Source of the DNA: Candidatus Electrothrix scaldis
GTDB taxonomy: Bacteria > Desulfobacterota > Desulfobulbia > Desulfobulbales > Desulfobulbaceae
Assembly (NCBI GenBank): GCA_033584155.1
Contig: CP138355.1
Coordinates: forward strand, 1,382,501-1,446,500
Direction of reading: 5' to 3'
DNA length: 64,000 nucleotides
A program made the position numbers and the translations under genes. Shown here one piece after another: positions 1-64,000 of this stretch (its first letter is position 1; the number at the start of each line of letters is the position of its first letter). Below the pieces are notes generated by a model. That model made no database searches. It was not told the DNA's origin and saw only the letters and a program-made list of their open reading frames with translations.

Positions 1-1147
<1,147 letters not shown>

Positions 1148-1272
1148 TATCCTGACCAATCACTTAAATTAAAACTTAAAAAATCAAGGATTGGACTTCT
1201 ACAAAAAAATTGCCGCTGCAACTCGTGGCTGCATCGGACTTTTATGTATCGGCCCGCCTTATTACTGTTCAG

Positions 1273-1285
1273 TTTTCAAAGATCA
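1273..1285 (-). promoter_or_regulatory. boxA-like antitermination element in the rRNA leader
   Basis: On the minus strand the leader between the promoters and 16S contains TGATCTTTGAAAA. This resembles the boxA element (TGCTCTTTAACA and relatives) that loads the Nus factor antitermination complex on rRNA transcripts. It lies about 130 bases upstream of the 16S start, a normal place for it. The assignment is by motif similarity only. Confidence 0.55.
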
Positions 1286-1342
1286 ATCCAGCGCTTCACT
1301 TTTTCTCGTTGCGCCATGTTTCGCATCACTGCGACCCCCGCT

Positions 1343-1371
1343 ATTATAACCCAGCTCGCTTTTAATGTCAA
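1343..1371 (-). promoter_or_regulatory. rRNA promoter P2, perfect sigma70 consensus
   Basis: On the minus strand TTGACA (1371-1366) is followed after exactly 17 bases by TATAAT (1348-1343). Both hexamers match the sigma70 consensus perfectly. The promoter points at the 16S gene about 200 bases downstream. The bases just before the -35 box read AAAAAACAGC, and the same block precedes the -35 box of the second promoter. Confidence 0.9.
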
Positions 1372-1465
1372 GCTGTTTTTTTAGCGACCCGATTTTTTTT
1401 CTCACCTCAACTTCAAGATGAGAACCGATCCGTTTAACTTTCGTCGTCCGTTTCGGTGGGCGGCC

Positions 1466-1494
1466 ACTTTAACTTTTTCTCGTCAAAGTGTCAA
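1466..1494 (-). promoter_or_regulatory. rRNA promoter P1, upstream tandem copy
   Basis: On the minus strand TTGACA (1494-1489) is followed after 17 bases by TAAAGT (1471-1466), which matches TATAAT at four of six positions. The -35 region and its A-rich upstream flank (AAAAAACAGCTTGACA) are identical to those of the downstream promoter 123 bases away. The two therefore look like a tandem duplicated pair, as is common for rRNA operons. Confidence 0.7.
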
Positions 1495-1837
1495 GCTGTT
1501 TTTTGTTCCAGCTCGTTTTCCTCCTGTGCGATCTACCCCACAAGACTTTAGCTTGCTCTGTTCTTTCGCACTGCCTGTTGCCAGGACTTTTTACTTCTTC
1601 GTTCGTTGCCAAACAAAGTAAATCGCCCTTACTCTAACCTGCTTATTTAAAATAAACAAACAAAAAAAGATCAAGCCCTGTACTGCTACTACGTATTACT
1701 TCTTGTCGCTCCGTGATGCGCTCCGGCAGTCACAAGCAACGAGCGGCGAATATACTGCACACAATCTCCATTGTCAAAGACTTTTATTGCTAGATGATGC
1801 TTTTTGGGCTTAAGGAGGGCGGATTGAGTTTTTCTGC
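1495..1837. other. intergenic region upstream of the rRNA promoters
   Basis: This stretch lies between the rRNA promoters and the 3' end of the TSUP gene. I see no convincing coding frame, tRNA or hairpin with a T-tract in it. The first bases may hold upstream activation sites for the rRNA promoters, but no specific site is recognisable. Confidence 0.5.
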
Positions 1838-2722
1838 TTAGATAATAGAAAGATAGCGTAAGGAGATAAAGAGGATTGAGCTGGCGAGAAGAGCCTGGAT
1901 TAAGCGAGAAGGGATATAGGGTTGAACTTTGGCACCACAGTACATGCCAGCGCAACCACCGAGGCCAAAAAGTATACCTAAAGCCCAGTCCGGTGCCACG
2001 GCTGTTTCTGGAAAAAAGAGGGAAAGAAGTTGAAAGAACAGAACTCCGGCAAGTGAGGTAATAAAGGTACCCATCAGTGCTGCACCTGCCACCGTATAAA
2101 TGGGGAGCCCGAAGAAGGATATAAAGAAAGGGGCCATGAGTGCTCCGCCCCCAATACCATAAATGCCACCTATGAGTCCAACAGCGAGACTTAGCAGTAT
2201 AACCTTATGTGTGGAGGCCTTGTAGGTCTTTTCCCTAAAGGTAAAGCCAAGAGTGGTTGCGTTGAACCATGATTGCGTGATGAAATTGTCGGCATGAGGA
2301 GAAGTTGTTTTTTTTACCTTTACTGATTTGTTGCGAACTGTAGTGAGGAGTTTTCCTCCTATGTATAGAAGGACTATGCCTATAAAGCGCTTGAAGAAGG
2401 TGGGATCAAGAAGAAAGCGGGTCCGAATAATTGTCCCTACCAGCACGCCCGGCAGGGTACCGATAATGACCGCCCAAGTGAGCGGCCAAGCCATTCGTCC
2501 ATCCCGAATGTACCGGTACACACCGCCTGGTATGGCAGTTATGTTGAAAAGATGGTTCGTTGCACTGACAGATGGTGTGCTGAATCCTAAATAACTGACT
2601 TGAAAGGGGAGCAGGAGAAAGGCACCGGAAACTCCACCCATAGAAGTGAAGAAGGAGATGCAAAAGGCAACGAGTGGTGGCAGCCAAGGCTGTACCTCAA
2701 TGTCGGCTGTTGGAAAATACAC
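1838..2722 (-). CDS. TauE/SafE (TSUP) family membrane transporter
   Basis: This 294-residue polytopic membrane protein has the TSUP-family layout of two homologous halves. Each half starts with a glycine-rich helix: SMGGVSGAFLLLP near residue 27 and GIYGIGGGALMAPF near residue 190. Family members export or import sulfite, sulfoacetate and other organosulfur anions, and the substrate here cannot be told from sequence. The start is a GTG with no good ribosome binding site. The gene follows the small 94-residue gene by only 15 bases in the same reading frame, so coupling or cotranscription is likely. A sulfur-anion role would fit a sulfate-reducing lifestyle, but that is inference. Confidence 0.85.
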   Translation of the reverse strand: MYFPTADIEVQPWLPPLVAFCISFFTSMGGVSGAFLLLPFQVSYLGFSTPSVSATNHLFNITAIPGGVYRYIRDGRMAWPLTWAVIIGTLPGVLVGTIIRTRFLLDPTFFKRFIGIVLLYIGGKLLTTVRNKSVKVKKTTSPHADNFITQSWFNATTLGFTFREKTYKASTHKVILLSLAVGLIGGIYGIGGGALMAPFFISFFGLPIYTVAGAALMGTFITSLAGVLFFQLLSLFFPETAVAPDWALGILFGLGGCAGMYCGAKVQPYIPSRLIQALLASSILFISLRYLSII

Positions 2723-2737
2723 AGTTGCGAGAGAATG

Positions 2738-3022
2738 CTATTCCTCTGTCCACTTGCTGAGTATCTCTATGATATGCTTGGCCTGCTTGGTGCTGGAAAT
2801 ATTAAATTTTGATTTGGGCAAATATTGTCCGTTACGTTTTTGGTAGCGGCGGATTGAATATTTTTCAGCGCCATATTCCTCTTTGCTGCGGTTGTATTCC
2901 TGATAGCGAAAAAGAATAGTAGTCCATGCTCCTTTAGTGAGGACCTCTTTGTCAAGCTCCTTGACTATTTGAAGGCCTTCTTCTTCATAGTTGATTGTTA
3001 TTTCGTCTATCTCTGACGCCAT
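2738..3022 (-). CDS. conserved small hypothetical protein, 94 residues
   Basis: This short soluble protein has an acidic beta-like N-terminus (EIDEITINYEEEG) and a basic middle segment (IRRYQKRNGQYLPKSKFNIS). It ends in a helical tail (QAKHIIEILSKW). A strong ribosome binding site (GGAGGAAA) sits just before the ATG, and codon use is like that of the neighbours, so I consider it real. I do not recognise a named domain. It lies 54 bases after the CHASE2/HD-GYP gene and 15 bases before the TSUP gene on the same strand, which suggests it belongs to one or both transcription units. Confidence 0.75.
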   Translation of the reverse strand: MASEIDEITINYEEEGLQIVKELDKEVLTKGAWTTILFRYQEYNRSKEEYGAEKYSIRRYQKRNGQYLPKSKFNISSTKQAKHIIEILSKWTEE

Positions 3023-3076
3023 TCGTTTCCTCCGGGGTTGTAGGTAAGGTATCGTTCGGTTACGGAATAAATATAA

Positions 3077-5161
3077 TCAGCTTGTTCGTTTGTTTTTTGA
3101 ACCCTTGTTTTCTTCAGTCCTCGTGACTGTCGATATATCATAAAAACGATCATGTATGTTTAAAAAAGCTTCTATGAGCTCAGGATCGAAATGTGTTCCA
3201 CTATCAGCGACCATGATGTCCACGGCTTTTTTATGTTCGACCGGAACCTTGTAGGGGCGTTTTGAAGTTAACGCATCATATACATCGGCAATAGCCATAA
3301 GTCGTCCTGAAAGGGGGATATTCTCGCCGGAGAGTCCCTGAGGGTATCCGCTTCCATCCCATTTTTCCTGATGAGTATAAACGATTTCTAAGGCTTTTTC
3401 CAAAAAGTAGTTACTGCCTACCCGCTCTAATGCAGCTTCTATAATCTCTTTACCATAATAGGTGTGTTTTTTTATTTCCTCAAATTCTTTAGCATTGAGG
3501 TGACCCGGTTTGAGGAGGATGTTATCCGGGACGGCTATCTTGCCAACATCATGGAGCGGGGCAACTTTGCAAAGAACGTCGATCTCTTCATTGTTAAGAA
3601 TGTTGCTATACTTTTTGTTTTTTCGCAGTTCCTCTGCCATAAGGCGTATATACCCCTGCGTCCTTCTGATATGTCCTCCTGTTTCTTGATCTCGGGCCTC
3701 GGTTAAGGCAGTTATAATTTCGAGAATAGCTTCCTGCATACGCGCTATCTCTTCTTTCTTTTTGCGGGTACTGCGTTCGGAGCTATAAAGCTTTATAGGG
3801 TAGATGAAAGAAAAGTTAAGGAGGATGAGAAGGGCTGGGTATAGCGGAGAAAGAAATATGCCGTAGGATGAAAAGAGAAATTTGCTTCCATAGAAAAGAC
3901 CTGTTCCACAGAAAATGAATGTCAGGAGCGCGCCTTTTATCCCGCACTGAAAAAATAGAAAAGCGGCGGCCAGGCCTGTGAAGAAGATGATGGCTAATTC
4001 CATTCCTGTGCTCCATTGAGGAGGACGAAGAAAGGTGTTATTGAGGATGTTATCCACGATATTGGCATGAACTTCAACGCCAGGAACAGTATGTTCGCCC
4101 GGTATATCGTGGATGTCATTCAGTCCGACTGCTGATGTCCCAATGAAGACTATCTTGTTGGTGAACTTGTTTGCAGGGATGTTTCCGTCAAGGAGGTCTG
4201 CGGCTGAGATGTATTCAAAGGGTCTGCGGGAGGTGTCAGGCGCCTTTCTAAAATTCACGGCAAGATTGCTTTGTTTGTCCAAAGGGATAAATTGCCCGTC
4301 GATAATGAGGCCCGATGTACCGTATTGTGATGTCTTGAGGAGTACTGTCTTGGGGGAGGTGGCTGCTATAAGGGTGGCAAGAGAGAGGTGAGGGTATATG
4401 TTATTCTGATACTTCATTAAAAGAGGGACTCTGCGTAAGATGCCATCATTGTCAGGCTCCACATTAAGGAAACCGTTCACGGCAACTGCATTGTCAAAAC
4501 TTGGTAAGTTGCAGAGAAGAGCGTCTGCCTGACCAAGGGTATCTGGTAAGTCTCTGTCCCGCTTGCTGTCTTGATGGATGATGATGGGTAAAGGGTGAAC
4601 GGTGCAGTTAGTATTGGGTATCTGGCCGTGAAGAGCAGGAAAGTAGAGGCTGGTGACAAAATTTCCCTTCCTGAGGACTTCGGCGAGTAGGGCATCGTTG
4701 TCCCGAAGACGCTCAGGTACCTTTTGGGGGGCGGGGATTTTCATCTCGAAATGGGTTTCGAGTTTTTTGTAAACTTGTGTCAGAGATGTCCTGTCTGGCT
4801 CGGGAAACATGATATCTAATCCAACAGCCAGAGGCTCATCCTGCTGTATTTTTTCCAGGAGCTCGGCAACAAGGAAGCGCGGCCAAGGCCATTGCCCGTA
4901 TTTATTAAGCGATTTTTCATCTATATCAACTATCAGTGGGGCGTCGTCGCTTGCTGGAGAGCGTGTTAATAAGAGGAGGAAATCGTAGATTTTCAGATCA
5001 ATGGCGTTGAGGAAGGGAAAGGGGACAATACTGAGAAGGATGATGATTGAAGTCGGCAAAAGAGAGATGGTAAAGGGTGCTAACCATCGGGCTCTTCTCT
5101 TTGTCTTGGCTTGAATAGGGGAAGACCTGGAATTGTGATCAGGTTCTGCTGTGATACTCAT
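3077..5161 (-). CDS. CHASE2 sensor with HD-GYP cyclic-di-GMP phosphodiesterase output
   Basis: The protein has 694 residues. An N-terminal membrane helix (about 25-50) is followed by a large periplasmic CHASE2 domain (about 50-375, containing DIMFPEPDR and FIGTSAVGLNDIHDIPG). Three more membrane helices (about 385-455) and a short coiled coil lead to an HD-GYP domain (about 480-680). The metal-binding signature HDVGKIAVPD and the HQEKWDGSGYPQG motif are both intact, so hydrolysis of cyclic di-GMP is expected. CHASE2 senses an unknown extracytoplasmic signal. The gene is last in a likely operon with FecR-like and OmpA-like genes, so the signal may involve the cell envelope. Confidence 0.92.
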   Translation of the reverse strand: MSITAEPDHNSRSSPIQAKTKRRARWLAPFTISLLPTSIIILLSIVPFPFLNAIDLKIYDFLLLLTRSPASDDAPLIVDIDEKSLNKYGQWPWPRFLVAELLEKIQQDEPLAVGLDIMFPEPDRTSLTQVYKKLETHFEMKIPAPQKVPERLRDNDALLAEVLRKGNFVTSLYFPALHGQIPNTNCTVHPLPIIIHQDSKRDRDLPDTLGQADALLCNLPSFDNAVAVNGFLNVEPDNDGILRRVPLLMKYQNNIYPHLSLATLIAATSPKTVLLKTSQYGTSGLIIDGQFIPLDKQSNLAVNFRKAPDTSRRPFEYISAADLLDGNIPANKFTNKIVFIGTSAVGLNDIHDIPGEHTVPGVEVHANIVDNILNNTFLRPPQWSTGMELAIIFFTGLAAAFLFFQCGIKGALLTFIFCGTGLFYGSKFLFSSYGIFLSPLYPALLILLNFSFIYPIKLYSSERSTRKKKEEIARMQEAILEIITALTEARDQETGGHIRRTQGYIRLMAEELRKNKKYSNILNNEEIDVLCKVAPLHDVGKIAVPDNILLKPGHLNAKEFEEIKKHTYYGKEIIEAALERVGSNYFLEKALEIVYTHQEKWDGSGYPQGLSGENIPLSGRLMAIADVYDALTSKRPYKVPVEHKKAVDIMVADSGTHFDPELIEAFLNIHDRFYDISTVTRTEENKGSKNKRTS

Positions 5162-5217
5162 CCGTTAGCTTTTTCGGTGAAAAATGTTAGGGGAAAGTTG
5201 CGTAGAAGGGAATATTC

Positions 5218-5850
5218 TTAGCGGATAAAGATTTCTACTCTCCTGTTCTTTGGCTCAGCAACATTGTCTGCTGTTGGGATCATAGGATCGTTTTCGCCAT
5301 GAGAAGAGACTTCAAGGAGTTTTCGGGGCGCACCTATAGCGAGTAACTGGTCTTTGACGTGGATGGCTCTTTTGAGAGAGAGTGTGAGGTTGTATTCTCC
5401 ACTTGCTTCGGTATCTGCGTGGCCGATGATGGCAATTTCGCAAGGGAATCGTTCTTTTATCCTTTTGAGGATTTGTGGTAGCTGTTCCTGGGATTCTTTA
5501 GTCAGTTGTGTTGTTCCTGAAGAAAAGAAGAGGATGAATTGGTCGGCGGTGCCAGGGACGGCCTGTAGAGTATCATGAAAATCTTTTTGGATTGATTGCT
5601 TAGAGAGGATTTTGGTTCGTGCTGGTATATGATGGCTTGTGACCAGGGCTGATTCGTTTGCTTTGGATAGCGTGGTTGAGCCTGCTTCGTTAGAAATGGT
5701 GATTTGTCCTACTTTGCCGTCCTGATCAGGAAGGAGAACGAACAGGTCCTGGGCGCCTGAAGAGGGAGTTTGTTTAATATTTTTTTGAGCGCAGCCAGTA
5801 ACTAGGGCTACGCTCATGAAACAGTACAAGATGAGAACATGTCTATGCAT
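5218..5850 (-). CDS. OmpA-family peptidoglycan-associated lipoprotein
   Basis: The 210-residue protein starts with a lipoprotein signal peptide ending in the lipobox VTGC (Cys20), so it is expected in the outer membrane facing the periplasm. Residues about 100-210 form an OmpA C-terminal domain: FFSSGTTQLTKES, the peptidoglycan-binding segment GHADTEASGEYNLTLSLKRA, and the closing NRRVEIFIR. The gene sits 29 bases after the FecR-like gene and 56 bases before the CHASE2/HD-GYP gene. This three-gene order suggests a peptidoglycan-anchored envelope sensor working with the phosphodiesterase, although the functional link is inferred from position. Confidence 0.88.
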   Translation of the reverse strand: MHRHVLILYCFMSVALVTGCAQKNIKQTPSSGAQDLFVLLPDQDGKVGQITISNEAGSTTLSKANESALVTSHHIPARTKILSKQSIQKDFHDTLQAVPGTADQFILFFSSGTTQLTKESQEQLPQILKRIKERFPCEIAIIGHADTEASGEYNLTLSLKRAIHVKDQLLAIGAPRKLLEVSSHGENDPMIPTADNVAEPKNRRVEIFIR

Positions 5851-5879
5851 TGAAGATGTCCCTTGGGAGTGTATTGGTA

Positions 5880-6332
5880 CTATTTTTTTGGAGCGGCTTT
5901 AACCAGAAAGCTTGTCCCTCTGACACCAACAACTGCAGTGGGGGTTTTAAATTTGACAGACTTAGGAGAAAGTTTTCCTATGGTGCCGGAAATGTACGAT
6001 GCTGTCCCTTGAACCAGTTCTGTCAGAAAGGAGAAGCTACCCTTCTCAGGTTGGAAAACGTACTCGTTAATGTCGATTTCGCTATTGGATCCAAGCGAGA
6101 TTCTGGTGTTATCCGTGAAGATAACGCCCATAGATCCATTTGAGCCGGTGGTGAGTTTGTCGCCCATCTTGACCCGTATGCCGTCTTTTGCAATGATTTG
6201 CTGGCCATCTCGGAGAATGGTTGCAGATCCGCTTACTTTTCTAAGCCCCCCAACAAAGTCCTGAGCAAAGGTGAGTGGTGGGGCAAGTAACAAAACGGCA
6301 AGAAGCGATAGGATAATTCTCTTTCTCAACAT
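5880..6332 (-). CDS. secreted FecR-domain protein
   Basis: This 150-residue protein has a cleavable signal peptide (AVLLLAPPLTFAQ) and a single FecR domain with its usual motifs: the start VSGSATILRDG, the central GDKLTTGSNGSMGVIF, NTRISLGSNSEI, and TPTAVVGVRGTSF near the C-terminus. Unlike classical FecR it has no membrane anchor or sigma-factor-binding N-terminus, so it is probably a free periplasmic domain. A good ribosome binding site (AAGGAG) precedes the ATG. It is the first gene of the FecR - OmpA - CHASE2/HD-GYP cluster and may be its ligand-binding or scaffolding component. Confidence 0.88.
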   Translation of the reverse strand: MLRKRIILSLLAVLLLAPPLTFAQDFVGGLRKVSGSATILRDGQQIIAKDGIRVKMGDKLTTGSNGSMGVIFTDNTRISLGSNSEIDINEYVFQPEKGSFSFLTELVQGTASYISGTIGKLSPKSVKFKTPTAVVGVRGTSFLVKAAPKK

Positions 6333-6518
6333 GATTTGCTCCTTAGTATGAGATATAGGTTTGTGCGATGCTGAAGAGCATAATGTTTATCAGTATCGGC
6401 TGTTGGGACGCTTTTCTCCTGGCGGACTTTTTTATTTTACAATGTGTAAGAGGTCGTTTCTGTTTTTTTATTGATCTAATATATTTAATCAAAAAAAGAA
6501 CCAGCTCTCAATAGGTAT

Positions 6519-7067
6519 TTATAAGGAAAAATCGTCCCTTGAGGGAAATCGTAGTTTTGTCTTGATTTCGTGTTGCATATCTTTTTGATATCTCTTCCAG
6601 TCTAGGTCCCAGGGGTCAGTTTTGCGATCTGGCGCGATATCACGATGGCCATATACATATATAATAGGGTGCCGTGTAAGGATATCTTTGGTCAGCAGGG
6701 TTAAGGCCTGATATTGGGCATCTGTGAAGTCAGTATTTTCGCTGCCGATTAGTTCGATACCAATGCTGAAGTCATTCACTCCCTCTCGCCCGTCTTCAGG
6801 CATTTTACTGATACCAGCATGCCACGCTTTTTTATCCTCTGCAACCAGTTGCCACACGTTGCCATTAAGATCAATCAGATAATGAGACGATACGCCATGT
6901 TTGTCCAGACATTCTTTGCAGGACGAAGCAGAAAAACGATTTTTTGCCTCTGGATTATACATGGAATGGATGATCAGGGTGTCGATGATAATGGTTTTCG
7001 GCCGATCCTCGAACTGGTCCGTCGGCAGGTGGCGGATTTCTAAAAAAGGGGGGAGGTGATTTCGCAT
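6519..7067 (-). CDS. N-acetylmuramoyl-L-alanine amidase, AmpD-like
   Basis: The protein has 182 residues and an amidase_2 (AmpD/PGRP) fold. The zinc ligands are the His of TLIIHSM, the His of YGHRDIAP, and the Asp of DRKTDPW. The segment HAGISKMPEDGREGVNDFSIGIE around residues 83-103 is typical of AmpD, which cleaves the L-alanine bond of anhydromuropeptides during cell-wall recycling. I see no signal peptide, consistent with a cytoplasmic AmpD rather than a secreted AmiD. It stands alone on the minus strand, separated from the FecR gene by about 190 bases and divergent from cca. Confidence 0.9.
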   Translation of the reverse strand: MRNHLPPFLEIRHLPTDQFEDRPKTIIIDTLIIHSMYNPEAKNRFSASSCKECLDKHGVSSHYLIDLNGNVWQLVAEDKKAWHAGISKMPEDGREGVNDFSIGIELIGSENTDFTDAQYQALTLLTKDILTRHPIIYVYGHRDIAPDRKTDPWDLDWKRYQKDMQHEIKTKLRFPSRDDFSL

Positions 7068-7256
7068 GTTATCGGTTTGTTTTTTGATCCTTTGTTGTTT
7101 CTATGACAATAGACGATGCTTGATTGAAAATATAGAGTACCTTGAAATCATACAAAGGTAAAGATGCCTGCGCTGTAGGTAGCTGAGCGGATTGGCGAAA
7201 AAATTCTTGTAAAAATCATGGGAGATTATGTTGATATCTTGGTATAGTGACTCGCT

Positions 7257-8759
7257 ATGAAACAACATTGTCAATATATCTTTGTCAGCGCAAAGATAGC
7301 GGCCTTATTTCCAGGCGACTTGTTGGAACAGCTGACTATTATACATAAAGACATCGGGGGCGAAGTTTATCTCGTCGGTGGTTCGGTGCGGGATCTGGTT
7401 CTGGGAAGACCATCTGGAGACCTTGATCTTACGGTATCTCATAATGCCGAACTCTGGGCGGAGCTGCTGAGGAATTTTACTGGCGGGACCTATGTCGAGC
7501 TGGGAAGGGAGGAAGATGCGGCTAGGATTGTGCTTCGGCAGGGGCTGGATGTGGATTTTTCTTCATTCCGCAGTGGTGCGCAATCTATCGTCGAGGATCT
7601 TGAGCTGCGCGATATCACTGTGAATGCCTTAGCCGTGCCGGTGCATGGGTTGCTCGTCCAGGACTGGCAGGATGAGGATGAGCTGTCGGTCATTGACCCG
7701 ACTGGTGGTCTTGCCGATCTTAAACAGCAACGGATCAGAGTTATTTCCGGGAAGAGTTTTGCAGATGATCCGCTACGGATGTTACGGGTTTTTCGTTTTG
7801 CAGCGGTGCTTGATTTTACAGTGATGCCGGAAACTCTGGAGCAGATCCGGCTGCAACGAGAAAGTATTGAACGGGTAGCCAAAGAGCGAGTGGCCTATGA
7901 GCTGGACCTGATCATGGGATCACCCAGGGCACATCAGGCTTTTTCTGCCATGCGGGATTGCGGGCTGCTTTGGCAAGTCCTGCCCGAGTTGCAGGCAGGG
8001 CAGGGGGTGGATCAACCTGCCAGTCATCATCTGGATGTTTTTGAGCATTGCCTGGAGGCTTTGAATCAGATGGAGTTGGTACTGGCAGGGCTAGAGCGGT
8101 ATTTTCCAGATACCTCTTCAGTGATGCAGGAATACCTGAAAGGAAAGCATAGATGGGTGCAGGTGAAATGGGCAGCTCTGCTCCATGATGTGGGGAAACC
8201 CTATACCTACGGGATTAATGAGGCAAAAGGCGGACGTATTACCTTTTATAATCACGATATGCGTGGTGCTGATATCTTGACTGAGATTGCGCGGCGACTT
8301 CGTTGGGCCAAAGAAGATGCTTCGGTTGTTGCCCGATTGATTGCCGGGCATATGCGCCCTTTTTTCCTCGCTAATAATCAGCGGCAAGATCGTTTGACCT
8401 TGAAGGCCTGTCTGCGTTTGGTGCGAAAGATCGGCGAACATTTGCCAGGGCTTTTTTTGTTGGCTATGTCCGATGCTCTCGCGGGAAAGGGGGAGGCCAG
8501 CCCTGAGGATATTGAGCAGGAGGTTGCAGGGGTTTTTGCCCGTCTGCTCCAGGTGGAGGAAGAGCACGTGGTACCGGTGCGGACGGCTCCGGCCCTGATT
8601 ACCGGAAAAGACTTAATTGATGAGTTGGGGCTTACTCCCGGCCCGCTGTTTCGGGTACTCCTTGAACGAGTGGAAGAGGCCCATATGGAACATCGGATCA
8701 GCACCCGTGAGGAAGCCTTAGCTTTGGCCTCTTCTGAAGCTCGGAAAAGGACCAGGTAA
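7257..8759 (+). CDS. cca: CCA tRNA nucleotidyltransferase / poly(A) polymerase family with HD domain
   Basis: This 500-residue class II nucleotidyltransferase has the GGSVRD motif near residue 42 and the catalytic DLDLTV near residue 56. Next comes the RNA-binding region with DDPLRMLRVFRFA. A C-terminal HD domain carries LLHDVGKP around residue 312 and later AGHMRP. The expected reaction is template-free addition or repair of the 3'-CCA end of tRNA. The HD part suggests extra phosphohydrolase activity, as in the E. coli enzyme. The chosen ATG lacks a clear Shine-Dalgarno sequence, so the first few residues are uncertain. rlmE follows 24 bases later on the same strand. Confidence 0.93.
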   Translation: MKQHCQYIFVSAKIAALFPGDLLEQLTIIHKDIGGEVYLVGGSVRDLVLGRPSGDLDLTVSHNAELWAELLRNFTGGTYVELGREEDAARIVLRQGLDVDFSSFRSGAQSIVEDLELRDITVNALAVPVHGLLVQDWQDEDELSVIDPTGGLADLKQQRIRVISGKSFADDPLRMLRVFRFAAVLDFTVMPETLEQIRLQRESIERVAKERVAYELDLIMGSPRAHQAFSAMRDCGLLWQVLPELQAGQGVDQPASHHLDVFEHCLEALNQMELVLAGLERYFPDTSSVMQEYLKGKHRWVQVKWAALLHDVGKPYTYGINEAKGGRITFYNHDMRGADILTEIARRLRWAKEDASVVARLIAGHMRPFFLANNQRQDRLTLKACLRLVRKIGEHLPGLFLLAMSDALAGKGEASPEDIEQEVAGVFARLLQVEEEHVVPVRTAPALITGKDLIDELGLTPGPLFRVLLERVEEAHMEHRISTREEALALASSEARKRTR

Positions 8760-8783
8760 ACCGAACAGTTATTTTGAATTATT

Positions 8784-9380
8784 ATGCGGAAAGAACAGGA
8801 TTTTTATTTTCATAAGGCAAAAAAAGACAATTACCCGGCCCGGTCAGTATATAAACTGGAAGAGGCACAGCGGAAATATAAATTTTTAAAGAAAAAACAG
8901 CGAGTCCTGGACCTTGGATGTCATCCGGGAAGCTGGAGCCTCTATGCTGCTAAGGAAGTCGGCAGGCAGGGCGCGGTTGTTGGGGTTGACCTCCAGTATA
9001 CCGATATTCCCACTCAAAAAGATCATGCCGAAATTCATTGGCTCTGTTATGATGTTTACACCGATGAACTGATCACTGAGTTACGCAAACTTTGGCCGGG
9101 TTTTCATGCCCTGATCAGTGATATGGCCCCTCGGACCACTGGAAATCAATTTTCTGATCATCAGCACTCGTTGCGGCTTTGCCGTCGGGCCCTGGAAATT
9201 GCCGGGCTCATGTTGCACGATAACGGTAGCTTTTATTGCAAGGTCTTTCAAGGAGAGGATTTCCCTGAATTTCAGCGGGAATGCAAAGAACGATTTGCCA
9301 CGATCAAGGTGGTCAAGCCGCAGAGCTCCCGCAACGAGAGCCGGGAAGTGTTTCTGCTCGGTCGGGGGTTTAAGCGGTAG
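8784..9380 (+). CDS. rlmE: 23S rRNA (uridine-2552 2'-O)-methyltransferase RlmE (FtsJ)
   Basis: The 198-residue protein matches RlmE in length and motifs. It has the start RSVYKLEE, the S-adenosylmethionine-binding LDLGCHPGSWS, and the catalytic K-D-K-E tetrad seen in SVYKLEE, SDMAPRTTG, YCKVFQGED and ESREVFLL. It should methylate U2552 of the peptidyl-transferase A-loop late in 50S assembly. It follows cca by 24 bases and probably shares its transcript. Confidence 0.95.
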   Translation: MRKEQDFYFHKAKKDNYPARSVYKLEEAQRKYKFLKKKQRVLDLGCHPGSWSLYAAKEVGRQGAVVGVDLQYTDIPTQKDHAEIHWLCYDVYTDELITELRKLWPGFHALISDMAPRTTGNQFSDHQHSLRLCRRALEIAGLMLHDNGSFYCKVFQGEDFPEFQRECKERFATIKVVKPQSSRNESREVFLLGRGFKR

Positions 9381-9466
9381 AAAGGTTGAAACAGGAAAGA
9401 ATACCATATTGAGCAGGCCAGGAAGATTATGGGGATTTTGGCGGCTATGGTAAACAGGTTGTATGA

Positions 9467-10318
9467 ATGAGAAGTGTTGTGAAAAAAGAAACTGTTCCGA
9501 TGCGGTATCCAAAGTATTACAGGCAGCGTTATATTATGACACTGCTGCAAAATCTGGAAAATGGTGTAACAGGGGCGGAGTTTCAAAAAGTTCTTTTTTT
9601 GTCTCAGCGCGAGACAGACATTTCCTACTATGATTTTATTTCATCCGGTCGAGGTTTTTACTCCTTTCAGGCTGTTAACGATCTTGAGGTGCTGCATGAA
9701 TCGGGCTGGGTTGAGATAAAAGATAATTATATAAGAGTGTTGCGTAATTTGCCTCATGAAAAAGGGTTAAAGCAGGCAGAGGCTCTGAAATTACTCTTTT
9801 TTGCTCGTGGTAAAAAATATCGCCAGGAACATCTTTTTTCTTCAAACTCCGTTGAGCAGAACAAAGTGCAGTATTTTGAAGGAGAGTCTGTTCTTTTTAC
9901 CATAGGTTACGAGGGGATATCCTTTGAGCAATATGTCACCCGGCTTATGCAGCAGGAAATCCGTTTGCTTTGTGATGTGCGAATGAATCCGATCAGCAGG
10001 AAATTTGGATTTTCAAAAAAACGGATGGCCGAGTTGCTTCCGACAGTAGGGATTGAATATCTGCATATTCCTGGGCTGGGTATTGCGTCCGGTAAAAGAA
10101 GAGACCTGAATACGGTCTCTGATTACCAGCATCTTTTTGCCGACTACAGGAAAGATCTGTCGAAGAAAAAGAAGCACCTTTTTAAGCTTGCGGAACTTAT
10201 GGGTCAATACGGGAGGCTTGCCTTGACCTGCTTTGAACATAAATCTTCGTTTTGCCATCGGCACTGTATCAGTGACTATCTTCAAAAAGAGAAGAATCTG
10301 AAGGTCGTTCACTTATGA
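9467..10318 (+). CDS. DUF488-domain protein with N-terminal extension
   Basis: The 283-residue protein has an N-terminal part (about 1-125) that looks like a small DNA- or protein-binding module. The C-terminal DUF488 domain (about 130-283) contains LFTIGYEG, the strand LLCDVRMNPISRK, the segment HIPGLGIASGKRRDL and a histidine/cysteine-rich end CFEHKSSFCHRHCI. DUF488 has no settled biochemistry, although the Cys/His motif could bind metal or nucleic acid. The start may instead be the ATG at 9500. Its stop codon overlaps the start of the next gene (ATGA), so the two are translationally coupled. Confidence 0.8.
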   Translation: MRSVVKKETVPMRYPKYYRQRYIMTLLQNLENGVTGAEFQKVLFLSQRETDISYYDFISSGRGFYSFQAVNDLEVLHESGWVEIKDNYIRVLRNLPHEKGLKQAEALKLLFFARGKKYRQEHLFSSNSVEQNKVQYFEGESVLFTIGYEGISFEQYVTRLMQQEIRLLCDVRMNPISRKFGFSKKRMAELLPTVGIEYLHIPGLGIASGKRRDLNTVSDYQHLFADYRKDLSKKKKHLFKLAELMGQYGRLALTCFEHKSSFCHRHCISDYLQKEKNLKVVHL

Positions 10319-11169
10319 GTCTAAAGAGACGGGTTTTCATCACGGTCAAGACTTATCCGACCTTGTCCAGAAAGTACGATGAACTTGTCTGCACCGCCGG
10401 AATTTTGGATGACGGAAGCTGGGTGCGAATTTTTCCTTTGCCGTTCCGAAAACTCGCTTATGATCAATGGTACAGCAAATATCAGTGGATAGAGTTTGAG
10501 TTGGAGAGAAACACTGAAGATGTGCGACCGGAAACCTACAGGGTGGTTAACCGCGAAACGATCAGGGCGATTGGCGATCCTGTGGGAACAAAAAAATACT
10601 GGCAGGAGCGCAAGGATATCATTTTTCAACGGAATAAAATTTACAGGAGCGTGTCTGAACTGATCAATCTGGCTCATGCTAACGAACTCTCGCTTGCTGT
10701 TTTTAAGCCGCAGAAAATACTTGGCTTTGATATTGAAGAAACCGAGAGAGACTGGTCGAAAGATAAACTCGCCCTTCTTCAGGCGAAGGGACGGCAACTG
10801 TCTCTGTTTAAGACGCAGGATGAATTGAAGAAAGAATTTTCTGTCGTGAGAAAATTGCCGTATAAGTTTTTCTATAAATTTGCTGATCAGGATGGAAAAG
10901 AATCCCGTCTGATGATCGAAGATTGGGAAATCGGCGCATTGTATTGGCGCAGCTATAAACGTGCCGAGGGAGATGAGCAGGAAGCGATTGCCAAGGTAAA
11001 AGCAAAATACTTTGATCAATTCAGCAAGCTGGATATTCATCTCTTTCTTGGAACGACAAAACAATATCACGGCTGGGCGAAAAATCCCTTTGTCATTATC
11101 GGCGTGTTTTATCCGCCGTACAATCCGCAGCCTATGTTGCCTTTTGGTAAGAACGCTTTCACTGTTTGA
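10315..11169 (+). CDS. conserved hypothetical protein coupled to the DUF488 gene
   Basis: The 284-residue soluble protein has no domain I can name. Distinct stretches are ITVKTYPTLSRKYDELVCTA at the start, WVRIFPLPFR near residue 38, a helical basic middle, RLMIEDWEIGALYWR near residue 200, and a C-terminal LFLGTTKQYHGWAKNPFVII. The high density of aromatic and basic residues would suit nucleic-acid binding. The ATG overlaps the DUF488 stop codon by four bases. That coupling argues for a two-protein complex or a shared task, and I would not assign a function beyond that. Confidence 0.75.
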   Translation: MSLKRRVFITVKTYPTLSRKYDELVCTAGILDDGSWVRIFPLPFRKLAYDQWYSKYQWIEFELERNTEDVRPETYRVVNRETIRAIGDPVGTKKYWQERKDIIFQRNKIYRSVSELINLAHANELSLAVFKPQKILGFDIEETERDWSKDKLALLQAKGRQLSLFKTQDELKKEFSVVRKLPYKFFYKFADQDGKESRLMIEDWEIGALYWRSYKRAEGDEQEAIAKVKAKYFDQFSKLDIHLFLGTTKQYHGWAKNPFVIIGVFYPPYNPQPMLPFGKNAFTV

Positions 11170-11274
11170 GACAGGTGACCTTAAGTAGCACAGCATTGAT
11201 TCAATGTTGTGCCACCAAAACATATTTTGCAAAGTAGAACTTAGTTTACACATAACAACGAAGGAGAAGTAACC

Positions 11275-12024
11275 GTGTCAGGACATTCCAAATGGAGCAC
11301 CATTAAGAGGAAAAAAGGTGCCAATGATGCAAAACGAGGAAAGATTTTTACCAAGCTGATCAAGGAAATTACTGTAGCTGCCAAAATGGGCGGTGGCGAC
11401 CCGGACGGCAATCCCAGGCTGCGCAGTGCCGTTAACGCAGCCAAGGCCGAAAACATGCCTAAGGATAATATTGATCGGGCGATTAAGAAGGGTACCGGTG
11501 ATCTGGACGGTGCAGTCTATGAAGAGATCCTCTACGAGGGCTATGGGCCTGCTGGCGTGGCTGTTCTGGTAGAAACCATGACTGATAATAAAAACCGTAC
11601 GGTTGCGGATATTCGTCATTATTTTTCCAAAAGCAACGGCAACCTGGGCGAGTCTGGTTGCGTGGCCTGGATGTTTGATAAGCGTGGTGTGATCGTGGTG
11701 GATGCTGAAGGCGTGGAAGAAGAAGAGTTGATGGAGCTGGCTATTGAGGCTGGCGCTGAAGATGTGGTGGAGGAAGAGAGCAACTTCCGCATTTTCACTG
11801 CACCTGAGGACTTTAATGATGTGGTCGAGGCTCTGGAAAAGGCTGAAGTCAAGATGGACGAAGCTTCCGTCTCAATGGTGCCGCAGAATACTGTGGAAGT
11901 GGTCGAAGAAAAGCCTGCCAAGAATTTGTTGACCTTGTTGGATAATCTGGAAGATCATGACGATGTTCAGAAAGTACATGCCAATTTTGACATTCCAGAT
12001 GAGATCATCGAGGCCCTGTCATAG
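11275..12024 (+). CDS. yebC: YebC/TACO1-family protein (translation factor / regulator)
   Basis: The 249-residue protein begins with the family hallmark [13 protein letters not shown]. Near residue 52 it continues with [20 protein letters not shown], followed by [14 protein letters not shown] near residue 82 and [11 protein letters not shown] near residue 103. Members act as transcriptional regulators or, as shown for related proteins, help ribosomes through proline-rich stretches. The start is a GTG with a strong AAGGAGAAG ribosome binding site 5 bases upstream. It is followed 35 bases later by ruvC, the usual yebC-ruvC order. Confidence 0.95.
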
Positions 12025-12059
12025 GTGGCTTTCGGGCTCATTACCGGCAGACCGAGCCG

Positions 12060-12533
12060 GTGCGAATCATCGGCATTGATCCCGGTTCTCGAGTTACTGG
12101 CTACGGCATTATTGATAAGCAGGGACCAGGGCTCGGGTTTGTCACCTGCGGGACCATCCGTACAGGTACGGAAAAGGATTTTTCCCGTCGTCTGCTGATC
12201 ATCTTTGACGGACTTTCCGAGGTGATGGAACAACATACGCCGGAGGTTGCAGCGGTGGAAGACCTTTTTTCCGCTCATAATGTGCGTTCGGCCCTCAAGC
12301 TGGGGCAGGCCAGAGGCGCGGCTGTGACGGCGGCCATGAAGCAGGGAATGTCAGTGTATGATTACACGCCTCGGGTGGTTAAACAAGCTGTGGCCGGTTA
12401 CGGGCAGGCTGAGAAAGGGCAGGTACAGCGCATGGTGCGGACTCTACTCGGTCTGAGCGGCGCGCCGAGTAGTGATGCTGCTGATGCGCTAGCTGTGGCT
12501 ATTTGCCATGCCAATCATATCGATCGGTTGTAA
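12060..12533 (+). CDS. ruvC: Holliday junction resolvase RuvC
   Basis: This 157-residue resolvase keeps its four acidic catalytic positions: Asp in IGIDPGS (residue 7), Glu in AVEDLFSAHN (near 66), and the pair in SSDAADALAVA (near 138-141). It also has NVRSALKLGQARGA and the basic KQAVAGYGQAEKGQV. It cuts Holliday junctions formed during recombination, normally with RuvAB, whose genes are not in this window. The start is a GTG directly after yebC. Confidence 0.96.
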   Translation: MRIIGIDPGSRVTGYGIIDKQGPGLGFVTCGTIRTGTEKDFSRRLLIIFDGLSEVMEQHTPEVAAVEDLFSAHNVRSALKLGQARGAAVTAAMKQGMSVYDYTPRVVKQAVAGYGQAEKGQVQRMVRTLLGLSGAPSSDAADALAVAICHANHIDRL

Positions 12534-12557
12534 TTTCTCGCAGTCAGGAGGGATCCA

Positions 12558-12992
12558 ATGGCTAGAGTCCAACGCAAGCTGTTGCTCTATACTCCTATTA
12601 TCGTAAGTCTTATTGCTCTCGGTCTGCCTGCCCGCCTAGCGCCGCAGTACCTGCCGAATTGGTATGTCACCTATGCTGGTGATTTCCTCTGGGCCATGTT
12701 GGTCTACTTCCTCTATGCACTTCTCTTTCGTCTATCAACGCAATTTGCCTTTGTGATTGCTCTGGTCACAGCGTACCTTGTCGAAATATCGCAGCTCTTT
12801 CATCCTGCCTGGTTGGATTATCTGCGTTCCATCCGTCTGTTGGGTTTTGTCCTCGGTTTTGGTTTTCTCTGGTCTGATCTGGTCGCCTATACGCTCGGGA
12901 TATCCTTGGCTGCTGGCATTGATTTGTTCATATTGATTTGTTCATCTCAAAAGGAACGGAAAGCCAGGGGAGATAGAAAAACGGAGCATTGA
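12558..12992 (+). CDS. DUF2809-type small membrane protein
   Basis: The 144-residue protein has four predicted membrane helices. Its motifs are typical of the DUF2809 family: LGLPARLAPQYLP near the start, AGDFLWAMLVYF, the conserved VEISQLFHPAWLDYLR near residue 75, and FLWSDLVAYTLG near residue 104. The C-terminus is short and basic. The family is related to VanZ-like proteins, but no activity is established. A good ribosome binding site (AGGAGG) precedes the ATG. It sits between ruvC and maf, probably in one operon. Confidence 0.8.
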   Translation: MARVQRKLLLYTPIIVSLIALGLPARLAPQYLPNWYVTYAGDFLWAMLVYFLYALLFRLSTQFAFVIALVTAYLVEISQLFHPAWLDYLRSIRLLGFVLGFGFLWSDLVAYTLGISLAAGIDLFILICSSQKERKARGDRKTEH

Positions 12993-13011
12993 TCTATATC
13001 GGAGGTTATTC

Positions 13012-13614
13012 ATGTTTACTACCTGTAAGCCCCTTATCCTTGCTTCGGCATCTCCGCGTCGGCAGCAATTCCTGCAGGACCTTGGACTTAATTTTACAGC
13101 GCTGGCTGCTGATATTGATGAAACACCGGTGGAAAATGAGGAGCCTGACGCCTTTGCTCGCCGCATGGCCCGAGAAAAGGCTGAGCTCATTGCCCAGCAT
13201 CATCCCACCTCATGGGTCGTCGGTGCTGATACAGTGGTTACTCTTGGTGGGCGCATTCTTGGGAAGCCAGATGATGCGGAGCACGCTTTGGAAATGTTGC
13301 GTAGCCTGCAAGGTGAAAAACATCAAGTCATTACGGGGGTGGCTTTGCGTTGCGTGCTGGAAGATAGCAGCGAAATTTTGAGCAGGGCTACTGAAGTACG
13401 CTTTGCAAGGTTTAGTGATGCGATCCTTGCTGCCTATGTTCAGACAGGGGAGCCTCTGGATAAAGCCGGTGCCTATGGGATACAAGGGAAAGGAGGATTT
13501 TTGGTGCGTTCTATTGCTGGATCCTGCTCTAATGTTATTGGCTTACCTGTTAATACTTGTATTGGTTTGCTCCTGCATTACAATATTATTGCGCCTTTAC
13601 AGGAAAGGAAATAA
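13012..13614 (+). CDS. Maf-family nucleoside triphosphate pyrophosphatase
   Basis: The 200-residue protein has the Maf/HAM1-like fold signatures ILASASPRR near the start, the catalytic segment VVGADTVVTLGG around residue 67, KHQVITGV near residue 102, and DKAGAYGIQGKGG around residue 147. Maf proteins hydrolyse modified or canonical dTTP/UTP (YhdE-type) or methylated GTP (YceF-type), acting in house-cleaning and possibly septum control. Telling the subtypes apart needs alignment. An AGGTTATTC spacer with a GGAGG-like site precedes the ATG. Confidence 0.93.
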   Translation: MFTTCKPLILASASPRRQQFLQDLGLNFTALAADIDETPVENEEPDAFARRMAREKAELIAQHHPTSWVVGADTVVTLGGRILGKPDDAEHALEMLRSLQGEKHQVITGVALRCVLEDSSEILSRATEVRFARFSDAILAAYVQTGEPLDKAGAYGIQGKGGFLVRSIAGSCSNVIGLPVNTCIGLLLHYNIIAPLQERK

Positions 13615-13765
13615 TGGTATAATTTATAAATGGACTTTATTTTTTGCCTTAGAGGGCGTGTCGAGAGAAAACAGACTAAAGAAGAACGCTGTCCTTGCTG
13701 TTGTGTGGCGCTATTAGACCATACTTCGGTATAATTGATGGGAAACTACGGGGCCGGGAAGGGGA

Positions 13766-16057
13766 TTGCTACACTCCATTCCGGCTAAGAATTTTGCTGC
13801 GCAGCTGAACATGACTCCTATGAATACCCCCCAAGACCTGACCCCCAACTCAACATCGGCGGACCAACAGTCAGAATCCAGCGGTATTGATAATATGTTT
13901 TCACAAACACTCTCAGAACTGATTGTGGAAAAGAAAGACCGTCAGGCTGATATTCTGCTCGACCAATTGACCTCCTGGTTGCATGGTGATAAGCCGCAGG
14001 TAAGGTCCGAGGCAATTAGCCATCTCACAGATACGCTGGAACTGCTCATTGCCCATCGCGAGTGGCAGCGGATGGAAAAACTTCTGCCCACAGTTTCTCA
14101 GGCACTCTCCATAGCTGCAAAGAATGATGAGGTAGTGTGGCAGATCATTACAGCTCTTTCCATCTTTGCTGCGTATCAGATTGAAATAGGGAGATATGCG
14201 CCAGCTCGTAAGGCACTGCTGATTTTCGGTGGGTACAATGCCTTACAAGTTGCAAGTGTTGATATACGTGAACAGGCGGAGCAACTTATCAGTGACCTGG
14301 CAACCAAGCCCCTTATGGAACTGTTGTTGATCGAATATTTGTATGATCGGAGTAAGGGAGAGGATGCAGGACGACTGCTTGTGCTTTTTGGTAAGACGGC
14401 AGCAGAGTTTCTGACTGAACCCCAGAGTCTCCAGCAAAGCCGGGGAAAACCCGATGCCTTACTCAAGCTTTTTGAAAATATTGGCCCGGTAGCGGAAAGT
14501 AGCCTGGGAGCCTTGTTACACCGGACAAAGGATTGGTACCTCCTGAGGAACAGTATAAAACTACTCGGTGAAATGGGCTCTTCTACTTGCTTTGCCGATA
14601 TAACCGCCTTGTTAGATCATGATGATCTTCGTGTTAAGGGGGAGGTCTTGCGGGCTGCCAGTAAGATTGAGACAAAGGAGAAAAAAGAATTTTTCCTCAA
14701 AGCCCTGGCTACAGTGCCCCGGCAGCTGAAGGAGCCTGTTGTTGCCCTGCTTGGAGATATTCCAGACAGTAGCCTGGTGGCTCCTTTAGCGGACTTGCTG
14801 GATGAGACATCCTATGTGCGGACGAAAGCCGGGTATCAGTTGCGCACCACTATTTGCAAAACTCTTGGTAAGATCGGTTCGGTAAAGGCGGTTCCTACAC
14901 TGAAAAAAGTTATTGCCGATAACGCAGAAACAGAAAAAGAGGGTGGGATTGCAAGAGAAAAATTAGTTCAGGCCGCAGAACAGGCAATTCAGTATATTAA
15001 TCACGGTGGTAAGTATAAAGCACATCGTGCTGCGGCAGATTCCCTCAATGTTCCTTTGAAGAATAATCCTGTTGCTGCACGGGAAACCAATATTGTGCAG
15101 ATTGCTATGGCTGGTGATCAGGCCAGGGCAACCACGCAGCTTTTTGATTTGATTGTGGAGTGCGTACATAATCAGGATTTCTACAATGCCGAGCGCTTGA
15201 GAGAACGGTTTAATGAAATTAACCCCAATGCATTGACCGAGATCATTCAGGCTGCGGAATTAATTGAGCAGGAAAAAAATGGGGTGCAGGTACGTGGCTA
15301 TCTGGAAATTTGGTCGAATTTACTGCGTGAACTGACAGCAGAAGAGTTCAGTGCTATCTATCACGAGTTAGAAAATCGTGAGCTACAACCTGATGAGATT
15401 TTGGTCAATCAGGGAGATAAAAATGATGAGCTCTTTTTTATAAACCACGGCATGATCAAAACTTTTTACCAGAAGAGCGGGCGTAAGGTGTATGTCAAAA
15501 GCCTCACTGGTGGAGATCTTGCGGGGGAAAATTTTTTTGACGCCTCAGTCTGGACCATCAGCATGGCTGCCCAGACAGAAAGTAAGATTTCCATTCTTAA
15601 ACGTTCCAGTTTTTCCCGTTGGCAAGAGGCTTTTCCAGGGCTTGAAGCCAAGTTGCGGGCATTTTATAATCGTTCCAATGATGTCCAGGATTTATTACTG
15701 CGTAAGGGCTTGAATCGCAGGGCCTTTGAGCGTTATCAGCTCGCGCGAAAGATAGAATTTCAGATTATTAATAACCTGGGTAATTCTATGGGGCAGCGTT
15801 TTAAGGGCCGGCTCTCGGATATTTCACGTGGCGGTCTTGCCATGAAATTTCATCTTGCGCAAAAAAAACATATTCGGGTCCTTTTTGGCCGAAAATTGCA
15901 TATCTCTATTCCTGTGGCAGGAAAACCTCCAGAGCTTAATGTCTATGGCACTGTTTTATCCATCAATCCAGCTGAGGGAGAGGGGAGCGAGTATAAACTC
16001 CATTTTGTGTTTGACGCTCCAATGGAGCAAGAAGCTCTTCAGCTGGTCCTGGGGTAA
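13766..16057 (+). CDS. HEAT-repeat / cyclic-nucleotide-binding / PilZ fusion protein
   Basis: The 763-residue soluble protein has an all-helical HEAT-like region (about 60-430). It includes LLHRTKDWYLLRNSIKLLGE and LLGDIPDSSLVAPLADLLDE. A cyclic-nucleotide-binding domain follows (about 515-640; LVNQGDKNDELFFINHG, GGDLAGENFF). A C-terminal PilZ domain (about 655-760) carries both cyclic-di-GMP motifs: RAFER (RxxxR) and DISRGG (DxSxxG). It could combine two nucleotide second messengers through a protein-binding scaffold. The TTG at 13766 follows an AAGGGG-like site, and the ATG at 13811 is a plausible alternative. No enzyme domain is visible, so it is probably an adaptor or regulator. Confidence 0.88.
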   Translation: MLHSIPAKNFAAQLNMTPMNTPQDLTPNSTSADQQSESSGIDNMFSQTLSELIVEKKDRQADILLDQLTSWLHGDKPQVRSEAISHLTDTLELLIAHREWQRMEKLLPTVSQALSIAAKNDEVVWQIITALSIFAAYQIEIGRYAPARKALLIFGGYNALQVASVDIREQAEQLISDLATKPLMELLLIEYLYDRSKGEDAGRLLVLFGKTAAEFLTEPQSLQQSRGKPDALLKLFENIGPVAESSLGALLHRTKDWYLLRNSIKLLGEMGSSTCFADITALLDHDDLRVKGEVLRAASKIETKEKKEFFLKALATVPRQLKEPVVALLGDIPDSSLVAPLADLLDETSYVRTKAGYQLRTTICKTLGKIGSVKAVPTLKKVIADNAETEKEGGIAREKLVQAAEQAIQYINHGGKYKAHRAAADSLNVPLKNNPVAARETNIVQIAMAGDQARATTQLFDLIVECVHNQDFYNAERLRERFNEINPNALTEIIQAAELIEQEKNGVQVRGYLEIWSNLLRELTAEEFSAIYHELENRELQPDEILVNQGDKNDELFFINHGMIKTFYQKSGRKVYVKSLTGGDLAGENFFDASVWTISMAAQTESKISILKRSSFSRWQEAFPGLEAKLRAFYNRSNDVQDLLLRKGLNRRAFERYQLARKIEFQIINNLGNSMGQRFKGRLSDISRGGLAMKFHLAQKKHIRVLFGRKLHISIPVAGKPPELNVYGTVLSINPAEGEGSEYKLHFVFDAPMEQEALQLVLG

Positions 16058-16440
16058 TAATTTTATTGTGGGGGAAATAAAAAAATGCAGGGAGTTATTA
16101 TGTGAGCAATGAATGGTGTTTTTTCTCTAATTTTAGATTATTATCTTCCTAAACTCTCTTTTTGTGTCTTTTTAAGTGTAAAGGGCTCTGTTTTATGTTA
16201 GAAAACTGTTTGTTTTTTAATATTAATTCGTTAGGGTAGTGAGAAGAGCAGGGCCTTTTTTTTGCAAAGACCAACGAGAGATGTGAAAAAAATTATACAG
16301 CTATAAAATATTCTTGACTGTTTTTTTAAAGTATCATATTTTGAATTTACAGTGGAGATGTTGCTGTAAATAAAAAAATAGTGAACACGTTGCATGGCAA
16401 CGAAATCAAGACCCTATTACAAAAGTCAAAGGAGATGGAT
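16058..16440. other. intergenic region before the porin gene
   Basis: This A/T-rich gap of about 380 bases holds the porin promoter (16314-16342) and a long untranslated leader. A stretch near 16180-16265 ends in a run of T after GCAGGGCC and may include a weak terminator for the upstream gene. Its stem is imperfect, so I do not list it as a terminator. No small coding frame convinces me. Confidence 0.45.
16314..16342 (+). promoter_or_regulatory. sigma70-like promoter of the porin gene
   Basis: TTGACT (16314-16319) is followed after 17 bases by TATTTT (16337-16342). Spacing is optimal and four or five of six bases match in each box. The next gene starts about 100 bases downstream. Confidence 0.55.
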
Positions 16441-17685
16441 ATGAAGAAAGTACTTGTTGCCGGTGCAGCATTGATGTTAGCGGGCGCTATGGTTTCAGCC
16501 GCATCTGCTGGAACACCTGGAGAGGCTCCTGTAGAAACCACAGGGATAAGCCTCAGTGGTGATGCGCGCGTTACCTATGTTGGATGGAGTGATTACGATC
16601 GTCAGGATTCTGAGACTGAATATAGTGATTATTTTGAATCTCGCGTGAGTGTCAACTTTGATGCTGTTGCGACAGGTGGAACTGCTGTTCATGCACGGCT
16701 CTACTTTGATGACGAGGGCTTTAACGATGATGTGCCCTGGAATGGAAACGGCGATGCTCAGCTTGGCGTATCCACAGATTATGCCTATATTGTAACTCCT
16801 CTGTCTGATACCCTGAGCGTAAAAGCTGGTCGCCTGCCCCTGAATTTTAGTGCATTCTATGCAGGTGAAATTCGCGCAACACGTCTTCAGGTAATTTATC
16901 ACAGCGGTAATTTTAAGCTCATTCCTTGGATTGGCGTAGCCTCCGAAGATAATACTGATCTGGACAACCTGGATGATAATGACTTCATGCAGTACGGTAT
17001 TATTCCCGTACTCAAACTGAACGATGCCTGGAGCGTAAAAGGGTATTTTCGTTATAATGACGATCAGAGAGAATGGGACACCGATCCTTCAGTTGATGAT
17101 TCAGGCGCTACTGTGGCTGCAACAGCACATGACGATAGATCCGGTTTTGATGGAACCATTCAGGTCGCAGGAAAAGCTGGTATGGTTGACCTGACAGCTC
17201 AGGTTGCGTATGTTGAAGCCGATTTTCAAGGTACTGAAGACGATGGAATTGGTTGTTTTGTCCAGGCTGCTTTCGGCACCCCGGCTGTTACTCCGATTCT
17301 TATCGCTGGTATGACCCAGGATGGTTTCATGGCTTTCCGTGATTTTGGTTTTGTCATGGTTGGTGGTAATGAGTCCACGACAGTTGTTGATGTTGGTAAC
17401 GCTGATGGTGACTTAGCATTCGGGGCCCTGGTTCTGCTGCATGACATCAGTGACCAGCTCAGCGTACAGGGTAACCTGCTCTATGCTTCCTACGATTATG
17501 ATGAAGATGCTGGTAAAATCGATAGCGCTATTGAGGTGTCTGGTGTTATGACCTATGCTCTTTCTGAGAGCACCAGCTTTGAGTATAAGCTGGGTTACTT
17601 GGCTCCGAGCTACAACGATGGTGCTGCTGACGAGTTGGAAGATGCGTACATTGGGCATTTGCTCCGTATGAATGTTGCATTCTAA
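16441..17685 (+). CDS. outer-membrane beta-barrel porin-like protein
   Basis: I start this gene at the ATG at 16441, because AAAGGAG ends six bases upstream and the protein then begins with a clean signal peptide (MKKVLVAGAALMLAGAMVSA, cleavage after ASA). The mature chain is acidic with alternating hydrophobic strands. It ends in the aromatic residue of RMNVAF, the usual C-terminal signal for BAM-mediated barrel insertion. A porin role is inferred from this architecture, and no substrate can be given. Calcium-like acidic loops (DNLDDNDF) occur. A strong terminator follows, so it is likely monocistronic and highly expressed. Confidence 0.85.
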   Translation: MKKVLVAGAALMLAGAMVSAASAGTPGEAPVETTGISLSGDARVTYVGWSDYDRQDSETEYSDYFESRVSVNFDAVATGGTAVHARLYFDDEGFNDDVPWNGNGDAQLGVSTDYAYIVTPLSDTLSVKAGRLPLNFSAFYAGEIRATRLQVIYHSGNFKLIPWIGVASEDNTDLDNLDDNDFMQYGIIPVLKLNDAWSVKGYFRYNDDQREWDTDPSVDDSGATVAATAHDDRSGFDGTIQVAGKAGMVDLTAQVAYVEADFQGTEDDGIGCFVQAAFGTPAVTPILIAGMTQDGFMAFRDFGFVMVGGNESTTVVDVGNADGDLAFGALVLLHDISDQLSVQGNLLYASYDYDEDAGKIDSAIEVSGVMTYALSESTSFEYKLGYLAPSYNDGAADELEDAYIGHLLRMNVAF

Positions 17686-17720
17686 GCTGTCTCTATAAAC
17701 AAGCTCAGTCGAGAATAAAA

Positions 17721-17749
17721 AACGAGTCCCTTGTGGGCTCGTTTTTTTG
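17721..17749 (+). terminator. rho-independent terminator after the porin gene
   Basis: The segment AACGAGTCCC, a TTGT loop and GGGCTCG form a stem of about seven pairs with one bulged T, followed by seven T. An A-run on the left side could let it serve the converging histidine kinase gene as well. Confidence 0.85.
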
Positions 17750-17762
17750 TTTCCAGAGAAAG

Positions 17763-19598
17763 TTAAGGGTTTGGCAAGGTAATAATAACTTCTGTTCCTC
17801 CATGTTCTCGGCATTGAATGTGCAATTTTCCTTGATGATCCTTAATGATACGTTCTACTAGCGCCAATCCTACACCAGTTCCGGCTACCTTAGTTGTATA
17901 GAAGGGGTCTGAAACTCTTTGGAGATCAGCCGCTGCAATGCCCATGCCGCTATCCTTGACAGCTATGTGAATGTATTCCCTGTCTGTCGAGACCTCAATC
18001 TCCAAAGTCCCTCCATTTTCCATTGCCTCCACAGCATTACGTACCAGATGCACAAGCACCTTACGTATCTGTCGAGCATCAAGCTCACAGGTAAGCTGTT
18101 CAGGTGCCAACGCTTGGTACTTGATGCCTTGTTTTTCCATAGCATTATAAAAAAGCATCAGTGTTTTGATGATCAGCGGGTAGACAAGGACCGACTCTTT
18201 TTTGAGAGGGCTAATATCAACGAAGTTGAAAAGGTCTTCCAGGGTCTGCTCAATACGTGTAACCTCCATAGCCATCATATCCAAAAATTTTAATTGCTGG
18301 GGATCGCTCGTCTTGCGACTGAGGAGCCTCGCAGTGCCGCCGATTGAGGTGATGGGGTTACGGATATTATGGGCAAGCTGAGCCGCAACTTGTCCCAGTA
18401 CGGAGTAACGTTCAGATTCAACGAGAAGATCCTTGTTGGCCTCAAGTTCGTGGGTCACGAGCTCCAACTGCTTGATTTTTTCCTCCATATCAGCATAAAG
18501 CCGACAGTGCTCAATGGCGAGGCTGGCCTGACTGGCAAAGCTTTCCAAGGCACGGATGAGCGGAGAATCAATTTCTTTGCCCGTAACAAAGTGATCCGCG
18601 ATAATTACGCCAAGGGATCGAGTGGAGGAGTATAAGGGGACCACTACGAAATTGTCTTCCTGGAGAAGCCCCATCAAATCTACAGGAACCGAAAATTCGC
18701 ATTGACCATGACAGACATTAATGGTTTTACGCTCCATTGCAGCCCGAATCAGGAGGTGCTCCCTGTTATCCGCTGGAATGCGTAAGGCTCGAACGATTTT
18801 ATTGACTTCGCTGTCCTCGTGAAAATCATGTCCCTTGATTGAGTCGATAATGTCATGGAAACGTAAGGCCCTATTGCTCATCTCCTGCCAGATTCGGACT
18901 GCATCTTCTCTGCATCCAGGACCAACAGCCAGCCTCCCTTCAAGAACAGTTCCTGTTGCATTAAACAGGGCGAGAAAAGCTCGGTTAAACTTCAGCCCTT
19001 CCTCTGCTGTGATACCAACCAAAATTGCCTGCAGGATTTCTTCCAGCGCTGTCATGCCAAGATAGGCCGTATTCATCTTTAAGGCCAGTTCATGCAGGAG
19101 CTGGATTCGAAAATGTGCCTGCTCAAGTTGCTGTTGGTATCTCCTGTTATTAATCTGTAGTCTTCTCTTTTCCAGAACTTTGCGGACAGTCTCCCAAAAG
19201 GTGGCTAGCTGGACTGGTTTGGTGAGATAATCATCTGCACCATGACGAAGACATTCCAGTGCAGTATGCAGGTCTGTGGCGGCAGACAGCATAATGATGG
19301 CGGTGCTCGGACTGGCCTCTTTGATCTCGGAAATCAGTTCTGTTCCGTCCCCGTCAGGAAGGTTGATGTCGAGAAGGATCAGAGCGATGGGGACGCTATG
19401 GAGCACCTGCCGGAATTCTTGTACAGAGCTTGCGGTCAGGGTCTTTAATCCCCGTTGATGCAGGAAGTTTTGCAGCAGAACAACAACAGCATGATAATCA
19501 TCAACGGCGAGAATAACTTCATCACCTTCGAGAAATTCATTGTCATCCAGAGAAACAGGTGGCAGTCTCAGTTCAGGGCCCGGCATGGTTATTTCCAA
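17763..19598 (-). CDS. hybrid receiver - GAF - histidine kinase
   Basis: The 611-residue cytoplasmic signalling protein starts with a response-regulator receiver (about 28-145), with phospho-acceptor Asp in LILLDINLPDGDG and the conserved Lys in DYLTKP. A coiled segment leads to a GAF-like domain (about 165-360). The kinase core follows: the H-box LAHNIRNPITSIGG near residue 410, the N-box RNAVEAMENGG near 520, and G-boxes DSGMGI and GTGVGLALV near the end. No membrane helix is present. The receiver is placed before the kinase, so the protein probably takes phosphoryl input from another kinase and passes it on. Confidence 0.92.
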   Translation of the reverse strand: MEITMPGPELRLPPVSLDDNEFLEGDEVILAVDDYHAVVVLLQNFLHQRGLKTLTASSVQEFRQVLHSVPIALILLDINLPDGDGTELISEIKEASPSTAIIMLSAATDLHTALECLRHGADDYLTKPVQLATFWETVRKVLEKRRLQINNRRYQQQLEQAHFRIQLLHELALKMNTAYLGMTALEEILQAILVGITAEEGLKFNRAFLALFNATGTVLEGRLAVGPGCREDAVRIWQEMSNRALRFHDIIDSIKGHDFHEDSEVNKIVRALRIPADNREHLLIRAAMERKTINVCHGQCEFSVPVDLMGLLQEDNFVVVPLYSSTRSLGVIIADHFVTGKEIDSPLIRALESFASQASLAIEHCRLYADMEEKIKQLELVTHELEANKDLLVESERYSVLGQVAAQLAHNIRNPITSIGGTARLLSRKTSDPQQLKFLDMMAMEVTRIEQTLEDLFNFVDISPLKKESVLVYPLIIKTLMLFYNAMEKQGIKYQALAPEQLTCELDARQIRKVLVHLVRNAVEAMENGGTLEIEVSTDREYIHIAVKDSGMGIAAADLQRVSDPFYTTKVAGTGVGLALVERIIKDHQGKLHIQCREHGGTEVIITLPNP

Positions 19599-19804
19599 GT
19601 AAGTTAGCGTGTCTAATTTGATTTTTTAAGATTCTTTTTGTTATACCGCAAATTATGCGGCTTTGCCCTGAAAAAGAATTGAGAAGAGAGGGGGAAGAGA
19701 ATCTTGGATTGCCCGGTTAGGCTCTCCGTGGTAAAGATTATGGGAAAAAAGCTTGTCGTTCGCTGTGCTGATAGAGACAAGTTCATTATTAGTTCATCCT
19801 CTAT

Positions 19805-21829
19805 ATGAAAAATATTTTTGCAGACACTGGTCTCCTGGCAGAGCATCTCCCCGATTACGAATCCCGTCCTGGTCAGTTGGAGATGGCAGAAGCTGTTGCC
19901 AGGCTATTAGAGCAGGAGGGCCGACAAGTCGGCTCGGAACAGGATAGTCCTTCTTTGGCACAGTGCCTGATCGTAGAAGCGGGAACTGGGCTGGGGAAAA
20001 CCTTGGCATATCTTATCCCGGCAGTGCTCAGCGGGCGCAGGGTCGTTGTTTCCACAAATACCCGTAATCTTCAAGATCAAATCCTTAAACGGGAAATTCC
20101 CTTTATTCAGAATGCTCTTGCTCCAGGTTTACGAGCAATGACAGTGAAAGGACGCCAGAATTATCTTTGTCTTTATAGATGGCATCAGATCGCTGATCAT
20201 AAGCAGCAAGTCATCTTTCAGGAGCAAGTGGGCAACAAGGGAAAGCAGGGAAAGGGGATGTACGATGTACTTGATGAGTGGTTGCAACGAACCGTTGTTG
20301 CTGATCGTGCTGAACTCTCCGGAATATCAGGTGGCTCATTGCTCTGGCAAAAGATCTGTTGCCTGCCTCATTTTTGTCTTGGTGCAGATTGCCCTTATGC
20401 TAATGCTTGTTATTTGAATCGTCTTCGCCGCTTAGCCGCATCCTGCCAGGTCTTGGTTGTCAACCATCATCTCCTCTTTTCTGACCTGGCAGTCCGGAAA
20501 AATGGCTACGGAGAGGTGCTCCCCAGGTATCAATCTGTTATTATAGACGAAGCACATCACCTGGAAAATGTGGCAGGTAATTTCTTTGGCTTTTCTTTTT
20601 CTAGGTATCAGGTCGTTGATCTGATAACAGATATAGAACAGAGCGTGCTGAAAAAGGGAGGAAAGACAAGTGGTTTATATGAAAGTATGCTCTCCGCAGC
20701 CAGAGCGCTTTCCGGCCTGAACGAACAATTTGCTGCAATGTTTCCGGTCCAGAAAGGAAGATTTCCCTTAAGGGATCTTTGGGAAGAGTATCCCGAAGTG
20801 CCAAAAGCACGAGATGCTGTTATGACGGCGTTACACTCTCTGGCAGAGCAGCTCGACAAGATCAAGGGGCAGGATGAACCTTGGGGGCATTATGGACAGC
20901 GGAGTCAGGATATTGCCCATCATCTGGAGCAGATTACCTCCCCCTTACTCCTCCCTCATGGAGAGGCCGATCTGTCCAATTATATTCAATGGGTTGAGCG
21001 AACAGAAAAGAATCTTACCCTTTCCGCCACTCCTATTGATGTTGCTGAAGAGCTGCAAAGCACACTTTTTGCTGGCGCAGAACATTGTCTCTTTACCTCT
21101 GCAACGTTGAGAACCGAGGGGGGTGATGGGGGATTTAGTTATTTTCGTCAACGTCTTGGAATTCCTGAGACCACGCAAAGTTATTCTTTTTCCTCGCCTT
21201 TTGATTATCAAAAACGAACCTTGCTTTACGTCCCTGGAGATCAATTTCCCGAACCAAATGATGCGCAGTACAGAACAGCATTGCACCAGGAACTGTTGCA
21301 ACTTATTACCTGCTCTAAAGGACGTGCTCTGCTCTTGTTTACCTCGTTTCAATCGCTGGAGCTTGCATGGCATAGTTTGCAGGATCAAGTTCCGTATCCC
21401 TTGCTGCGTCAAGGTACCTGCTCACGCTCCCTGTTACTGGAACGTTTTGCACAGCAGACAAACTCTGTCCTTTTTGCTGTTGCCAGTTTCTGGGAAGGTG
21501 TTGATGTCCCTGGAGACTCTTTGAGCTTGGTCGTTATTGATAAATTGCCGTTTGAAGTCCCCAGTGACCCTGTTATTATGGCCCGCATGGAGAGAATTAA
21601 GGCAGCCGGCGGGAATCCATTCATGGATTTTCAGATACCCAGAGCGATTCTCACCTTGAGGCAGGGCGTAGGGCGTCTCATGCGGCGTGCAAATGATCGG
21701 GGAGTTATGGCAATTCTGGATGTCCGTTTATTTAGTAAATTTTATGGTCGCCGTTTTCGGGCGAACTTACCTGCTGCTCCAATCAGTAGAGATATGCAGG
21801 ATGTGGAGATTTTTTTTAATGGAGAGTAA
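19805..21829 (+). CDS. DinG/YoaA-type ATP-dependent DNA helicase (XPD-like, Fe-S)
   Basis: The 674-residue superfamily 2 helicase carries Walker A in EAGTGLGKTLA near residue 62 and Walker B IIDEAHHLEN near residue 252. C-terminal motifs include FEGVDVPG-like FWEGVDVPGDS and the arginine-finger region LRQGVGRLMRR near 620. Four cysteines that could hold an iron-sulfur cluster lie between the two Walker motifs (YLCLY and CLGADCPYANACY). DinG-type enzymes unwind R-loops, D-loops and damaged replication structures. The ATG lacks a strong Shine-Dalgarno sequence. No LexA site is evident upstream. Confidence 0.93.
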   Translation: MKNIFADTGLLAEHLPDYESRPGQLEMAEAVARLLEQEGRQVGSEQDSPSLAQCLIVEAGTGLGKTLAYLIPAVLSGRRVVVSTNTRNLQDQILKREIPFIQNALAPGLRAMTVKGRQNYLCLYRWHQIADHKQQVIFQEQVGNKGKQGKGMYDVLDEWLQRTVVADRAELSGISGGSLLWQKICCLPHFCLGADCPYANACYLNRLRRLAASCQVLVVNHHLLFSDLAVRKNGYGEVLPRYQSVIIDEAHHLENVAGNFFGFSFSRYQVVDLITDIEQSVLKKGGKTSGLYESMLSAARALSGLNEQFAAMFPVQKGRFPLRDLWEEYPEVPKARDAVMTALHSLAEQLDKIKGQDEPWGHYGQRSQDIAHHLEQITSPLLLPHGEADLSNYIQWVERTEKNLTLSATPIDVAEELQSTLFAGAEHCLFTSATLRTEGGDGGFSYFRQRLGIPETTQSYSFSSPFDYQKRTLLYVPGDQFPEPNDAQYRTALHQELLQLITCSKGRALLLFTSFQSLELAWHSLQDQVPYPLLRQGTCSRSLLLERFAQQTNSVLFAVASFWEGVDVPGDSLSLVVIDKLPFEVPSDPVIMARMERIKAAGGNPFMDFQIPRAILTLRQGVGRLMRRANDRGVMAILDVRLFSKFYGRRFRANLPAAPISRDMQDVEIFFNGE

Positions 21830-21922
21830 TTGTTTCCTCCTTAACATCCATCCCGCTCCTTCGGGGGCGACAAAGAATGAAAGTGAGCCTAGCCAGGTGC
21901 TCCGGCCAACTTTCAGAGGTAT

Positions 21923-22963
21923 ATGAAAGAAGGTATGTTGAAAGAAGAAAAGGCAATTCCGGCTAGCGTGGATAAGGACTTTTTACGTGGTTTTATACAA
22001 GAGCAGGCGGTTCGAACTGAAGAGAGTATACGTTTGGATCTGGAAAAGAGTTTGTCTGGGAGCGACTCGCTCCTGTCTGAGGTCTTGCAGTATGCTCTTT
22101 TGCAAGGAGGTAAGCGGTTACGGCCTGTGCTTGTGATTCTCGGCTCCAGGCTTTGCGGGCGGGACGATGAAGACTTATATCTGTTAGCTGCGGCCTTTGA
22201 GTATCTGCATACGGCTACATTAATCCATGATGACGTGCTTGATCATGCCGAAAATAGGCGTGGAAATGAGTCTGTGGTGAAAAAATACGGCACAGCCGCA
22301 GCCATCCTTGCCGGTGATTGGCTTCATGCCCGCTCGATGTATCTCATAGGTAGTTTGACTGCCCAACAAGGCCTTGATGTATTTTGCGCTGCAACGCAGG
22401 CGATGGTTGATGGTGAGTTCCTCCAGCTACGCTATACCGCAAATCCTATGGTGACGGAAGAACAGTACCTTGCGGTTGTTCTGCGTAAAACAGCCTGTTT
22501 GATGAGCTCCACCTGCGAAATAGGTGCCTTATATGCACATGCTGATGGGAAGCAACAACATGCTTTAGCGCGATATGGGGAAAAAATAGGGATAGCCTTC
22601 CAGATTGTCGATGATCTCCTGGATTATCTCGGAGACGAGCAGGCAACGGGCAAGGTGGTTGGGAATGATTTCATAGAGGGAAAAATGACCCTCCCTCTTA
22701 TACATGCCCTTGCCCATGCCGCAGATGAGGAGAAGGCAGAATTGATTACAGGGCTCAAAATTCTCGCCAGAGATAAGACTGGATGCGCCAGAGCCCGACA
22801 GCTTATGCAGGCAGCGGACAGCTTTGCCTTCTCCCGTCAGCGGGCTCAGCAGGAGATAGAAGATGGACTGGCAGCCTTGTCCTGTTTCGATCGGAGGCAG
22901 CACCAGGAGAGTTTGACCGTTTTAGAGCAGCTTGCTGAATATATTTTACAGCGAGATCGTTAG
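21923..22963 (+). CDS. trans-polyprenyl diphosphate synthase (octaprenyl/heptaprenyl type)
   Basis: This 346-residue enzyme has both aspartate-rich motifs of the family: LIHDDVLDHAENRRG near residue 95 and FQIVDDLLDYLGD near residue 219. It also has GGKRLRP near residue 63 and GNDFIEGKMTLPLIHAL near 243. It condenses isopentenyl diphosphate units onto an allylic primer, giving the side chain of menaquinone or ubiquinone. The product length is set by residues before the first Asp motif and cannot be read reliably here. ATG codons at 21923 and 21935 are both possible starts. A bidirectional terminator lies between it and glgP. Confidence 0.92.
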   Translation: MKEGMLKEEKAIPASVDKDFLRGFIQEQAVRTEESIRLDLEKSLSGSDSLLSEVLQYALLQGGKRLRPVLVILGSRLCGRDDEDLYLLAAAFEYLHTATLIHDDVLDHAENRRGNESVVKKYGTAAAILAGDWLHARSMYLIGSLTAQQGLDVFCAATQAMVDGEFLQLRYTANPMVTEEQYLAVVLRKTACLMSSTCEIGALYAHADGKQQHALARYGEKIGIAFQIVDDLLDYLGDEQATGKVVGNDFIEGKMTLPLIHALAHAADEEKAELITGLKILARDKTGCARARQLMQAADSFAFSRQRAQQEIEDGLAALSCFDRRQHQESLTVLEQLAEYILQRDR

Positions 22964-22967
22964 GGGT

Positions 22968-22995
22968 GAAGGGAGGGACACTTCCTCCCTTCTTT
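22968..22995. terminator. bidirectional terminator between convergent genes
   Basis: GAAGGGAGG (22968-22976) pairs perfectly with CCTCCCTTC (22984-22992) around a seven-base loop, followed by a T/C-rich tract. It separates the polyprenyl synthase gene (plus) from glgP (minus). Confidence 0.75.
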
Positions 22996-23041
22996 CTTGC
23001 GAAACTCTGGAGTTTATACCCAGCTCCTTTGGGAGGGTGGG

Positions 23042-25567
23042 TTATTTATCTTTTGTTTTTTCGGGATGAAAAAGGACCCCGTCCTCTGGGATTTCTTTCC
23101 ATTTGAGTTTAACAGGGCAGGGCTGGACATCCCATACCTTACGGCAGTATTCTTTGATGGAACGATCTGAAGAAAATTTGCCCATGCGGGCCGTGTTGAG
23201 AATTGACATTTTGCTCCAGCGAGTTTTATCTGCAAACAGACGACCAACTCTATCCTGACAATCAATATAATTCTGATAATCAGCAAAAAGCATATATGGG
23301 TCATCATAGAGCAGAGAGTCGATAATCGGTTTGAAGAGTTCCCGGTCACCTGATGAGAATATTCCAGAGCCGATCAGGTCGATGACAGCTCGCAACGACT
23401 CATTATGATGGTAATAATCCATAGGCGTATAACCCGTTCTCCGTAACTCCATCACCTCCTCAACATTTAGGCCGAACAGGAAGAAGTTTTCTTCCCCGAC
23501 CTCCTTCCTTATTTCCACGTTTGCTCCGTCTAGGGTACCAATGGTCAGGGCACCATTCATGGAAAATTTCATATTACCCGTACCTGATGCCTCCATTCCA
23601 GCCTGTGAGATTTGCTCGGAAAGATTGGCCATTGGGTAGACAATATGGCCGATTTTGACATTATAATTGGGGATAAAGAAAACCTTCAGCTGGTCGCGAA
23701 CTGCGGGGTCATTATTAACTACCTGCGCAACTGAGTTAATCAGCTTGATAATATGCTTGGCCATGAAATAACCAGGAGCAGCTTTTCCACCAAAGACAAA
23801 GAGACGTGGGGTTATTTCAAGGTCAGGGGTAGCCTTGATTCGGGTATACAGGGTGATGATATGGAGGATGTTGAGATGCTGCCGTTTGTATTCGTGGATT
23901 CGCTTGACCTGAACATCAAAGAGGGCTCTGTAATCAACAGTAATATTATCGCAGCACTTAATAAGAGATGAAAAATCTCGTTTGTTTGCTTCCTTCACAT
24001 CTCGCCATGCGTCAAGAAAAGCTGCATCTTCGGTGAGTTCTTCCAGTTTGCGGAGCTCGTCCAGGTCGGTAAGCCATCGTTCGCCAATGGCTTCAGTGAG
24101 GAGTTTGGTAAGCCGGGGGTTACTGACTGCTATCCAACGACGCGGGGTTACCCCGTTGGTTACATTACGGATTTTCTCTGGATACATATCATTCCAGTCC
24201 GCTAGGGTATGCCTACGCAGGAGATCGGTATGCATGGTTGCAACACCGTTGATAGTTTTGGATCCCATGCAGGCGAGGTTAACCATGCGAATTGATCGGG
24301 GAGTAGCCTCGTCGATCACGGACATTCGCTGTAATCGGGCATCATCCCCAGGGTATTTAATCCGTACCTCATCAAGAAAGCGGCGGTTGAGCTCGTAGAT
24401 GATTTCCAAATGGCGGGGTAACAGGCTACCGAAGAGCTCCAAAGACCATTTTTCCATAGCCTCAGGGAGCAGGGTATGGTTGGTGTAGCTGAGGGTCTTC
24501 TTGGTGATCTCCCAGGAAACATCCCAGTCGTAGAGATGTACATCAATGAGAAGACGCATTAATTCGGGGACAGCTACTGCTGGATGCGTATCGTTGAGCT
24601 GTCCCTGGAAATATTCATGAAAATTGAATAAATTTCCGTGTCGGAAAAGATGCAGACGAATCATGTCCTGTAACGAGCAGGAAACAAGAAAAAATTGTTG
24701 CTCAAGGCGGAGTTTTTTTCCTTGAAATTGCGTGTCATTGGGATAGAGCACCTTGGTCACTGTTTCCGCCTTGATTTTATCTTCTACGGCCCCGTAATAA
24801 TCACCAGTGTTAAAATCAGCAAAATCAAAGGAAGAATGTGATTCAGCACTCCAGAGACGCAGGTAATTGACCGTATTGACTTTGTAACCTGGAACGGGTA
24901 CATCGTAAGGAACCCCGGTGATGACCCGGGCTGGACGCCAGCGAATCCTCCGGATGCCCCTTTCGGTGTGGTAGATCTCTGAATGACCGCCAAAGCCAAC
25001 TTCGCAGGCCATAACGGGTTTTTTAATTTCCCAGGGATTTCCGGGATGCAGCCAGCGGTCACTGAGTTCTTTTTGCCAGCCATTGACGATTTCCTGGTCA
25101 AACATGCCGTATTCATAACGGATACCATAGCCGATGGCAGGGATTTCCAGGGAAGAGAGAGAATCAAGATAGCAGGCTGCCAGCCGACCAAGCCCGCCAT
25201 TACCCAGGCCGGGCTCTTCCTCCTGATCAATGATTTCTTTGAGATTCAGACCACTCTCTTCAGCAGCCTGAGCAAAATCATCATATAAGCCGAGATTAAC
25301 CAGGTTATTATGAAGATGAGGGCCGGTAAGGAATTCAGCTGAGAGATAGCAGACGATTTTGGGATCTTTTTCCAGCAGGTTTTCAATCGAATTGACAAAA
25401 ATGTGCTGCATTCGGTCACGAAGGGTGTAGGAGAGCGCAAGATAATAATCATTCAGGGTAGCCGTCCTTGTTGTGACGCCTTGCCTGTAAAAGAGATTAT
25501 AGGCAAAGGCCCTTTTTAGTTGATTAATGCGCTTCTTTTGTGGATCCTTTTTGACGACTGGGGTCAT
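23042..25567 (-). CDS. glgP: glycogen/alpha-glucan phosphorylase
   Basis: The 841-residue protein spans the full length expected of family GT35. The pyridoxal-phosphate lysine lies in the conserved GTGNMKFSMNGALTIGT, and GTLDGANVEI follows. Other signatures are AACYLDSLSSLEIPAIGYG near residue 130 and FNTGDYYGAVEDKI. It releases glucose-1-phosphate from glycogen or maltodextrins. The gene is single on the minus strand with no other glycogen genes nearby. Confidence 0.97.
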   Translation of the reverse strand: MTPVVKKDPQKKRINQLKRAFAYNLFYRQGVTTRTATLNDYYLALSYTLRDRMQHIFVNSIENLLEKDPKIVCYLSAEFLTGPHLHNNLVNLGLYDDFAQAAEESGLNLKEIIDQEEEPGLGNGGLGRLAACYLDSLSSLEIPAIGYGIRYEYGMFDQEIVNGWQKELSDRWLHPGNPWEIKKPVMACEVGFGGHSEIYHTERGIRRIRWRPARVITGVPYDVPVPGYKVNTVNYLRLWSAESHSSFDFADFNTGDYYGAVEDKIKAETVTKVLYPNDTQFQGKKLRLEQQFFLVSCSLQDMIRLHLFRHGNLFNFHEYFQGQLNDTHPAVAVPELMRLLIDVHLYDWDVSWEITKKTLSYTNHTLLPEAMEKWSLELFGSLLPRHLEIIYELNRRFLDEVRIKYPGDDARLQRMSVIDEATPRSIRMVNLACMGSKTINGVATMHTDLLRRHTLADWNDMYPEKIRNVTNGVTPRRWIAVSNPRLTKLLTEAIGERWLTDLDELRKLEELTEDAAFLDAWRDVKEANKRDFSSLIKCCDNITVDYRALFDVQVKRIHEYKRQHLNILHIITLYTRIKATPDLEITPRLFVFGGKAAPGYFMAKHIIKLINSVAQVVNNDPAVRDQLKVFFIPNYNVKIGHIVYPMANLSEQISQAGMEASGTGNMKFSMNGALTIGTLDGANVEIRKEVGEENFFLFGLNVEEVMELRRTGYTPMDYYHHNESLRAVIDLIGSGIFSSGDRELFKPIIDSLLYDDPYMLFADYQNYIDCQDRVGRLFADKTRWSKMSILNTARMGKFSSDRSIKEYCRKVWDVQPCPVKLKWKEIPEDGVLFHPEKTKDK

Positions 25568-25955
25568 AATGCTTTCTCCGTAGCTGTAATAGAGTAAGTA
25601 AGAGGGGTAAAAAACTGTACATAGATCTTAGTAAATTATACAGCAGAAAATGACCGGAGAGAGTCCTTCGTGCTTCTTCATCTCCCTTACCTGCTGGCTT
25701 TTGCCCGAAAATGGAGAAGTAGACAAAGGGAAAAAGAGGGGGGAGAGGGGCGGGGCAATGGCTTGTTAATTGCGCTCTTAGAGTATCTTGCCAGAGCCGT
25801 GTTTGTTATCTCCTCGTTTGCGTGAGTAACTTTTGGGGGTAAGAAGAAAAAATAAAAAACGGTAAAAAAAATTTTACAACTCTTCGATAATCTTTTATGA
25901 TACAGACGAGGTTATTGAGTAACTTTCTATTTCAGAAAAGATAAGGAGGAAGAAA
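25568..25955. other. intergenic region between glgP and the small secreted protein gene
   Basis: About 390 bases separate the divergent glgP and the 116-residue gene. The right end holds a promoter for the small gene (25873-25901) and a ribosome binding site. The left part should hold the glgP promoter, but I cannot point to convincing boxes. Confidence 0.45.
25873..25901 (+). promoter_or_regulatory. sigma70-like promoter of the small secreted protein
   Basis: TTTACA (25873-25878) and TATGAT (25896-25901) are separated by 17 bases. Each box matches consensus at five of six positions. The ATG lies 55 bases downstream. Confidence 0.65.
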
Positions 25956-26306
25956 ATGCTGCAAAAAATGAAATCTGGATCAGTTAAGGTCGCTTTGATG
26001 CTTACTTTAGCTGCTTCTGCGTTTGCCGTAAGCAACGTTCAGGCTATCGAGATCCCCATTCCCACCGGAGATGCGGAGATTCAGACCGTGGTAAATAATA
26101 CCAAGAACGATACTATGGTAAAAGACATGATGAACGCCACTCGTGCGGATGTCATCGTGAACATGTCTGCCGCTATGCCGCTGAAAAATCAGGTTATGGC
26201 TAAAATGCAGCCGATGATGATGAACAAAATTATGCAAACCCAGATGGATGCCCTGAAAAATCCTAATGGTGGTATTCCGGGAAGCATTGCTCCTCCTCCT
26301 TTCTAA
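25956..26306 (+). CDS. small secreted protein, paralog 1
   Basis: This 116-residue protein has a signal peptide (VALMLTLAASAFAVSNVQA, then IEIPIPTG). The mature part is short and methionine-rich (AKMQPMMMNKIMQTQMDAL) and ends in SIAPPPF. The start is supported by an excellent AAGGAGG site seven bases upstream. It resembles the next gene in layout and motif order: I/S-E-I/L-P opening, a VVNN/VINS helix, two tracts of N/T/M, and a proline-containing tail. I do not recognise the family. It has its own promoter and terminator, suggesting substantial expression of a periplasmic or exported product. Confidence 0.8.
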   Translation: MLQKMKSGSVKVALMLTLAASAFAVSNVQAIEIPIPTGDAEIQTVVNNTKNDTMVKDMMNATRADVIVNMSAAMPLKNQVMAKMQPMMMNKIMQTQMDALKNPNGGIPGSIAPPPF

Positions 26307-26371
26307 ATCGGTGGGAGAAGCCTAAGCAGGAAAACAGTATGAACTTTTTTTCGGCTTAATTTTGTTGTGAG

Positions 26372-26419
26372 TCCACGAGGGGAGATTTAATGGCTCCCCC
26401 TCGTGGATGTTTTTTTGTT
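26372..26419 (+). terminator. rho-independent terminator after secreted protein 1
   Basis: TCCACGAGGGGAG pairs with CTCCCCCTCGTGGA around a loop of about nine bases and is followed by a T-rich tract (GTTTTTTTG). The stem is long and GC-rich, making a strong terminator. Confidence 0.9.
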
Positions 26420-26602
26420 GATAAAATTACGAGAAATAAAAAACTCTCATAGGAAATTCCCTTATTTTTTATTTCTATGAGGTCGTTTGGTGTCTCTAGT
26501 TAGAGTCGGTCCTTAAAAAAATGAAATATGTTTGTTGTCCCTTCTTCAGGGATAATCTTTAAAGGAAAAAAGAGTAAAATAAAAAAGAGGGAGAAAAAGA
26601 AA

Positions 26603-26998
26603 ATGCAACAATGGAAAAAAATATCAATTCGTCTAGGATTAGCGGTTTCTTTAGCAGCTTTTGCCGGTATAAATAATGCACAGGCTGAGAATATTAGCCT
26701 CCCTCTGCCTGCGAATGCTCCTGAAATTACGTCTGTTATAAATAGTGTTAAAATGGATGTCGGGCCCGATTCAGAGGCAGTAAAAGCAATAATGCGTCAG
26801 ACCAGGGATAACATCAAAGAGCAACAGGCCAAAAGGCTCCCTTTGATGCCGGTATTTCGTAATACCATAGGCAATGCTGTCAGCACCAGAGTGATGGCCG
26901 CGACCCGAACAGCGACCATGAATGCACAGATGACCGCAATGCAGGACCCTGTTAGCCCGGATGCTGTTCCGACTATGATTGCTCCGAAATTCGAGTAG
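26603..26998 (+). CDS. small secreted protein, paralog 2
   Basis: I place the start at the ATG at 26603, preceded by a purine-rich GAGGGAGAA site. This gives 131 residues with a signal peptide (LGLAVSLAAFAGINNAQA). Upstream in-frame starts would put a basic lysine-rich run before the signal peptide and are less likely. The mature protein resembles the 116-residue neighbour: ISLPLPANAPEITSVINSV, a helical middle, and a methionine/threonine-rich VMAATRTATMNAQMTAM before a proline-containing end. No known domain is evident. It is flanked by two terminators. Confidence 0.75.
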   Translation: MQQWKKISIRLGLAVSLAAFAGINNAQAENISLPLPANAPEITSVINSVKMDVGPDSEAVKAIMRQTRDNIKEQQAKRLPLMPVFRNTIGNAVSTRVMAATRTATMNAQMTAMQDPVSPDAVPTMIAPKFE

Positions 26999-27021
26999 TA
27001 TAATATAGAGAAAGAAGTATG

Positions 27022-27050
27022 AAAGGAAGCCCGGTGGCTTCCTTTTTTGT
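27022..27050 (+). terminator. rho-independent terminator after secreted protein 2
   Basis: AAAGGAAGC pairs with GCTTCCTTT around a six-base loop, directly followed by T6. It lies about 25 bases after the stop codon. Confidence 0.88.
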
Positions 27051-27054
27051 TTTT

Positions 27055-27104
27055 AAGACCACCTTTTATTATATATTTTTATAATATGGGTGGTCTTTTT
27101 TTTG
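27055..27104. terminator. second hairpin with T-tract, possibly bidirectional
   Basis: AAGACCACC (27055-27063) pairs with GGTGGTCTT (27089-27097) and an A/T stem extends inward. T-runs follow on the right and A-runs on the opposite strand. It sits between the secreted protein genes and the cobalamin operon and may insulate both. Confidence 0.6.
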
Positions 27105-27144
27105 AGGTGTGTTCGGATGAGTTAATGAGTGTGTATTTCCCTTC

Positions 27145-27173
27145 TTGACTTCGTTGCTTACCTTGACTACAGT
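27145..27173 (+). promoter_or_regulatory. promoter of the cobalamin-riboswitch operon
   Basis: TTGACT (27145-27150) and TACAGT (27168-27173) are separated by 17 bases. A start site near 27181 would put the 5' end of the RNA just before the riboswitch. Confidence 0.6.
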
Positions 27174-27185
27174 ATTGTCTGTTTT

Positions 27186-27352
27186 CAGGTGTCCGTTACA
27201 TATAACTATATGGTCGGATGAAAAGGGAACCCGGTGTGAATCCGGGACGGGCCCGCCGCTGTAACCGGGGACGAACCTGCATAATGTCACTGTCTGTAAC
27301 AGGCGGGAAGGCGCAGGGGAGAAAGAGCCGGAAGTCAGAAAACCTGCCTGGA
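27186..27352 (+). ncRNA. cobalamin (vitamin B12) riboswitch
   Basis: The leader RNA contains the conserved core of the adenosylcobalamin aptamer. The segment AAAAGGGAACCCGGTGTGAA starts near 27220, CCCGCCGCTGTAACCGG near 27251, and the B12-box (GAGCCGGAAGTCAGAAAACC, then TGCC) near 27325-27347. These match the Rfam cobalamin family by eye. It lies upstream of cbiK and btuCDF-like genes, all expected to be shut off when cobalamin is abundant. Confidence 0.95.
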
Positions 27353-27358
27353 AAAAAC

Positions 27359-27386
27359 GTTCAGATGCCTAGGCAAAGGTCTGAAC
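27359..27386 (+). promoter_or_regulatory. hairpin downstream of the B12 aptamer, candidate antiterminator element
   Basis: GTTCAGA (27360-27366 region) pairs with TCTGAAC (27380-27386) around a loop rich in GC. It lies between aptamer and terminator, where the expression platform must switch. Which strand of it competes with the terminator cannot be decided by eye. Confidence 0.4.
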
Positions 27387-27417
27387 AATAGAGACGTTAT
27401 CTGGGTACAGAAGGGAT

Positions 27418-27457
27418 ATCCCGGATCAATTTTTTAATTGGTCCGGGATTTTTTTAT
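27418..27457 (+). terminator. riboswitch-controlled intrinsic terminator
   Basis: ATCCCGGATCAATT pairs with AATTGGTCCGGGAT with a single G-T pair, leaving a very short T loop and followed by T7. It sits 50 bases before the cbiK start and is the obvious off-switch of the cobalamin riboswitch. Confidence 0.9.
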
Positions 27458-27508
27458 GGTCATCTTCTGATGAGCCCCCTTCCCGGACCGGCAATACAGG
27501 GAGGTCCC

Positions 27509-28498
27509 ATGAAGTTACGTTCTTTTTTTCTGATTATGCTGCTGGTTTGCAGCACAACAACCGGTTTTGCAAGTGAGGGATGGAAGGTGAAACATAAAAA
27601 CGCCATTGTTTTGGCCATGTTCGGCACAACAGTCGAGCCTGCTCTGCAAGGATTGCTGAATATCCGCACCAAGATGATGGAGAAGTACCCGGAGACCCCG
27701 GTGAAAATAGCCTTTACCTCCAATATCATCCGCAAGAAATGGCAGAGACGTGCTGAGGACCCCGCCTATAGCAAAGCGCATCCAGAGATCCCGGAAGAGG
27801 TACTGCAGGTCAAAACCGTGCTGGCCACCATTGCCGACCTACAGAATGTAGGCTACGACACCATAGTCATTCAGCCTACCCACATCGCTATGGGCGAAGA
27901 GTTTCTTGACCTCGGCACCTATGTGGAGAGTCTGATGCATATCGGTACGGTAAAAAAAGAAAAATATAAGCCCTTTCATAAGGTCGTGCTTGGCCGCCCC
28001 GCTTTGGGAACCTATGGACTGGATCACCCCTATGCTGAAGATATCACAGCTGCGGCAGAGGCTCTGGCTGCGGATGCCGAGCTGGCAGCCAAGGAAAGGG
28101 CAGCCTTGGTCTACATGGGCCACGGTAATGCGCATTTTCCCTCTGGAGGAGCGTATCTTGAGCTTGCTGATAGAATGCGGGAATTATACCCTGACCTTGT
28201 TACTTTGATCGGTAATGTGGAAGGCTTTCCTTCCCTTGAAGATGTGATAGAAAAGTTGAAACTACGGGGCATAAAAAAGGTGATGCTCAAACCCTGTATG
28301 GTGGTGGCCGGAGATCATGCCATGAACGATATGGCTGGCACAGATCCAGAGGAACCGTCCTGGCAGATGATTCTGGAAAAGGAAGGCTTTGAGGTTGTCA
28401 CTGTCAAGAAGGGGCTTGGTGAGTTGGATGCCTTTGCGGAGATCTTTGTCAACCATGCTGCGGATGCTGCTGCGGATGCGGAAATCGTGTTGAAGTAA
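27509..28498 (+). CDS. cbiK: periplasmic sirohydrochlorin cobaltochelatase, CbiK type
   Basis: From the ATG at 27509 the protein has 329 residues and starts with a signal peptide (FFLIMLLVCSTTTGFA). The class II chelatase fold is shown by IVLAMFGTT near the start, VYMGHGNAHFPSGG (metal His) near residue 195, NVEGFPSLEDV (conserved Glu) near 233, and MVVAGDHAMNDMAG (second His) near 264. CbiK inserts cobalt into sirohydrochlorin. The exported form (CbiKP) is known from Desulfovibrio, where a role in metal or tetrapyrrole handling outside the cytoplasm is suspected. It is the first gene under the cobalamin riboswitch, with btuC 13 bases downstream. Confidence 0.92.
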   Translation: MKLRSFFLIMLLVCSTTTGFASEGWKVKHKNAIVLAMFGTTVEPALQGLLNIRTKMMEKYPETPVKIAFTSNIIRKKWQRRAEDPAYSKAHPEIPEEVLQVKTVLATIADLQNVGYDTIVIQPTHIAMGEEFLDLGTYVESLMHIGTVKKEKYKPFHKVVLGRPALGTYGLDHPYAEDITAAAEALAADAELAAKERAALVYMGHGNAHFPSGGAYLELADRMRELYPDLVTLIGNVEGFPSLEDVIEKLKLRGIKKVMLKPCMVVAGDHAMNDMAGTDPEEPSWQMILEKEGFEVVTVKKGLGELDAFAEIFVNHAADAAADAEIVLK

Positions 28499-28511
28499 CG
28501 GTGCGGAGATA

Positions 28512-29549
28512 ATGGTTGCACGGTCAGGATTCTCTTGGGCAGCAGGGGGAGGTATGTGTCTCCTCCTGCTTGTTGCTGTGGTTGTCTCGGCCACAATGGG
28601 CTTTATGCAGATCCCTGCTGCAACCGTTCTTCGGCTTATCGGCCATTCCCTGTCTTGCAGCGCCGGAGATGTCGAGGTGGACCCGGTTATCAGGGCAGTG
28701 GTGATGGATGTGCGGCTGCCGAGAATCCTGGCGGCTGTTTTGGTCGGGGGGATGCTGGCCCTCTGCGGTACGGTGTTTCAGGCCATCCTCCTTAATCCGC
28801 TGGCTGATCCCTACACCTTGGGTATTTCCTCGGGTGCGGCTTTTGGTGCTTCCCTGGTCATTGTTCTTCAGGTGCTTGGGCTCACCCTGCCGTCAACTCT
28901 CTCGGTACCGATCTTCGCCTTTGCGGGCAGCATCGGTACCCTGTTCACGGTCCTGGCCCTTGCCTCTGAGGATCGACGGCTTTCCTCAACCAGTCTGATC
29001 CTGTCCGGGGTGATTGTGGCGGCCATCCTGTCCGCAGCCATTGGTTTTCTCAAGTTTATTGCTGACGAGCAGGTCGGGATTATTATCTTTTGGCTCATGG
29101 GCTCGCTCTCCGGGATATCCCTTCAGAATATTTTTCTTCTTCTGCCGGTGGCCCTGGTCGGCATGGCAGTCTGCCTGTTCTATAGCCGCGATCTTAATAT
29201 CATGGCTACCGGAGAACGGGCCGCAGCCACCCTCGGCGTGAATACGGTGCGTCTGCGCTGGATTCTTCTTGTCACCTGTTCCCTCATGACCGCGCTCTGT
29301 GTCTCGGTTTCCGGGATTATCGGTTTTGTCGGTCTGATTGTTCCCCATCTCCTGCGCCATCTTATCGGCCCGGATAATCGCCAGCTGATCATTCTTTCCA
29401 CCTTGGGTGGGGGCCTGCTCCTGCTTCTGGCCGATACCGTGACCAGGGCTGTGCTGCCAGCTGAAGTCCCTATCGGAGTGTTGACCGCCCTTATCGGTGG
29501 ACCGTTCTTTGCCTATATCTTTAAAAAACGACAGCAGGAAAATGGCTAG
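28512..29549 (+). CDS. btuC: BtuC/FecD-family ABC transporter permease
   Basis: The 345-residue polytopic inner-membrane protein belongs to the FecCD family. It has VRLPRILAAVLVGGMLALCG near residue 75, NPLADPYTLGISSGAAFGA near 94, the conserved GLIVPHLLRHLIGPDNR near 273 and a final EVPIGVLTALIGGPFFAYI. It forms the channel of a vitamin B12 or siderophore importer. Control by a cobalamin riboswitch makes a corrinoid substrate likely. Its TAG stop overlaps the GTG start of the ATPase gene. Confidence 0.92.
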   Translation: MVARSGFSWAAGGGMCLLLLVAVVVSATMGFMQIPAATVLRLIGHSLSCSAGDVEVDPVIRAVVMDVRLPRILAAVLVGGMLALCGTVFQAILLNPLADPYTLGISSGAAFGASLVIVLQVLGLTLPSTLSVPIFAFAGSIGTLFTVLALASEDRRLSSTSLILSGVIVAAILSAAIGFLKFIADEQVGIIIFWLMGSLSGISLQNIFLLLPVALVGMAVCLFYSRDLNIMATGERAAATLGVNTVRLRWILLVTCSLMTALCVSVSGIIGFVGLIVPHLLRHLIGPDNRQLIILSTLGGGLLLLLADTVTRAVLPAEVPIGVLTALIGGPFFAYIFKKRQQENG

Positions 29550-30352
29550 TGGATAGAATTGCTTCTGATATTCTCTGGCAGTTGGAGCAGGTTGCGTTCT
29601 CCTACAAGGATCAGCCCGTCTTAGCCGGAATAGATCTTACCCTGTCTTCCGGGAAATGTTACGGTATCCTCGGGCCGAACGGCAGCGGCAAGACCACCCT
29701 GCTTGATCTGCTCTGTGGGCTGGCTGCCGCAGAGAAAGGGGAAGTCAGCTATCGCAAAACCCTGCTTAAACAATGGCAGGCACGGGAGCTGGCGCAACGG
29801 ATTGCCTTGGTGCCTCAGGATTTCCAGGTTCGCTTTGGTTTCTCTGTGCGGGAAGTGGTGGAGATGGGGCGTCATCCTCATCTCGGTCGTTTCTCCTCCC
29901 TGACGGAACAGGGGCATGCCCTGGTTGATGCGGTGATGGAGGAAATGGGCGTGGCAGGATTTGCGGCTCGCTCTGTAACCCGCCTGTCCGGTGGGGAAAA
30001 GCAGCGGGTCGCTGTGGCCCGTGCCCTGGTGCAGGACCCGGAGGTACTGCTCCTTGATGAGGCCACCTCGAATTTGGATATTTATCATTCCCTGTCCATC
30101 CTTGCGCTGATCCGCCGTCGGGTTGTGGCCCAGGGCTTGACCGTGGTTGCTGCAATCCATGATCTGAACCTGGCAGCATATTTCTGTGACGAGTTGATCT
30201 TTTTGAAACACGGGCGGATTATCTGCCAGGGTCCGACCGATGAGGTGCTGCGGCCCCATGTCATAGAGGAGGTCTACGGCGTGGAGGCGCAGGTGCGGGA
30301 GGATGCCTTTTCCGCCTGCAATCAGGTGAGTTACAGGCTGCCTGCGGCATGA
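29549..30352 (+). CDS. btuD: BtuD/FecE-family ABC transporter ATPase
   Basis: The 267-residue ATPase has Walker A GPNGSGKTTL near residue 40, a Q-loop in LVPQDFQ, the signature LSGGEKQRVAVARAL near 143, Walker B VLLLDEATSNLD and the switch His in AAIHDLNLA. It energises import through the BtuC-like permease. The start is a GTG overlapping the btuC stop by one base, so translation is coupled. Confidence 0.92.
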   Translation: MDRIASDILWQLEQVAFSYKDQPVLAGIDLTLSSGKCYGILGPNGSGKTTLLDLLCGLAAAEKGEVSYRKTLLKQWQARELAQRIALVPQDFQVRFGFSVREVVEMGRHPHLGRFSSLTEQGHALVDAVMEEMGVAGFAARSVTRLSGGEKQRVAVARALVQDPEVLLLDEATSNLDIYHSLSILALIRRRVVAQGLTVVAAIHDLNLAAYFCDELIFLKHGRIICQGPTDEVLRPHVIEEVYGVEAQVREDAFSACNQVSYRLPAA

Positions 30353-30359
30353 GGGGTAT

Positions 30360-30440
30360 AGGGCCAGGTCCCTGTGCCTGCCCGGTTCACATCAAACGGG
30401 ATGTTCAGGGCAAATACAGGGGCTTTGCCCCTACAGCAAC
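30360..30440. repeat. palindromic intergenic repeat-like segment
   Basis: Between btuD and the binding-protein gene lies a GC-rich block with several short dyads, among them AGGGGC-TTT-GCCCCT (30418-30432) and CCCGGTT...AACGGG. Blocks of this style (GGGGCAAAGCCCCTGTA, CCAGGTCCCTGTGCC) recur as dispersed intergenic repeats in many bacterial genomes. Whether it is repeated elsewhere in this genome cannot be seen here. Confidence 0.4.
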
Positions 30441-30463
30441 AAAATTCAAACCAAGAGAAAACA

Positions 30464-31366
30464 ATGCTGAAACACATCTTTTGTACCATCCTGCTTTCTT
30501 GTCTTCTGGCTGCACCGGTGCTCGGAGAGCCCATTGTTGATAACGACGGCAGGGTGATCCAGCCGAAGACAACCTATCAACGGATCATTTCCCTGTATGC
30601 GGCCCATACCCGCAACCTGATCGACATGGGGGCAGGGGAGCAGATTGTGGCAGTAGGACGGAGTGATAAGCAGAGGCCAGATTTGCCGACCTTAAGCTTT
30701 CGTGATGACCCGGAACGCCTGCTGGCCCTGAAGCCGGATCTGGTCCTGATCCGCCCCATGCTCAGCCGTTCGTATCCGCACATGGTGGAAAGCCTTGAGG
30801 CAAACGGCGTGACCGTGGTCTCGCTCCAGCCTACCTCTGTGGATGAAATGTTCCGTTACTGGGAGACGCTCGGCGTTCTGAGTGGGCATAAGGATGAGGC
30901 CTCACAGATGATCGCCCGCTTCGGGACCGGGCTTGTGGAGATCAACCGACAGGTGGAGAGCATTCCTGCTGAGAAGAGAAAAAAAGTCTATTTTGAATCC
31001 ATCCATAAGCGGATGAAGACCTTTGCCCCGGAATCTATGGCCATGTTTGTTTTGGAATCTGCCGGTGGAATCAACGTGGCTGTGGACGCTGTCCAGGTGC
31101 GCAAGAGTAATATTGCCGAGTACGGCAAAGAGCGTATCCTGTCCAAGGCAAAGAAGATTGATGTCTTTCTGGCGCAGGAAGGACGGATGAATAAGGTGAG
31201 CACGGAGATGATCAAGAAGGAGCCGGGCTTTCAGGTGATTAAGGCTGTTCAGGAGAATCAGGTCTTTCTGGTTGATGAGAAGCTGGTGTCACGGCCTACG
31301 CTGGGTATGCTGGAAGGGATCAGGAAGGTATTTGCGCTTCTTTATCCGGCAGCTGATGCTTCCTGA
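30464..31366 (+). CDS. btuF: periplasmic corrinoid/iron-complex binding protein, BtuF-like
   Basis: I choose the ATG at 30464 because the protein then starts with a signal peptide (TILLSCLLAAPVLG). Upstream in-frame starts run through the repeat-like block. The 300-residue protein has the class III binding-protein fold: RIISLYAAHTRNLIDMGAGE near residue 38, ALKPDLVLIRPMLS near 90, and a long linking helix. It delivers ligand to the BtuCD-like transporter. The order cbiK-btuC-btuD-btuF under a cobalamin riboswitch supports cobalamin or another corrinoid, but an iron-chelate ligand cannot be excluded from sequence. Confidence 0.87.
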   Translation: MLKHIFCTILLSCLLAAPVLGEPIVDNDGRVIQPKTTYQRIISLYAAHTRNLIDMGAGEQIVAVGRSDKQRPDLPTLSFRDDPERLLALKPDLVLIRPMLSRSYPHMVESLEANGVTVVSLQPTSVDEMFRYWETLGVLSGHKDEASQMIARFGTGLVEINRQVESIPAEKRKKVYFESIHKRMKTFAPESMAMFVLESAGGINVAVDAVQVRKSNIAEYGKERILSKAKKIDVFLAQEGRMNKVSTEMIKKEPGFQVIKAVQENQVFLVDEKLVSRPTLGMLEGIRKVFALLYPAADAS

Positions 31367-31418
31367 GCTGGGGCGTAAAAAAATAGCGTGTCTTTTGCGG
31401 GATGAGAGAAGCGGAGAT

Positions 31419-31493
31419 AAAGGCGGCTGAAATATAGGATCGTGTCAGATGCTTGTTTGGTCTTCTTGGAGGAATAACTTTTCAGCCGCCTTT
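31419..31493. repeat. 14-bp perfect inverted repeat with 47-base interior
   Basis: AAAGGCGGCTGAAA at 31419-31432 is mirrored exactly by TTTCAGCCGCCTTT at 31480-31493. The unit is too open to be a classical terminator and contains no gene. It could be a large hairpin in the 3' region of the btu operon or the ends of a very small mobile remnant. No target duplication is evident. Confidence 0.6.
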
Positions 31494-31627
31494 ACATGAT
31501 AAGGTAACCACAGAGTGGGGTTTGTCAATGTGGGGTGAAGTTCTATCGCGAATCATTGAGGTCGAATTAAGGCTCTGAAAGGAGACGCATCAGCCATCAG
31601 TATATAGTTAATTGCCGATTCTTTATT

Positions 31628-32545
31628 TCAGGAGGGTAACCCAAGGCAGCTTTTCGCTTCAGCTTTTGTCATCCCGGAATCGACGAGGGCCTGTATGGCC
31701 CTGGTTAAGGCTTCATCCTTTTGCGCCAATGCTTTGGCGTTTTCTTCCAGAGCTTCATCTTTCTCAGCAAGTATTTCCTTAATGACCTGATCTTTCTTAA
31801 TGATAGTCCGCTCCAGAGACTCCAGTTCATCAAGGATATCATCTTCCAGGTCCATTGTGTCGCAGACATCTTCTTCCACTGCGGCCTTGAGCAGACGGCG
31901 AATGACGATGCGGAATTCTTCGGGATAATCCTCCTCGTTCAGATTGAGGAAATGCCGACTGTCCGACGCCTGCTGGCTCTGATCAAAGATGCTGAGAAGG
32001 ATCTCCAGATCATTCCGTCGCTTTTCTCTGAGTCGGGGGATCTGGATAATGTAGCTGTCATGGGTGAGGCTTTCGATGAACTCTTCTTTCTGGGGTAATT
32101 CCTCCTGCGTCGCTGCATCAATATAGCTGCGCTGCACCTTGACCACCGGGCTTTCGGTATGTTCCAGAGGGTGTCCGAGGAAGTAGATGCAGATGATGGG
32201 CAGGGCCTTATCGCCTGCGCCGTCGTCTGTAGGGTAGACGTTGTTCGGGTCTTGATATTGCCCGCCGAGATATTTGCGGAAGCGCATGATGTCCGTGGGC
32301 AGCTTGGCCTTCTGGATTTCGATCAAAACCAGCTTACGGCTGCCGTCCTCCTGGCGGATCACAGCGGAGAAATCGATGCGAAAGACGGTGAGATTCAGGC
32401 CTATCTTCTTTCTGAACTCGGTGGGCTTGAACTCCAGGGTTTCGATTTCCTGATCAAGGATTTTGGAGAGGATCAGCTTGGCGATGCGCATATCGCCCAG
32501 CAGGAATTTGAAAACAACGTCGTATATGGGGTTGGCTACTCGCAT
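31628..32545 (-). CDS. Rpn/PD-(D/E)XK family putative nuclease-transposase, copy 1
   Basis: The 305-residue protein begins with the family hallmark NPIYDVVFKFLLGD. It keeps a PD-(D/E)XK core: Asp in RIDFSAVI, and the E-x-Q-K form in LVLIEIQKAK near residue 77. A C-terminal coiled coil of repeated EKDEALEENAKAL-type heptads leads to a helical tail (SGMTKAEAKSCLGL). Rpn-like proteins are linked to recombination-promoting DNA cleavage and are often horizontally spread. No partner gene or terminal repeat is seen here. A second, different member lies at 56,201-57,070. Confidence 0.85.
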   Translation of the reverse strand: MRVANPIYDVVFKFLLGDMRIAKLILSKILDQEIETLEFKPTEFRKKIGLNLTVFRIDFSAVIRQEDGSRKLVLIEIQKAKLPTDIMRFRKYLGGQYQDPNNVYPTDDGAGDKALPIICIYFLGHPLEHTESPVVKVQRSYIDAATQEELPQKEEFIESLTHDSYIIQIPRLREKRRNDLEILLSIFDQSQQASDSRHFLNLNEEDYPEEFRIVIRRLLKAAVEEDVCDTMDLEDDILDELESLERTIIKKDQVIKEILAEKDEALEENAKALAQKDEALTRAIQALVDSGMTKAEAKSCLGLPS

Positions 32546-32672
32546 GGTTGACCGGGTTGTTTGCTGTATCTTGGGGAGTTGGGGGATGGTGGAGTTGACG
32601 ATGCATCAGGTAGATGCAGTGTAGTCGGGAATGGGAAAGGGGGCAATTGGGAGTTGTGCTACGAGAGATTGT

Positions 32673-32712
32673 AAAATAAATCTGTCCCCATTTTCCGGTC
32701 CCCATTTTCCGG
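32673..32712. repeat. REP-like dispersed repeat with tandem 14-mer
   Basis: The segment begins AAAATAAATCTG and then carries TCCCCATTTTCCGG twice in exact tandem (32685-32698 and 32699-32712). The AAATAAATCTGTCCCC motif is familiar from dispersed repeats near RAYT-type Y1 transposases in proteobacteria. No such transposase is in this window. Confidence 0.6.
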
Positions 32713-32801
32713 ACTATCAGTCGTAAATAAATTGGCCGAATTTAGAACTAATCCCGTAATTCGTTACCTCTGTCTTAACCTACCGTGCTTTTAAAAATAG
32801 T

Positions 32802-33587
32802 TTACCCTAAGTGGCTAGCTATAAAATAAAACCAATAGCTAAGCACTAAAATAATCATTGAAATAGTAGTGATGCTATAATAAATAGCGGTTTTTTTTCG
32901 TGAAACGTCATGCTCTATTTTAAGCGTAAGAACCAATATCCATTCTATTAAGAGCAAAATAAAAAAACCAAAAATAAGATATTTATGCAAGAATCTCGCG
33001 TTATCTCCTTTCATTAGCTGAAATATTATATATTCATTTCTTCCGCAAAAAGCTGGATGGGAAAAAGGATTCTTTTTTCGTTCAAGATATTTTTCCCGTT
33101 TTTCCTCCATGTTATTCAGTTCGCGTAGTGTAATTCCATCTCTTTGGACATAAAAGTCTGAAGATAAATATTTTTGTTCTCTTATAATTTTCTGGTTAAT
33201 ATTTGAAAGCTCTTTGGATCTTAGATCGTATTTATAAAAAATTTGATAGTGCTGGGCAAACTTTTCATCCTCAGTTAGGCAGATATATGTATCAGCAGGA
33301 ATGTTGATATTTGAATAAGTATACCCTCCACTCATTCTTGATGTGACTGAATAATACCTATTCACTACCGTACCTATTAACAGTAGGAAAAACAATAAGG
33401 GGATTGTAATATATCTTTTTTTCAATAAGTTAAATAGATACTTTTTAATAAGTAACACGCTATTGGATAGTGCCCCTTTGAATTTAAGCTGACAGTCAAT
33501 CATAGTCCAATGAAACTGCTCATTTTTTGATGCGAAAGGCTGTTTTTGTAACTTGCAATTATTACTCGCCTTTATGTATAGCAACAC
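32802..33587 (-). CDS. hypothetical membrane protein, low-GC
   Basis: The protein has up to 261 residues. It has a cytoplasmic N-terminus, one membrane helix (about 60-80, ITIPLLFFLLLIGTVV), a 110-residue extracytoplasmic loop with charged helices, and two more helices (about 195-220 and 235-257). I recognise no family. The start is uncertain: the GTG at 33587 and the ATG at 33503 both lack good ribosome binding sites. The gene is clearly richer in A and T than mutS and the Rpn gene on either side, suggesting recent acquisition. It lies next to a REP-like repeat. Confidence 0.6.
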   Translation of the reverse strand: MLLYIKASNNCKLQKQPFASKNEQFHWTMIDCQLKFKGALSNSVLLIKKYLFNLLKKRYITIPLLFFLLLIGTVVNRYYSVTSRMSGGYTYSNINIPADTYICLTEDEKFAQHYQIFYKYDLRSKELSNINQKIIREQKYLSSDFYVQRDGITLRELNNMEEKREKYLERKKNPFSHPAFCGRNEYIIFQLMKGDNARFLHKYLIFGFFILLLIEWILVLTLKIEHDVSRKKTAIYYSITTISMIILVLSYWFYFIASHLG

Positions 33588-33689
33588 TCAACAGGGCGAC
33601 TATCGAAAATTGCGGGCTTGAATTGATCAATCCTTTTGAATAGTTCGCATCGCGAAGAAACACCTTTCATCGTCCCCTAAATTGACCTC

Positions 33690-36371
33690 TCATTCCTCCC
33701 GCATCACTTCCATCAACTCATACAGCAAATCATGCGCCTGTCTCGGCGTCAGTTCATTCGGGTCTATTTCCTTCATGCGGGTACGCAGGGGATCTTCCTT
33801 GGGCGGGAAGAGCGTTAACTGGCAGGGATGGGGCTTTCTCTTCACGGAAACCGCAATGGTCGGTTCCCCGGTAGCGGTGAACTCACCTTTCTCGATATTG
33901 GTGAGGATCTCCTGTGCCCGGTCAACCACATGGTCCGGGACCCCGGCCAGGGCCGCGACCTGGATACCATAGCTGCGGCTGGCAGCACCCTGAACCAGTT
34001 TATGGAGGAAATGGATGCGGTTGTCCTGCTCCCGCACGGCAATAGAGTAGTTCTGAATCCGCTCGTGGGTAGTGGCCAGGTCGGTGAGCTCATGGTAATG
34101 GGTGGCGAACATGGTCTTGACCCCGCGCCCGTTCTTGTCCGCCAGCTCCTCGGCCACGGCCCAGGCAATAGCCAGGCCGTCATAGGTGGAGGTGCCGCGC
34201 CCGATCTCATCCAGGATCACCAGGCTATGCTCAGTGGCATTATTAAGGATATTGGCGGTCTCATTCATCTCCACCATAAAGGTGGACTGACCCCGGCGCA
34301 GGTCATCCATTGCCCCGACCCTGGTGAAGATGCGGTCCACAATGCCGATCTCGGCCCAGTCCGCCGGAACAAAGCTGCCGATATGGGCCATGAGGACAAT
34401 CAGGGCGGTCTGGCGCAGGACCGTGGACTTACCTGCCATATTGGGACCGGTGATGATGAGGAGCTCGTTTGCCTCCTGATCCAGCGAGACATTATTGGGC
34501 ACAAAGCTGCCCGGATCCAGAGAACGCTCAATAACCGGGTGACGGCCCTCCACAATGGAGACAGTGCGTTTATCAGTGATGGTCGGGCGGATGTACTGAT
34601 AATGGTCCGCAGCGCGGGCCAGGCTGACGAGAAAGTCGGTGCGGGCGATAGAGAGGGCCGCTGCCAGCAGGCGTTCGCTCTGGGCTGCAATCTTTTCCCG
34701 GATATCGAGGAAGAGGCTGTATTCCAGGGTGAGTCGCTTTTCCTGGGCCGTGGAGATCTTGTTCTCCAGCTCCTTGAGCTCCGGGGTGATAAAACGCTCG
34801 GCATTGACCAGGGTCTGCTTGCGGATAAAGTCCTCGGGCAGCTCCCCTTTATGGGCCCGGCTGACCTCGAAATAATAGCCGAACACCCTGTTGAAGCCCA
34901 CCTTGAGCTTGGCAATGCCAGTGCGCTCCCGCTCCTTGGCCTCCAGGTTGAGGATGAGCTGCTTGCCATCCCGGAGCAGGTAGATCAGCTCGTCCAGTTC
35001 CCCATGAAAGCCCTCCCGGATTAAGCGTCCCTCCCGCAGGGTTATCGGCGCATCATCGCGGATGGCCTTGTCGATCAGCTCGTGGAGGTCGAAGAGCGGG
35101 TCCAGCTCCATGCCGATCTCCTGCAAGAGGCCTCCGGGGGTATTCATAAGGAGCTTTTTCAGGTCCGGCAACTGGCCCAGAGAGACTTTCAGGGCGGCCA
35201 TGTCCCGGGCATTGCCCTGTCCCAGCACCAGCCGACTACAGAGGCGCTCAATATCATAGATACCAGCCAACAGCTCCTGAAGCTCCCGGCGCAGGGTATA
35301 CTCATTGAGCAGGATCTCCACTGCTGTGAGGCGCTGTTCGATCTTATCCGCATCCTGGAGGGGAAAGAGCAGGCGTTGCCGGAGCAGGCGTGCCCCCATC
35401 GGGGTGGAGGTCAGGTCCAGCACCGAGAGGAGGGAGCCCTTGCGCTTGCCACCGATAATGGTCTCGGTCAGCTCCAGGTTACGGCGGGAGGACTCATCAA
35501 TAATCAGGAAACCTGAGCGGGTGAGCAGGCTGAGCTGGCGGATAAAGGAGAGATCGGTCTTTTGGGTCTCCTGGATATAGGTGAGCAGGGCCCCGGCAGC
35601 GCAGATCCCGGTCTCCATATCCTGACAACCAAAGCCAGCCAGCGAGCTGGTCTTGAAATGCTCGTTCAGGGTGGTGAGAGCGGTGTCATAGGTGAATGAC
35701 CAGGCCTGCCGCTCCGTGAGGCAGAGGCCCGGAATCAGGGTACACAGCATGTCGCTGAGCACGGCAAGGGATTCCGCCTCCTCGTCGGCAAGGAGCAACT
35801 CTGCCGGTTGCATCCGGGTGATCTCGTCGATGACCGGGTCAAGGTTTGCATCCTGGAGCGGGATCTCACTGATCAGGAAGTTACCGGTGGAGACATCGAG
35901 AAAGCTCAGGCCGACCGTGAGCAGCTTCTGTCCCTTGCGGGCCGCCGTCAGGGCGCAGACAAAGGTATTGGCCTTCTCATCCAGGAGCTGATCGTCCGTG
36001 GTCACCCCTGGACTGACCACCCGCACCACCTCCCGCTTCACGATGCCCTTGGCCTCTTTGGGATCTTCGGCCTGCTCGCAGATCGCCACCCGGTACCCTG
36101 CCTTGACCATCTTGCTCAGATAGCCGGAAACCGCATGATAGGGCACCCCGCACATGGGCACCTGGTTCTCGTCGCCCTTATTGCGCGAGGTCAGGGTGAT
36201 GCCCAGCACCCGTGAGGCGGTCTCGGCATCCTCAAAGAACATCTCGTAAAAGTCGCCCATGCGATAAAAGAGGATCGTGCCTGGATGCTGCTCCTTGATT
36301 TCCAGGTACTGGCGGAGCATGGGGGTGATTTTAGGGGCAGAGGGTTGGGTTGAGGTCTTCTTCGCGGGCAC
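33690..36371 (-). CDS. mutS: DNA mismatch repair protein MutS
   Basis: The 893-residue protein has the complete MutS layout. The mismatch-recognition motif GDFYEMFFED lies near residue 44, followed by connector, lever and clamp domains. The ABC-type ATPase has Walker A GPNMAGKST near residue 632, then DDLRRGQSTFMVEM and DEIGRGTSTYDGLA, and a C-terminal helix-turn-helix. It recognises base mismatches and recruits MutL, whose gene is not here. The start is a GTG. Codon use is GC-rich compared with the upstream hypothetical gene. Confidence 0.97.
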   Translation of the reverse strand: MPAKKTSTQPSAPKITPMLRQYLEIKEQHPGTILFYRMGDFYEMFFEDAETASRVLGITLTSRNKGDENQVPMCGVPYHAVSGYLSKMVKAGYRVAICEQAEDPKEAKGIVKREVVRVVSPGVTTDDQLLDEKANTFVCALTAARKGQKLLTVGLSFLDVSTGNFLISEIPLQDANLDPVIDEITRMQPAELLLADEEAESLAVLSDMLCTLIPGLCLTERQAWSFTYDTALTTLNEHFKTSSLAGFGCQDMETGICAAGALLTYIQETQKTDLSFIRQLSLLTRSGFLIIDESSRRNLELTETIIGGKRKGSLLSVLDLTSTPMGARLLRQRLLFPLQDADKIEQRLTAVEILLNEYTLRRELQELLAGIYDIERLCSRLVLGQGNARDMAALKVSLGQLPDLKKLLMNTPGGLLQEIGMELDPLFDLHELIDKAIRDDAPITLREGRLIREGFHGELDELIYLLRDGKQLILNLEAKERERTGIAKLKVGFNRVFGYYFEVSRAHKGELPEDFIRKQTLVNAERFITPELKELENKISTAQEKRLTLEYSLFLDIREKIAAQSERLLAAALSIARTDFLVSLARAADHYQYIRPTITDKRTVSIVEGRHPVIERSLDPGSFVPNNVSLDQEANELLIITGPNMAGKSTVLRQTALIVLMAHIGSFVPADWAEIGIVDRIFTRVGAMDDLRRGQSTFMVEMNETANILNNATEHSLVILDEIGRGTSTYDGLAIAWAVAEELADKNGRGVKTMFATHYHELTDLATTHERIQNYSIAVREQDNRIHFLHKLVQGAASRSYGIQVAALAGVPDHVVDRAQEILTNIEKGEFTATGEPTIAVSVKRKPHPCQLTLFPPKEDPLRTRMKEIDPNELTPRQAHDLLYELMEVMREE

Positions 36372-36442
36372 GATCTGCTTTCTTTGGTTGAGGGTTAACT
36401 GGTCGGAACAGGATATAATGATGTGTTGATTAGGAAGATAAT

Positions 36443-36757
36443 CTACGGCTGGCCGGAAAACTGTCGGATGCGGATATCTCCTGTCGGCATGCGGGCGACG
36501 ATTTCCAGTTCTCCCCCCAGCGCATGGACAATTTTACGCAGGGTGCTGATCTGCATGTCGTCCTGCGACTCTAATTTTGACAGCGACGGTTGTCTGATAC
36601 CGAGAAGTTCTGCTACCTGCTCTTGTGTAAAGCCTGCTTCTTTGCGAATTTCACCAATAAGCATTTCTGCCATCAGCTCACGCGCTTTCAGTGTTGCACG
36701 TTTGTGAGCTTCCGGTGTCATACGTTCGCGCAATTTTTGAATTGATGTGTGTGGCAT
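36443..36757 (-). CDS. XRE-family helix-turn-helix regulator (antitoxin-like)
   Basis: The 104-residue protein has a helical N-terminus and an XRE helix-turn-helix (about 50-105). AGFTQEQVAELLGIRQPSLS and KLESQDDMQISTLRKIVHAL are its characteristic segments, and it ends in a basic tail. Such proteins are often antitoxins of HigB/RelE-type toxins. Here the partner upstream is an AbrB-like piece, not a recognisable toxin. Its ATG overlaps the stop of a 32-codon frame starting at 36855 (TGATG), so it is probably translated by coupling with what lies upstream. Confidence 0.8.
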   Translation of the reverse strand: MPHTSIQKLRERMTPEAHKRATLKARELMAEMLIGEIRKEAGFTQEQVAELLGIRQPSLSKLESQDDMQISTLRKIVHALGGELEIVARMPTGDIRIRQFSGQP

Positions 36758-37000
36758 CAGATTAAGCCCTCCCTGCGAAGTTCTTCTAAGTAGTTGTTAT
36801 AAAGGCACTCAGCCAGAGGAATCTTTGAAGTCTTTGGTGGAGATGCGGGCCGCATTGAACGAAGCACTTATTCCTTGTTTTTCGGTGAGAGGTTCAATAT
36901 GCACGATTATGCGGAATGATTCCTGAAATCTTTCTCGGTACTGTTCGGGAATAGCGATCATGCCGTTTCGGATAACAGTTTCAAAGGCCAGTGATTCCAT
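36757..37000 (-). pseudogene. AbrB-like small gene, probably frameshifted
   Basis: Reading from the ATG at 37000 gives a 63-residue protein that opens like a SpoVT/AbrB-type antitoxin (TVIRNGMIAIPEQYRERF). It continues to SFNAARISTKDFKDSSG and stops at 36809. Relatives of this type usually continue ISTKDFKF or similar with more acidic residues. A second frame, shifted by one base, reads on as KIPLAECLYNNYLEELRREG and ends exactly at the overlap with the XRE start. This suggests a single frameshift near 36820 in an originally longer gene, or a separate 32-codon gene. A ribosome binding site (AGGAG) lies upstream of 37000. Confidence 0.5.
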
Positions 37001-37115
37001 GCGGCTCCTCCTGTCCTATAGGTTTGTTCAATAGTCGTAAGAAATAAGGGGTGCTTTGTCAAGAAGAGATGCTGTCTCGTCTTCTGAAACCGGTGCTGTT
37101 GGTCCTTTCTTCAGA

Positions 37116-37316
37116 AAGTCCCCAGGGACTTTGTTTTTGAACTCCCCAGGGAGTTGCACCACAACTACGTAGGGAGTTGATATTGAACTACCCTAGGAGT
37201 TTGTATGCAAGTCCCTGTGTAGTTGGATCTCAACTACACAGGTAGTTCGATTTGAACTTCCTTGGGAGTTTGAAATGAACTTACCGGGGAGTTCCTGATA
37301 AACTACGTGGTGCGTT
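37116..37316. repeat. array of nine 16-bp near-palindromes, 23-bp period, 3' of the Roco gene
   Basis: Units begin at 37116, 37140, 37163, 37186, 37209, 37232, 37255, 37278 and 37301. All are 23 bases apart except the first step (24). Most have the form AACT-N8-AGTT separated by seven-base variable spacers. Several are perfect over six or seven pairs (AACTCCC/GGGAGTT, AACTAC/GTAGTT). The first unit is AAGT...ACTT, a paired change at both ends. The last base of the array (37316) abuts the Roco stop codon (37317-37319). Spacers are not conserved. Confidence 0.9.
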
Positions 37317-39626
37317 TTACTTTTTCTGCCTGCGCTGCTGCTTCTGCCGTTCCAGCAGCTTTGCAAATAACGCCTTCAGGTTGAGCTTGATGCCGATGAA
37401 AGGGACAGTCCATTCCGGTTCAACAGTCTCATTGAGAATTTCTGTCCATGTTGTCGTATCCTGCGGACTGGCCTTCTCCGCCACTCGTGCCAACTCCTCC
37501 TTATCCTTAGGCTGCACCAGGCCGAGCAGCTCATGCACACTGTATTTCTTGCTGGTTCCCTCTGGTATATAATAGGGGATGTCCTCCTTGGCATAGTTCA
37601 GCAGGGTCTCGTAGTCGGCAGTGCGCTGCGGGTCATCCGGCATGGGTACGCGCTCGCTGACTGTGAGCTTTTCAAAGCTGCTGTTGATGTCGGTGAGCAG
37701 GTAGCGGAGATAATGCAGATACTCCCTTGGGGTCTCGCCCTGCACCCAGATATTGATCCGCCGGGCCTCTGTATCCACCTTGACCACGGCCTGTGACCCG
37801 CTCCGCTTGTCCGCCAGCAGCACACCGGTGCGCCAGCGGGTCTCATCATGAATATCCTTATGCACCTTGACCATGAAGCGGGGAAAGACCGAGGGCGGCA
37901 GGAAGTCGGGATAATGGAGGGCGAAGCGCAGCGAGCCGTCCTTGTTGAAGGCAAGCTCCGGTTCCGGCACGGGCAGAAGCTGGGGGATGAGCACGGCCTC
38001 CTTACCCACCGGATAGCACAGCTCGAACTTCTCCATCAGGCGCATGATAAAAGGATGGGTGTCCTGGGGGCAGCAGAGTTTTTCCCCGCAACGCTGGGGC
38101 AGGAGTTTGCCTACGTCCTTCAGGGCCAGGAAGCCCTTGCTGTCCGCCATCTGCTCGGAAGTGATGATCGTATAGACCGCATTGGTGACCCAGACCGGGT
38201 TGAGCACGCTCATGGCATCAAGAATGAAGTCCCGGAAATGCACAGCCACGCCCAGGTCATGGAGGAAGTCGGCCAGGATCTCCCGGCTCTCCTCGCCGGT
38301 GATGCCTGCCTCGGCACAATAGCCCCTGTATTCCTCCACGCTGATGTAGGGCTTGTCCATCTCCTCCAGCTTGCGCTTGACCGCAAACCAGCTTGTCGGC
38401 CAGATGATACTGAGCATGTTCATCCTGGCCAGCTCGGCCAGCAGGGCTTCTTTGAACTCCGGCACCCCCTTGCCGGTCCTGCAGGAGACAGGAAAGAAGC
38501 CGCAGATGCCGGGATACTTCTCCCGCAGGAAGGGCCGGTTGACATCAAAGGAGTGGTTGCTGTCTATCTTGTTGAGCACCACCAGCACCGGCGACCTCCC
38601 GCCAAAGGTCTCCACATGCCGCAGCCAGTATTCCGTGCTCTCATCCTTGCGGCTGTCCAGCACCAGCACATAGAGGCTCCGCTTGGACAGGAAGAACTGA
38701 TGGGTGGCGTGCTGGATCTCCTGGCCGCCAAAGTCCCAGACATTGGCCCTGATCTGCTTGCCCGCACATTCCGGCTCCCAGCCCTGGATGCTGATGCCGT
38801 GGGTGGTGTCCTCGTGCTCGTCAAAAGGCTGACCGAGGAGCTGCTTGACCAGCGAGGTCTTGCCTGCGGCCCCGTCGCCGATAAGAAGCACCTTCACCTC
38901 GTTCAGTGCCTGCTGGCCTTTCTCCAGTTCAGCGAAATACTCCCGTATCACCTTGATTCCCTTGTCGGCGATCTCTATGGGCGGGCAGAGGAGAGGGTTA
39001 CCGGCAACGTAAAGCCATATCAGTTTGGTGAGCCGGCAGATTTCCGGCGGCAGGTCGCTGAGCTGGTTGTCTCTGAGGTGAAGCTCTATCAGATTCGTGA
39101 GCTGACCGATTTCCGACGGCAGACTACGCAATTGGTTGTAGCTGAGGCTAAGCCCCTTCAGGTTGGTGAGCTGGCAGATTTCCGGCGGCAGGGTAGTGAG
39201 CTGCTTGCTGCTGAGACCAAGTGCCGTCAGTTTGGTGAGCTGGCAGATTTCCAGCGGCAGTGTGGTGAACTGGTTGCGGCTGAGGTAAAACTCCGTCAGA
39301 TTGGTGAGCCGGCAGATTTCCGGCGGCAGGCTGGTGAGCTGGTTACCGCTGAGGTTAAGTCGCCATAGATTCGTGAGCTGGAACAGCTCTAGAGACAGGC
39401 TGCTTAACTGATTATCGCTAAGGTAAAGCTTTGTTAGATTGGTAAGCTGGCAGATTTCCGGTGGTAGGGCAGTGAGCTGGTTGCCTCTAAGGTCAAGCCT
39501 TGTTAGATTCGTGAGCTGGAACAACTCCGGCGGCAGGGAAGTAAGCCCCATGCTGCTCAGGTCAAGCCCAGTAGCCCCGCTTGCCTTGGCCTTCTCTATC
39601 TCCTGCAACACTTCTTCATTCGTCAT
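37317..39626 (-). CDS. Roco-family protein: leucine-rich repeats, Roc GTPase, COR domain
   Basis: I start this gene at the ATG at 39626 because AGGAGG lies seven bases upstream. The longer frame from 39665 has no ribosome binding site. The 769-residue protein has about nine leucine-rich repeats of exactly 23 residues (about 25-215, consensus LTxLxLSxNQLTxLPPEICQLTN). A Roc GTPase follows with P-loop GDGAAGKTSL, WDFGGQE switch II and VVLNKID. After that comes a COR dimerisation domain. There is no kinase or WD40 part. Bacterial Roco proteins cycle between dimer and monomer with nucleotide, and their partners are mostly unknown. Near-palindrome arrays lie at both ends of the gene. Confidence 0.92.
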   Translation of the reverse strand: MTNEEVLQEIEKAKASGATGLDLSSMGLTSLPPELFQLTNLTRLDLRGNQLTALPPEICQLTNLTKLYLSDNQLSSLSLELFQLTNLWRLNLSGNQLTSLPPEICRLTNLTEFYLSRNQFTTLPLEICQLTKLTALGLSSKQLTTLPPEICQLTNLKGLSLSYNQLRSLPSEIGQLTNLIELHLRDNQLSDLPPEICRLTKLIWLYVAGNPLLCPPIEIADKGIKVIREYFAELEKGQQALNEVKVLLIGDGAAGKTSLVKQLLGQPFDEHEDTTHGISIQGWEPECAGKQIRANVWDFGGQEIQHATHQFFLSKRSLYVLVLDSRKDESTEYWLRHVETFGGRSPVLVVLNKIDSNHSFDVNRPFLREKYPGICGFFPVSCRTGKGVPEFKEALLAELARMNMLSIIWPTSWFAVKRKLEEMDKPYISVEEYRGYCAEAGITGEESREILADFLHDLGVAVHFRDFILDAMSVLNPVWVTNAVYTIITSEQMADSKGFLALKDVGKLLPQRCGEKLCCPQDTHPFIMRLMEKFELCYPVGKEAVLIPQLLPVPEPELAFNKDGSLRFALHYPDFLPPSVFPRFMVKVHKDIHDETRWRTGVLLADKRSGSQAVVKVDTEARRINIWVQGETPREYLHYLRYLLTDINSSFEKLTVSERVPMPDDPQRTADYETLLNYAKEDIPYYIPEGTSKKYSVHELLGLVQPKDKEELARVAEKASPQDTTTWTEILNETVEPEWTVPFIGIKLNLKALFAKLLERQKQQRRQKK

Positions 39627-39667
39627 CGCCTGCCCTCCTGTGGTGGTTGTGGGTTTGTCTGGCATTC

Positions 39668-39897
39668 GGAGTCAGCATGCTGGTACGCCGGGAGTCAGCA
39701 TGCTGGTACGCCAGGAGTCAGCATGGTGACTCGGCAAATTGCACCATAGTAGAAGGACGAGTTGCACTATAGTGGTAGTCCAGGTTGAACTGTAGTGGAA
39801 CGACAAGTTGCATTATAGTGGAACTTCGGGTTGCACTACAGTGGAATGCCCGGAGTCATAGTAATGACTCCGCAGGAAGCATCCTCTAGGATACCTC
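39668..39897. repeat. array of ten 23-bp near-palindrome units, 5' of the Roco gene
   Basis: Ten consecutive 23-base units fill 39668-39897. The first three share GGAGTCAGCATGSTG, the next five are of the type GTTGCACTATAGTGGAA, the ninth is GGAGTCAT-AGTA-ATGACTCC, and the tenth contains ATCCT-CT-AGGAT. Dyad centres of units 1, 2, 3, 5 and 9 fall at 39677.5, 39700.5, 39723.5, 39769.5 and 39861.5, all multiples of 23 apart. The array lies 42 bases upstream of the Roco start codon, so it covers the promoter or 5' leader. Confidence 0.88.
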
Positions 39898-39903
39898 TGG
39901 TGG

Positions 39904-39980
39904 GTTTCCCTCAAAGCCCTTGAGGAAACTCCGCTGGAGCAGGTTCCCTGTCAGGGAATCTCCTTCCCGCAATGCGGGCA
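39904..39980. repeat. three further hairpins beyond the 23-bp array
   Basis: GTTTCCCTCAA/TTGAGGAAAC (39904-39929, one bulge), TTCCCTG-T-CAGGGAA (39944-39958) and CCCGCA-A-TGCGGG (39966-39978) follow the array. They are not on the 23-base grid, but they extend the run of dyads to about 310 bases. No gene is present up to 40,059. Confidence 0.65.
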
Positions 39981-40059
39981 GATCGTCCTCTGCTCCCTCT
40001 GCTTCTGGATTGCCTCAACAAATCCCGCCCCCAGAATTCCTGTCGGCAGGCATATCCAT

Positions 40060-41055
40060 TCAAGTAAGGCCTGCTATAAGCTGCTGAATATGCGGATTGG
40101 AGCGGCTGTAGCTTACAATTGCCACGTCAAGATCATATTCTGCGTATATGGTCAGAGCCCGTTGTATCGCCGCTATAATCCACTCAATTCTATTGCCAAA
40201 GGCTCCGCCACCGATCAGCGTCAGGTAGACTGTCTTGTTCCCTGTCTGTTCCCGGTTGAGGAGGGCAGCGCAGATTGTCGCTTCGTAAGAAGCCTCTAAG
40301 ATCAGCGTGGCAAAGTGCTCCCATAGATTGGGCGAAAAGGCAGAATAGGCAACCGGCAGGGCCGAGCAATAGGCCTGGGAAACCAAGTGCGATGAGTTTC
40401 GCAAGGTGACCTGCGTATTCCACTGGATGCCGATGCGTAATAATTGACGGAGCGTATCTCGTTCTGCTTCGGAAGCAGCCTGGAGACGATGGGCAATGGC
40501 GAGTAAGCCGTCTCGTGAGGGCAGGGCGTATCCGTTCTGCATTCTCCACAGACGATTGTCAGAATTCCCCAGGAATGTCCCTACGTCCGCCAGGCAGTCG
40601 ATCTGGCGATCCACTGTCTGACCAACTTCATCGTTTATCGGGACAAAATAGTTGCGATAGATTGTGCCTGCCCCAGCGGCAATGGCACAGGCAGGTCCCT
40701 GGGTGAAATCCTGCGCATAGCGCGTGACGCCTTGCTCAGGTGTAACATTGGGCGACACCATCTCCAGTAGGTTAAACTGGGAAGCCACCTGGAAGAGTGT
40801 ACCCGCATTGGAGGCATCTGTGTGCAGCTCCTGGGTATCTGCCAGGATCTCTCGTACGTGTATTCCTTGCTTGCCTTTGGGGCAGGAGAGGGCTTTCTCC
40901 CTTAGTTCGCCTAAACTCGGTATCTCCAGGGAACCCCAGATGAACTCTTTGCCGTTCACCTGGGAACGCATTGCCGATCCCTTGATAGAGAGGTTCTCGT
41001 AGATTTGCTCTGTGCTTCCTTCACGAAAGCCTGTCAGCTCTTCAAACCATGTCAT
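40060..41055 (-). CDS. conserved hypothetical protein, 331 residues
   Basis: This soluble protein opens MTWFEELTGF and contains LEIPSLGELREKAL near residue 45, NAGTLFQVASQFNLLEMVSP near 82, and GPACAIAAGAGTIYRNYFVP near 120. It ends with YCSALPVAYSAF near 233 and LTLIGGGAFGN near 279. The last motif recalls glycine-rich nucleotide-binding loops of macrodomain-like folds, but the resemblance is weak and I do not assign a function. It precedes, by 27 bases on the transcript's far side, the phosphodiesterase gene at 41083-41574, which is transcribed first. The two probably form an operon. Confidence 0.75.
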   Translation of the reverse strand: MTWFEELTGFREGSTEQIYENLSIKGSAMRSQVNGKEFIWGSLEIPSLGELREKALSCPKGKQGIHVREILADTQELHTDASNAGTLFQVASQFNLLEMVSPNVTPEQGVTRYAQDFTQGPACAIAAGAGTIYRNYFVPINDEVGQTVDRQIDCLADVGTFLGNSDNRLWRMQNGYALPSRDGLLAIAHRLQAASEAERDTLRQLLRIGIQWNTQVTLRNSSHLVSQAYCSALPVAYSAFSPNLWEHFATLILEASYEATICAALLNREQTGNKTVYLTLIGGGAFGNRIEWIIAAIQRALTIYAEYDLDVAIVSYSRSNPHIQQLIAGLT

Positions 41056-41082
41056 CCGACTTGCTCCTGATTATTCTCCTGA

Positions 41083-41574
41083 TTAATCCAACGGCAATTC
41101 ATGCAGCGAGCCCTTGAGCTGCTTGCCCGCCTCTAATATCGCATAGGAACAGGGCATCCCGTACCTGCTGATCGACTGAAAGGCACCGGGATTGATGATC
41201 AGCTTGCCAGCAACCCAGTGGCAAACTGCCTGATGGGTATGCCCATAGATCATGCAGTCTGCTTCCGGGAAGAGGTCCAGGAGGCCGGATTCTATGTCAT
41301 AGCCCAGGCGGTTGCCGTGGGTCACCCCGATGGTGAAGTCCCCGAGCTGAACGGTCAGCTGGCTGGGCAGGGCATAGCAGGTGTTGATGGTGCAGCAATT
41401 GCCATGCACGGCATGCACTGTCTTTCCCTGAAAGGCATCCAGCAGGGAGAGGTCGACCAGATCACCGGCATGGATGATGATATCGCAGTCGGCAAAACAA
41501 TGCTCAACGCGCTGAAGGAACTCTTTATTGACCGTGGTGAGATGGGTATCTGAAAGTATGCCTGCTTTAATCAT
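41083..41574 (-). CDS. YfcE/MJ0936-family metallophosphodiesterase
   Basis: This 163-residue calcineurin-like phosphoesterase keeps every metal-binding block: GILSDTH, IIHAGDLVD, VHGNCC, THGNRLG and GHTHQAV, followed by the conserved NPGAF. YfcE-type enzymes hydrolyse phosphodiesters with Mn2+, and natural substrates are unknown. It lies 28 bases upstream of the 331-residue hypothetical gene on the same strand. Confidence 0.9.
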   Translation of the reverse strand: MIKAGILSDTHLTTVNKEFLQRVEHCFADCDIIIHAGDLVDLSLLDAFQGKTVHAVHGNCCTINTCYALPSQLTVQLGDFTIGVTHGNRLGYDIESGLLDLFPEADCMIYGHTHQAVCHWVAGKLIINPGAFQSISRYGMPCSYAILEAGKQLKGSLHELPLD

Positions 41575-41798
41575 GAGAGGAGTCCTGTCCTGTTTCCGTG
41601 CCCTTGCGCAGCCAGGAAATCGCCCTGGGCACTGGGTGTACCTGCCGCAAGAAGTAATCCGTTCACTGTAAAAGAGTTGTCCTTACTTGACAAGAAAAGA
41701 GAGGGAAAGGTTGCAAATAACAGGGCTATCCCGTAGTATTAGGCCAAAAACTTACCCAAGAGTTATTTTCCAAAGACAACACAAATTAGGATAGACCA

Positions 41799-42365
41799 AT
41801 GTACACAGCATCAGATCTGCGTAAGGGCCTCAAGGTTCAAATTGACGGCGATCCATATATTATTACTGATTTTGAATTCTCCAAACCAGGCAAAGGCCAG
41901 GCTTTGTACCGCACCAAGATGCGGAATATGATCTCAGGCAATCAGTTCACCAATACCTATCGTTCCAACGATAAGTTTGAAAAGCCTGACCTGGAAGAGC
42001 GCACGATGCAATACCTCTACTCCCAGGATGATGAATTCCATTTCATGGACACGACCTCCTACGAGCAGATCTTCCTGACCAGGGAGCAGCTCGGGGATAA
42101 CCTGAACTTCCTCAAGGATAATATGGAGGTGCAGGTGCTCTTCTTTGGCGGCGACCGTCCTATCGATATCAGCATGCCCACCTTTGTTGAGCTGGAAGTC
42201 ACCCGCGCTGATCCTTGGGTCAAGGGTGATACCTCGGGCACCGATACCAAGCCGGTAACCGTGGAGACCGGGTTTCAGCTCCAGGTTCCTCCCTTTGTTA
42301 ACGAAGGGGATAAGATCCAGATCGATACCCGCTCTGGCGATTATATCACCAGGGTAAAGGACTGA
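41799..42365 (+). CDS. efp: translation elongation factor P
   Basis: The 188-residue protein has the three OB-like domains of EF-P. The tip of domain I reads KPGKGQALYRTK, with Lys32 at the site of post-translational modification. The C-terminal signature DTKPVTVETGFQLQVPPFVNEGDKI is intact. EF-P rescues ribosomes stalled at consecutive prolines. No EpmA, EarP or other modification gene lies in this window. AGGATAG precedes the ATG. Confidence 0.96.
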   Translation: MYTASDLRKGLKVQIDGDPYIITDFEFSKPGKGQALYRTKMRNMISGNQFTNTYRSNDKFEKPDLEERTMQYLYSQDDEFHFMDTTSYEQIFLTREQLGDNLNFLKDNMEVQVLFFGGDRPIDISMPTFVELEVTRADPWVKGDTSGTDTKPVTVETGFQLQVPPFVNEGDKIQIDTRSGDYITRVKD

Positions 42366-42430
42366 GTACTTATCAGCTGAGGAAGGGCGGGGAACAGCTG
42401 CAATCCCTCCAGGCTTGTGGTCCCTGTCTT

Positions 42431-42472
42431 TGACGCTTCTTTGTTCTCCCGGCTGTCGGGATGCGTTTTTTA
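42431..42472 (+). terminator. possible terminator after efp
   Basis: TCCCG-GCTGT-CGGGA within flanking GACGC...GCGTT is followed by T6. The stem is short, so the call is tentative. Confidence 0.4.
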
Positions 42473-42545
42473 TTAAGGAGGACATTCGAACGCTCATTCT
42501 CCCTTCCTTTCTACCTGGTGCGAGGGGAGTTTTAACGAGATAACC

Positions 42546-43925
42546 ATGAAGAAGAAAACGTTCCGTCAGCTCTTTCTGGTTATAGTTTTCATAGCCACTG
42601 GCAGCATCGCTCTTTGGTTTATTTCTTCAGATGTCCTGCAACCATCCGGGGCAATGCGAGATATTCGCCAGCAAGGGAAACTGCGGGTCATCATGACCAA
42701 CAGTGCCAATGTGTACTACCTCTACAGAGGGGAATACATGGGCTTTGAATATGACCTGGTCCAGGCTTTTGCCGAGTATCTCGGTGTTGAATTGGAAGTG
42801 TTGACCCCGGATTGGGACACGATGTTTCAGCAGCTTGATGCCGGTGAGGCCCATCTTATTGCTGCGGGCCTGACAATCACTCCGGCACGGGAAGCACTGG
42901 TTGATTTTTCCGACGGTCATCTCCAGGTGCAGCAGCAGGTCATTGTGCATAAAAGGAATAACACGATACAGGAGCTTGCCGATCTGGAGGAAACGCCTCT
43001 CCATGTTCGCGTAGGCACTTCTTATGCTGAACGGATCAATGAACTTCAGCAGGATGGTTATACCTTGCAGACAGTGTTGCATGCCAATGTACCAACCGAG
43101 GAGCTGATCCGTCAGGTAGCAGATCAGGAAATTGAAGCAACCGTGGCAGACTCGAATATTGCTCTCTTAAATCAGCGCTATTATCCCGATATACGTATTG
43201 CCTTTCCTGTTGAAGAGGCGCAGACCGTTGCCTGGGCAGTGCGTCGTGGAGAGACAGAACTGCTTGACCGGATCAATGCCTTTTTCGATTTGATTGAAGA
43301 AAACGGGACCTTTGCCAGGATTTATGAGCGATACTATCGGGATGTGAGCATTTTTGATTATGTGGACCTGAAGAAGTTTCATAAACGGATCAAGACTCGC
43401 CTGCCGAAATATCAGGATATTATCCGTAAGGAAGCGAAAAGATATGGTTTTGACTGGCGTCTGATTGCTGCGGTGATCTATCAGGAATCACATTTCAATC
43501 CCAGGGCCAGGAGTTATACCGGAGTGCGCGGGCTTATGCAGATTACCAGGACCACAGCCAGAGAGATGGGGATAACCAACCGTCTCAATCCTGCGCAGAG
43601 TATACGGGCCGGTGTAGGGTATCTTGCGAAACTCTATGCCCGTTTTGCCGATATCCAGGATTCGTATGAACGGCTGCTGTTTGCGCTGGCCAGTTATAAT
43701 ATCGGATACGGGCATGTGCGGGATGCCCAGAAGATTTGCCAGCGCAAGGGATGGAATCCTAGCCGTTGGGCCGAAATGGAGAAGGCCCTGCCCTTACTCC
43801 GACTGAAGCAATATTATAAGGATGCTGAGTACGGTTATGCCAGAGGAACAGAGCCGGTTCGCTATATTAAGCGTATTCTGCTCTACTTTGATATTCTTAA
43901 ACAGAAAAACCGGGTAGAGGGGTAA
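42546..43925 (+). CDS. mltF: MltF-type membrane-bound lytic murein transglycosylase
   Basis: The 459-residue protein has an N-terminal signal or anchor helix (about 8-28). A periplasmic solute-binding-like domain follows (about 40-270; GKLRVIMTNSANVYYLYRG, DFSDGHLQVQQQVIV). The C-terminal SLT domain (about 285-440) has the catalytic Glu in YQESHFNPRARS and the segment GVRGLMQITRTTA. It cleaves peptidoglycan glycan strands with anhydro-muramic acid formation, and the binding domain regulates this allosterically in relatives. The HsdR-N-like gene follows after five bases. Confidence 0.92.
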   Translation: MKKKTFRQLFLVIVFIATGSIALWFISSDVLQPSGAMRDIRQQGKLRVIMTNSANVYYLYRGEYMGFEYDLVQAFAEYLGVELEVLTPDWDTMFQQLDAGEAHLIAAGLTITPAREALVDFSDGHLQVQQQVIVHKRNNTIQELADLEETPLHVRVGTSYAERINELQQDGYTLQTVLHANVPTEELIRQVADQEIEATVADSNIALLNQRYYPDIRIAFPVEEAQTVAWAVRRGETELLDRINAFFDLIEENGTFARIYERYYRDVSIFDYVDLKKFHKRIKTRLPKYQDIIRKEAKRYGFDWRLIAAVIYQESHFNPRARSYTGVRGLMQITRTTAREMGITNRLNPAQSIRAGVGYLAKLYARFADIQDSYERLLFALASYNIGYGHVRDAQKICQRKGWNPSRWAEMEKALPLLRLKQYYKDAEYGYARGTEPVRYIKRILLYFDILKQKNRVEG

Positions 43926-43930
43926 AGGAT

Positions 43931-44497
43931 ATGCAGCGTAAGAACCCTGATCATCATTTGGTTTATGGCATCCTCAAGGATTACCTGACTGGCGAGGAAT
44001 TGCCGGATACGGACGATGAACGACTTCGGCAGGAGTTGGCCCGAATGATGGTGGAAGAAAAGGGCTTTAAGCCGGAGGAGTTGGAGCCTCGTCTCAGCGT
44101 GGAGACGATATTTAACCATGTCTTTGTCCGTTCCGTCATTGATTTGACCGTCTCCTGGAAGGGGCAGCGTCTTTTGGTTCTTCGCTATGGCCCCGGCTCT
44201 CTGGTGACTCGTGAAAAACCAGCCTTAGCTGCGGCGCGGGTCCTGGAGAGTTCCTATTGTATTCCCTTGGCCGTGGTGACCAATGGTCGAGATGCCGAGC
44301 TATTGGAGACTCGTACCGGCAAGGTCTTAGCTACCGGTATGGAGGCTATTCCTGATCGGGTGCGGGCTGAGGAGCTGGCGCAGGAATATCCCGCTTATCC
44401 TCCCCCTACCGGCGCAGCACGGGAACGTAACTTGCGGGTGCTGAATGCCTTTGACCTGGAGGTCTGCTGTCGGAATTTTTCGTTGGGCCTTTTTTGA
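43931..44497 (+). CDS. stand-alone HsdR N-terminal-like protein without catalytic residues
   Basis: The 188-residue protein resembles the N-terminal domain of type I restriction subunit R (HSDR_N). It has YLTGEELPDTDDERLRQELARM at the start, a core strand SVIDLTVSWKGQ, and SYCIPLAVVTNGRDAELLET near residue 120. In active PD-(D/E)XK enzymes the second core strand carries E-x-K. Here it reads LLVLRYGPG, so cleavage activity is unlikely. No helicase, HsdM or HsdS is nearby. It follows mltF by five bases with an AAAGG site, so it is probably part of a housekeeping operon rather than a restriction system. Confidence 0.8.
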   Translation: MQRKNPDHHLVYGILKDYLTGEELPDTDDERLRQELARMMVEEKGFKPEELEPRLSVETIFNHVFVRSVIDLTVSWKGQRLLVLRYGPGSLVTREKPALAAARVLESSYCIPLAVVTNGRDAELLETRTGKVLATGMEAIPDRVRAEELAQEYPAYPPPTGAARERNLRVLNAFDLEVCCRNFSLGLF

Positions 44498-44534
44498 GAG
44501 GGGCTGGGGAGTTTCTTTCTGTGTCTGCACGGTG

Positions 44535-45071
44535 TTATTCATCTAGTTCTTCACGGCAGGCTGTGCTGATTCTGCTCTGGTTTCTTCCGCAATACTTGGC
44601 CTGAAATAACCTCATATCTACCAGGTTGACTAATGTTTTGGTGGAGAGTCCCGGCCTCGGCCAGAGGCTATGCCCCCCGATACTGATCGTCACCACAGAG
44701 GCTGTATCAGAATACTCATGGGGGATAGCTAAGGAACGCACCTCTGCAAGCATTCGGTCGGCGATCACGAGCGCACCGTGGGCATCGGTGTAGGGGAGGA
44801 GAATGGCGAACCTTTCCCCTTCATACCGGGCTGCCAAGTCTGTTGGGCGGCGGAGTGTTGAGTGAAGGCATCGGCCTACCCGCCTGAGGCAGACATCAGC
44901 AGCAGGGCTGTCGTAGTGCGCATGAAAATCTATAAACTGATCAATATCGCAAAAAAGAAGTGAGAGTGGATTCTCTGTTTTTTGCGCATTCATCCAAGCC
45001 CTCTTGAGCTGCTTGTCAAAATATCGTCTATTGGCGATGCCTATGAGGCTATCTTGGTACTCCGGTTTCAC
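44535..45071 (-). CDS. GGDEF-domain protein with degenerate active site
   Basis: The 178-residue protein is a lone GGDEF domain: DSLIGIANRRYFDKQL near the start, LLFCDIDQF near residue 38, RMLAEVRSLAIP near 127 and TISIGGHS near 150. The signature motif reads EGERF instead of GG(D/E)EF, which should abolish or cripple diguanylate cyclase activity. The inhibitory-site RxxD (RPTD) is kept five residues earlier, so it may still bind cyclic di-GMP as a receptor. The GTG start with a GAGGG site lies eight bases after the HET-C-like stop, so the two are cotranscribed. Confidence 0.87.
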   Translation of the reverse strand: MKPEYQDSLIGIANRRYFDKQLKRAWMNAQKTENPLSLLFCDIDQFIDFHAHYDSPAADVCLRRVGRCLHSTLRRPTDLAARYEGERFAILLPYTDAHGALVIADRMLAEVRSLAIPHEYSDTASVVTISIGGHSLWPRPGLSTKTLVNLVDMRLFQAKYCGRNQSRISTACREELDE

Positions 45072-45078
45072 GTGGCCC

Positions 45079-46881
45079 TCAATTACTCATGTCAAAGCCT
45101 AAAATGCTCTGGTTATTCTTCGGGTTCTGCAAAGCATACCAGAACCATTTTACATTTAAGGAACTGATGGCTTTTCGCAGGCTTTTTACCGCATCACCTT
45201 GCTCAATGTGAAATTGCGGGTGGACATAGCGGCGTTTGAGTAGCGGTTCCAATTCGCTGAAGCTTGCTCCCTGAAAATATTTCACCAGGACCTCTGTTGA
45301 GGCCTCTGCTGCCAAGGCGCAGGAGAGTTTATAGGATAATTTGACTGCATCGTTGGTTTTGTCCTGATCTTTGGCTAATAGGGCGTGATGGGGGAGGATC
45401 ATACTGCCGCTTTCTTCTGCCTCTGTGATTTCTTTGCGCAGATAGTTTTCAATGGTGTGTTGATGAAAGAGGAGTTCGCCTGCCTTGCGATACTCCCGAA
45501 GCGTTTCCTCATTATGCAGTGTTACATCCTTGAGGAGGAGATAGGCATCAACGAACTGATCCTGTCCCTGGAGGATATCTTTGACAAGCGGGTCAACCAG
45601 ATAATTCATGAAAAAGTGGGAAATTCCCGCCTGTATTTGGTCTATCTGTCGGGAGAAATCAAGGTAGAGCTCTATGGGGCCTCTGACTTTCTGGATGATA
45701 TCAAGATCTGAAAAGGTGTTAAAGAGAATGTGGAGCAGCCTGTCTTCTTTTTCCTTTTTTCCGTCCTTTTTATTTTCCTGAGTATGTGTTTCCTCATCGT
45801 GACTGTGGATGTTATCAATAGCCAGATGAAGCAGAGTGTGGACGGTGTCAATGGGATCAAAACGTCCTGTCACCACTGGGGTCGCTTTGCCCGTGCGTTG
45901 ACCCGCTGACGGTTCCTTATGGAGCACAAAGGCGTTAAAGGTACCAACGTCTGTTTTATGGGCCAGATAATGAATCCTCTTGTTCCAGTAAGTATCCAGA
46001 AGTTTCTCTTCTGCCAGGCAGATGAGAAGCAGGTCAGAGTAATTACTGTGGGCATAAAAATCCTGAAGGGTGTGCAGACCATGTCCTAACAGTTTTAATG
46101 CCTGATAGTTGGTAAGGCGATTTTGCTGGGTGCTGCTTGGGTCTGCATCCTGGGTTGCATCAAAAGCCTTTTTTAGCCAATCTTGCTTGGTGTACTTCAG
46201 GGCTTCCTGGACTGTGGAGGTCATGAAATCCCGATTTTTATACCCTGCGAATTCCGACGCTTCCCGGTTATCTAGTACCTGTTCATTTCCTTGTATAATA
46301 TACTGGTCCGTTACATCAAAATGGTCTAAGGGAAAATAGACGCCGATTTCTTCCGCTGTACCGGTGGTTACGCCGGGGGCGCTCGGCTCCTCCAAGGAGA
46401 GGAAATCCTCCATTTCTCCCATGTCCTTGCTGAATTTCCAGGCATCTTTTGTGGAGGACCATTCGTCATCCCATAGAGCAGCTATGAGATTTTCCCATCT
46501 TTTGCTGAAATCGGGCCGAGTATGAAAAATGGACGGGAGAACATAACTACCGTCTTTTCTGTTTTGATAATAGTCGCGTTTTTTATCTTCTCTGGTACGC
46601 TCCATTCGTTCCAGCTCTTTTCGGCCTATACATCTTCTCAGCCGGTTGAACTGAACAGGTCCAGGGGAATTGGGATCGTTATCGCTCTCTAAGTCCTGCG
46701 TCCTTTCCGGGATAAAAGAAAAAAACGCGTTGGTCTGATTGATGTCTGTCAGCCAATTGCCCATCCAGAGCGGATAAAATATTTTTTGGTATTCCGAGTT
46801 GTTTTTTAAGTCCTCGGAGAGGAGGTCATAGCAACGTTTGAAAGCACAGTATGAAATGGCTCTGTGTTTATCAATATTCAT
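45079..46881 (-). CDS. HET-C-like (heterokaryon-incompatibility C family) protein
   Basis: The 600-residue soluble protein has features of the HET-C/zinc-dependent phospholipase-like fold: PLWMGNWLTDINQ near residue 37 and ALKLLGHGLHTLQDFYAHSN near 263, with the H-x3-Q-D-x3-H pattern typical of metal binding. Further histidines follow in THLHLAIDNIHSHDEE-like VHTLLHLAIDNIHSHDE near 357. No signal peptide or membrane helix is evident. In fungi HET-C controls non-self recognition. Bacterial members are little studied, and a lipase or effector role is only inferred. The ribosome binding site AAGGAG precedes the ATG. It lies downstream of the restriction-modification genes on the same strand. Confidence 0.72.
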   Translation of the reverse strand: MNIDKHRAISYCAFKRCYDLLSEDLKNNSEYQKIFYPLWMGNWLTDINQTNAFFSFIPERTQDLESDNDPNSPGPVQFNRLRRCIGRKELERMERTREDKKRDYYQNRKDGSYVLPSIFHTRPDFSKRWENLIAALWDDEWSSTKDAWKFSKDMGEMEDFLSLEEPSAPGVTTGTAEEIGVYFPLDHFDVTDQYIIQGNEQVLDNREASEFAGYKNRDFMTSTVQEALKYTKQDWLKKAFDATQDADPSSTQQNRLTNYQALKLLGHGLHTLQDFYAHSNYSDLLLICLAEEKLLDTYWNKRIHYLAHKTDVGTFNAFVLHKEPSAGQRTGKATPVVTGRFDPIDTVHTLLHLAIDNIHSHDEETHTQENKKDGKKEKEDRLLHILFNTFSDLDIIQKVRGPIELYLDFSRQIDQIQAGISHFFMNYLVDPLVKDILQGQDQFVDAYLLLKDVTLHNEETLREYRKAGELLFHQHTIENYLRKEITEAEESGSMILPHHALLAKDQDKTNDAVKLSYKLSCALAAEASTEVLVKYFQGASFSELEPLLKRRYVHPQFHIEQGDAVKSLRKAISSLNVKWFWYALQNPKNNQSILGFDMSN

Positions 46882-46962
46882 AATGACGAGCTCCTTGTTC
46901 TCATGGCCTTACGGACACAACCGTTCTCTAAGAAAGAGAGTTTTTTTGTTTGAAGAGTCGTG

Positions 46963-47697
46963 TTACTCCATTCGTGCTGCTTCAGCTGCAACATGACCTG
47001 CTAACGAACTGACAAAGGCTTTGATGCCTGTTAGTGGTGAGAGTTCGGAAAACGAGCCGGAACCGGCACGAGGGCTAATAATAAGAGCGGCTTTTGTATA
47101 CAGCTGCTCTTTCATCAGCTTTTGGCATAATAAGTCGTATCGTTGGATGTACGAAGTGTTTGAAAATTCCTGGAAGAGAGGAAAATGTGGTGAGGTATCG
47201 CGAATCGGAGAACGCGATTTTTGGGCATCTTCAACCAGCATCAACCAGCCGACAAAAGGGCGAGATTGGTTGCCAAAAGCTCCTTCTCTATATGCTGTCC
47301 AGAAGTCGTGCGCAGTGCCTATAGCCTCTTCAGCTCTATTATTGAAGTTGTTGCCAAAAGATGGGCCAGCTTGGCTCTTTAATTCAATGGCTGCTATTAA
47401 TTCGCCTCGGTGCGTCACTAATAAATCCCAAAGCTTTGTTGGACGGAAGAAACCCGGTAGTGTCAGAGCAGAGCGCCGTTGGTGGATTTTAATATTATTC
47501 AGGCCGTTTTCCTGGATAATGTTGATGAACAGGTCGATAAAACCGTCCATATTTTTTCCTGCTGTTACACCTGCCCGTTCTCCTTGATCCAATTTGCCGG
47601 ATTTTTTTTGCTGTGTTCGAGCAGCAGAGCGACTTGCCCAGAAAATTTGCACTGCTCTTTCTGTTTTTGTCTTGTAATCTGAAAGGGTAAGGGGCAT
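46963..47697 (-). CDS. type II restriction endonuclease, PaeR7I/XhoI family
   Basis: This 244-residue protein resembles R.PaeR7I. It has [12 protein letters not shown] near residue 19, [20 protein letters not shown] near 67, and a PD-(D/E)XK core: the Asp of [11 protein letters not shown], then E-x-K in [20 protein letters not shown]. It continues with [11 protein letters not shown] near 148. Family enzymes cut CTCGAG. The gene begins three bases after the methyltransferase stop, and methylase-first order protects the host on entry. Specificity is inferred from family resemblance alone. Confidence 0.87.
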
Positions 47698-47700
47698 GAA

Positions 47701-49437
47701 CTATTCTCTGCTTTCGTTAAGAGTAATTTTGTCTTCCTCGCTTAAACCATACAGCTTAAAGGCTGCTCGGTTGCAAGCCGTAAGATCCCTTGAGGAACTG
47801 GCTATAATAAGCTCTTCGCGGATTGATGGGGAAACAGTATTCCACTGGGGAATCCTTATCCGTCGTAAATATTGGGCTTGAAAACGGAAGTAGCCACCAC
47901 GCATCTTTGTTGAGTATGTTGTAATGAATAATTTTGTAATATCGGAGAGCAATACGGCTTGAAGAGCTTGTAGCTCCCATTTGTCAGAAATAATATAATA
48001 TAAATTATGATGAGGATAGAGCTTTCCTGGTTCAAAAACAATATGAGCGCCACCTTTAATGTCAGGAATTAAAAGTTTAGGGCGATATGTGAGAGAAGGG
48101 TTGATACGATCAATAGTTCTATACCAGTTTGCCGGAGATTTTTTGGCACAATGTCGGTTGGCTATAGTTGTTTTATGCTGGTATAGATATTTTTTTAATT
48201 TTGGATAGGTATTGAGATTGACCAGTGTGCCGGTGCTGTCAAACGGGTTTATGATGCCATCACCTTGCCAGATGACCTGGCCGGTTTTAATATCCTTTGT
48301 TCTTGCCAGAGGGAGCTTACGATTTTTTTCTACATCAAGTGTGTCATACTTTCCTATAAAAATTTTGTCCGCACCTGTTGCTACACCGATGCCTATCTTA
48401 CAGCCTGTTTCTTCAATTGTCGGGAAACTGAGCTCCAGGCGGCGTAATAACGAGAGCATTTTATCTGTTGGGTCAAGTAACCACGGAGCATCGTTATGAA
48501 GAACATTGTGTAGTTCCTGGATCACTGAATCCTTGGGTAGGGCTGGAGCAAGGAGTTCGGCAGCCAAAGTAGATAAAGAATTTTTTTCTATTTTGGGTTT
48601 TCGGAGGATTCTTGTTGGGCCATTTCGTTGTTTGTTAATTATCGTTATAGCCGGATAGGTGCTGACATCGGATAAAAAGGCATTTGTTCCAACCATGTCT
48701 ATATATATTTTCAAATGATAGTTGCCGGATATTTTTTTTCGTAATGGGCCACCGTATTTGTTCTTCATCCAGCGATCTGCACAGATAAATCCCAGTACAC
48801 CGGAATCCTCTAACAAAGACAATGCCTTTTCGAAAAAAGGAACATAGAGGTCTGCACGATCATACATCGTTTGAAAGCGGCTTCTGTATTCCCTGAGAAG
48901 AGGGGAGGGAATGAGCTCCTGTCTCACATAAGGAGGATTCCCTATAACGAAATTAACTTGCTGGTCCAGAGGGGTGAGGAGGAAATCTCCTTGCAATAGC
49001 CAGGTGTTAGCAAGTTTGGCGGCTCGGTTATGAGATATCCCGTGGCTCGTTAGTTTCGTTATTACAGTTTCTTTTGTTGTTATGAAGCTTTGCCGATGCA
49101 GCTCTATAGCAATGAGAGAATGTTGCAACTCTTTATAGTCGTGTGATGTTGAATGGTCCTTCCATGAGGCAAGGAGACGGTCAAGTAATGGGAGAAGAAA
49201 ATCTCCGTTTCCGAAAGAAGGTTCCAGAATTCGTTTTTTAAAAAGAGGTTGATCTTCGGTGAAACCGATCAGGTCAAGTATGAAATTGGCAACTTCAGCC
49301 CGAGTATATACGGCTCCGCGAACTTCGCGGTTATTGGTTTGAGCCAGTTCTTCAAGGGCTTTTTGGGCTTCTTGAGTGACTGGCGGAACTCCAGAGTGGG
49401 TAAGTTCAAATAACGTTGTTTGGACTAAGCTGGACAT
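47701..49437 (-). CDS. type II N6-adenine DNA methyltransferase, PaeR7I-type
   Basis: The 578-residue protein is a gamma-type adenine methyltransferase. SAM-binding motif I lies in [20 protein letters not shown] near residue 69, and the catalytic NPPY in [11 protein letters not shown] near 165. A C-terminal target-recognition region contains [14 protein letters not shown] near 350 and [14 protein letters not shown] near 465. It should methylate the recognition site of the adjacent endonuclease. The start lacks a clear ribosome binding site. It follows the O-antigen ligase-like gene by 37 bases. Confidence 0.9.
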
Positions 49438-49474
49438 ATGTTGAGTTTGTTAGAGATACTTGTTTATCTTCTAG

Positions 49475-50854
49475 TTATTCATTTGTTGTTAAAGGCTTCC
49501 TTGGTGCAGTGCGTCTAATGTGAGTTTCTTGAATATCGGGATCCCTGTTCTGCTCCGCCGGAAGGAATTCGATCAATCCTCGTACGATAGCCAGGAGCCA
49601 CCAATATTGGCGGAAATTCATAATATCCGTGGACATTGCCTCTATGGTAACAGCAGAAAATATTCCTGCAAGGGCTGGGCCTAAGAGTACCATGCGAGGA
49701 TTATGAGAAGGAGTGTGCAATATTTTTACGATAAGATACCCGATGCAGAGCCATAAGCCGAGTATTTCCAGCAGCCCTATGAGCCCGAGTTCCGCCAAGG
49801 TCCCGAAATATGTCGAATGAGGATCCCACCTTGGGAAGTTGGGAGGATGCAGCCCCTGTTGTTGCAGCTTTGCTATAAAGTTATTGTAGTTTCCAGGCCC
49901 AATCCCCCAGCCCTTGCTTTGCATGAGAGCAATGAGGCTTGAATGTTTGTTGTGGAAATAATTTGTCAGATAGAGAGCATAAGGTTTGTCCAGAATGGGA
50001 AAGATGTAAAGCGGCTCGTTAGAGATATAACTGAGGCGTCGAAGCGGTGCTGTCTTTTCCTCGTTCATGGGCGTGAGAATGAAATGCGTTCCCAGGATAT
50101 GGATGAGGGCGCAGAGTATGACAAAGAGAATAAGGAGTTTTTTGCTATTCCAGGTCGTCTGCTTTTTTTTGTTTGCGTGGAAATGGTGGGTAACCGCGAT
50201 ACCTGCGAACAGGCAGACCACAGTTTTTGAAAATGTGAGGAAGAATCCTCCTGCTAAGATCAGCAGGATGCCGATTGCAGAGAATGTTTTTTGTTTTTTC
50301 AGTGTGAGCAAAGAAGAAATATGCAAAATGAGTCCAATACTCAGGAAGCTTGCCAACATATTGGGAGTGGCAGTAAATGCGCAGGCCTGAGCAATCTCTC
50401 CTAAATATGGGTACGGGCGGGTGAGGACTAATGGTGTGCGAATATCCAGCAGGGTATAGAGGAGCCAGCCGATAATTCCAAGACTCGCAGCGATGGTTGC
50501 CGAAAGAACCATCACTTTGTGAAACTGGACAAGGAGCGACCTGTTTGTTGCTAATCGTATTAGAAAGTACAGGAGAACGAGATATACGGTCCCGATAAGC
50601 TCAATGATATTTAGATGAATGGTTCTGTTGTGAAGGTAGGGGATGATATTAACAAGAGGCCAAAGCAGCACAAGGATGTCGAGTTCTTTCCACGCATCCT
50701 TGGAAAGGAGTCTTTTGATATTTCGGGAAGCACTGAGAAGAAAGGGAAGGAAGATGAGTTCGGCAAGCTGGAGTTTGTATCCAAGTTGAGGGATATACCA
50801 TAACCTTTGAAAAGGTATGGTGAGAAGATGGGCCTGCCAGAGTTTATTTTTCAT
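49475..50854 (-). CDS. O-antigen ligase/polymerase (WaaL/Wzy) family membrane protein
   Basis: The 459-residue protein has about ten to twelve membrane helices and the Wzy_C signature region. A large periplasmic loop (about 290-350) contains SLIALMQSKGWGIGPGNYNNF and FPRWDPHSTYFGTLAELGLIG, with the conserved glycines and His of O-antigen ligases. It would join or polymerise surface polysaccharide on the periplasmic face. No glycosyltransferase or LPS genes lie nearby, so its substrate is unknown. AGGAAA precedes the ATG. Confidence 0.85.
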   Translation of the reverse strand: MKNKLWQAHLLTIPFQRLWYIPQLGYKLQLAELIFLPFLLSASRNIKRLLSKDAWKELDILVLLWPLVNIIPYLHNRTIHLNIIELIGTVYLVLLYFLIRLATNRSLLVQFHKVMVLSATIAASLGIIGWLLYTLLDIRTPLVLTRPYPYLGEIAQACAFTATPNMLASFLSIGLILHISSLLTLKKQKTFSAIGILLILAGGFFLTFSKTVVCLFAGIAVTHHFHANKKKQTTWNSKKLLILFVILCALIHILGTHFILTPMNEEKTAPLRRLSYISNEPLYIFPILDKPYALYLTNYFHNKHSSLIALMQSKGWGIGPGNYNNFIAKLQQQGLHPPNFPRWDPHSTYFGTLAELGLIGLLEILGLWLCIGYLIVKILHTPSHNPRMVLLGPALAGIFSAVTIEAMSTDIMNFRQYWWLLAIVRGLIEFLPAEQNRDPDIQETHIRRTAPRKPLTTNE

Positions 50855-51279
50855 GCTTTTCCTGCGAGAAAAAAAATCGACACCGTAATTTTACTACTCC
50901 AGCCCAGAAAGAACAAGAGTAAGGGAACTGGTGCGTGGTACATAGCGGCATCTCCTGAATCTGGTAGGGAAGATAATACTCTGTAATCATAGCATAGAGA
51001 GGATAGAGCGGCGAACTTTTTTGTTCTGTTGCTCTTGATAAGAGGGAAGTCAGTGCAGTCTCCTTTCCCAAGAGATAATATTTGACATCCATTGGATACG
51101 CTGTAAAATTCTTCGATCGTTTATGCTCTGCAATTGATCAATACTGTGGGCTCGTTGCCTTTCTCTGTTAATGTGCCTGGGGTTATAGCAAATTTTGTCT
51201 ATTGATGGAGCAACGAATATATATGGGCACGGTAAGTTTTTTTGAGGAAGTGTAAGAGAGGGGCTCCTGAAGGGCAATT
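50855..51279. other. intergenic region between divergent genes
   Basis: About 425 bases separate the O-antigen ligase-like gene (minus) from the PH-like gene (plus). An 82-codon frame on the minus strand (51092-50844) overlaps the ligase start but has no ribosome binding site and an unremarkable composition, so I do not call it. No RNA gene or repeat is visible. Confidence 0.45.
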
Positions 51280-51715
51280 ATGAAAGTGGCTGATACTGAC
51301 TCGAAACTGGGTCGCAAGTTGGAAACATGGGTTGTCAGAGAAAAAAAAGAAGAAGCAATCCCCAAGCTAAAGAGAAAACTGGAGAACTGGCTCACTGAGG
51401 AAGAAAGAAAAGAGCAGTTCTATGTTGTTGAAGAGAAAAAAAGGCTGAGCCGTAAGGTCTTGATGGCGACGAACAAGCGCTTAGTACTTTTTGATAATAA
51501 TATTTTTGGAATGCTCAAACTCCCCATTCGCTCATTTCAAAACGCAGTTCGGAGAATTTCACCAAATCTGACTAAAAAATCCTAATTTCGATGTCGGAGA
51601 CGGTGAAATTCGTTTATGTGGCAATAAATTTTTCGCCCGTCAACATGTGGAGCAAAAAAACTATCTGGAATTGATTTTGCGCAAAAAAATAAACCACGCA
51701 AGTACAGAAAGTTAA
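51280..51715 (+). pseudogene. bacterial PH-like domain gene with a frameshift in an A6 tract
   Basis: The first frame gives 101 residues: a charged helical N-terminus with a repeated LxRKLExW motif (LGRKLETW, LKRKLENW), then a PH-like core (LSRKVLMATNKRLVLFDNN, PIRSFQNAVRRISPNLTKK) that stops at 51585. Removing one A from the run at 51574-51579 keeps the frame open to 51715. It then adds PNFDVGDGEIRLCGNKFFAR and a helix (NYLELILRKK), the missing strands and terminal helix of a PH domain. The gene is therefore broken, or expressed by slippage at the A-run. The IS1380 element is inserted 17 bases after its end. Confidence 0.7.
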
Positions 51716-51750
51716 AATTCAACAAACTACAACCTAAATCCTGCAATTAG

Positions 51751-51779
51751 TTGAAAGGGTATCGTAAAAATAGTATAAT
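51751..51779 (+). promoter_or_regulatory. transposase promoter inside the IS left end
   Basis: TTGAAA (51751-51756) and TATAAT (51774-51779) are separated by 17 bases. A start site near 51786 rules out the upstream in-frame TTG as translation start of the transposase. Confidence 0.75.
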
Positions 51780-51828
51780 CCTCAATATGTTAAAGGTAAA
51801 ATTACTACAGAAGAGGGTCACTATTTTT

Positions 51829-53175
51829 ATGAAGTCTAAACAGAATAAACGATCTGCCCGAGTCTCGCCCAAAAAAATACAAATTAATAAAGGAGCAAAA
51901 GGGGTTACAGCACAGGCAGGCTTGATTCCTGCCGTAAAGTTCCTGCAAAAACATAATGTTGGCCAGCTTATCCAGGAAACTTTAGAACATCAACGCGGAG
52001 CCACCGCCACTTATGATGCAGTTGATATAATATTTCTCCCTTTGATAGCTATTATCGGCGGAGCTCGTTCTATCAGCAATATTGCAACAGTCTGGGCAGA
52101 TAGCGTACTTTGCCGGATAGCAGGATGGCGGTTAATCCCGGACGAAACAACCTTTGGCCGCCTTTTTCGAACATTCAGCTATCGTCATATCAATAACCTG
52201 GAAGTTCTTAATCATCGGTTGCGTGCTCGCATGTGGCGTAAGGGATTGCGATCCGGGAAAAGTAAAGTCGGTGCAGCCCACTGTCTGGTTGTTGATGTGG
52301 ATTCCACAGAAAAGACGGTATACGGTTCTCAGCAAGGAGCGGCCAAAGGGTTTAATCCACATAAACGCGGTGCAAAATCGTATCATCCTCTGCTTGCATT
52401 TTGCGCTGAAAGCAAAGAGATATTGCAAGGGTGGCTTCGATGCGGCAATGCCTATACAAGTAATGGTATTGTCGAGTTTACCAAGCAACTTCTGGCACAC
52501 CTTCCCAATGGAACCCGGATTTTGTTCAGGGGCGACAGCGGTTTTTTTGTTGGTGCCCTGCTTGATCTTTTGGATCAGTATGGTCATAGTTACCTGATCA
52601 AGGTTAAGCTCAAGGGGCTGGTCACCCTTCTGTCCAAACAATCCTGGGAGCCGGTCCCCGGGCAGGCCGGTTGGGAACAATGTATCTTTTTTCATAAATG
52701 TACGACCTGGTCTTCGACCCGACTCTTTGTTGCGGTCCGCAGAGAGAAACCGGCTGACCCGGCAAAACCAGCGACCCTGTTTGAGATGAAGGAGTTCGAT
52801 TACTTCTGTTATGTGGTCAGTGAGATTGCTGATCCATGGCAGGTCCACAAACGATACGGCCAACGAGCAACTTGTGAAACCTGGATTGAGGAAGCAAAAA
52901 ACCAGACTGCGTTGGTACATATCAAGACAGAAGATTTCTGGGCAAATAGTGTGTTGTTTCAAACTGCTATTCTGGCATACAACACGATACGATGGATGGC
53001 TTTATTGAGCGGTAATGCTGTATTACGTCGCTGGGAGCCAGGTACAATTCGTACATTTCTCGTTCGGGTGGCTGGGAAGTATACTACTGGTGGACGGCAG
53101 CAAAAGCTATTTGTTCCCGAACGAATGCTGTATTCCACTCAGTGGGATGACTGGGTGGCGGTGGGGCTGTACTGA
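51829..53175 (+). CDS. IS1380-family DDE transposase
   Basis: I start at the ATG at 51829, since the promoter at 51751-51779 makes the in-frame TTG further upstream untranslatable. The ATG at 51787 is also possible. The 448-residue protein has the family motifs VVDVDSTEKTVYGSQQGAAK (first Asp), a NPHKRGAKSYHPLLAF block, ILFRGDSGFF (second Asp) and CETWIEEAKN (Glu). Frame and length are intact, so the element should be mobile. Host-adapted regulation is not visible. Confidence 0.93.
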   Translation: MKSKQNKRSARVSPKKIQINKGAKGVTAQAGLIPAVKFLQKHNVGQLIQETLEHQRGATATYDAVDIIFLPLIAIIGGARSISNIATVWADSVLCRIAGWRLIPDETTFGRLFRTFSYRHINNLEVLNHRLRARMWRKGLRSGKSKVGAAHCLVVDVDSTEKTVYGSQQGAAKGFNPHKRGAKSYHPLLAFCAESKEILQGWLRCGNAYTSNGIVEFTKQLLAHLPNGTRILFRGDSGFFVGALLDLLDQYGHSYLIKVKLKGLVTLLSKQSWEPVPGQAGWEQCIFFHKCTTWSSTRLFVAVRREKPADPAKPATLFEMKEFDYFCYVVSEIADPWQVHKRYGQRATCETWIEEAKNQTALVHIKTEDFWANSVLFQTAILAYNTIRWMALLSGNAVLRRWEPGTIRTFLVRVAGKYTTGGRQQKLFVPERMLYSTQWDDWVAVGLY

Positions 53176-53420
53176 CCAGCACTACTACCTCTTTTTTTGA
53201 AATATTTTTTTCCATCAACAGGATTAGTGCGTCTTGTGGGGCAAAATATTCTACTTGATCAGCCTTAAAGAGGCATCTGCTTATCTGGAAACAGCACTTT
53301 TCGGTGTTTTTTACTATCAACTGATAACTATTTTCAGAATTTTTGGTTTTCTACAACACCAAATGGTTAGTCATTTGAGCCAAAAAGATCAATTGCAGGA
53401 TTTAGGTACAAAAAAAATAA

Positions 53421-53702
53421 GCGAATGGGGAGCTCAAAGATAGCAGTGATAAGATATGGACTCAATTCATCTCTGTGCATCTTACAGAAGGAGTTTTGAC
53501 CTCGTCATTAGAGCTCAATTTTTTTCGCTATTACGATGCACCGAATCATAAAGATTCGGTTAACTGGGTGCTGTCTGCACTGGATAAAGAAAAAGCGAGA
53601 GAATGTTATACTTATCTGAAAGGGAAAGAGATGTCTTTGATTGAGCTTCGGCGTAAGCCAGCTCCTGTGGCTTCGGTGGCATCGGCAGCAATGAAAAAAT
53701 AG
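53421..53702 (+). pseudogene. C-terminal piece of a PH-like gene next to the IS
   Basis: From just after an in-frame TAA (53418-53420) the frame reads ELKDSSDKIWTQFISVHLTE and then LELNFFRYYDAPNHKDSVNW, ending in ARECYTYLKGKEMSLIELRR at a stop at 53702. A start at the GTG 53475 would give 75 residues, but the homologous-looking part begins upstream. The pattern of strands followed by a W...L.K.KA.E.Y.YL helix resembles the tail of bacterial PH-like domains, as in the frameshifted gene left of the IS. It is probably a remnant of a tandem paralog or of one larger gene broken up here. Confidence 0.5.
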
Positions 53703-53785
53703 CTTTGTTCTGTGAACAAAATGAGCAGAAGAGAATGGATACAGTGACTCTGTTCGATTAACTCTATGTACGTACGGGAAAAAGA

Positions 53786-55180
53786 ATGAAATATATCAGC
53801 ACCAGGGGCGGGATTGAGCCCATTGCATTTGATCAGGCGGTCATGATGGGATTGGCTCGGGATGGGGGCTTGCTGCTCCCGGAAACTCTGCCTTCAGTCT
53901 CGGAGCAGAAGCTGGAAGCCTGGAAGAACCTTTCCTATCAGCATCTCGCCTTGGAGGTCTTAGACCTGTTTACCGGCGACATGCCCCGCGATGATCTGGA
54001 AGACCTGATCGAACGGGCCTATAGCTCCTTTCGTCATCCCCATGTCACACCGGTGCGTAAGACCGATGATCTGTACATTCTGGAGCTTTTTCATGGCCCA
54101 ACCTTTGCCTTTAAGGATGTAGCCCTTCAGCTGCTCGGCAATTTATTTGAGTACGAGTTGCAAAAAAGCGGTGGTTTCATGAATATCATCGGCGCGACTT
54201 CCGGTGATACCGGGAGTGCAGCTATCTACGGTGTGCGGGGAAGGAAGGGGATTAATATCTTTATCCTTCATCCGCATGGGCGGACCAGCCCGATTCAGGC
54301 CCTCCAGATGACCACGGTTACAGATGAGAATGTCTTTAATCTTGCTGTGAACGGGACCTTTGACGATGCTCAGGCTATCGTAAAAAAACTGTTCAGTGAT
54401 CTGGAATTCAAGGATACATATCAGCTGGGTGCAATCAACTCCATTAACTGGGCCCGGGTCCTGGCCCAGGTGGTCTATTACGTCTTTGCCTTTCTCAAAT
54501 TGCGTAAGCAGGGCTTTTCGTCAGTGGATTTTTCTGTACCCACCGGTAATTTCGGCGATATCTTTGCTGGCTATGTAGCGAAGAAACTATTGCCTGAGGG
54601 CTGCATCAATCGCCTGATTCTGGCAACCAATTCCAATGATATTCTGACCCGCTTTGTTAATAAGGGGGATTACTCTATTGCTGGCGAGGTCACCCCAACC
54701 TACAGCCCATCGATGGATATCCAGATCGCCTCTAACTTTGAGCGCTACCTCTACTATCTGCATGGACAGGATGGTGCCAAGGTGAAGGCAGATATGGAGA
54801 CCTTTGCCGCCACCGGCAGCATGGATCTTTCCGCCTTCCATGAGCAGGCAAGCCAGGATTTTGCGTCGCGTTCTGTTTCCGAAGAGGAGACCATTACCAC
54901 AATTCGGGAGTACTATCAGAAGCACGAGTACTTACTGGATCCTCATACGGCAGTGGGCGTTCGAGCTGCTCAGGAACTCCGGGAAGATCGGCCAGTGGTG
55001 TGCCTTTCTACCGCGCATCCAGCCAAGTTTGGTGAGGCTGTACGCAAGGCTACAGGTAATGAGGTTGAGCTTCCTTCCATCTTGGCGGGCTTAGCGGATA
55101 AAGAGAGTCGCTGCGAAATCCTGGATGCTGATATTGCCTTGATCCGGGAGTATGTGGAGAAAAACGCGTTGGAAGGATAA
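53786..55180 (+). CDS. thrC: threonine synthase
   Basis: The 464-residue pyridoxal-phosphate enzyme starts MKYISTRGG, as threonine synthases do. The cofactor Lys lies in GPTFAFKDVALQLLGN near residue 111, and the phosphate loop in ATSGDTGSAAIYG near 145. PTGNFGDIFAGYVAK near 256 and the C-terminal CLSTAHPAKFGEAV near 410 complete the signature of the class with the N-terminal Thr_synth_N domain. It converts O-phosphohomoserine to threonine. A terminator follows and no other thr genes are nearby. Confidence 0.96.
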   Translation: MKYISTRGGIEPIAFDQAVMMGLARDGGLLLPETLPSVSEQKLEAWKNLSYQHLALEVLDLFTGDMPRDDLEDLIERAYSSFRHPHVTPVRKTDDLYILELFHGPTFAFKDVALQLLGNLFEYELQKSGGFMNIIGATSGDTGSAAIYGVRGRKGINIFILHPHGRTSPIQALQMTTVTDENVFNLAVNGTFDDAQAIVKKLFSDLEFKDTYQLGAINSINWARVLAQVVYYVFAFLKLRKQGFSSVDFSVPTGNFGDIFAGYVAKKLLPEGCINRLILATNSNDILTRFVNKGDYSIAGEVTPTYSPSMDIQIASNFERYLYYLHGQDGAKVKADMETFAATGSMDLSAFHEQASQDFASRSVSEEETITTIREYYQKHEYLLDPHTAVGVRAAQELREDRPVVCLSTAHPAKFGEAVRKATGNEVELPSILAGLADKESRCEILDADIALIREYVEKNALEG

Positions 55181-55222
55181 GGGGGCTTCTTGTAATATTT
55201 TCTTCAGAGCTCAGTTTGAGCC

Positions 55223-55258
55223 AAGGAGGTAGCGCTTAGAGTGTTACCTCCTTTTTTA
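55223..55258 (+). terminator. rho-independent terminator after thrC
   Basis: AAGGAGGTAGC pairs with GTTACCTCCTT (eleven pairs with one G-T) around a nine-base loop and is followed by T6. Confidence 0.9.
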
Positions 55259-55278
55259 TGGGATGTTGTGAGGGAGGA

Positions 55279-56037
55279 TCAGGAAGCGAGTTGTTGTGTT
55301 GTTTCGTCTCGTGGCTCATCAAAGAGTAATACGCCAAGGGCAACCCCGCTGATTACCGAATAGGTTGGTCCGATAAACCAGCCGACGACCGGAATCATGG
55401 TGATAAGGAAACCAGCTGCGCCAAAGAAGAAGACCTCCAGCTTTTTGCTCCAGAGCAGGGCGAAGGCCTGTTTCGGTGTCATGCCGCGTCGATCCAGGTA
55501 GGGGTCAATAAAGGCGGCGCTGCTCAGGAACATCTGGAAGAAAAAGACCACAGCGGTGGAGAGAGCCGGGCCTGCAACCGGGATTACCGAGAGGGCGAAT
55601 CCAGCAACTACCACCAGCAGCGAAGCGAGCACTATGACTAAGAGCATCAGGATAAGCCGGTGGATGGAGGAGAGGATGGTTCGGCCGGTGGGAATAGGCT
55701 TGCCGGTCATGATGGACTCTGTCTCCTCAGCCACGAGATCAAGAAAAGGGGTGAAGACCAGCAGGACAAGGCTGCGGAAGACGATGTAGAGTGGTCCTGC
55801 TACCAGGATGCTCAGGGCGATCCAGATGACAAAGCCGATCCATTCGGTCCAGGTCTGGTTCGGGAAGAGAAGGTGCTGGAGATAATCAGACAGCTCCCAG
55901 CCCAGGCCAAAGAAGCCTGCTATGGAAAGGGGGACCAGTAGAACAGAGAGGGCGATGGGAAGGCGAAGTCTTCGCCATTGTCCGTGTTTCCAGATTACTT
56001 CGTGGCCGACCTTAAAGGCTTTGATGGTGTTTTTCAT
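55279..56037 (-). CDS. EI24/CysZ-like membrane protein
   Basis: From the ATG at 56037 the protein has 252 residues and fits the EI24 domain: opening MKNTIKAFKVGHEVIWKHG, four or five long membrane helices, the conserved loop FTPFLDLVAEETESIMTGKP near residue 98, and AFIDPYLDRRGMTPKQAFAL near 185. CysZ in E. coli is a sulfate channel of this family, and other members have unknown functions. The upstream in-frame start at 56088 adds 17 unlikely residues. No ribosome binding site is visible, so the start is uncertain. A fragment of a second copy lies at 57,087-57,176. Confidence 0.85.
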   Translation of the reverse strand: MKNTIKAFKVGHEVIWKHGQWRRLRLPIALSVLLVPLSIAGFFGLGWELSDYLQHLLFPNQTWTEWIGFVIWIALSILVAGPLYIVFRSLVLLVFTPFLDLVAEETESIMTGKPIPTGRTILSSIHRLILMLLVIVLASLLVVVAGFALSVIPVAGPALSTAVVFFFQMFLSSAAFIDPYLDRRGMTPKQAFALLWSKKLEVFFFGAAGFLITMIPVVGWFIGPTYSVISGVALGVLLFDEPRDETTQQLAS

Positions 56038-56087
56038 AGTTGGATTGAGTGAGGTGGTTCGTTTAGTTGGTTTCGGTAAGCAGGTCA

Positions 56088-56193
56088 CCCGGCGCGTTGC
56101 ACCGGGCTAATACATATTGTCCCTTCAGGACATGCCTGCCCGCACTCTTGCCCCAACGGGGCTGTATCTATCCAGCGCAGGGATAACACCCTG
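56088..56193. repeat. cluster of four consecutive hairpins
   Basis: Four dyads follow one another: CCCGG...CCGGG (56088-56106), GTCC-CTTCA-GGAC (56119-56131), GCCCC-AAC-GGGGC (56150-56162) and CAGGG-ATAACA-CCCTG (56178-56193). The style (GATAACACCCTG, GCCCCAACGGGGC, GTCCCTTCAGGAC) recalls a composite intergenic repeat that I have seen in several bacterial genomes. The cluster lies between the Rpn-like stop and the EI24 start. Confidence 0.65.
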
Positions 56194-56200
56194 TGCGCGG

Positions 56201-57070
56201 TTAATCAGTCTTCAGCCCTTTCACTTCCTCCACCGTCAACCCGGTCATGGCTGCAATTTTTTTAATGTCCAGTAGGTTGGATTGTAGCAGGTTCAGTGCA
56301 ATTGCTTTTTTCTCTTCTTTTCGCTCCTCCATTTTCGCCGCCTTCCATGTGGACTCTGTCATGCTGGCCTGATAGTGCAGATCCTCCTGATAAGCGGCAT
56401 AGGCTCGGCGCTCCTCTTCGGAGAGCTTCATGATGTCCAGCTCTGCCTTGGCCTTTTCTAAGCCCTTTGCATGGAAATCGTCCCTGATTTCCTCGTTCTT
56501 GAGGAAGTAGATCCATTCATCCAAGGTATCTTTCGCAACATCATCAAAGCTGTTCACTTTGATGAGCCAGTATTCCGGCAGGAGTTCATAGACCTCGTCC
56601 CTGCCGAACATGGCCCGCTGCCGCCAAGACAACTGGAGCACGTCGCTATTATGCAGCCCTCTGAACGAGGTCGTGCCGTGATAGACATAATCTGTCCCCT
56701 GACCCAGGTCAAAATAGAGGATACTAACCGAGATAACCTTTTTTATCTCTGAATACGCCGCCCCCTGCTGCATATGCTCGGTGACCGCCTTGGCTGTGCC
56801 GTAAAAAATTCGCTGGAGAAAGTCGAACTCCCGGTCGTACTGCACTTCGATAATGATTATGTCGTCCTTTGCGTTCTTCACCTTGAGGTCGACACGGTTG
56901 AACCTATCTGATCGTGTCTCTTTATTACTCTCGCTTTCAAGAACTTCCTGAATGCGGACATCCTCTTTGAGCAACTCGCTGAGAAAGCCTTCGAGTATGT
57001 CAAAATTGGCCTTGCTGCGCAGGAGTTTTTTCATGGCCCAGTCAAAGCTGATCAGTTTTCTTGTTGGCAT
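56201..57070 (-). CDS. Rpn/PD-(D/E)XK family putative nuclease-transposase, copy 2
   Basis: The ATG at 57070 follows GAGGAA by seven bases, giving 289 residues. The family opening ISFDWAMKKLLRSKANFDIL is followed by the PD-(D/E)XK core: Asp in RVDLKVKNA, and E-x-Q in IIIIEVQYDREFDFLQR. A C-terminal helix-turn-helix-like tail reads IKKIAAMTGLTVEEVKGL. It differs from copy 1 at 31.6 kb and belongs to a different subfamily (TIGR01784-like). A lysine-rich coiled segment (EERKEEKKA) precedes the tail. The gene separates an intact EI24 gene from a fragment of a second EI24 copy, so it probably arrived by insertion. Confidence 0.87.
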   Translation of the reverse strand: MPTRKLISFDWAMKKLLRSKANFDILEGFLSELLKEDVRIQEVLESESNKETRSDRFNRVDLKVKNAKDDIIIIEVQYDREFDFLQRIFYGTAKAVTEHMQQGAAYSEIKKVISVSILYFDLGQGTDYVYHGTTSFRGLHNSDVLQLSWRQRAMFGRDEVYELLPEYWLIKVNSFDDVAKDTLDEWIYFLKNEEIRDDFHAKGLEKAKAELDIMKLSEEERRAYAAYQEDLHYQASMTESTWKAAKMEERKEEKKAIALNLLQSNLLDIKKIAAMTGLTVEEVKGLKTD

Positions 57071-57086
57071 GCTTGTTCCTCGTTTT

Positions 57087-57176
57087 TTAGGCGGAGGTAT
57101 GAGCGTTTCCAGCAAAAAGGCTGTGTTTATATCCTGCTTTATAGCCGACCTTAAAGGCTTTGATGGTGTTTTTCAT
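57087..57176 (-). pseudogene. N-terminal remnant of a second EI24 gene
   Basis: From an ATG at 57176 this frame reads MKNTIKAFKVGYKAGYKHS, nearly the same as the start of the intact EI24 gene (MKNTIKAFKVGHEVIWKHG). It then runs out into unrelated residues. At DNA level 33 bases from 57144 are identical to those from 56005, and similarity continues beyond in both directions. It is therefore the stub of a diverged tandem copy, not a fresh target duplication. Confidence 0.7.
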
Positions 57177-57486
57177 GGTTGGATTGAATGAAGTGATTAG
57201 CTTAGATCGTTTTGGCAGAAGCTTCAATTTTTTTTGACAGGCTTTAAGTGGAATATTGCAGGAGGTAACACCTGACATTTCATGGCATCTGGTGACAATT
57301 TTTACAAGCTTTTTGATAGATTGTGAATAATTATTAATTAGCTTTTCTTGTTTAATTACCTCGGTTGACTCTAAAGTATAATTTTTTTAATTGCCTCGGC
57401 ATGAATCATGCCCTTCCGATTGATGTCATGATATGAGGAAGCGTCTAGCTTTCTTTGTTTTGTAATTCATAAAGGAGGAAATAACC
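57177..57486. other. intergenic region before the large secreted protein
   Basis: This A/T-rich gap of about 310 bases contains a TATAAT at 57377-57382 without a well-spaced -35 box. At its end it has an excellent ribosome binding site (AAAGGAGG, 57470-57477) for the downstream gene. I see no hairpin or coding frame. Confidence 0.5.
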
Positions 57487-60400
57487 ATGAGAAAAAAAGG
57501 TCGCCTATATGCGGTACTGACCTTATTTCTGTTGCTTTTACCAGCTGTATCTACAAATGCGGCTATTGACCCAGCTGTCGTGCAGAAGCTACTAGCTGAG
57601 GATAGCACGGGTGACTTTAGTTTTGGCGGTAGCATATCTTTGGACGGGGATACCGCAATAATAGGAGAAGTAACTGCTGACTCGGACGGAGTCTCAGATG
57701 CGGGTGCGGCATACATATTTATCCGTATTGAAGGTGCTTGGATACAGCAGGCTAAGCTGGTCGCTAGTGATAAGTCTAGCAGCGGTCGGTTCGGGTGCAG
57801 CGTGTCTGTTGACGGTGACATTGCTGTTGTCGGAGCTAGCCAAGCGGATTCGGATGAGATGACAGATGCCGGAGCTGTCTATGTGTTCACTCGTTCTGAT
57901 GGTATCTGGACGCAGCAGGTTAAACTGACGGCCGATGATAAGGATGTCGGTGACCATTTCGGCGAGAGCGTATCTGTAGAGGGGGATACAGTAGTCATAG
58001 GGTCTTCTGGGGTCGATCTAGATGGACTGACGCAAGCCGGGGCTGCCTATGTATTCACCGGTTCCGGTAGTACCTGGATGCAGCAGGCTAAACTGATGGC
58101 TGATGATAAGGGCGCTTATGACCAATTTGGAAAAAGCGTGTCACTAGACGGAAATACGATCGTGATCGGAGCCTGGACTGCTGACTCAGATGGGTTGGCA
58201 GATGCCGGAGCGGCTTATGTGTTTATACGTTCTGATGGTATCTGGACGCAACAGGCAAAGCTGATTGCTGACGATAAAAAAGAATATGACTATTTTGGTT
58301 ACAGCGTAGTTGTAGACGAAGACTCTGTAATAGTTGGAGCTTGGACTGCTGACCCTGATGGATTGAATGATGCTGGGGCTGCCTATGTGTTTACCCGTTA
58401 CGACGGTATTTGGACTCAGCAGGCAAGGTTGACTGCTGACGATAAAGTCGCTTGGGATTGTTTCGGCTTCAGCGTATCCATAGACGGAGATACAGCCATC
58501 ATTGGGGCCTTTGCGGGAGCTCATCCTGTTGGAGATCCTGAAGCTGGAGCAGCTTACGTGTTCACCCGTTTAGGCACGACCTGGGTGCAGCAGGTCAAAC
58601 TAACTGCTGACGACAAGGACGCTGGTTATTGTTTAGGTATTGCCGTGTCAGTGTCCGCTGACACAGCAATGGTCGGAGCTATTGGAGATAATTATTCAGT
58701 GGGCGGGACTGTATATGTATTTGGTTCCTACAGCAATAACATCACCGTGGATGCAGGCGGCATCTGCACCTTACCCGATGCCATCACAGCCGCCAACACC
58801 GACACAGCCACCGGCGGCTGCCCTGCCGGTTCCGGTCATGATGAGATCATTCTGGAAACAGATGTCCTTCTTGCTGCCGCATTGCCGGAAATCACCAGCC
58901 CTATCACCATTGAAGCCCAAGGCCACACCATTGACGGCAATAACGGGGATTGGTCGGTGCTGACAGTGACCGAGGATGGCGACCTGACTCTGAACGAAGT
59001 AACGATTACCGGGGCAGATTCAACCTTATTCGGCGGAGGAATTGATAATAACGGCACGCTCGCCGTAAACAACTCCACACTCAGCGGCAACCGGGGATAC
59101 TACGGCGGCGGGCTTTCCAACTACTGTGACGGTGTTGTGACCCTGAGTAACACCACAATCAGCGGCAACACAGCAGAGTATGGCGGGGGTGTCCTCAACT
59201 ACTGCGGCTCCCTGACCATGAGTCACTGCACAGTCAGCATGAACTCGGCAACCTGGGGCGGGGGGATCTACAGTGACGGTGCCCTGACGCTGACCAGCTT
59301 GATTATCAGCGGGAATACAGCCGACTCTCAAGGCGGCGAGGTCTATGATCTCGGCAGTACCATCGCCGACAGCACCAATGTTTTCGGACATGGGGGCACA
59401 ACAAAGCCCGCAGCCTTTTGGGGCTTCATCCCAGGTTACAATGATGTTGTTGCCACCGGCGACGGCACGGAGCCTACCGCCCTCTCGGATATGCTTCTTC
59501 CCCTGACTGATAACGGCGGCCCGACCAAGACCCATGCTCTGGCTACAGGCAGCCCGGCGATTGATCTGGATGCAACATGCAGCACCGGCCTGAGCACGGA
59601 CCAACGCGGTTATCCCCGCCCGGTCGGGGGCGGCTGTGATGCAGGAGCCTTTGAAGACAACAACTCGAATATCACTGTTGATGAAAGCACCTGTACCCTG
59701 GCAGATGCTATTACAGCCGCCAACACCGACACGGCCACCGGCGGCTGCTCTGCCGGTGTACCGGGTATGAATACTATCATCTTGGAAACAGATGTCCTTC
59801 TTGCTGTCGCCTTACCGGAGATCACCAGTCCCATCACCATTGAAGGTCAAGGCCACACCATCAACGGCAACAACAATGCAGCAGTAGGTTCTGTCCTGAA
59901 GATCAATGCTGGTAATCTGATCCTGAACGAGGCTACAGTAACCGGCGGGCACTCAACATCATTCGGTGGAGGGATTTATACTTCGGGTGGTGGTACTCTC
60001 ACCATGAACAGCTCCACGATCAGCGGGAATCACGCAGATCTCTATGGCGGGGGAATTTATGCTTTCGGTGGCTCCGTCACGCTAACCAGCTCCACAGTCA
60101 GCGGAAATGAGGCGGCAAACAGTGGTGGGGGTATTTTTACTATGCAATCCACCGTTGTTACGCTGACCGATTCCACAGTCAGCGAAAATCACGCATTAGG
60201 CGAAAGCTTGGGCGGAGGTGGGTTTTTTGCGTCGGGTTCCGTTCTCACGCTGACCAATTCCACCGTCAGCGGAAATCACTCGACCTATTATGGCGGGGGA
60301 ATTTTGTACTATTCCGGGTCCACTGTTACGCTGAACAGCTCCACGGTCAGCGGAAATGAGGCTGCATACAGCGGCGGCGGGATCAGCGGACTGTCATCCT

Positions 60401-61302
60401 CGGTCCTCACGTTGAACAACTCCACAGTCAACGAAAATAGTACAGCAGAACTTGGCGGGGGCATTTATGCTTACAATGGTGCCGAAGTAATGCTGACCAA
60501 CTCCACGGTCAGCGAAAACGAGGCAAGCCATGGTGGAGGAATTTTTTCCAGCTATAACGCTGTGGTTACTTTAGGTAGTTCTACGGTCAATGGGAATTAT
60601 GCTATTGACTATGGTGGTGGAATTGTTGCTTATGAGGCTGTAGCTACGTTGACCAACTCAACTGTCAGTGGAAATTTTACAGCAGAGATTGGCCTTGGTG
60701 GAGGAATTTATACTGATAATGAGGCGACTGTCACGTTGACCAACTCCACGGTCAGTGAAAATCATGCGGGGCGTTATGGTGGAGGCATTTATGCTTTCGA
60801 ATATTCTGACATAACGTTGAAGAGTTCTCTGATCAGCGGAAATAAAGCGGATGAAGATAAAGGGGTCGAAATTTATAATTATAATAGTACCGTCAATGCC
60901 GGTAGTTTTAATCTCTTTGGTAGGAGCGGTAATGTGTTGGAATTCTGTTTTCAAGAGAATACAGAGGCTTTTTGTAACTCTAAGGCGTTCTATAACTTCA
61001 CTCCTAGTGGTAACGATGTTGTTGCCACCAGAGACGGCACGAATCCGACTAAACTGTCCTCTATTCTTAATTCGTTAGCTGATAACGGTGGTCCAACTAT
61101 GACCCATGCCTTAGTTGTGGGCAGTCCGGCAATTAATCTGGATACGGCATGCAGCGCGGGTCTGAGCGTGGACCAACGTGGTTACCCTCGTCCTGAAATG
61201 GTGGGTACAGGGTGTGATGCGGGTTCCTTTGAGGGGAGCGTCAGTCCCGTTTTCAACGGAGCTTTTCTTCCAGCCATTTATCTTCTGCTTTTAAACCAGT
61301 AA
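57487..61302 (+). CDS. large secreted FG-GAP / right-handed beta-helix repeat protein
   Basis: The 1271-residue protein has a signal peptide (AVLTLFLLLLPAVSTNAA). Residues about 30-415 hold seven FG-GAP-like blades of about 55 residues, each with a variant of FGxSVSxDGDTxxIGA and AGAAYVFTRSDGIWTQQAKL. Two beta-helical sections follow (about 430-700 and 735-1200) made of GGGIYxxxGxVTLTNSTVSGN turns like those of chlamydial Pmp proteins. Each closes with the choice-of-anchor-Q-type DQRGYPRP motif and GCDAGAFE. The C-terminus is short and hydrophobic (LPAIYLLLLNQ). It is probably surface-exposed or extracellular, for adhesion or polymer binding, which is inferred. It has no partner genes. Confidence 0.9.
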   Translation: MRKKGRLYAVLTLFLLLLPAVSTNAAIDPAVVQKLLAEDSTGDFSFGGSISLDGDTAIIGEVTADSDGVSDAGAAYIFIRIEGAWIQQAKLVASDKSSSGRFGCSVSVDGDIAVVGASQADSDEMTDAGAVYVFTRSDGIWTQQVKLTADDKDVGDHFGESVSVEGDTVVIGSSGVDLDGLTQAGAAYVFTGSGSTWMQQAKLMADDKGAYDQFGKSVSLDGNTIVIGAWTADSDGLADAGAAYVFIRSDGIWTQQAKLIADDKKEYDYFGYSVVVDEDSVIVGAWTADPDGLNDAGAAYVFTRYDGIWTQQARLTADDKVAWDCFGFSVSIDGDTAIIGAFAGAHPVGDPEAGAAYVFTRLGTTWVQQVKLTADDKDAGYCLGIAVSVSADTAMVGAIGDNYSVGGTVYVFGSYSNNITVDAGGICTLPDAITAANTDTATGGCPAGSGHDEIILETDVLLAAALPEITSPITIEAQGHTIDGNNGDWSVLTVTEDGDLTLNEVTITGADSTLFGGGIDNNGTLAVNNSTLSGNRGYYGGGLSNYCDGVVTLSNTTISGNTAEYGGGVLNYCGSLTMSHCTVSMNSATWGGGIYSDGALTLTSLIISGNTADSQGGEVYDLGSTIADSTNVFGHGGTTKPAAFWGFIPGYNDVVATGDGTEPTALSDMLLPLTDNGGPTKTHALATGSPAIDLDATCSTGLSTDQRGYPRPVGGGCDAGAFEDNNSNITVDESTCTLADAITAANTDTATGGCSAGVPGMNTIILETDVLLAVALPEITSPITIEGQGHTINGNNNAAVGSVLKINAGNLILNEATVTGGHSTSFGGGIYTSGGGTLTMNSSTISGNHADLYGGGIYAFGGSVTLTSSTVSGNEAANSGGGIFTMQSTVVTLTDSTVSENHALGESLGGGGFFASGSVLTLTNSTVSGNHSTYYGGGILYYSGSTVTLNSSTVSGNEAAYSGGGISGLSSSVLTLNNSTVNENSTAELGGGIYAYNGAEVMLTNSTVSENEASHGGGIFSSYNAVVTLGSSTVNGNYAIDYGGGIVAYEAVATLTNSTVSGNFTAEIGLGGGIYTDNEATVTLTNSTVSENHAGRYGGGIYAFEYSDITLKSSLISGNKADEDKGVEIYNYNSTVNAGSFNLFGRSGNVLEFCFQENTEAFCNSKAFYNFTPSGNDVVATRDGTNPTKLSSILNSLADNGGPTMTHALVVGSPAINLDTACSAGLSVDQRGYPRPEMVGTGCDAGSFEGSVSPVFNGAFLPAIYLLLLNQ

Positions 61303-61311
61303 TGCACCAAG

Positions 61312-61343
61312 CAGGCCACGACGAACCGCCGTGGCCTGTTTCT
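61312..61343 (+). terminator. terminator-like hairpin between convergent genes
   Basis: CAGGCCACG pairs perfectly with CGTGGCCTG around a nine-base loop, followed by a short T-rich tract. It separates the secreted protein gene from lepA. Confidence 0.65.
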
Positions 61344-61355
61344 CGTCTGCATCAC

Positions 61356-63149
61356 CTACTGCTCAGACTTCAAAACCGACAAGAACGCAGACTGGGGAAT
61401 CTCCACATTGCCCACGGTCTTCATCCGCTTCTTACCGGCCTTCTGCTTCTCTAACAGCTTTCGCTTACGGGAGATATCACCGCCATAGCATTTTGCCGTC
61501 ACATCCTTGCGCAAGGCAGAGACATTGGATCGGGCCACAATGGAGCCGCCAATGGCCGCCTGGATAGCAATCTTGAACATCTGGCGGGGGATCTCTTCTT
61601 TCAGGCTTTCACAGGCTTTGAGGCCGCGTTCACGGGAACGATCCCTATGGGTGAGCTGGGACAGGGCATCCACTTTTTCACCATTGACCAGGATGTCCAG
61701 CTTGACCAGATCACTGGGCCGGTAGTCAATCAGCTCATAGTCAAAAGAACCATAGCCCTGGGTCACGGATTTCAGCTTATCATAGAAATCATAGATCACC
61801 TCGGCCAGGGGCAGTTCGCAGGTAAACTCAATCCGGCCCGGCATGGGGTAATGGTAGTTGGTATTCTCGCCCCGTCGTTCCATACACAGGGTCATAACTG
61901 CACCCATATAGCGTTCCGGGATCAGGATGGTGGCTTTGATAAAGGGCTCTTCGATCCTGGTGATTGCACCGGGATCAGGGAAATGGGAGGGATTCTCAAC
62001 GGTAAGCTCGGTGTCATCCTGAAGGGTTATTTGATAGCGAACCGAGGGTACAGTGAGGATCAGGGGAATGTCGAACTCCCGCTCCAGTCGCTCCTGAACC
62101 ACCTCCAGATGAAGCAAGCCAAGAAAACCGCAGCGGAAGCCAAAGCCCAGGGCCGCAGAAGAGTCTTTCTGAAAGGTCAGGGCAGCATCGTTGAGCTTGA
62201 GTTTTTCCAGGGCCGCCGCCAGATCCTCATACTCATCCGTGGAAATGGGATAGATAGAGGAGAAAACAACCTGTTGCACTTCCTGGAAACCAGGGAGCGG
62301 GGCAGGGCATGGGGCGTCTTTATGGGTGATGGTGTCGCCGGGTTTGGTGTCAGCAATGTTTTTCACCCCTGCGATGATATAACCAACCTGACCAGCAGAA
62401 AGGCTTTTTTGGGCTGTTCGGGTCAGGTGAAACTGGCCCACCTCTTCAACCCGGTATTCTGCGTTGTTATGCATGAACAGGATCTGCTCACCCACTTTAA
62501 GGGTGCCGTTGATAATGCGAACCGAGATCACTGTGCCCCGGTAAGGATCATAGGAGGCATCAAAGATCAGGGCCTCTAAGGGTTTGTCAGGATCGCCTTC
62601 TGGTGGGGGCAGGTGAGTAACAATGGTCTCTAAAATTTCCTGCACACCAACCCCGGTCTTGGCAGAGCATTTTTGGATAATCTCTCCGTCCAGCCCCAGA
62701 TCCTCCTCGATTTCTTCAGCGACCTTTTCCGGTTCTGCAGCAGGAAGATCAATCTTGTTGATAACCGGGATGATTTCCAGGTCGTTTTCCATGGCCAGGT
62801 AGAGGTTGGCCAGGGTCTGAGCCTCAACGCCCTGGGCCGCATCAATGAGGAGCAGGGCTCCTTCGCAGGCAGCCAGAGCACGGGAAACCTCATAGCTGAA
62901 ATCCACATGACCTGGGGTATCGACCAGATTCAGGGCATACTCCTGACCATCTTTGGCGGTGAAAGGCAGGCAGATGGTCTGGCTTTTAATGGTGATACCC
63001 CGCTCCCGCTCAATATCCATATTATCAAGGAGCTGGTCTTTGAATTCCCGATCTGTGACTCTCCCGCAGAGCTGGATCATCCGGTCGGACAGTGTGGATT
63101 TGCCGTGATCAATATGAGCGATTACACTGAAGTTGCGTATATTTTTCAT
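61356..63149 (-). CDS. lepA: translation elongation factor 4 (LepA)
   Basis: The 597-residue GTPase has all G-motifs: G1 AHIDHGKSTL near residue 10, switch ERERGITIK near 48, DTPGHVDFS near 77, and NKIDLP near 131. It has the LepA-specific C-terminal region (DKLKSVTQGYGSFDYE, AIGGSIVARSNVSALRKDVTAKCYGGD) that distinguishes it from EF-G. LepA acts on ribosomes during assembly or stalled elongation. It is divergent from rpoH. Confidence 0.97.
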   Translation of the reverse strand: MKNIRNFSVIAHIDHGKSTLSDRMIQLCGRVTDREFKDQLLDNMDIERERGITIKSQTICLPFTAKDGQEYALNLVDTPGHVDFSYEVSRALAACEGALLLIDAAQGVEAQTLANLYLAMENDLEIIPVINKIDLPAAEPEKVAEEIEEDLGLDGEIIQKCSAKTGVGVQEILETIVTHLPPPEGDPDKPLEALIFDASYDPYRGTVISVRIINGTLKVGEQILFMHNNAEYRVEEVGQFHLTRTAQKSLSAGQVGYIIAGVKNIADTKPGDTITHKDAPCPAPLPGFQEVQQVVFSSIYPISTDEYEDLAAALEKLKLNDAALTFQKDSSAALGFGFRCGFLGLLHLEVVQERLEREFDIPLILTVPSVRYQITLQDDTELTVENPSHFPDPGAITRIEEPFIKATILIPERYMGAVMTLCMERRGENTNYHYPMPGRIEFTCELPLAEVIYDFYDKLKSVTQGYGSFDYELIDYRPSDLVKLDILVNGEKVDALSQLTHRDRSRERGLKACESLKEEIPRQMFKIAIQAAIGGSIVARSNVSALRKDVTAKCYGGDISRKRKLLEKQKAGKKRMKTVGNVEIPQSAFLSVLKSEQ

Positions 63150-63454
63150 TAGTGTGTTTGTGTGTTTTTCAGTCCGGCCTGTTAGGCTGGGCGGTTATCC
63201 TCTGTTCCTTTTTGAGGATGGATGGCAAACGTGAACCTCTTTTCCTGTGGAAACAGGACTGCGGGGAAGGTAGCATAAATAGGGAAAAATTTAAACTCCT
63301 TCGGAAGAGGCAGAGCTGCTTTCCTGCCTTGCAGCTACATTTTTGCCTTATTGCCGTGAACTTTTACGAAAAATGAGGTAGACTCCCGATAATTGTCTGT
63401 CCGCAGATCGAATATTGTCCGGGAAAATGCCTGGAACCTAACTTCTAAAGACTT
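63150..63454. other. intergenic region between lepA and rpoH
   Basis: About 305 bases separate these divergent genes. The region should carry both promoters and, for rpoH, possibly a structured leader that senses temperature. I can identify no well-matched -35/-10 pair or clear hairpin thermometer by eye. Confidence 0.4.
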
Positions 63455-64000
63455 ATGAGTGAGGAAAATAAGCTCGACCAACAGCATCATCCTCTGGTGG
63501 TGACATCCACCGACGAGAACCTGCCAGCGGTCAGTAATCCTGCCCTGCATCGCTATCTCCAAGAGATCAGTCAGTATGAATTGCTGAGCCGGGAAGAGAC
63601 CGAGGAGTTGGCAATGCATTTTAAAGAAACCGGTGACCCTGACGCTGCCTATCGGCTGGTTTCCTCCAACCTGCGTTTGGTGGTCAAGGTGGCAATGGAT
63701 TTTCAGAAGTACTGGATGCAGAACTTTATGGATTTGGTCCAGGAAGGGAATGTTGGACTGGTGCAGGCAACTAAAAAGTTTGACCCCTATCGCGGGGTGA
63801 AGTTCTCCTATTATGCGGCCTACTGGATTCGTGCCTACATCCTGAAGTTTATCATGGATAACTGGCGTCTGGTTAAGATAGGTACCACCCAGGCCCAGCG
63901 TAAACTCTTTTTTAGTCTGAATAAAGAAAAGAAACTGCTTGAGGCCCAGGGCTTCAAACCTGATGTGAAGTTGCTGGCAGAACGTCTGAACGTCAAGGAA
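63455..64000 (+). CDS. rpoH: RNA polymerase sigma-32 factor RpoH, 5' part
   Basis: From the ATG at 63455 the frame stays open to the window edge (182 codons). The protein matches heat-shock sigma factors. Region 1.2/2 reads NPALHRYLQEISQYELLSRE and then LVSSNLRLVVKVAMDFQKYW, region 2.3-2.4 FMDLVQEGNVGLVQATKKFD, followed by YYAAYWIRAYILKFIMDNW and the RpoH-box-like QAQRKLFFSLNKEKK. The C-terminal regions 3 and 4 lie beyond the window. The ribosome binding site is weak (AAAG). Confidence 0.9.
   Translation, partial: MSEENKLDQQHHPLVVTSTDENLPAVSNPALHRYLQEISQYELLSREETEELAMHFKETGDPDAAYRLVSSNLRLVVKVAMDFQKYWMQNFMDLVQEGNVGLVQATKKFDPYRGVKFSYYAAYWIRAYILKFIMDNWRLVKIGTTQAQRKLFFSLNKEKKLLEAQGFKPDVKLLAERLNVKE

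Follow-up and report, generated by a model that had tools for sequence, protein, structure and literature searches.

In phage lambda, the palindromic operators OR1-OR3 lie about 23-24 bp apart, are bound by cooperative dimers and serve autoregulation. Plasmid iterons are direct repeats at replication origins with a fixed period of about two helical turns, and CRISPR arrays consist of near-identical repeats with unique spacers of about 30 bp. Proteins of the HU/IHF family bind DNA as dimers with proline-tipped arms. REP and REPIN elements are described as small intergenic palindromes present in many copies (PMC3733652, PMC3116915). Candidatus Electrothrix scaldis GW3-3 is a cable bacterium with a closed genome of 5,089,909 bases; insertion sequences are the main repeats named for it, and the main text of the genome paper does not mention palindromes, tandem repeats, DNA-binding, histone or nucleoid (PMC10926707).

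We analysed a 64-kb stretch of this genome (the window), in which a Roco gene lies between two arrays of near-palindromes (Table 1). In the 3′ array, the first centre is at 37123.5, 24 bp from the second; between 37147.5 and 37308.5 the remaining eight centres follow one another at exactly 23 bp, in seven steps. The Roco stop codon adjoins the last unit, and two of the units pair weakly (3/8 and 4/8 pairs). These centres, together with a chain score of 14.8, confirm the first-pass annotation of nine near-palindromes, eight of them exactly 23 bp apart and touching the stop codon. On the 5′ side, ten dyads had been placed on one 23-bp grid; nine are on it, with centres from 39677.5 to 39861.5, and the tenth, at 39886.5, sits 25 bp further. 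The likely start of the Roco gene is the ATG at 39626 behind an AGGAGG (the mechanical open reading frame begins at 39665), 51.5 bp from the closest 5′-array centre. The existence of the two arrays is confirmed, and chance falls far short of them: in 100 block-shuffled windows the best 64-kb chain score had a mean of 5.6 and a maximum of 7.8, exceeded every time by the 3′ array and by the 5′ array (score 18.6). The LRR-coding repeat of the Roco gene has a period of 69 bp, or 3 x 23, which is probably a coincidence because arrays are also found without LRR genes.

Table 1. Positions of the arrays and other features in the window, and of one HU-Ig gene elsewhere in the genome.
Feature	Position	Strand	Description
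3′ array	37115..37316	.	nine 16-18 bp near-palindromes of AACTN8AGTT type; first unit AAAGTCCCCAGGGACTTT
Roco gene	37317..39626	-	LRR, Roc GTPase, COR-A, COR-B
LRR-coding repeat	39020-39537		within the Roco gene
5′ array	39669..39870	.	nine dyads on a single 23-bp grid; units 1-3 GAGTCAGCATGCTGGTAC class, units 4-8 GTTGCACTATAGTGGAAC class, unit 9 GAGTCATAGTAATGACTC
Extra palindromes	39880..39960	.	irregularly spaced, upstream of 5′ array; by eye, plus dyad 39886.5
Small HTH gene	36443-36757		HTH_37/HTH_3; between mutS and 3′ array
Cobalamin riboswitch	27170-27365	+	Rfam match, 128.5 bits
BREX PglX-like methyltransferase	47701-49437		match far under curated cut-off
Family 2B encapsulin shell protein	13766-16057		partial match, far under cut-off
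HU-Ig gene L363	G000:C1:4284317-4285384		in the same genome, outside the window; centres of its own array at 1255-1324 of L363

The period of 23 stands out even when sequence is ignored. We scanned 60 evenly spread 20-kb stretches of the E. scaldis genome (G000) plus the window, 1.26 Mb, for chains of three successive dyads with even or odd centres and at least 6/8 pairs at any period. Period 23 gave 15 three-unit chains, two of them from the window, vs a mean of 0.40 (sd 0.65, maximum 2) for periods 16-60 except 23 and 46. Period 46, the double of 23, gave six; next in the range 12-80 were periods 63 (four chains) and 70 (three). Further sequence classes appeared on the same spacing, and dyad length varied while the distance between centres held at 23. 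The shared architecture is a row of even-centred dyads, 23 bp centre to centre, with sequence free, and the earlier remark that an equal period with unrelated sequences goes beyond simple duplication is borne out.

The same architecture was observed in relatives. In genome G005, period 23 gave 8 chains vs 0.07, with two of the 20 stretches (L278, L286) placed on known arrays; we detected no period-23 chain in the sampled stretches of G007, of the same genus, or of G012 and G014, of other genera. When the gap between AACT units was left free at 3-25 bases, all 26 pairs recovered (G000, G001, G002, G003 and G005) had the 23-bp spacing, and a control search with the pattern reversed had a single match in each of G000, G004, G005, G009 and G026. 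A search for three AACT units at free spacing found 23/23 spacing in none of the 118 stretches listed, which were mostly from Bacteroidota and had other periods; two of them contained one 23-bp step. The 23/23 spacing was likewise absent from 37 viral stretches. Clear matches to the window 5′ array (E below 1e-5) occurred in 6/37 genomes, solely of this genus and genus g10. This array architecture of cable bacteria is real, and no description of it emerged from the literature that we searched.

Arrays cluster at Roco genes, as had been suspected. The eight genomes of the genus gave 41 COR-A matches, of which 30 were cut out as loci, and an array (score ≥7) was present at 12/30 vs 8/500 background tiles (Fisher 9e-12); this comparison is biased downwards by three of the eight positive tiles, which are themselves at Roco genes or a Roco remnant, and upwards by the non-independence of orthologous loci. 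Even dyads at other periods from 19 to 27 were found at 0 or 1 of the 30 loci. At five of the 23 Roco loci inspected (the window, L329, L331, L346 and L352), an AACT array begins at the base after the Roco stop codon, its first unit sometimes degenerate. The AACT class also occurs at 2.908 Mb of G000, in G005 and in G003. Most of the Roco gene is deleted in G005; in G003 it is absent from the locus and the 3′ array is retained, so arrays can outlive the Roco gene. The deletion junctions in these two genomes both fall at 39950/39951 (L278, L034), agreeing within 1 bp. Six Roco 5′ arrays had no common promoter and no common phase.

The position directly after the stop codon at five loci would suit arrays that work as hairpins near the 5′ and 3′ termini of mRNA, a role that the first-pass annotation had offered for the Roco transcript. 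It had also pointed to a double change, AAGT..ACTT for AACT..AGTT, that keeps pairing. This change is real in AAAGTCCCCAGGGACTTT; one-sided changes are present as well (AAGT..AGTT in the window 3′ array, AACT..ACTT in the G005 orthologue), and compensatory pairing was not significant in 29 distinct AACT units, where 62/116 inner pairs vs a shuffled mean of 56.1 (sd 4.5) were reached in 1135 of 10000 shuffles. A hairpin function also has to contend with a spacing that stays at 23 despite varying dyad length, with the 3′ array that G003 keeps without a Roco gene and, as described below, with the largest set of arrays, which lies upstream of predicted promoters. We consider it very improbable. 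At the Rfam gathering score, the arrays of the window were unmatched; the matches were the SSU rRNA and a cobalamin riboswitch.

Roco genes are not the only genes with such arrays. PF14848, an HU-like domain, was present in 3/20 scanned genes beside non-Roco arrays, and among 48 family-search matches in the genus, 30 of which were cut out as loci, 17/30 carried arrays vs 11/600 tiles (Fisher 2e-18); periods 18-30 other than 23 were found at 0-3 of these 30 loci. The genes encode proteins with an HU-like and an Ig domain (HU-Ig). The collection of distinct HU-Ig frames, which includes fragments and orthologues, numbered 57, and 55 had enough flank. An array (score ≥6) was found within 500 bp upstream of 39/55 and downstream of 0/55, and in 0/285 shuffled upstream regions. 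The 39 array-bearing frames form 23 clusters at 70% protein identity. The association between arrays and HU-Ig genes is held with high confidence. The earlier picture of arrays that frame a Roco gene is supported by the Roco enrichment and overlooked the HU-Ig genes, which are associated at least as strongly.

DUF4469 proteins occur in 6/8 genomes of this genus, 5/5 of genus g10 and 0/46 others in the family; across the phylum, 3/297 genomes matched, namely this one and two below cut-off. In six genomes the domain matches numbered between 7 and 18 each. No HU-Ig relatives were found in viral contigs, phages or plasmids. The E. scaldis genome has 14 near-full-length matches (one with a stop) and nine partial ones, and we found no HU-Ig remnant beside the window arrays. 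At L030 (1501-1890) a class-C array is followed by an HU-Ig remnant, more weakly so in L014, so that a portion of the arrays may be what is left of former HU-Ig loci. Genes of the TPR and NB-ARC/TPR types are repeatedly found next to HU-Ig genes and next to arrays (HU-Ig flanks, L225, L030, L031); the HU-Ig flanks held 132 frames, with nine TPR proteins among 74 scanned.

Most HU-Ig frames are 340-360 aa long and comprise an HU-like domain, an Ig domain and a C-terminal domain. PF14848, PF18291 or PF00216 matched 10/10 proteins scanned, many below the curated cut-off, and the DUF4469-type Ig domain (PF14734, E<=0.1) was found in 8/10, the exceptions being L370 and the fragment L388. An AlphaFold model of the L363 protein (pLDDT 90.7, pTM 0.62) had as its best PDB match 4fmr, the Bacteroides vulgatus protein BVU_2165, whose entry labels it putative DNA-binding (profile E 4.5e-8; Foldseek E 4e-13 over 243 columns); the rmsd of 18.1 indicates that the domains are set differently. 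HU and IHF structures matched residues 24-121 with Z of about 7-9, up to 9.0 (5eka: Z 8.7, rmsd 2.7, 85 aligned), with Foldseek E values for the HU domain of 0.004 or weaker. Prolines in the arm region of the HU-Ig alignment are near-invariant. The extra C-terminal domain of about 120 aa (pLDDT 94.4) had no confident match when compared alone with the PDB, and a new fold is not thereby shown.

A TTGACA-N17-TATAAT-like promoter (threshold ≥9/12) was predicted upstream of 38 of the 57 HU-Ig frames vs 3/165 control windows; among the 57, L409 had too little flank to examine. The array grid is locked to this promoter, of the form TTGACA-N17-TANNNT: in 17/18 paralogue clusters its distance to the -35 box downstream is 25+23k bp (Rayleigh R 0.92, p about 3e-7). 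The nearest centre is 24-26, 48-49, 72-74, 95-97 or 117 bp from the -35 box in 17 clusters, and 215 bp in one. The phase was also recovered with no choice of arrays: when dyad scores were averaged over 26 clusters, 11 of the 14 top distances (of 288) were on or next to the grid (25, 48, 49, 71, 72, 94, 95, 117, 118, 140 and 163), the other three (45, 97 and 143) being 3 bp off it. With the grid locked upstream of the promoter, HU-Ig arrays are expected to be left out of the transcript of their gene, and their place upstream of the predicted transcription start speaks for a function in DNA and against one in RNA. In none of the 18 clusters does the nearest upstream centre come closer than 24 bp to the -35 box, and for this reason we lean towards a role in activation or architecture, with low confidence as to the sign. 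Dispersed arrays mostly lack the locked promoter: 13 of 18 had no such promoter within 250 bp, and in four of the five that did, at least one was near the HU-Ig phase.

Distinct HU-Ig paralogue clusters have mostly different palindromes. For 31 proteins, the median site similarity was 0.11 at a median HU-domain identity of 0.37, and the architecture was the same throughout; what is kept between arrays is symmetry and not sequence, as the first reading had it. In 21 paralogue clusters, whose arrays had been selected for symmetry, positions 3-8 from the centre were standard pairs in 13-18 of the 21, with all four pair types represented. Site similarity tracked HU-domain identity (Pearson 0.49, 0/5000 permutations; Ig domain 0.36, C-terminal domain 0.38), a correlation confounded by the joint inheritance of gene and upstream DNA; in this comparison L384 appears mis-centred by half a period.

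These classes bear on whether the arrays are instead the operators of another regulator, such as a helix-turn-helix protein, which would control HU-Ig, Roco and further genes, with HU-Ig merely a target. A 16-18 bp palindrome at 23-24 bp centre spacing does resemble tandem helix-turn-helix operators such as OR1-OR3, and a small HTH gene, perhaps an antitoxin, is near the window 3′ array. That gene has no blastn match at the equivalent locus in G005 and G003, both of which retain the array, and with sequence classes that differ between HU-Ig clusters, this explanation would need equally many unseen regulators. This explanation is unlikely in our estimate.

Arrays away from HU-Ig genes reuse the same classes. 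In 18 hand-picked dispersed arrays, 71 of the 120 units matched some HU-Ig array (p<=0.01 vs dyad-preserving shuffles). In the window 5′ array, 7/9 units did so: the best match of units 1-3 was the array of HU-Ig gene L410, from another genus only (G053), and that of units 4-8 was the L369/L373 arrays, which belong to orthologues of L363. The window 5′ array is a mosaic of two HU-Ig classes on one 23-bp grid, and mosaics on a single grid were also seen at L209 and L349. In its architecture the 3′ AACT array does not differ from the HU-Ig arrays. Its units matched sampled HU-Ig arrays in 0/13 cases (window 3′ array and L243b) and in 1/6 at L331, as did 0/7 units of L345, and in the subset of HU-Ig flanks read in G000 we found no cognate HU-Ig gene for this class. 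In G007, three AACT units form an array at a Roco gene, and the single HU-Ig gene (PF14848 only) has no array.

Arrays of this kind could also be neutral palindromic minisatellites, in which tandem duplication fixes the 23 bp and template-switch mutation preserves symmetry. The G005 orthologue has a duplicated unit, unit number differs between orthologues, and the within-unit covariation is not significant, all of which would fit. Neutral origin sits poorly with a single period across unrelated sequences, mosaics in register, arrays confined to the upstream side of HU-Ig genes and a promoter-locked phase in paralogues with little site similarity, and we regard it as quite unlikely. In class-B orthologues the difference in conservation between core (69/80) and spacer (19/28) was marginal (p 0.046), and a comparison of four species showed the 80 bp before the class-B array to be as conserved as its cores (76/80 vs 72/80).

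The same layout before many HU-Ig genes suggests that the arrays are probably docking sites for HU-Ig proteins. We propose, with a probability of roughly 0.7, that they serve as serial operators or DNA docking sites for dimeric HU-Ig proteins; the earlier suggestion of serial sites for a dimeric DNA-binding protein is supported and gains a candidate, and the interpretation of which it was part is partly supported overall. Each palindrome would take one HU-Ig dimer, and the fixed 23-bp centre spacing would set neighbouring dimers side by side in a cooperative row. A paralogue's own palindrome is arrayed at about -61.5, -84.5, -107.5 and so on from its predicted sigma-70-type promoter, where it could act in autoregulation. 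Copies of a class also lie at other loci, including the 5′ side of the window Roco gene, where two classes share one grid. Direct binding of the arrays by HU-Ig proteins has our moderate confidence. Against this proposal count the 16/55 HU-Ig frames without an array at score ≥6, the AACT and L345 units that match no sampled HU-Ig array (save one unit at L331), the match of units 1-3 of the window 5′ array in another genus only, the arrangement in G007, the dispersed arrays that lack the locked promoter and the weak contrast in class-B conservation. HU/IHF proteins described so far are also not known to use palindromic operators.

More tentatively, and with doubts that outweigh our confidence, the HU-Ig paralogues might form a sequence-addressed chromatin system of the multicellular cable bacteria, in which each paralogue would read a private palindrome and all would share the 23-bp geometry. 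Different paralogues could then pack side by side on mosaics, and the resulting nucleoprotein row would control the paralogues as well as signalling genes such as Roco and TPR. For HU-Ig (DUF4469) proteins, the analysis suggests both where they bind and what they might do. If paralogues have diverged in binding sequence at a constant spacing, an HU-fold site code would become directly testable in vitro, and a candidate regulatory network would be at hand for cable bacteria, which are described as currently unculturable (PMC10926707).

Among known proteins, the closest are the HU-Ig (HU-HIG, DUF4469) proteins of Bacteroidota, which combine HU and Ig domains as in cable bacteria. Matches were found in 13/198 Bacteroidales genomes, and 21 of 22 were open frames of 217-329 aa; the cable-bacterial proteins add the C-terminal domain, and the upstream arrays were found in cable bacteria. 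The literature searched does not mention DUF4469, and the string 'HU-HIG' is present there, apparently not about these proteins.

Among known arrays, CRISPR differs from those described here, which have 7-bp spacers and variable repeats. Mobile palindromes scattered through a genome, such as REP/REPIN or Neisseria dRS3 elements, are likewise multicopy and intergenic, and the genome has five matches to Y1 transposases. However, none of the five lies within 10 kb of the arrays found in about one quarter of the genome, no common tetranucleotide tag is visible by eye across classes, and the arrays combine a strict period with a fixed place before the promoters of one gene family, so that we rate such an origin as extremely unlikely. 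Plasmid iterons share the tandem fixed period and are direct repeats at origins, whereas the units here are dyads. With fixed-spacing dyads beside the predicted promoter of a putative DNA-binding protein's gene, the HU-Ig arrays have the form of a tandem operator array, and the likeness to lambda OR1-OR3 extends from the palindromic sites about 23-24 bp apart to the cooperative dimers and autoregulation proposed here. Unlike lambda, the cable-bacterial arrays have up to ten or twelve sites, the protein is HU-like and not helix-turn-helix, and many paralogues with differing sequences meet in mosaics.
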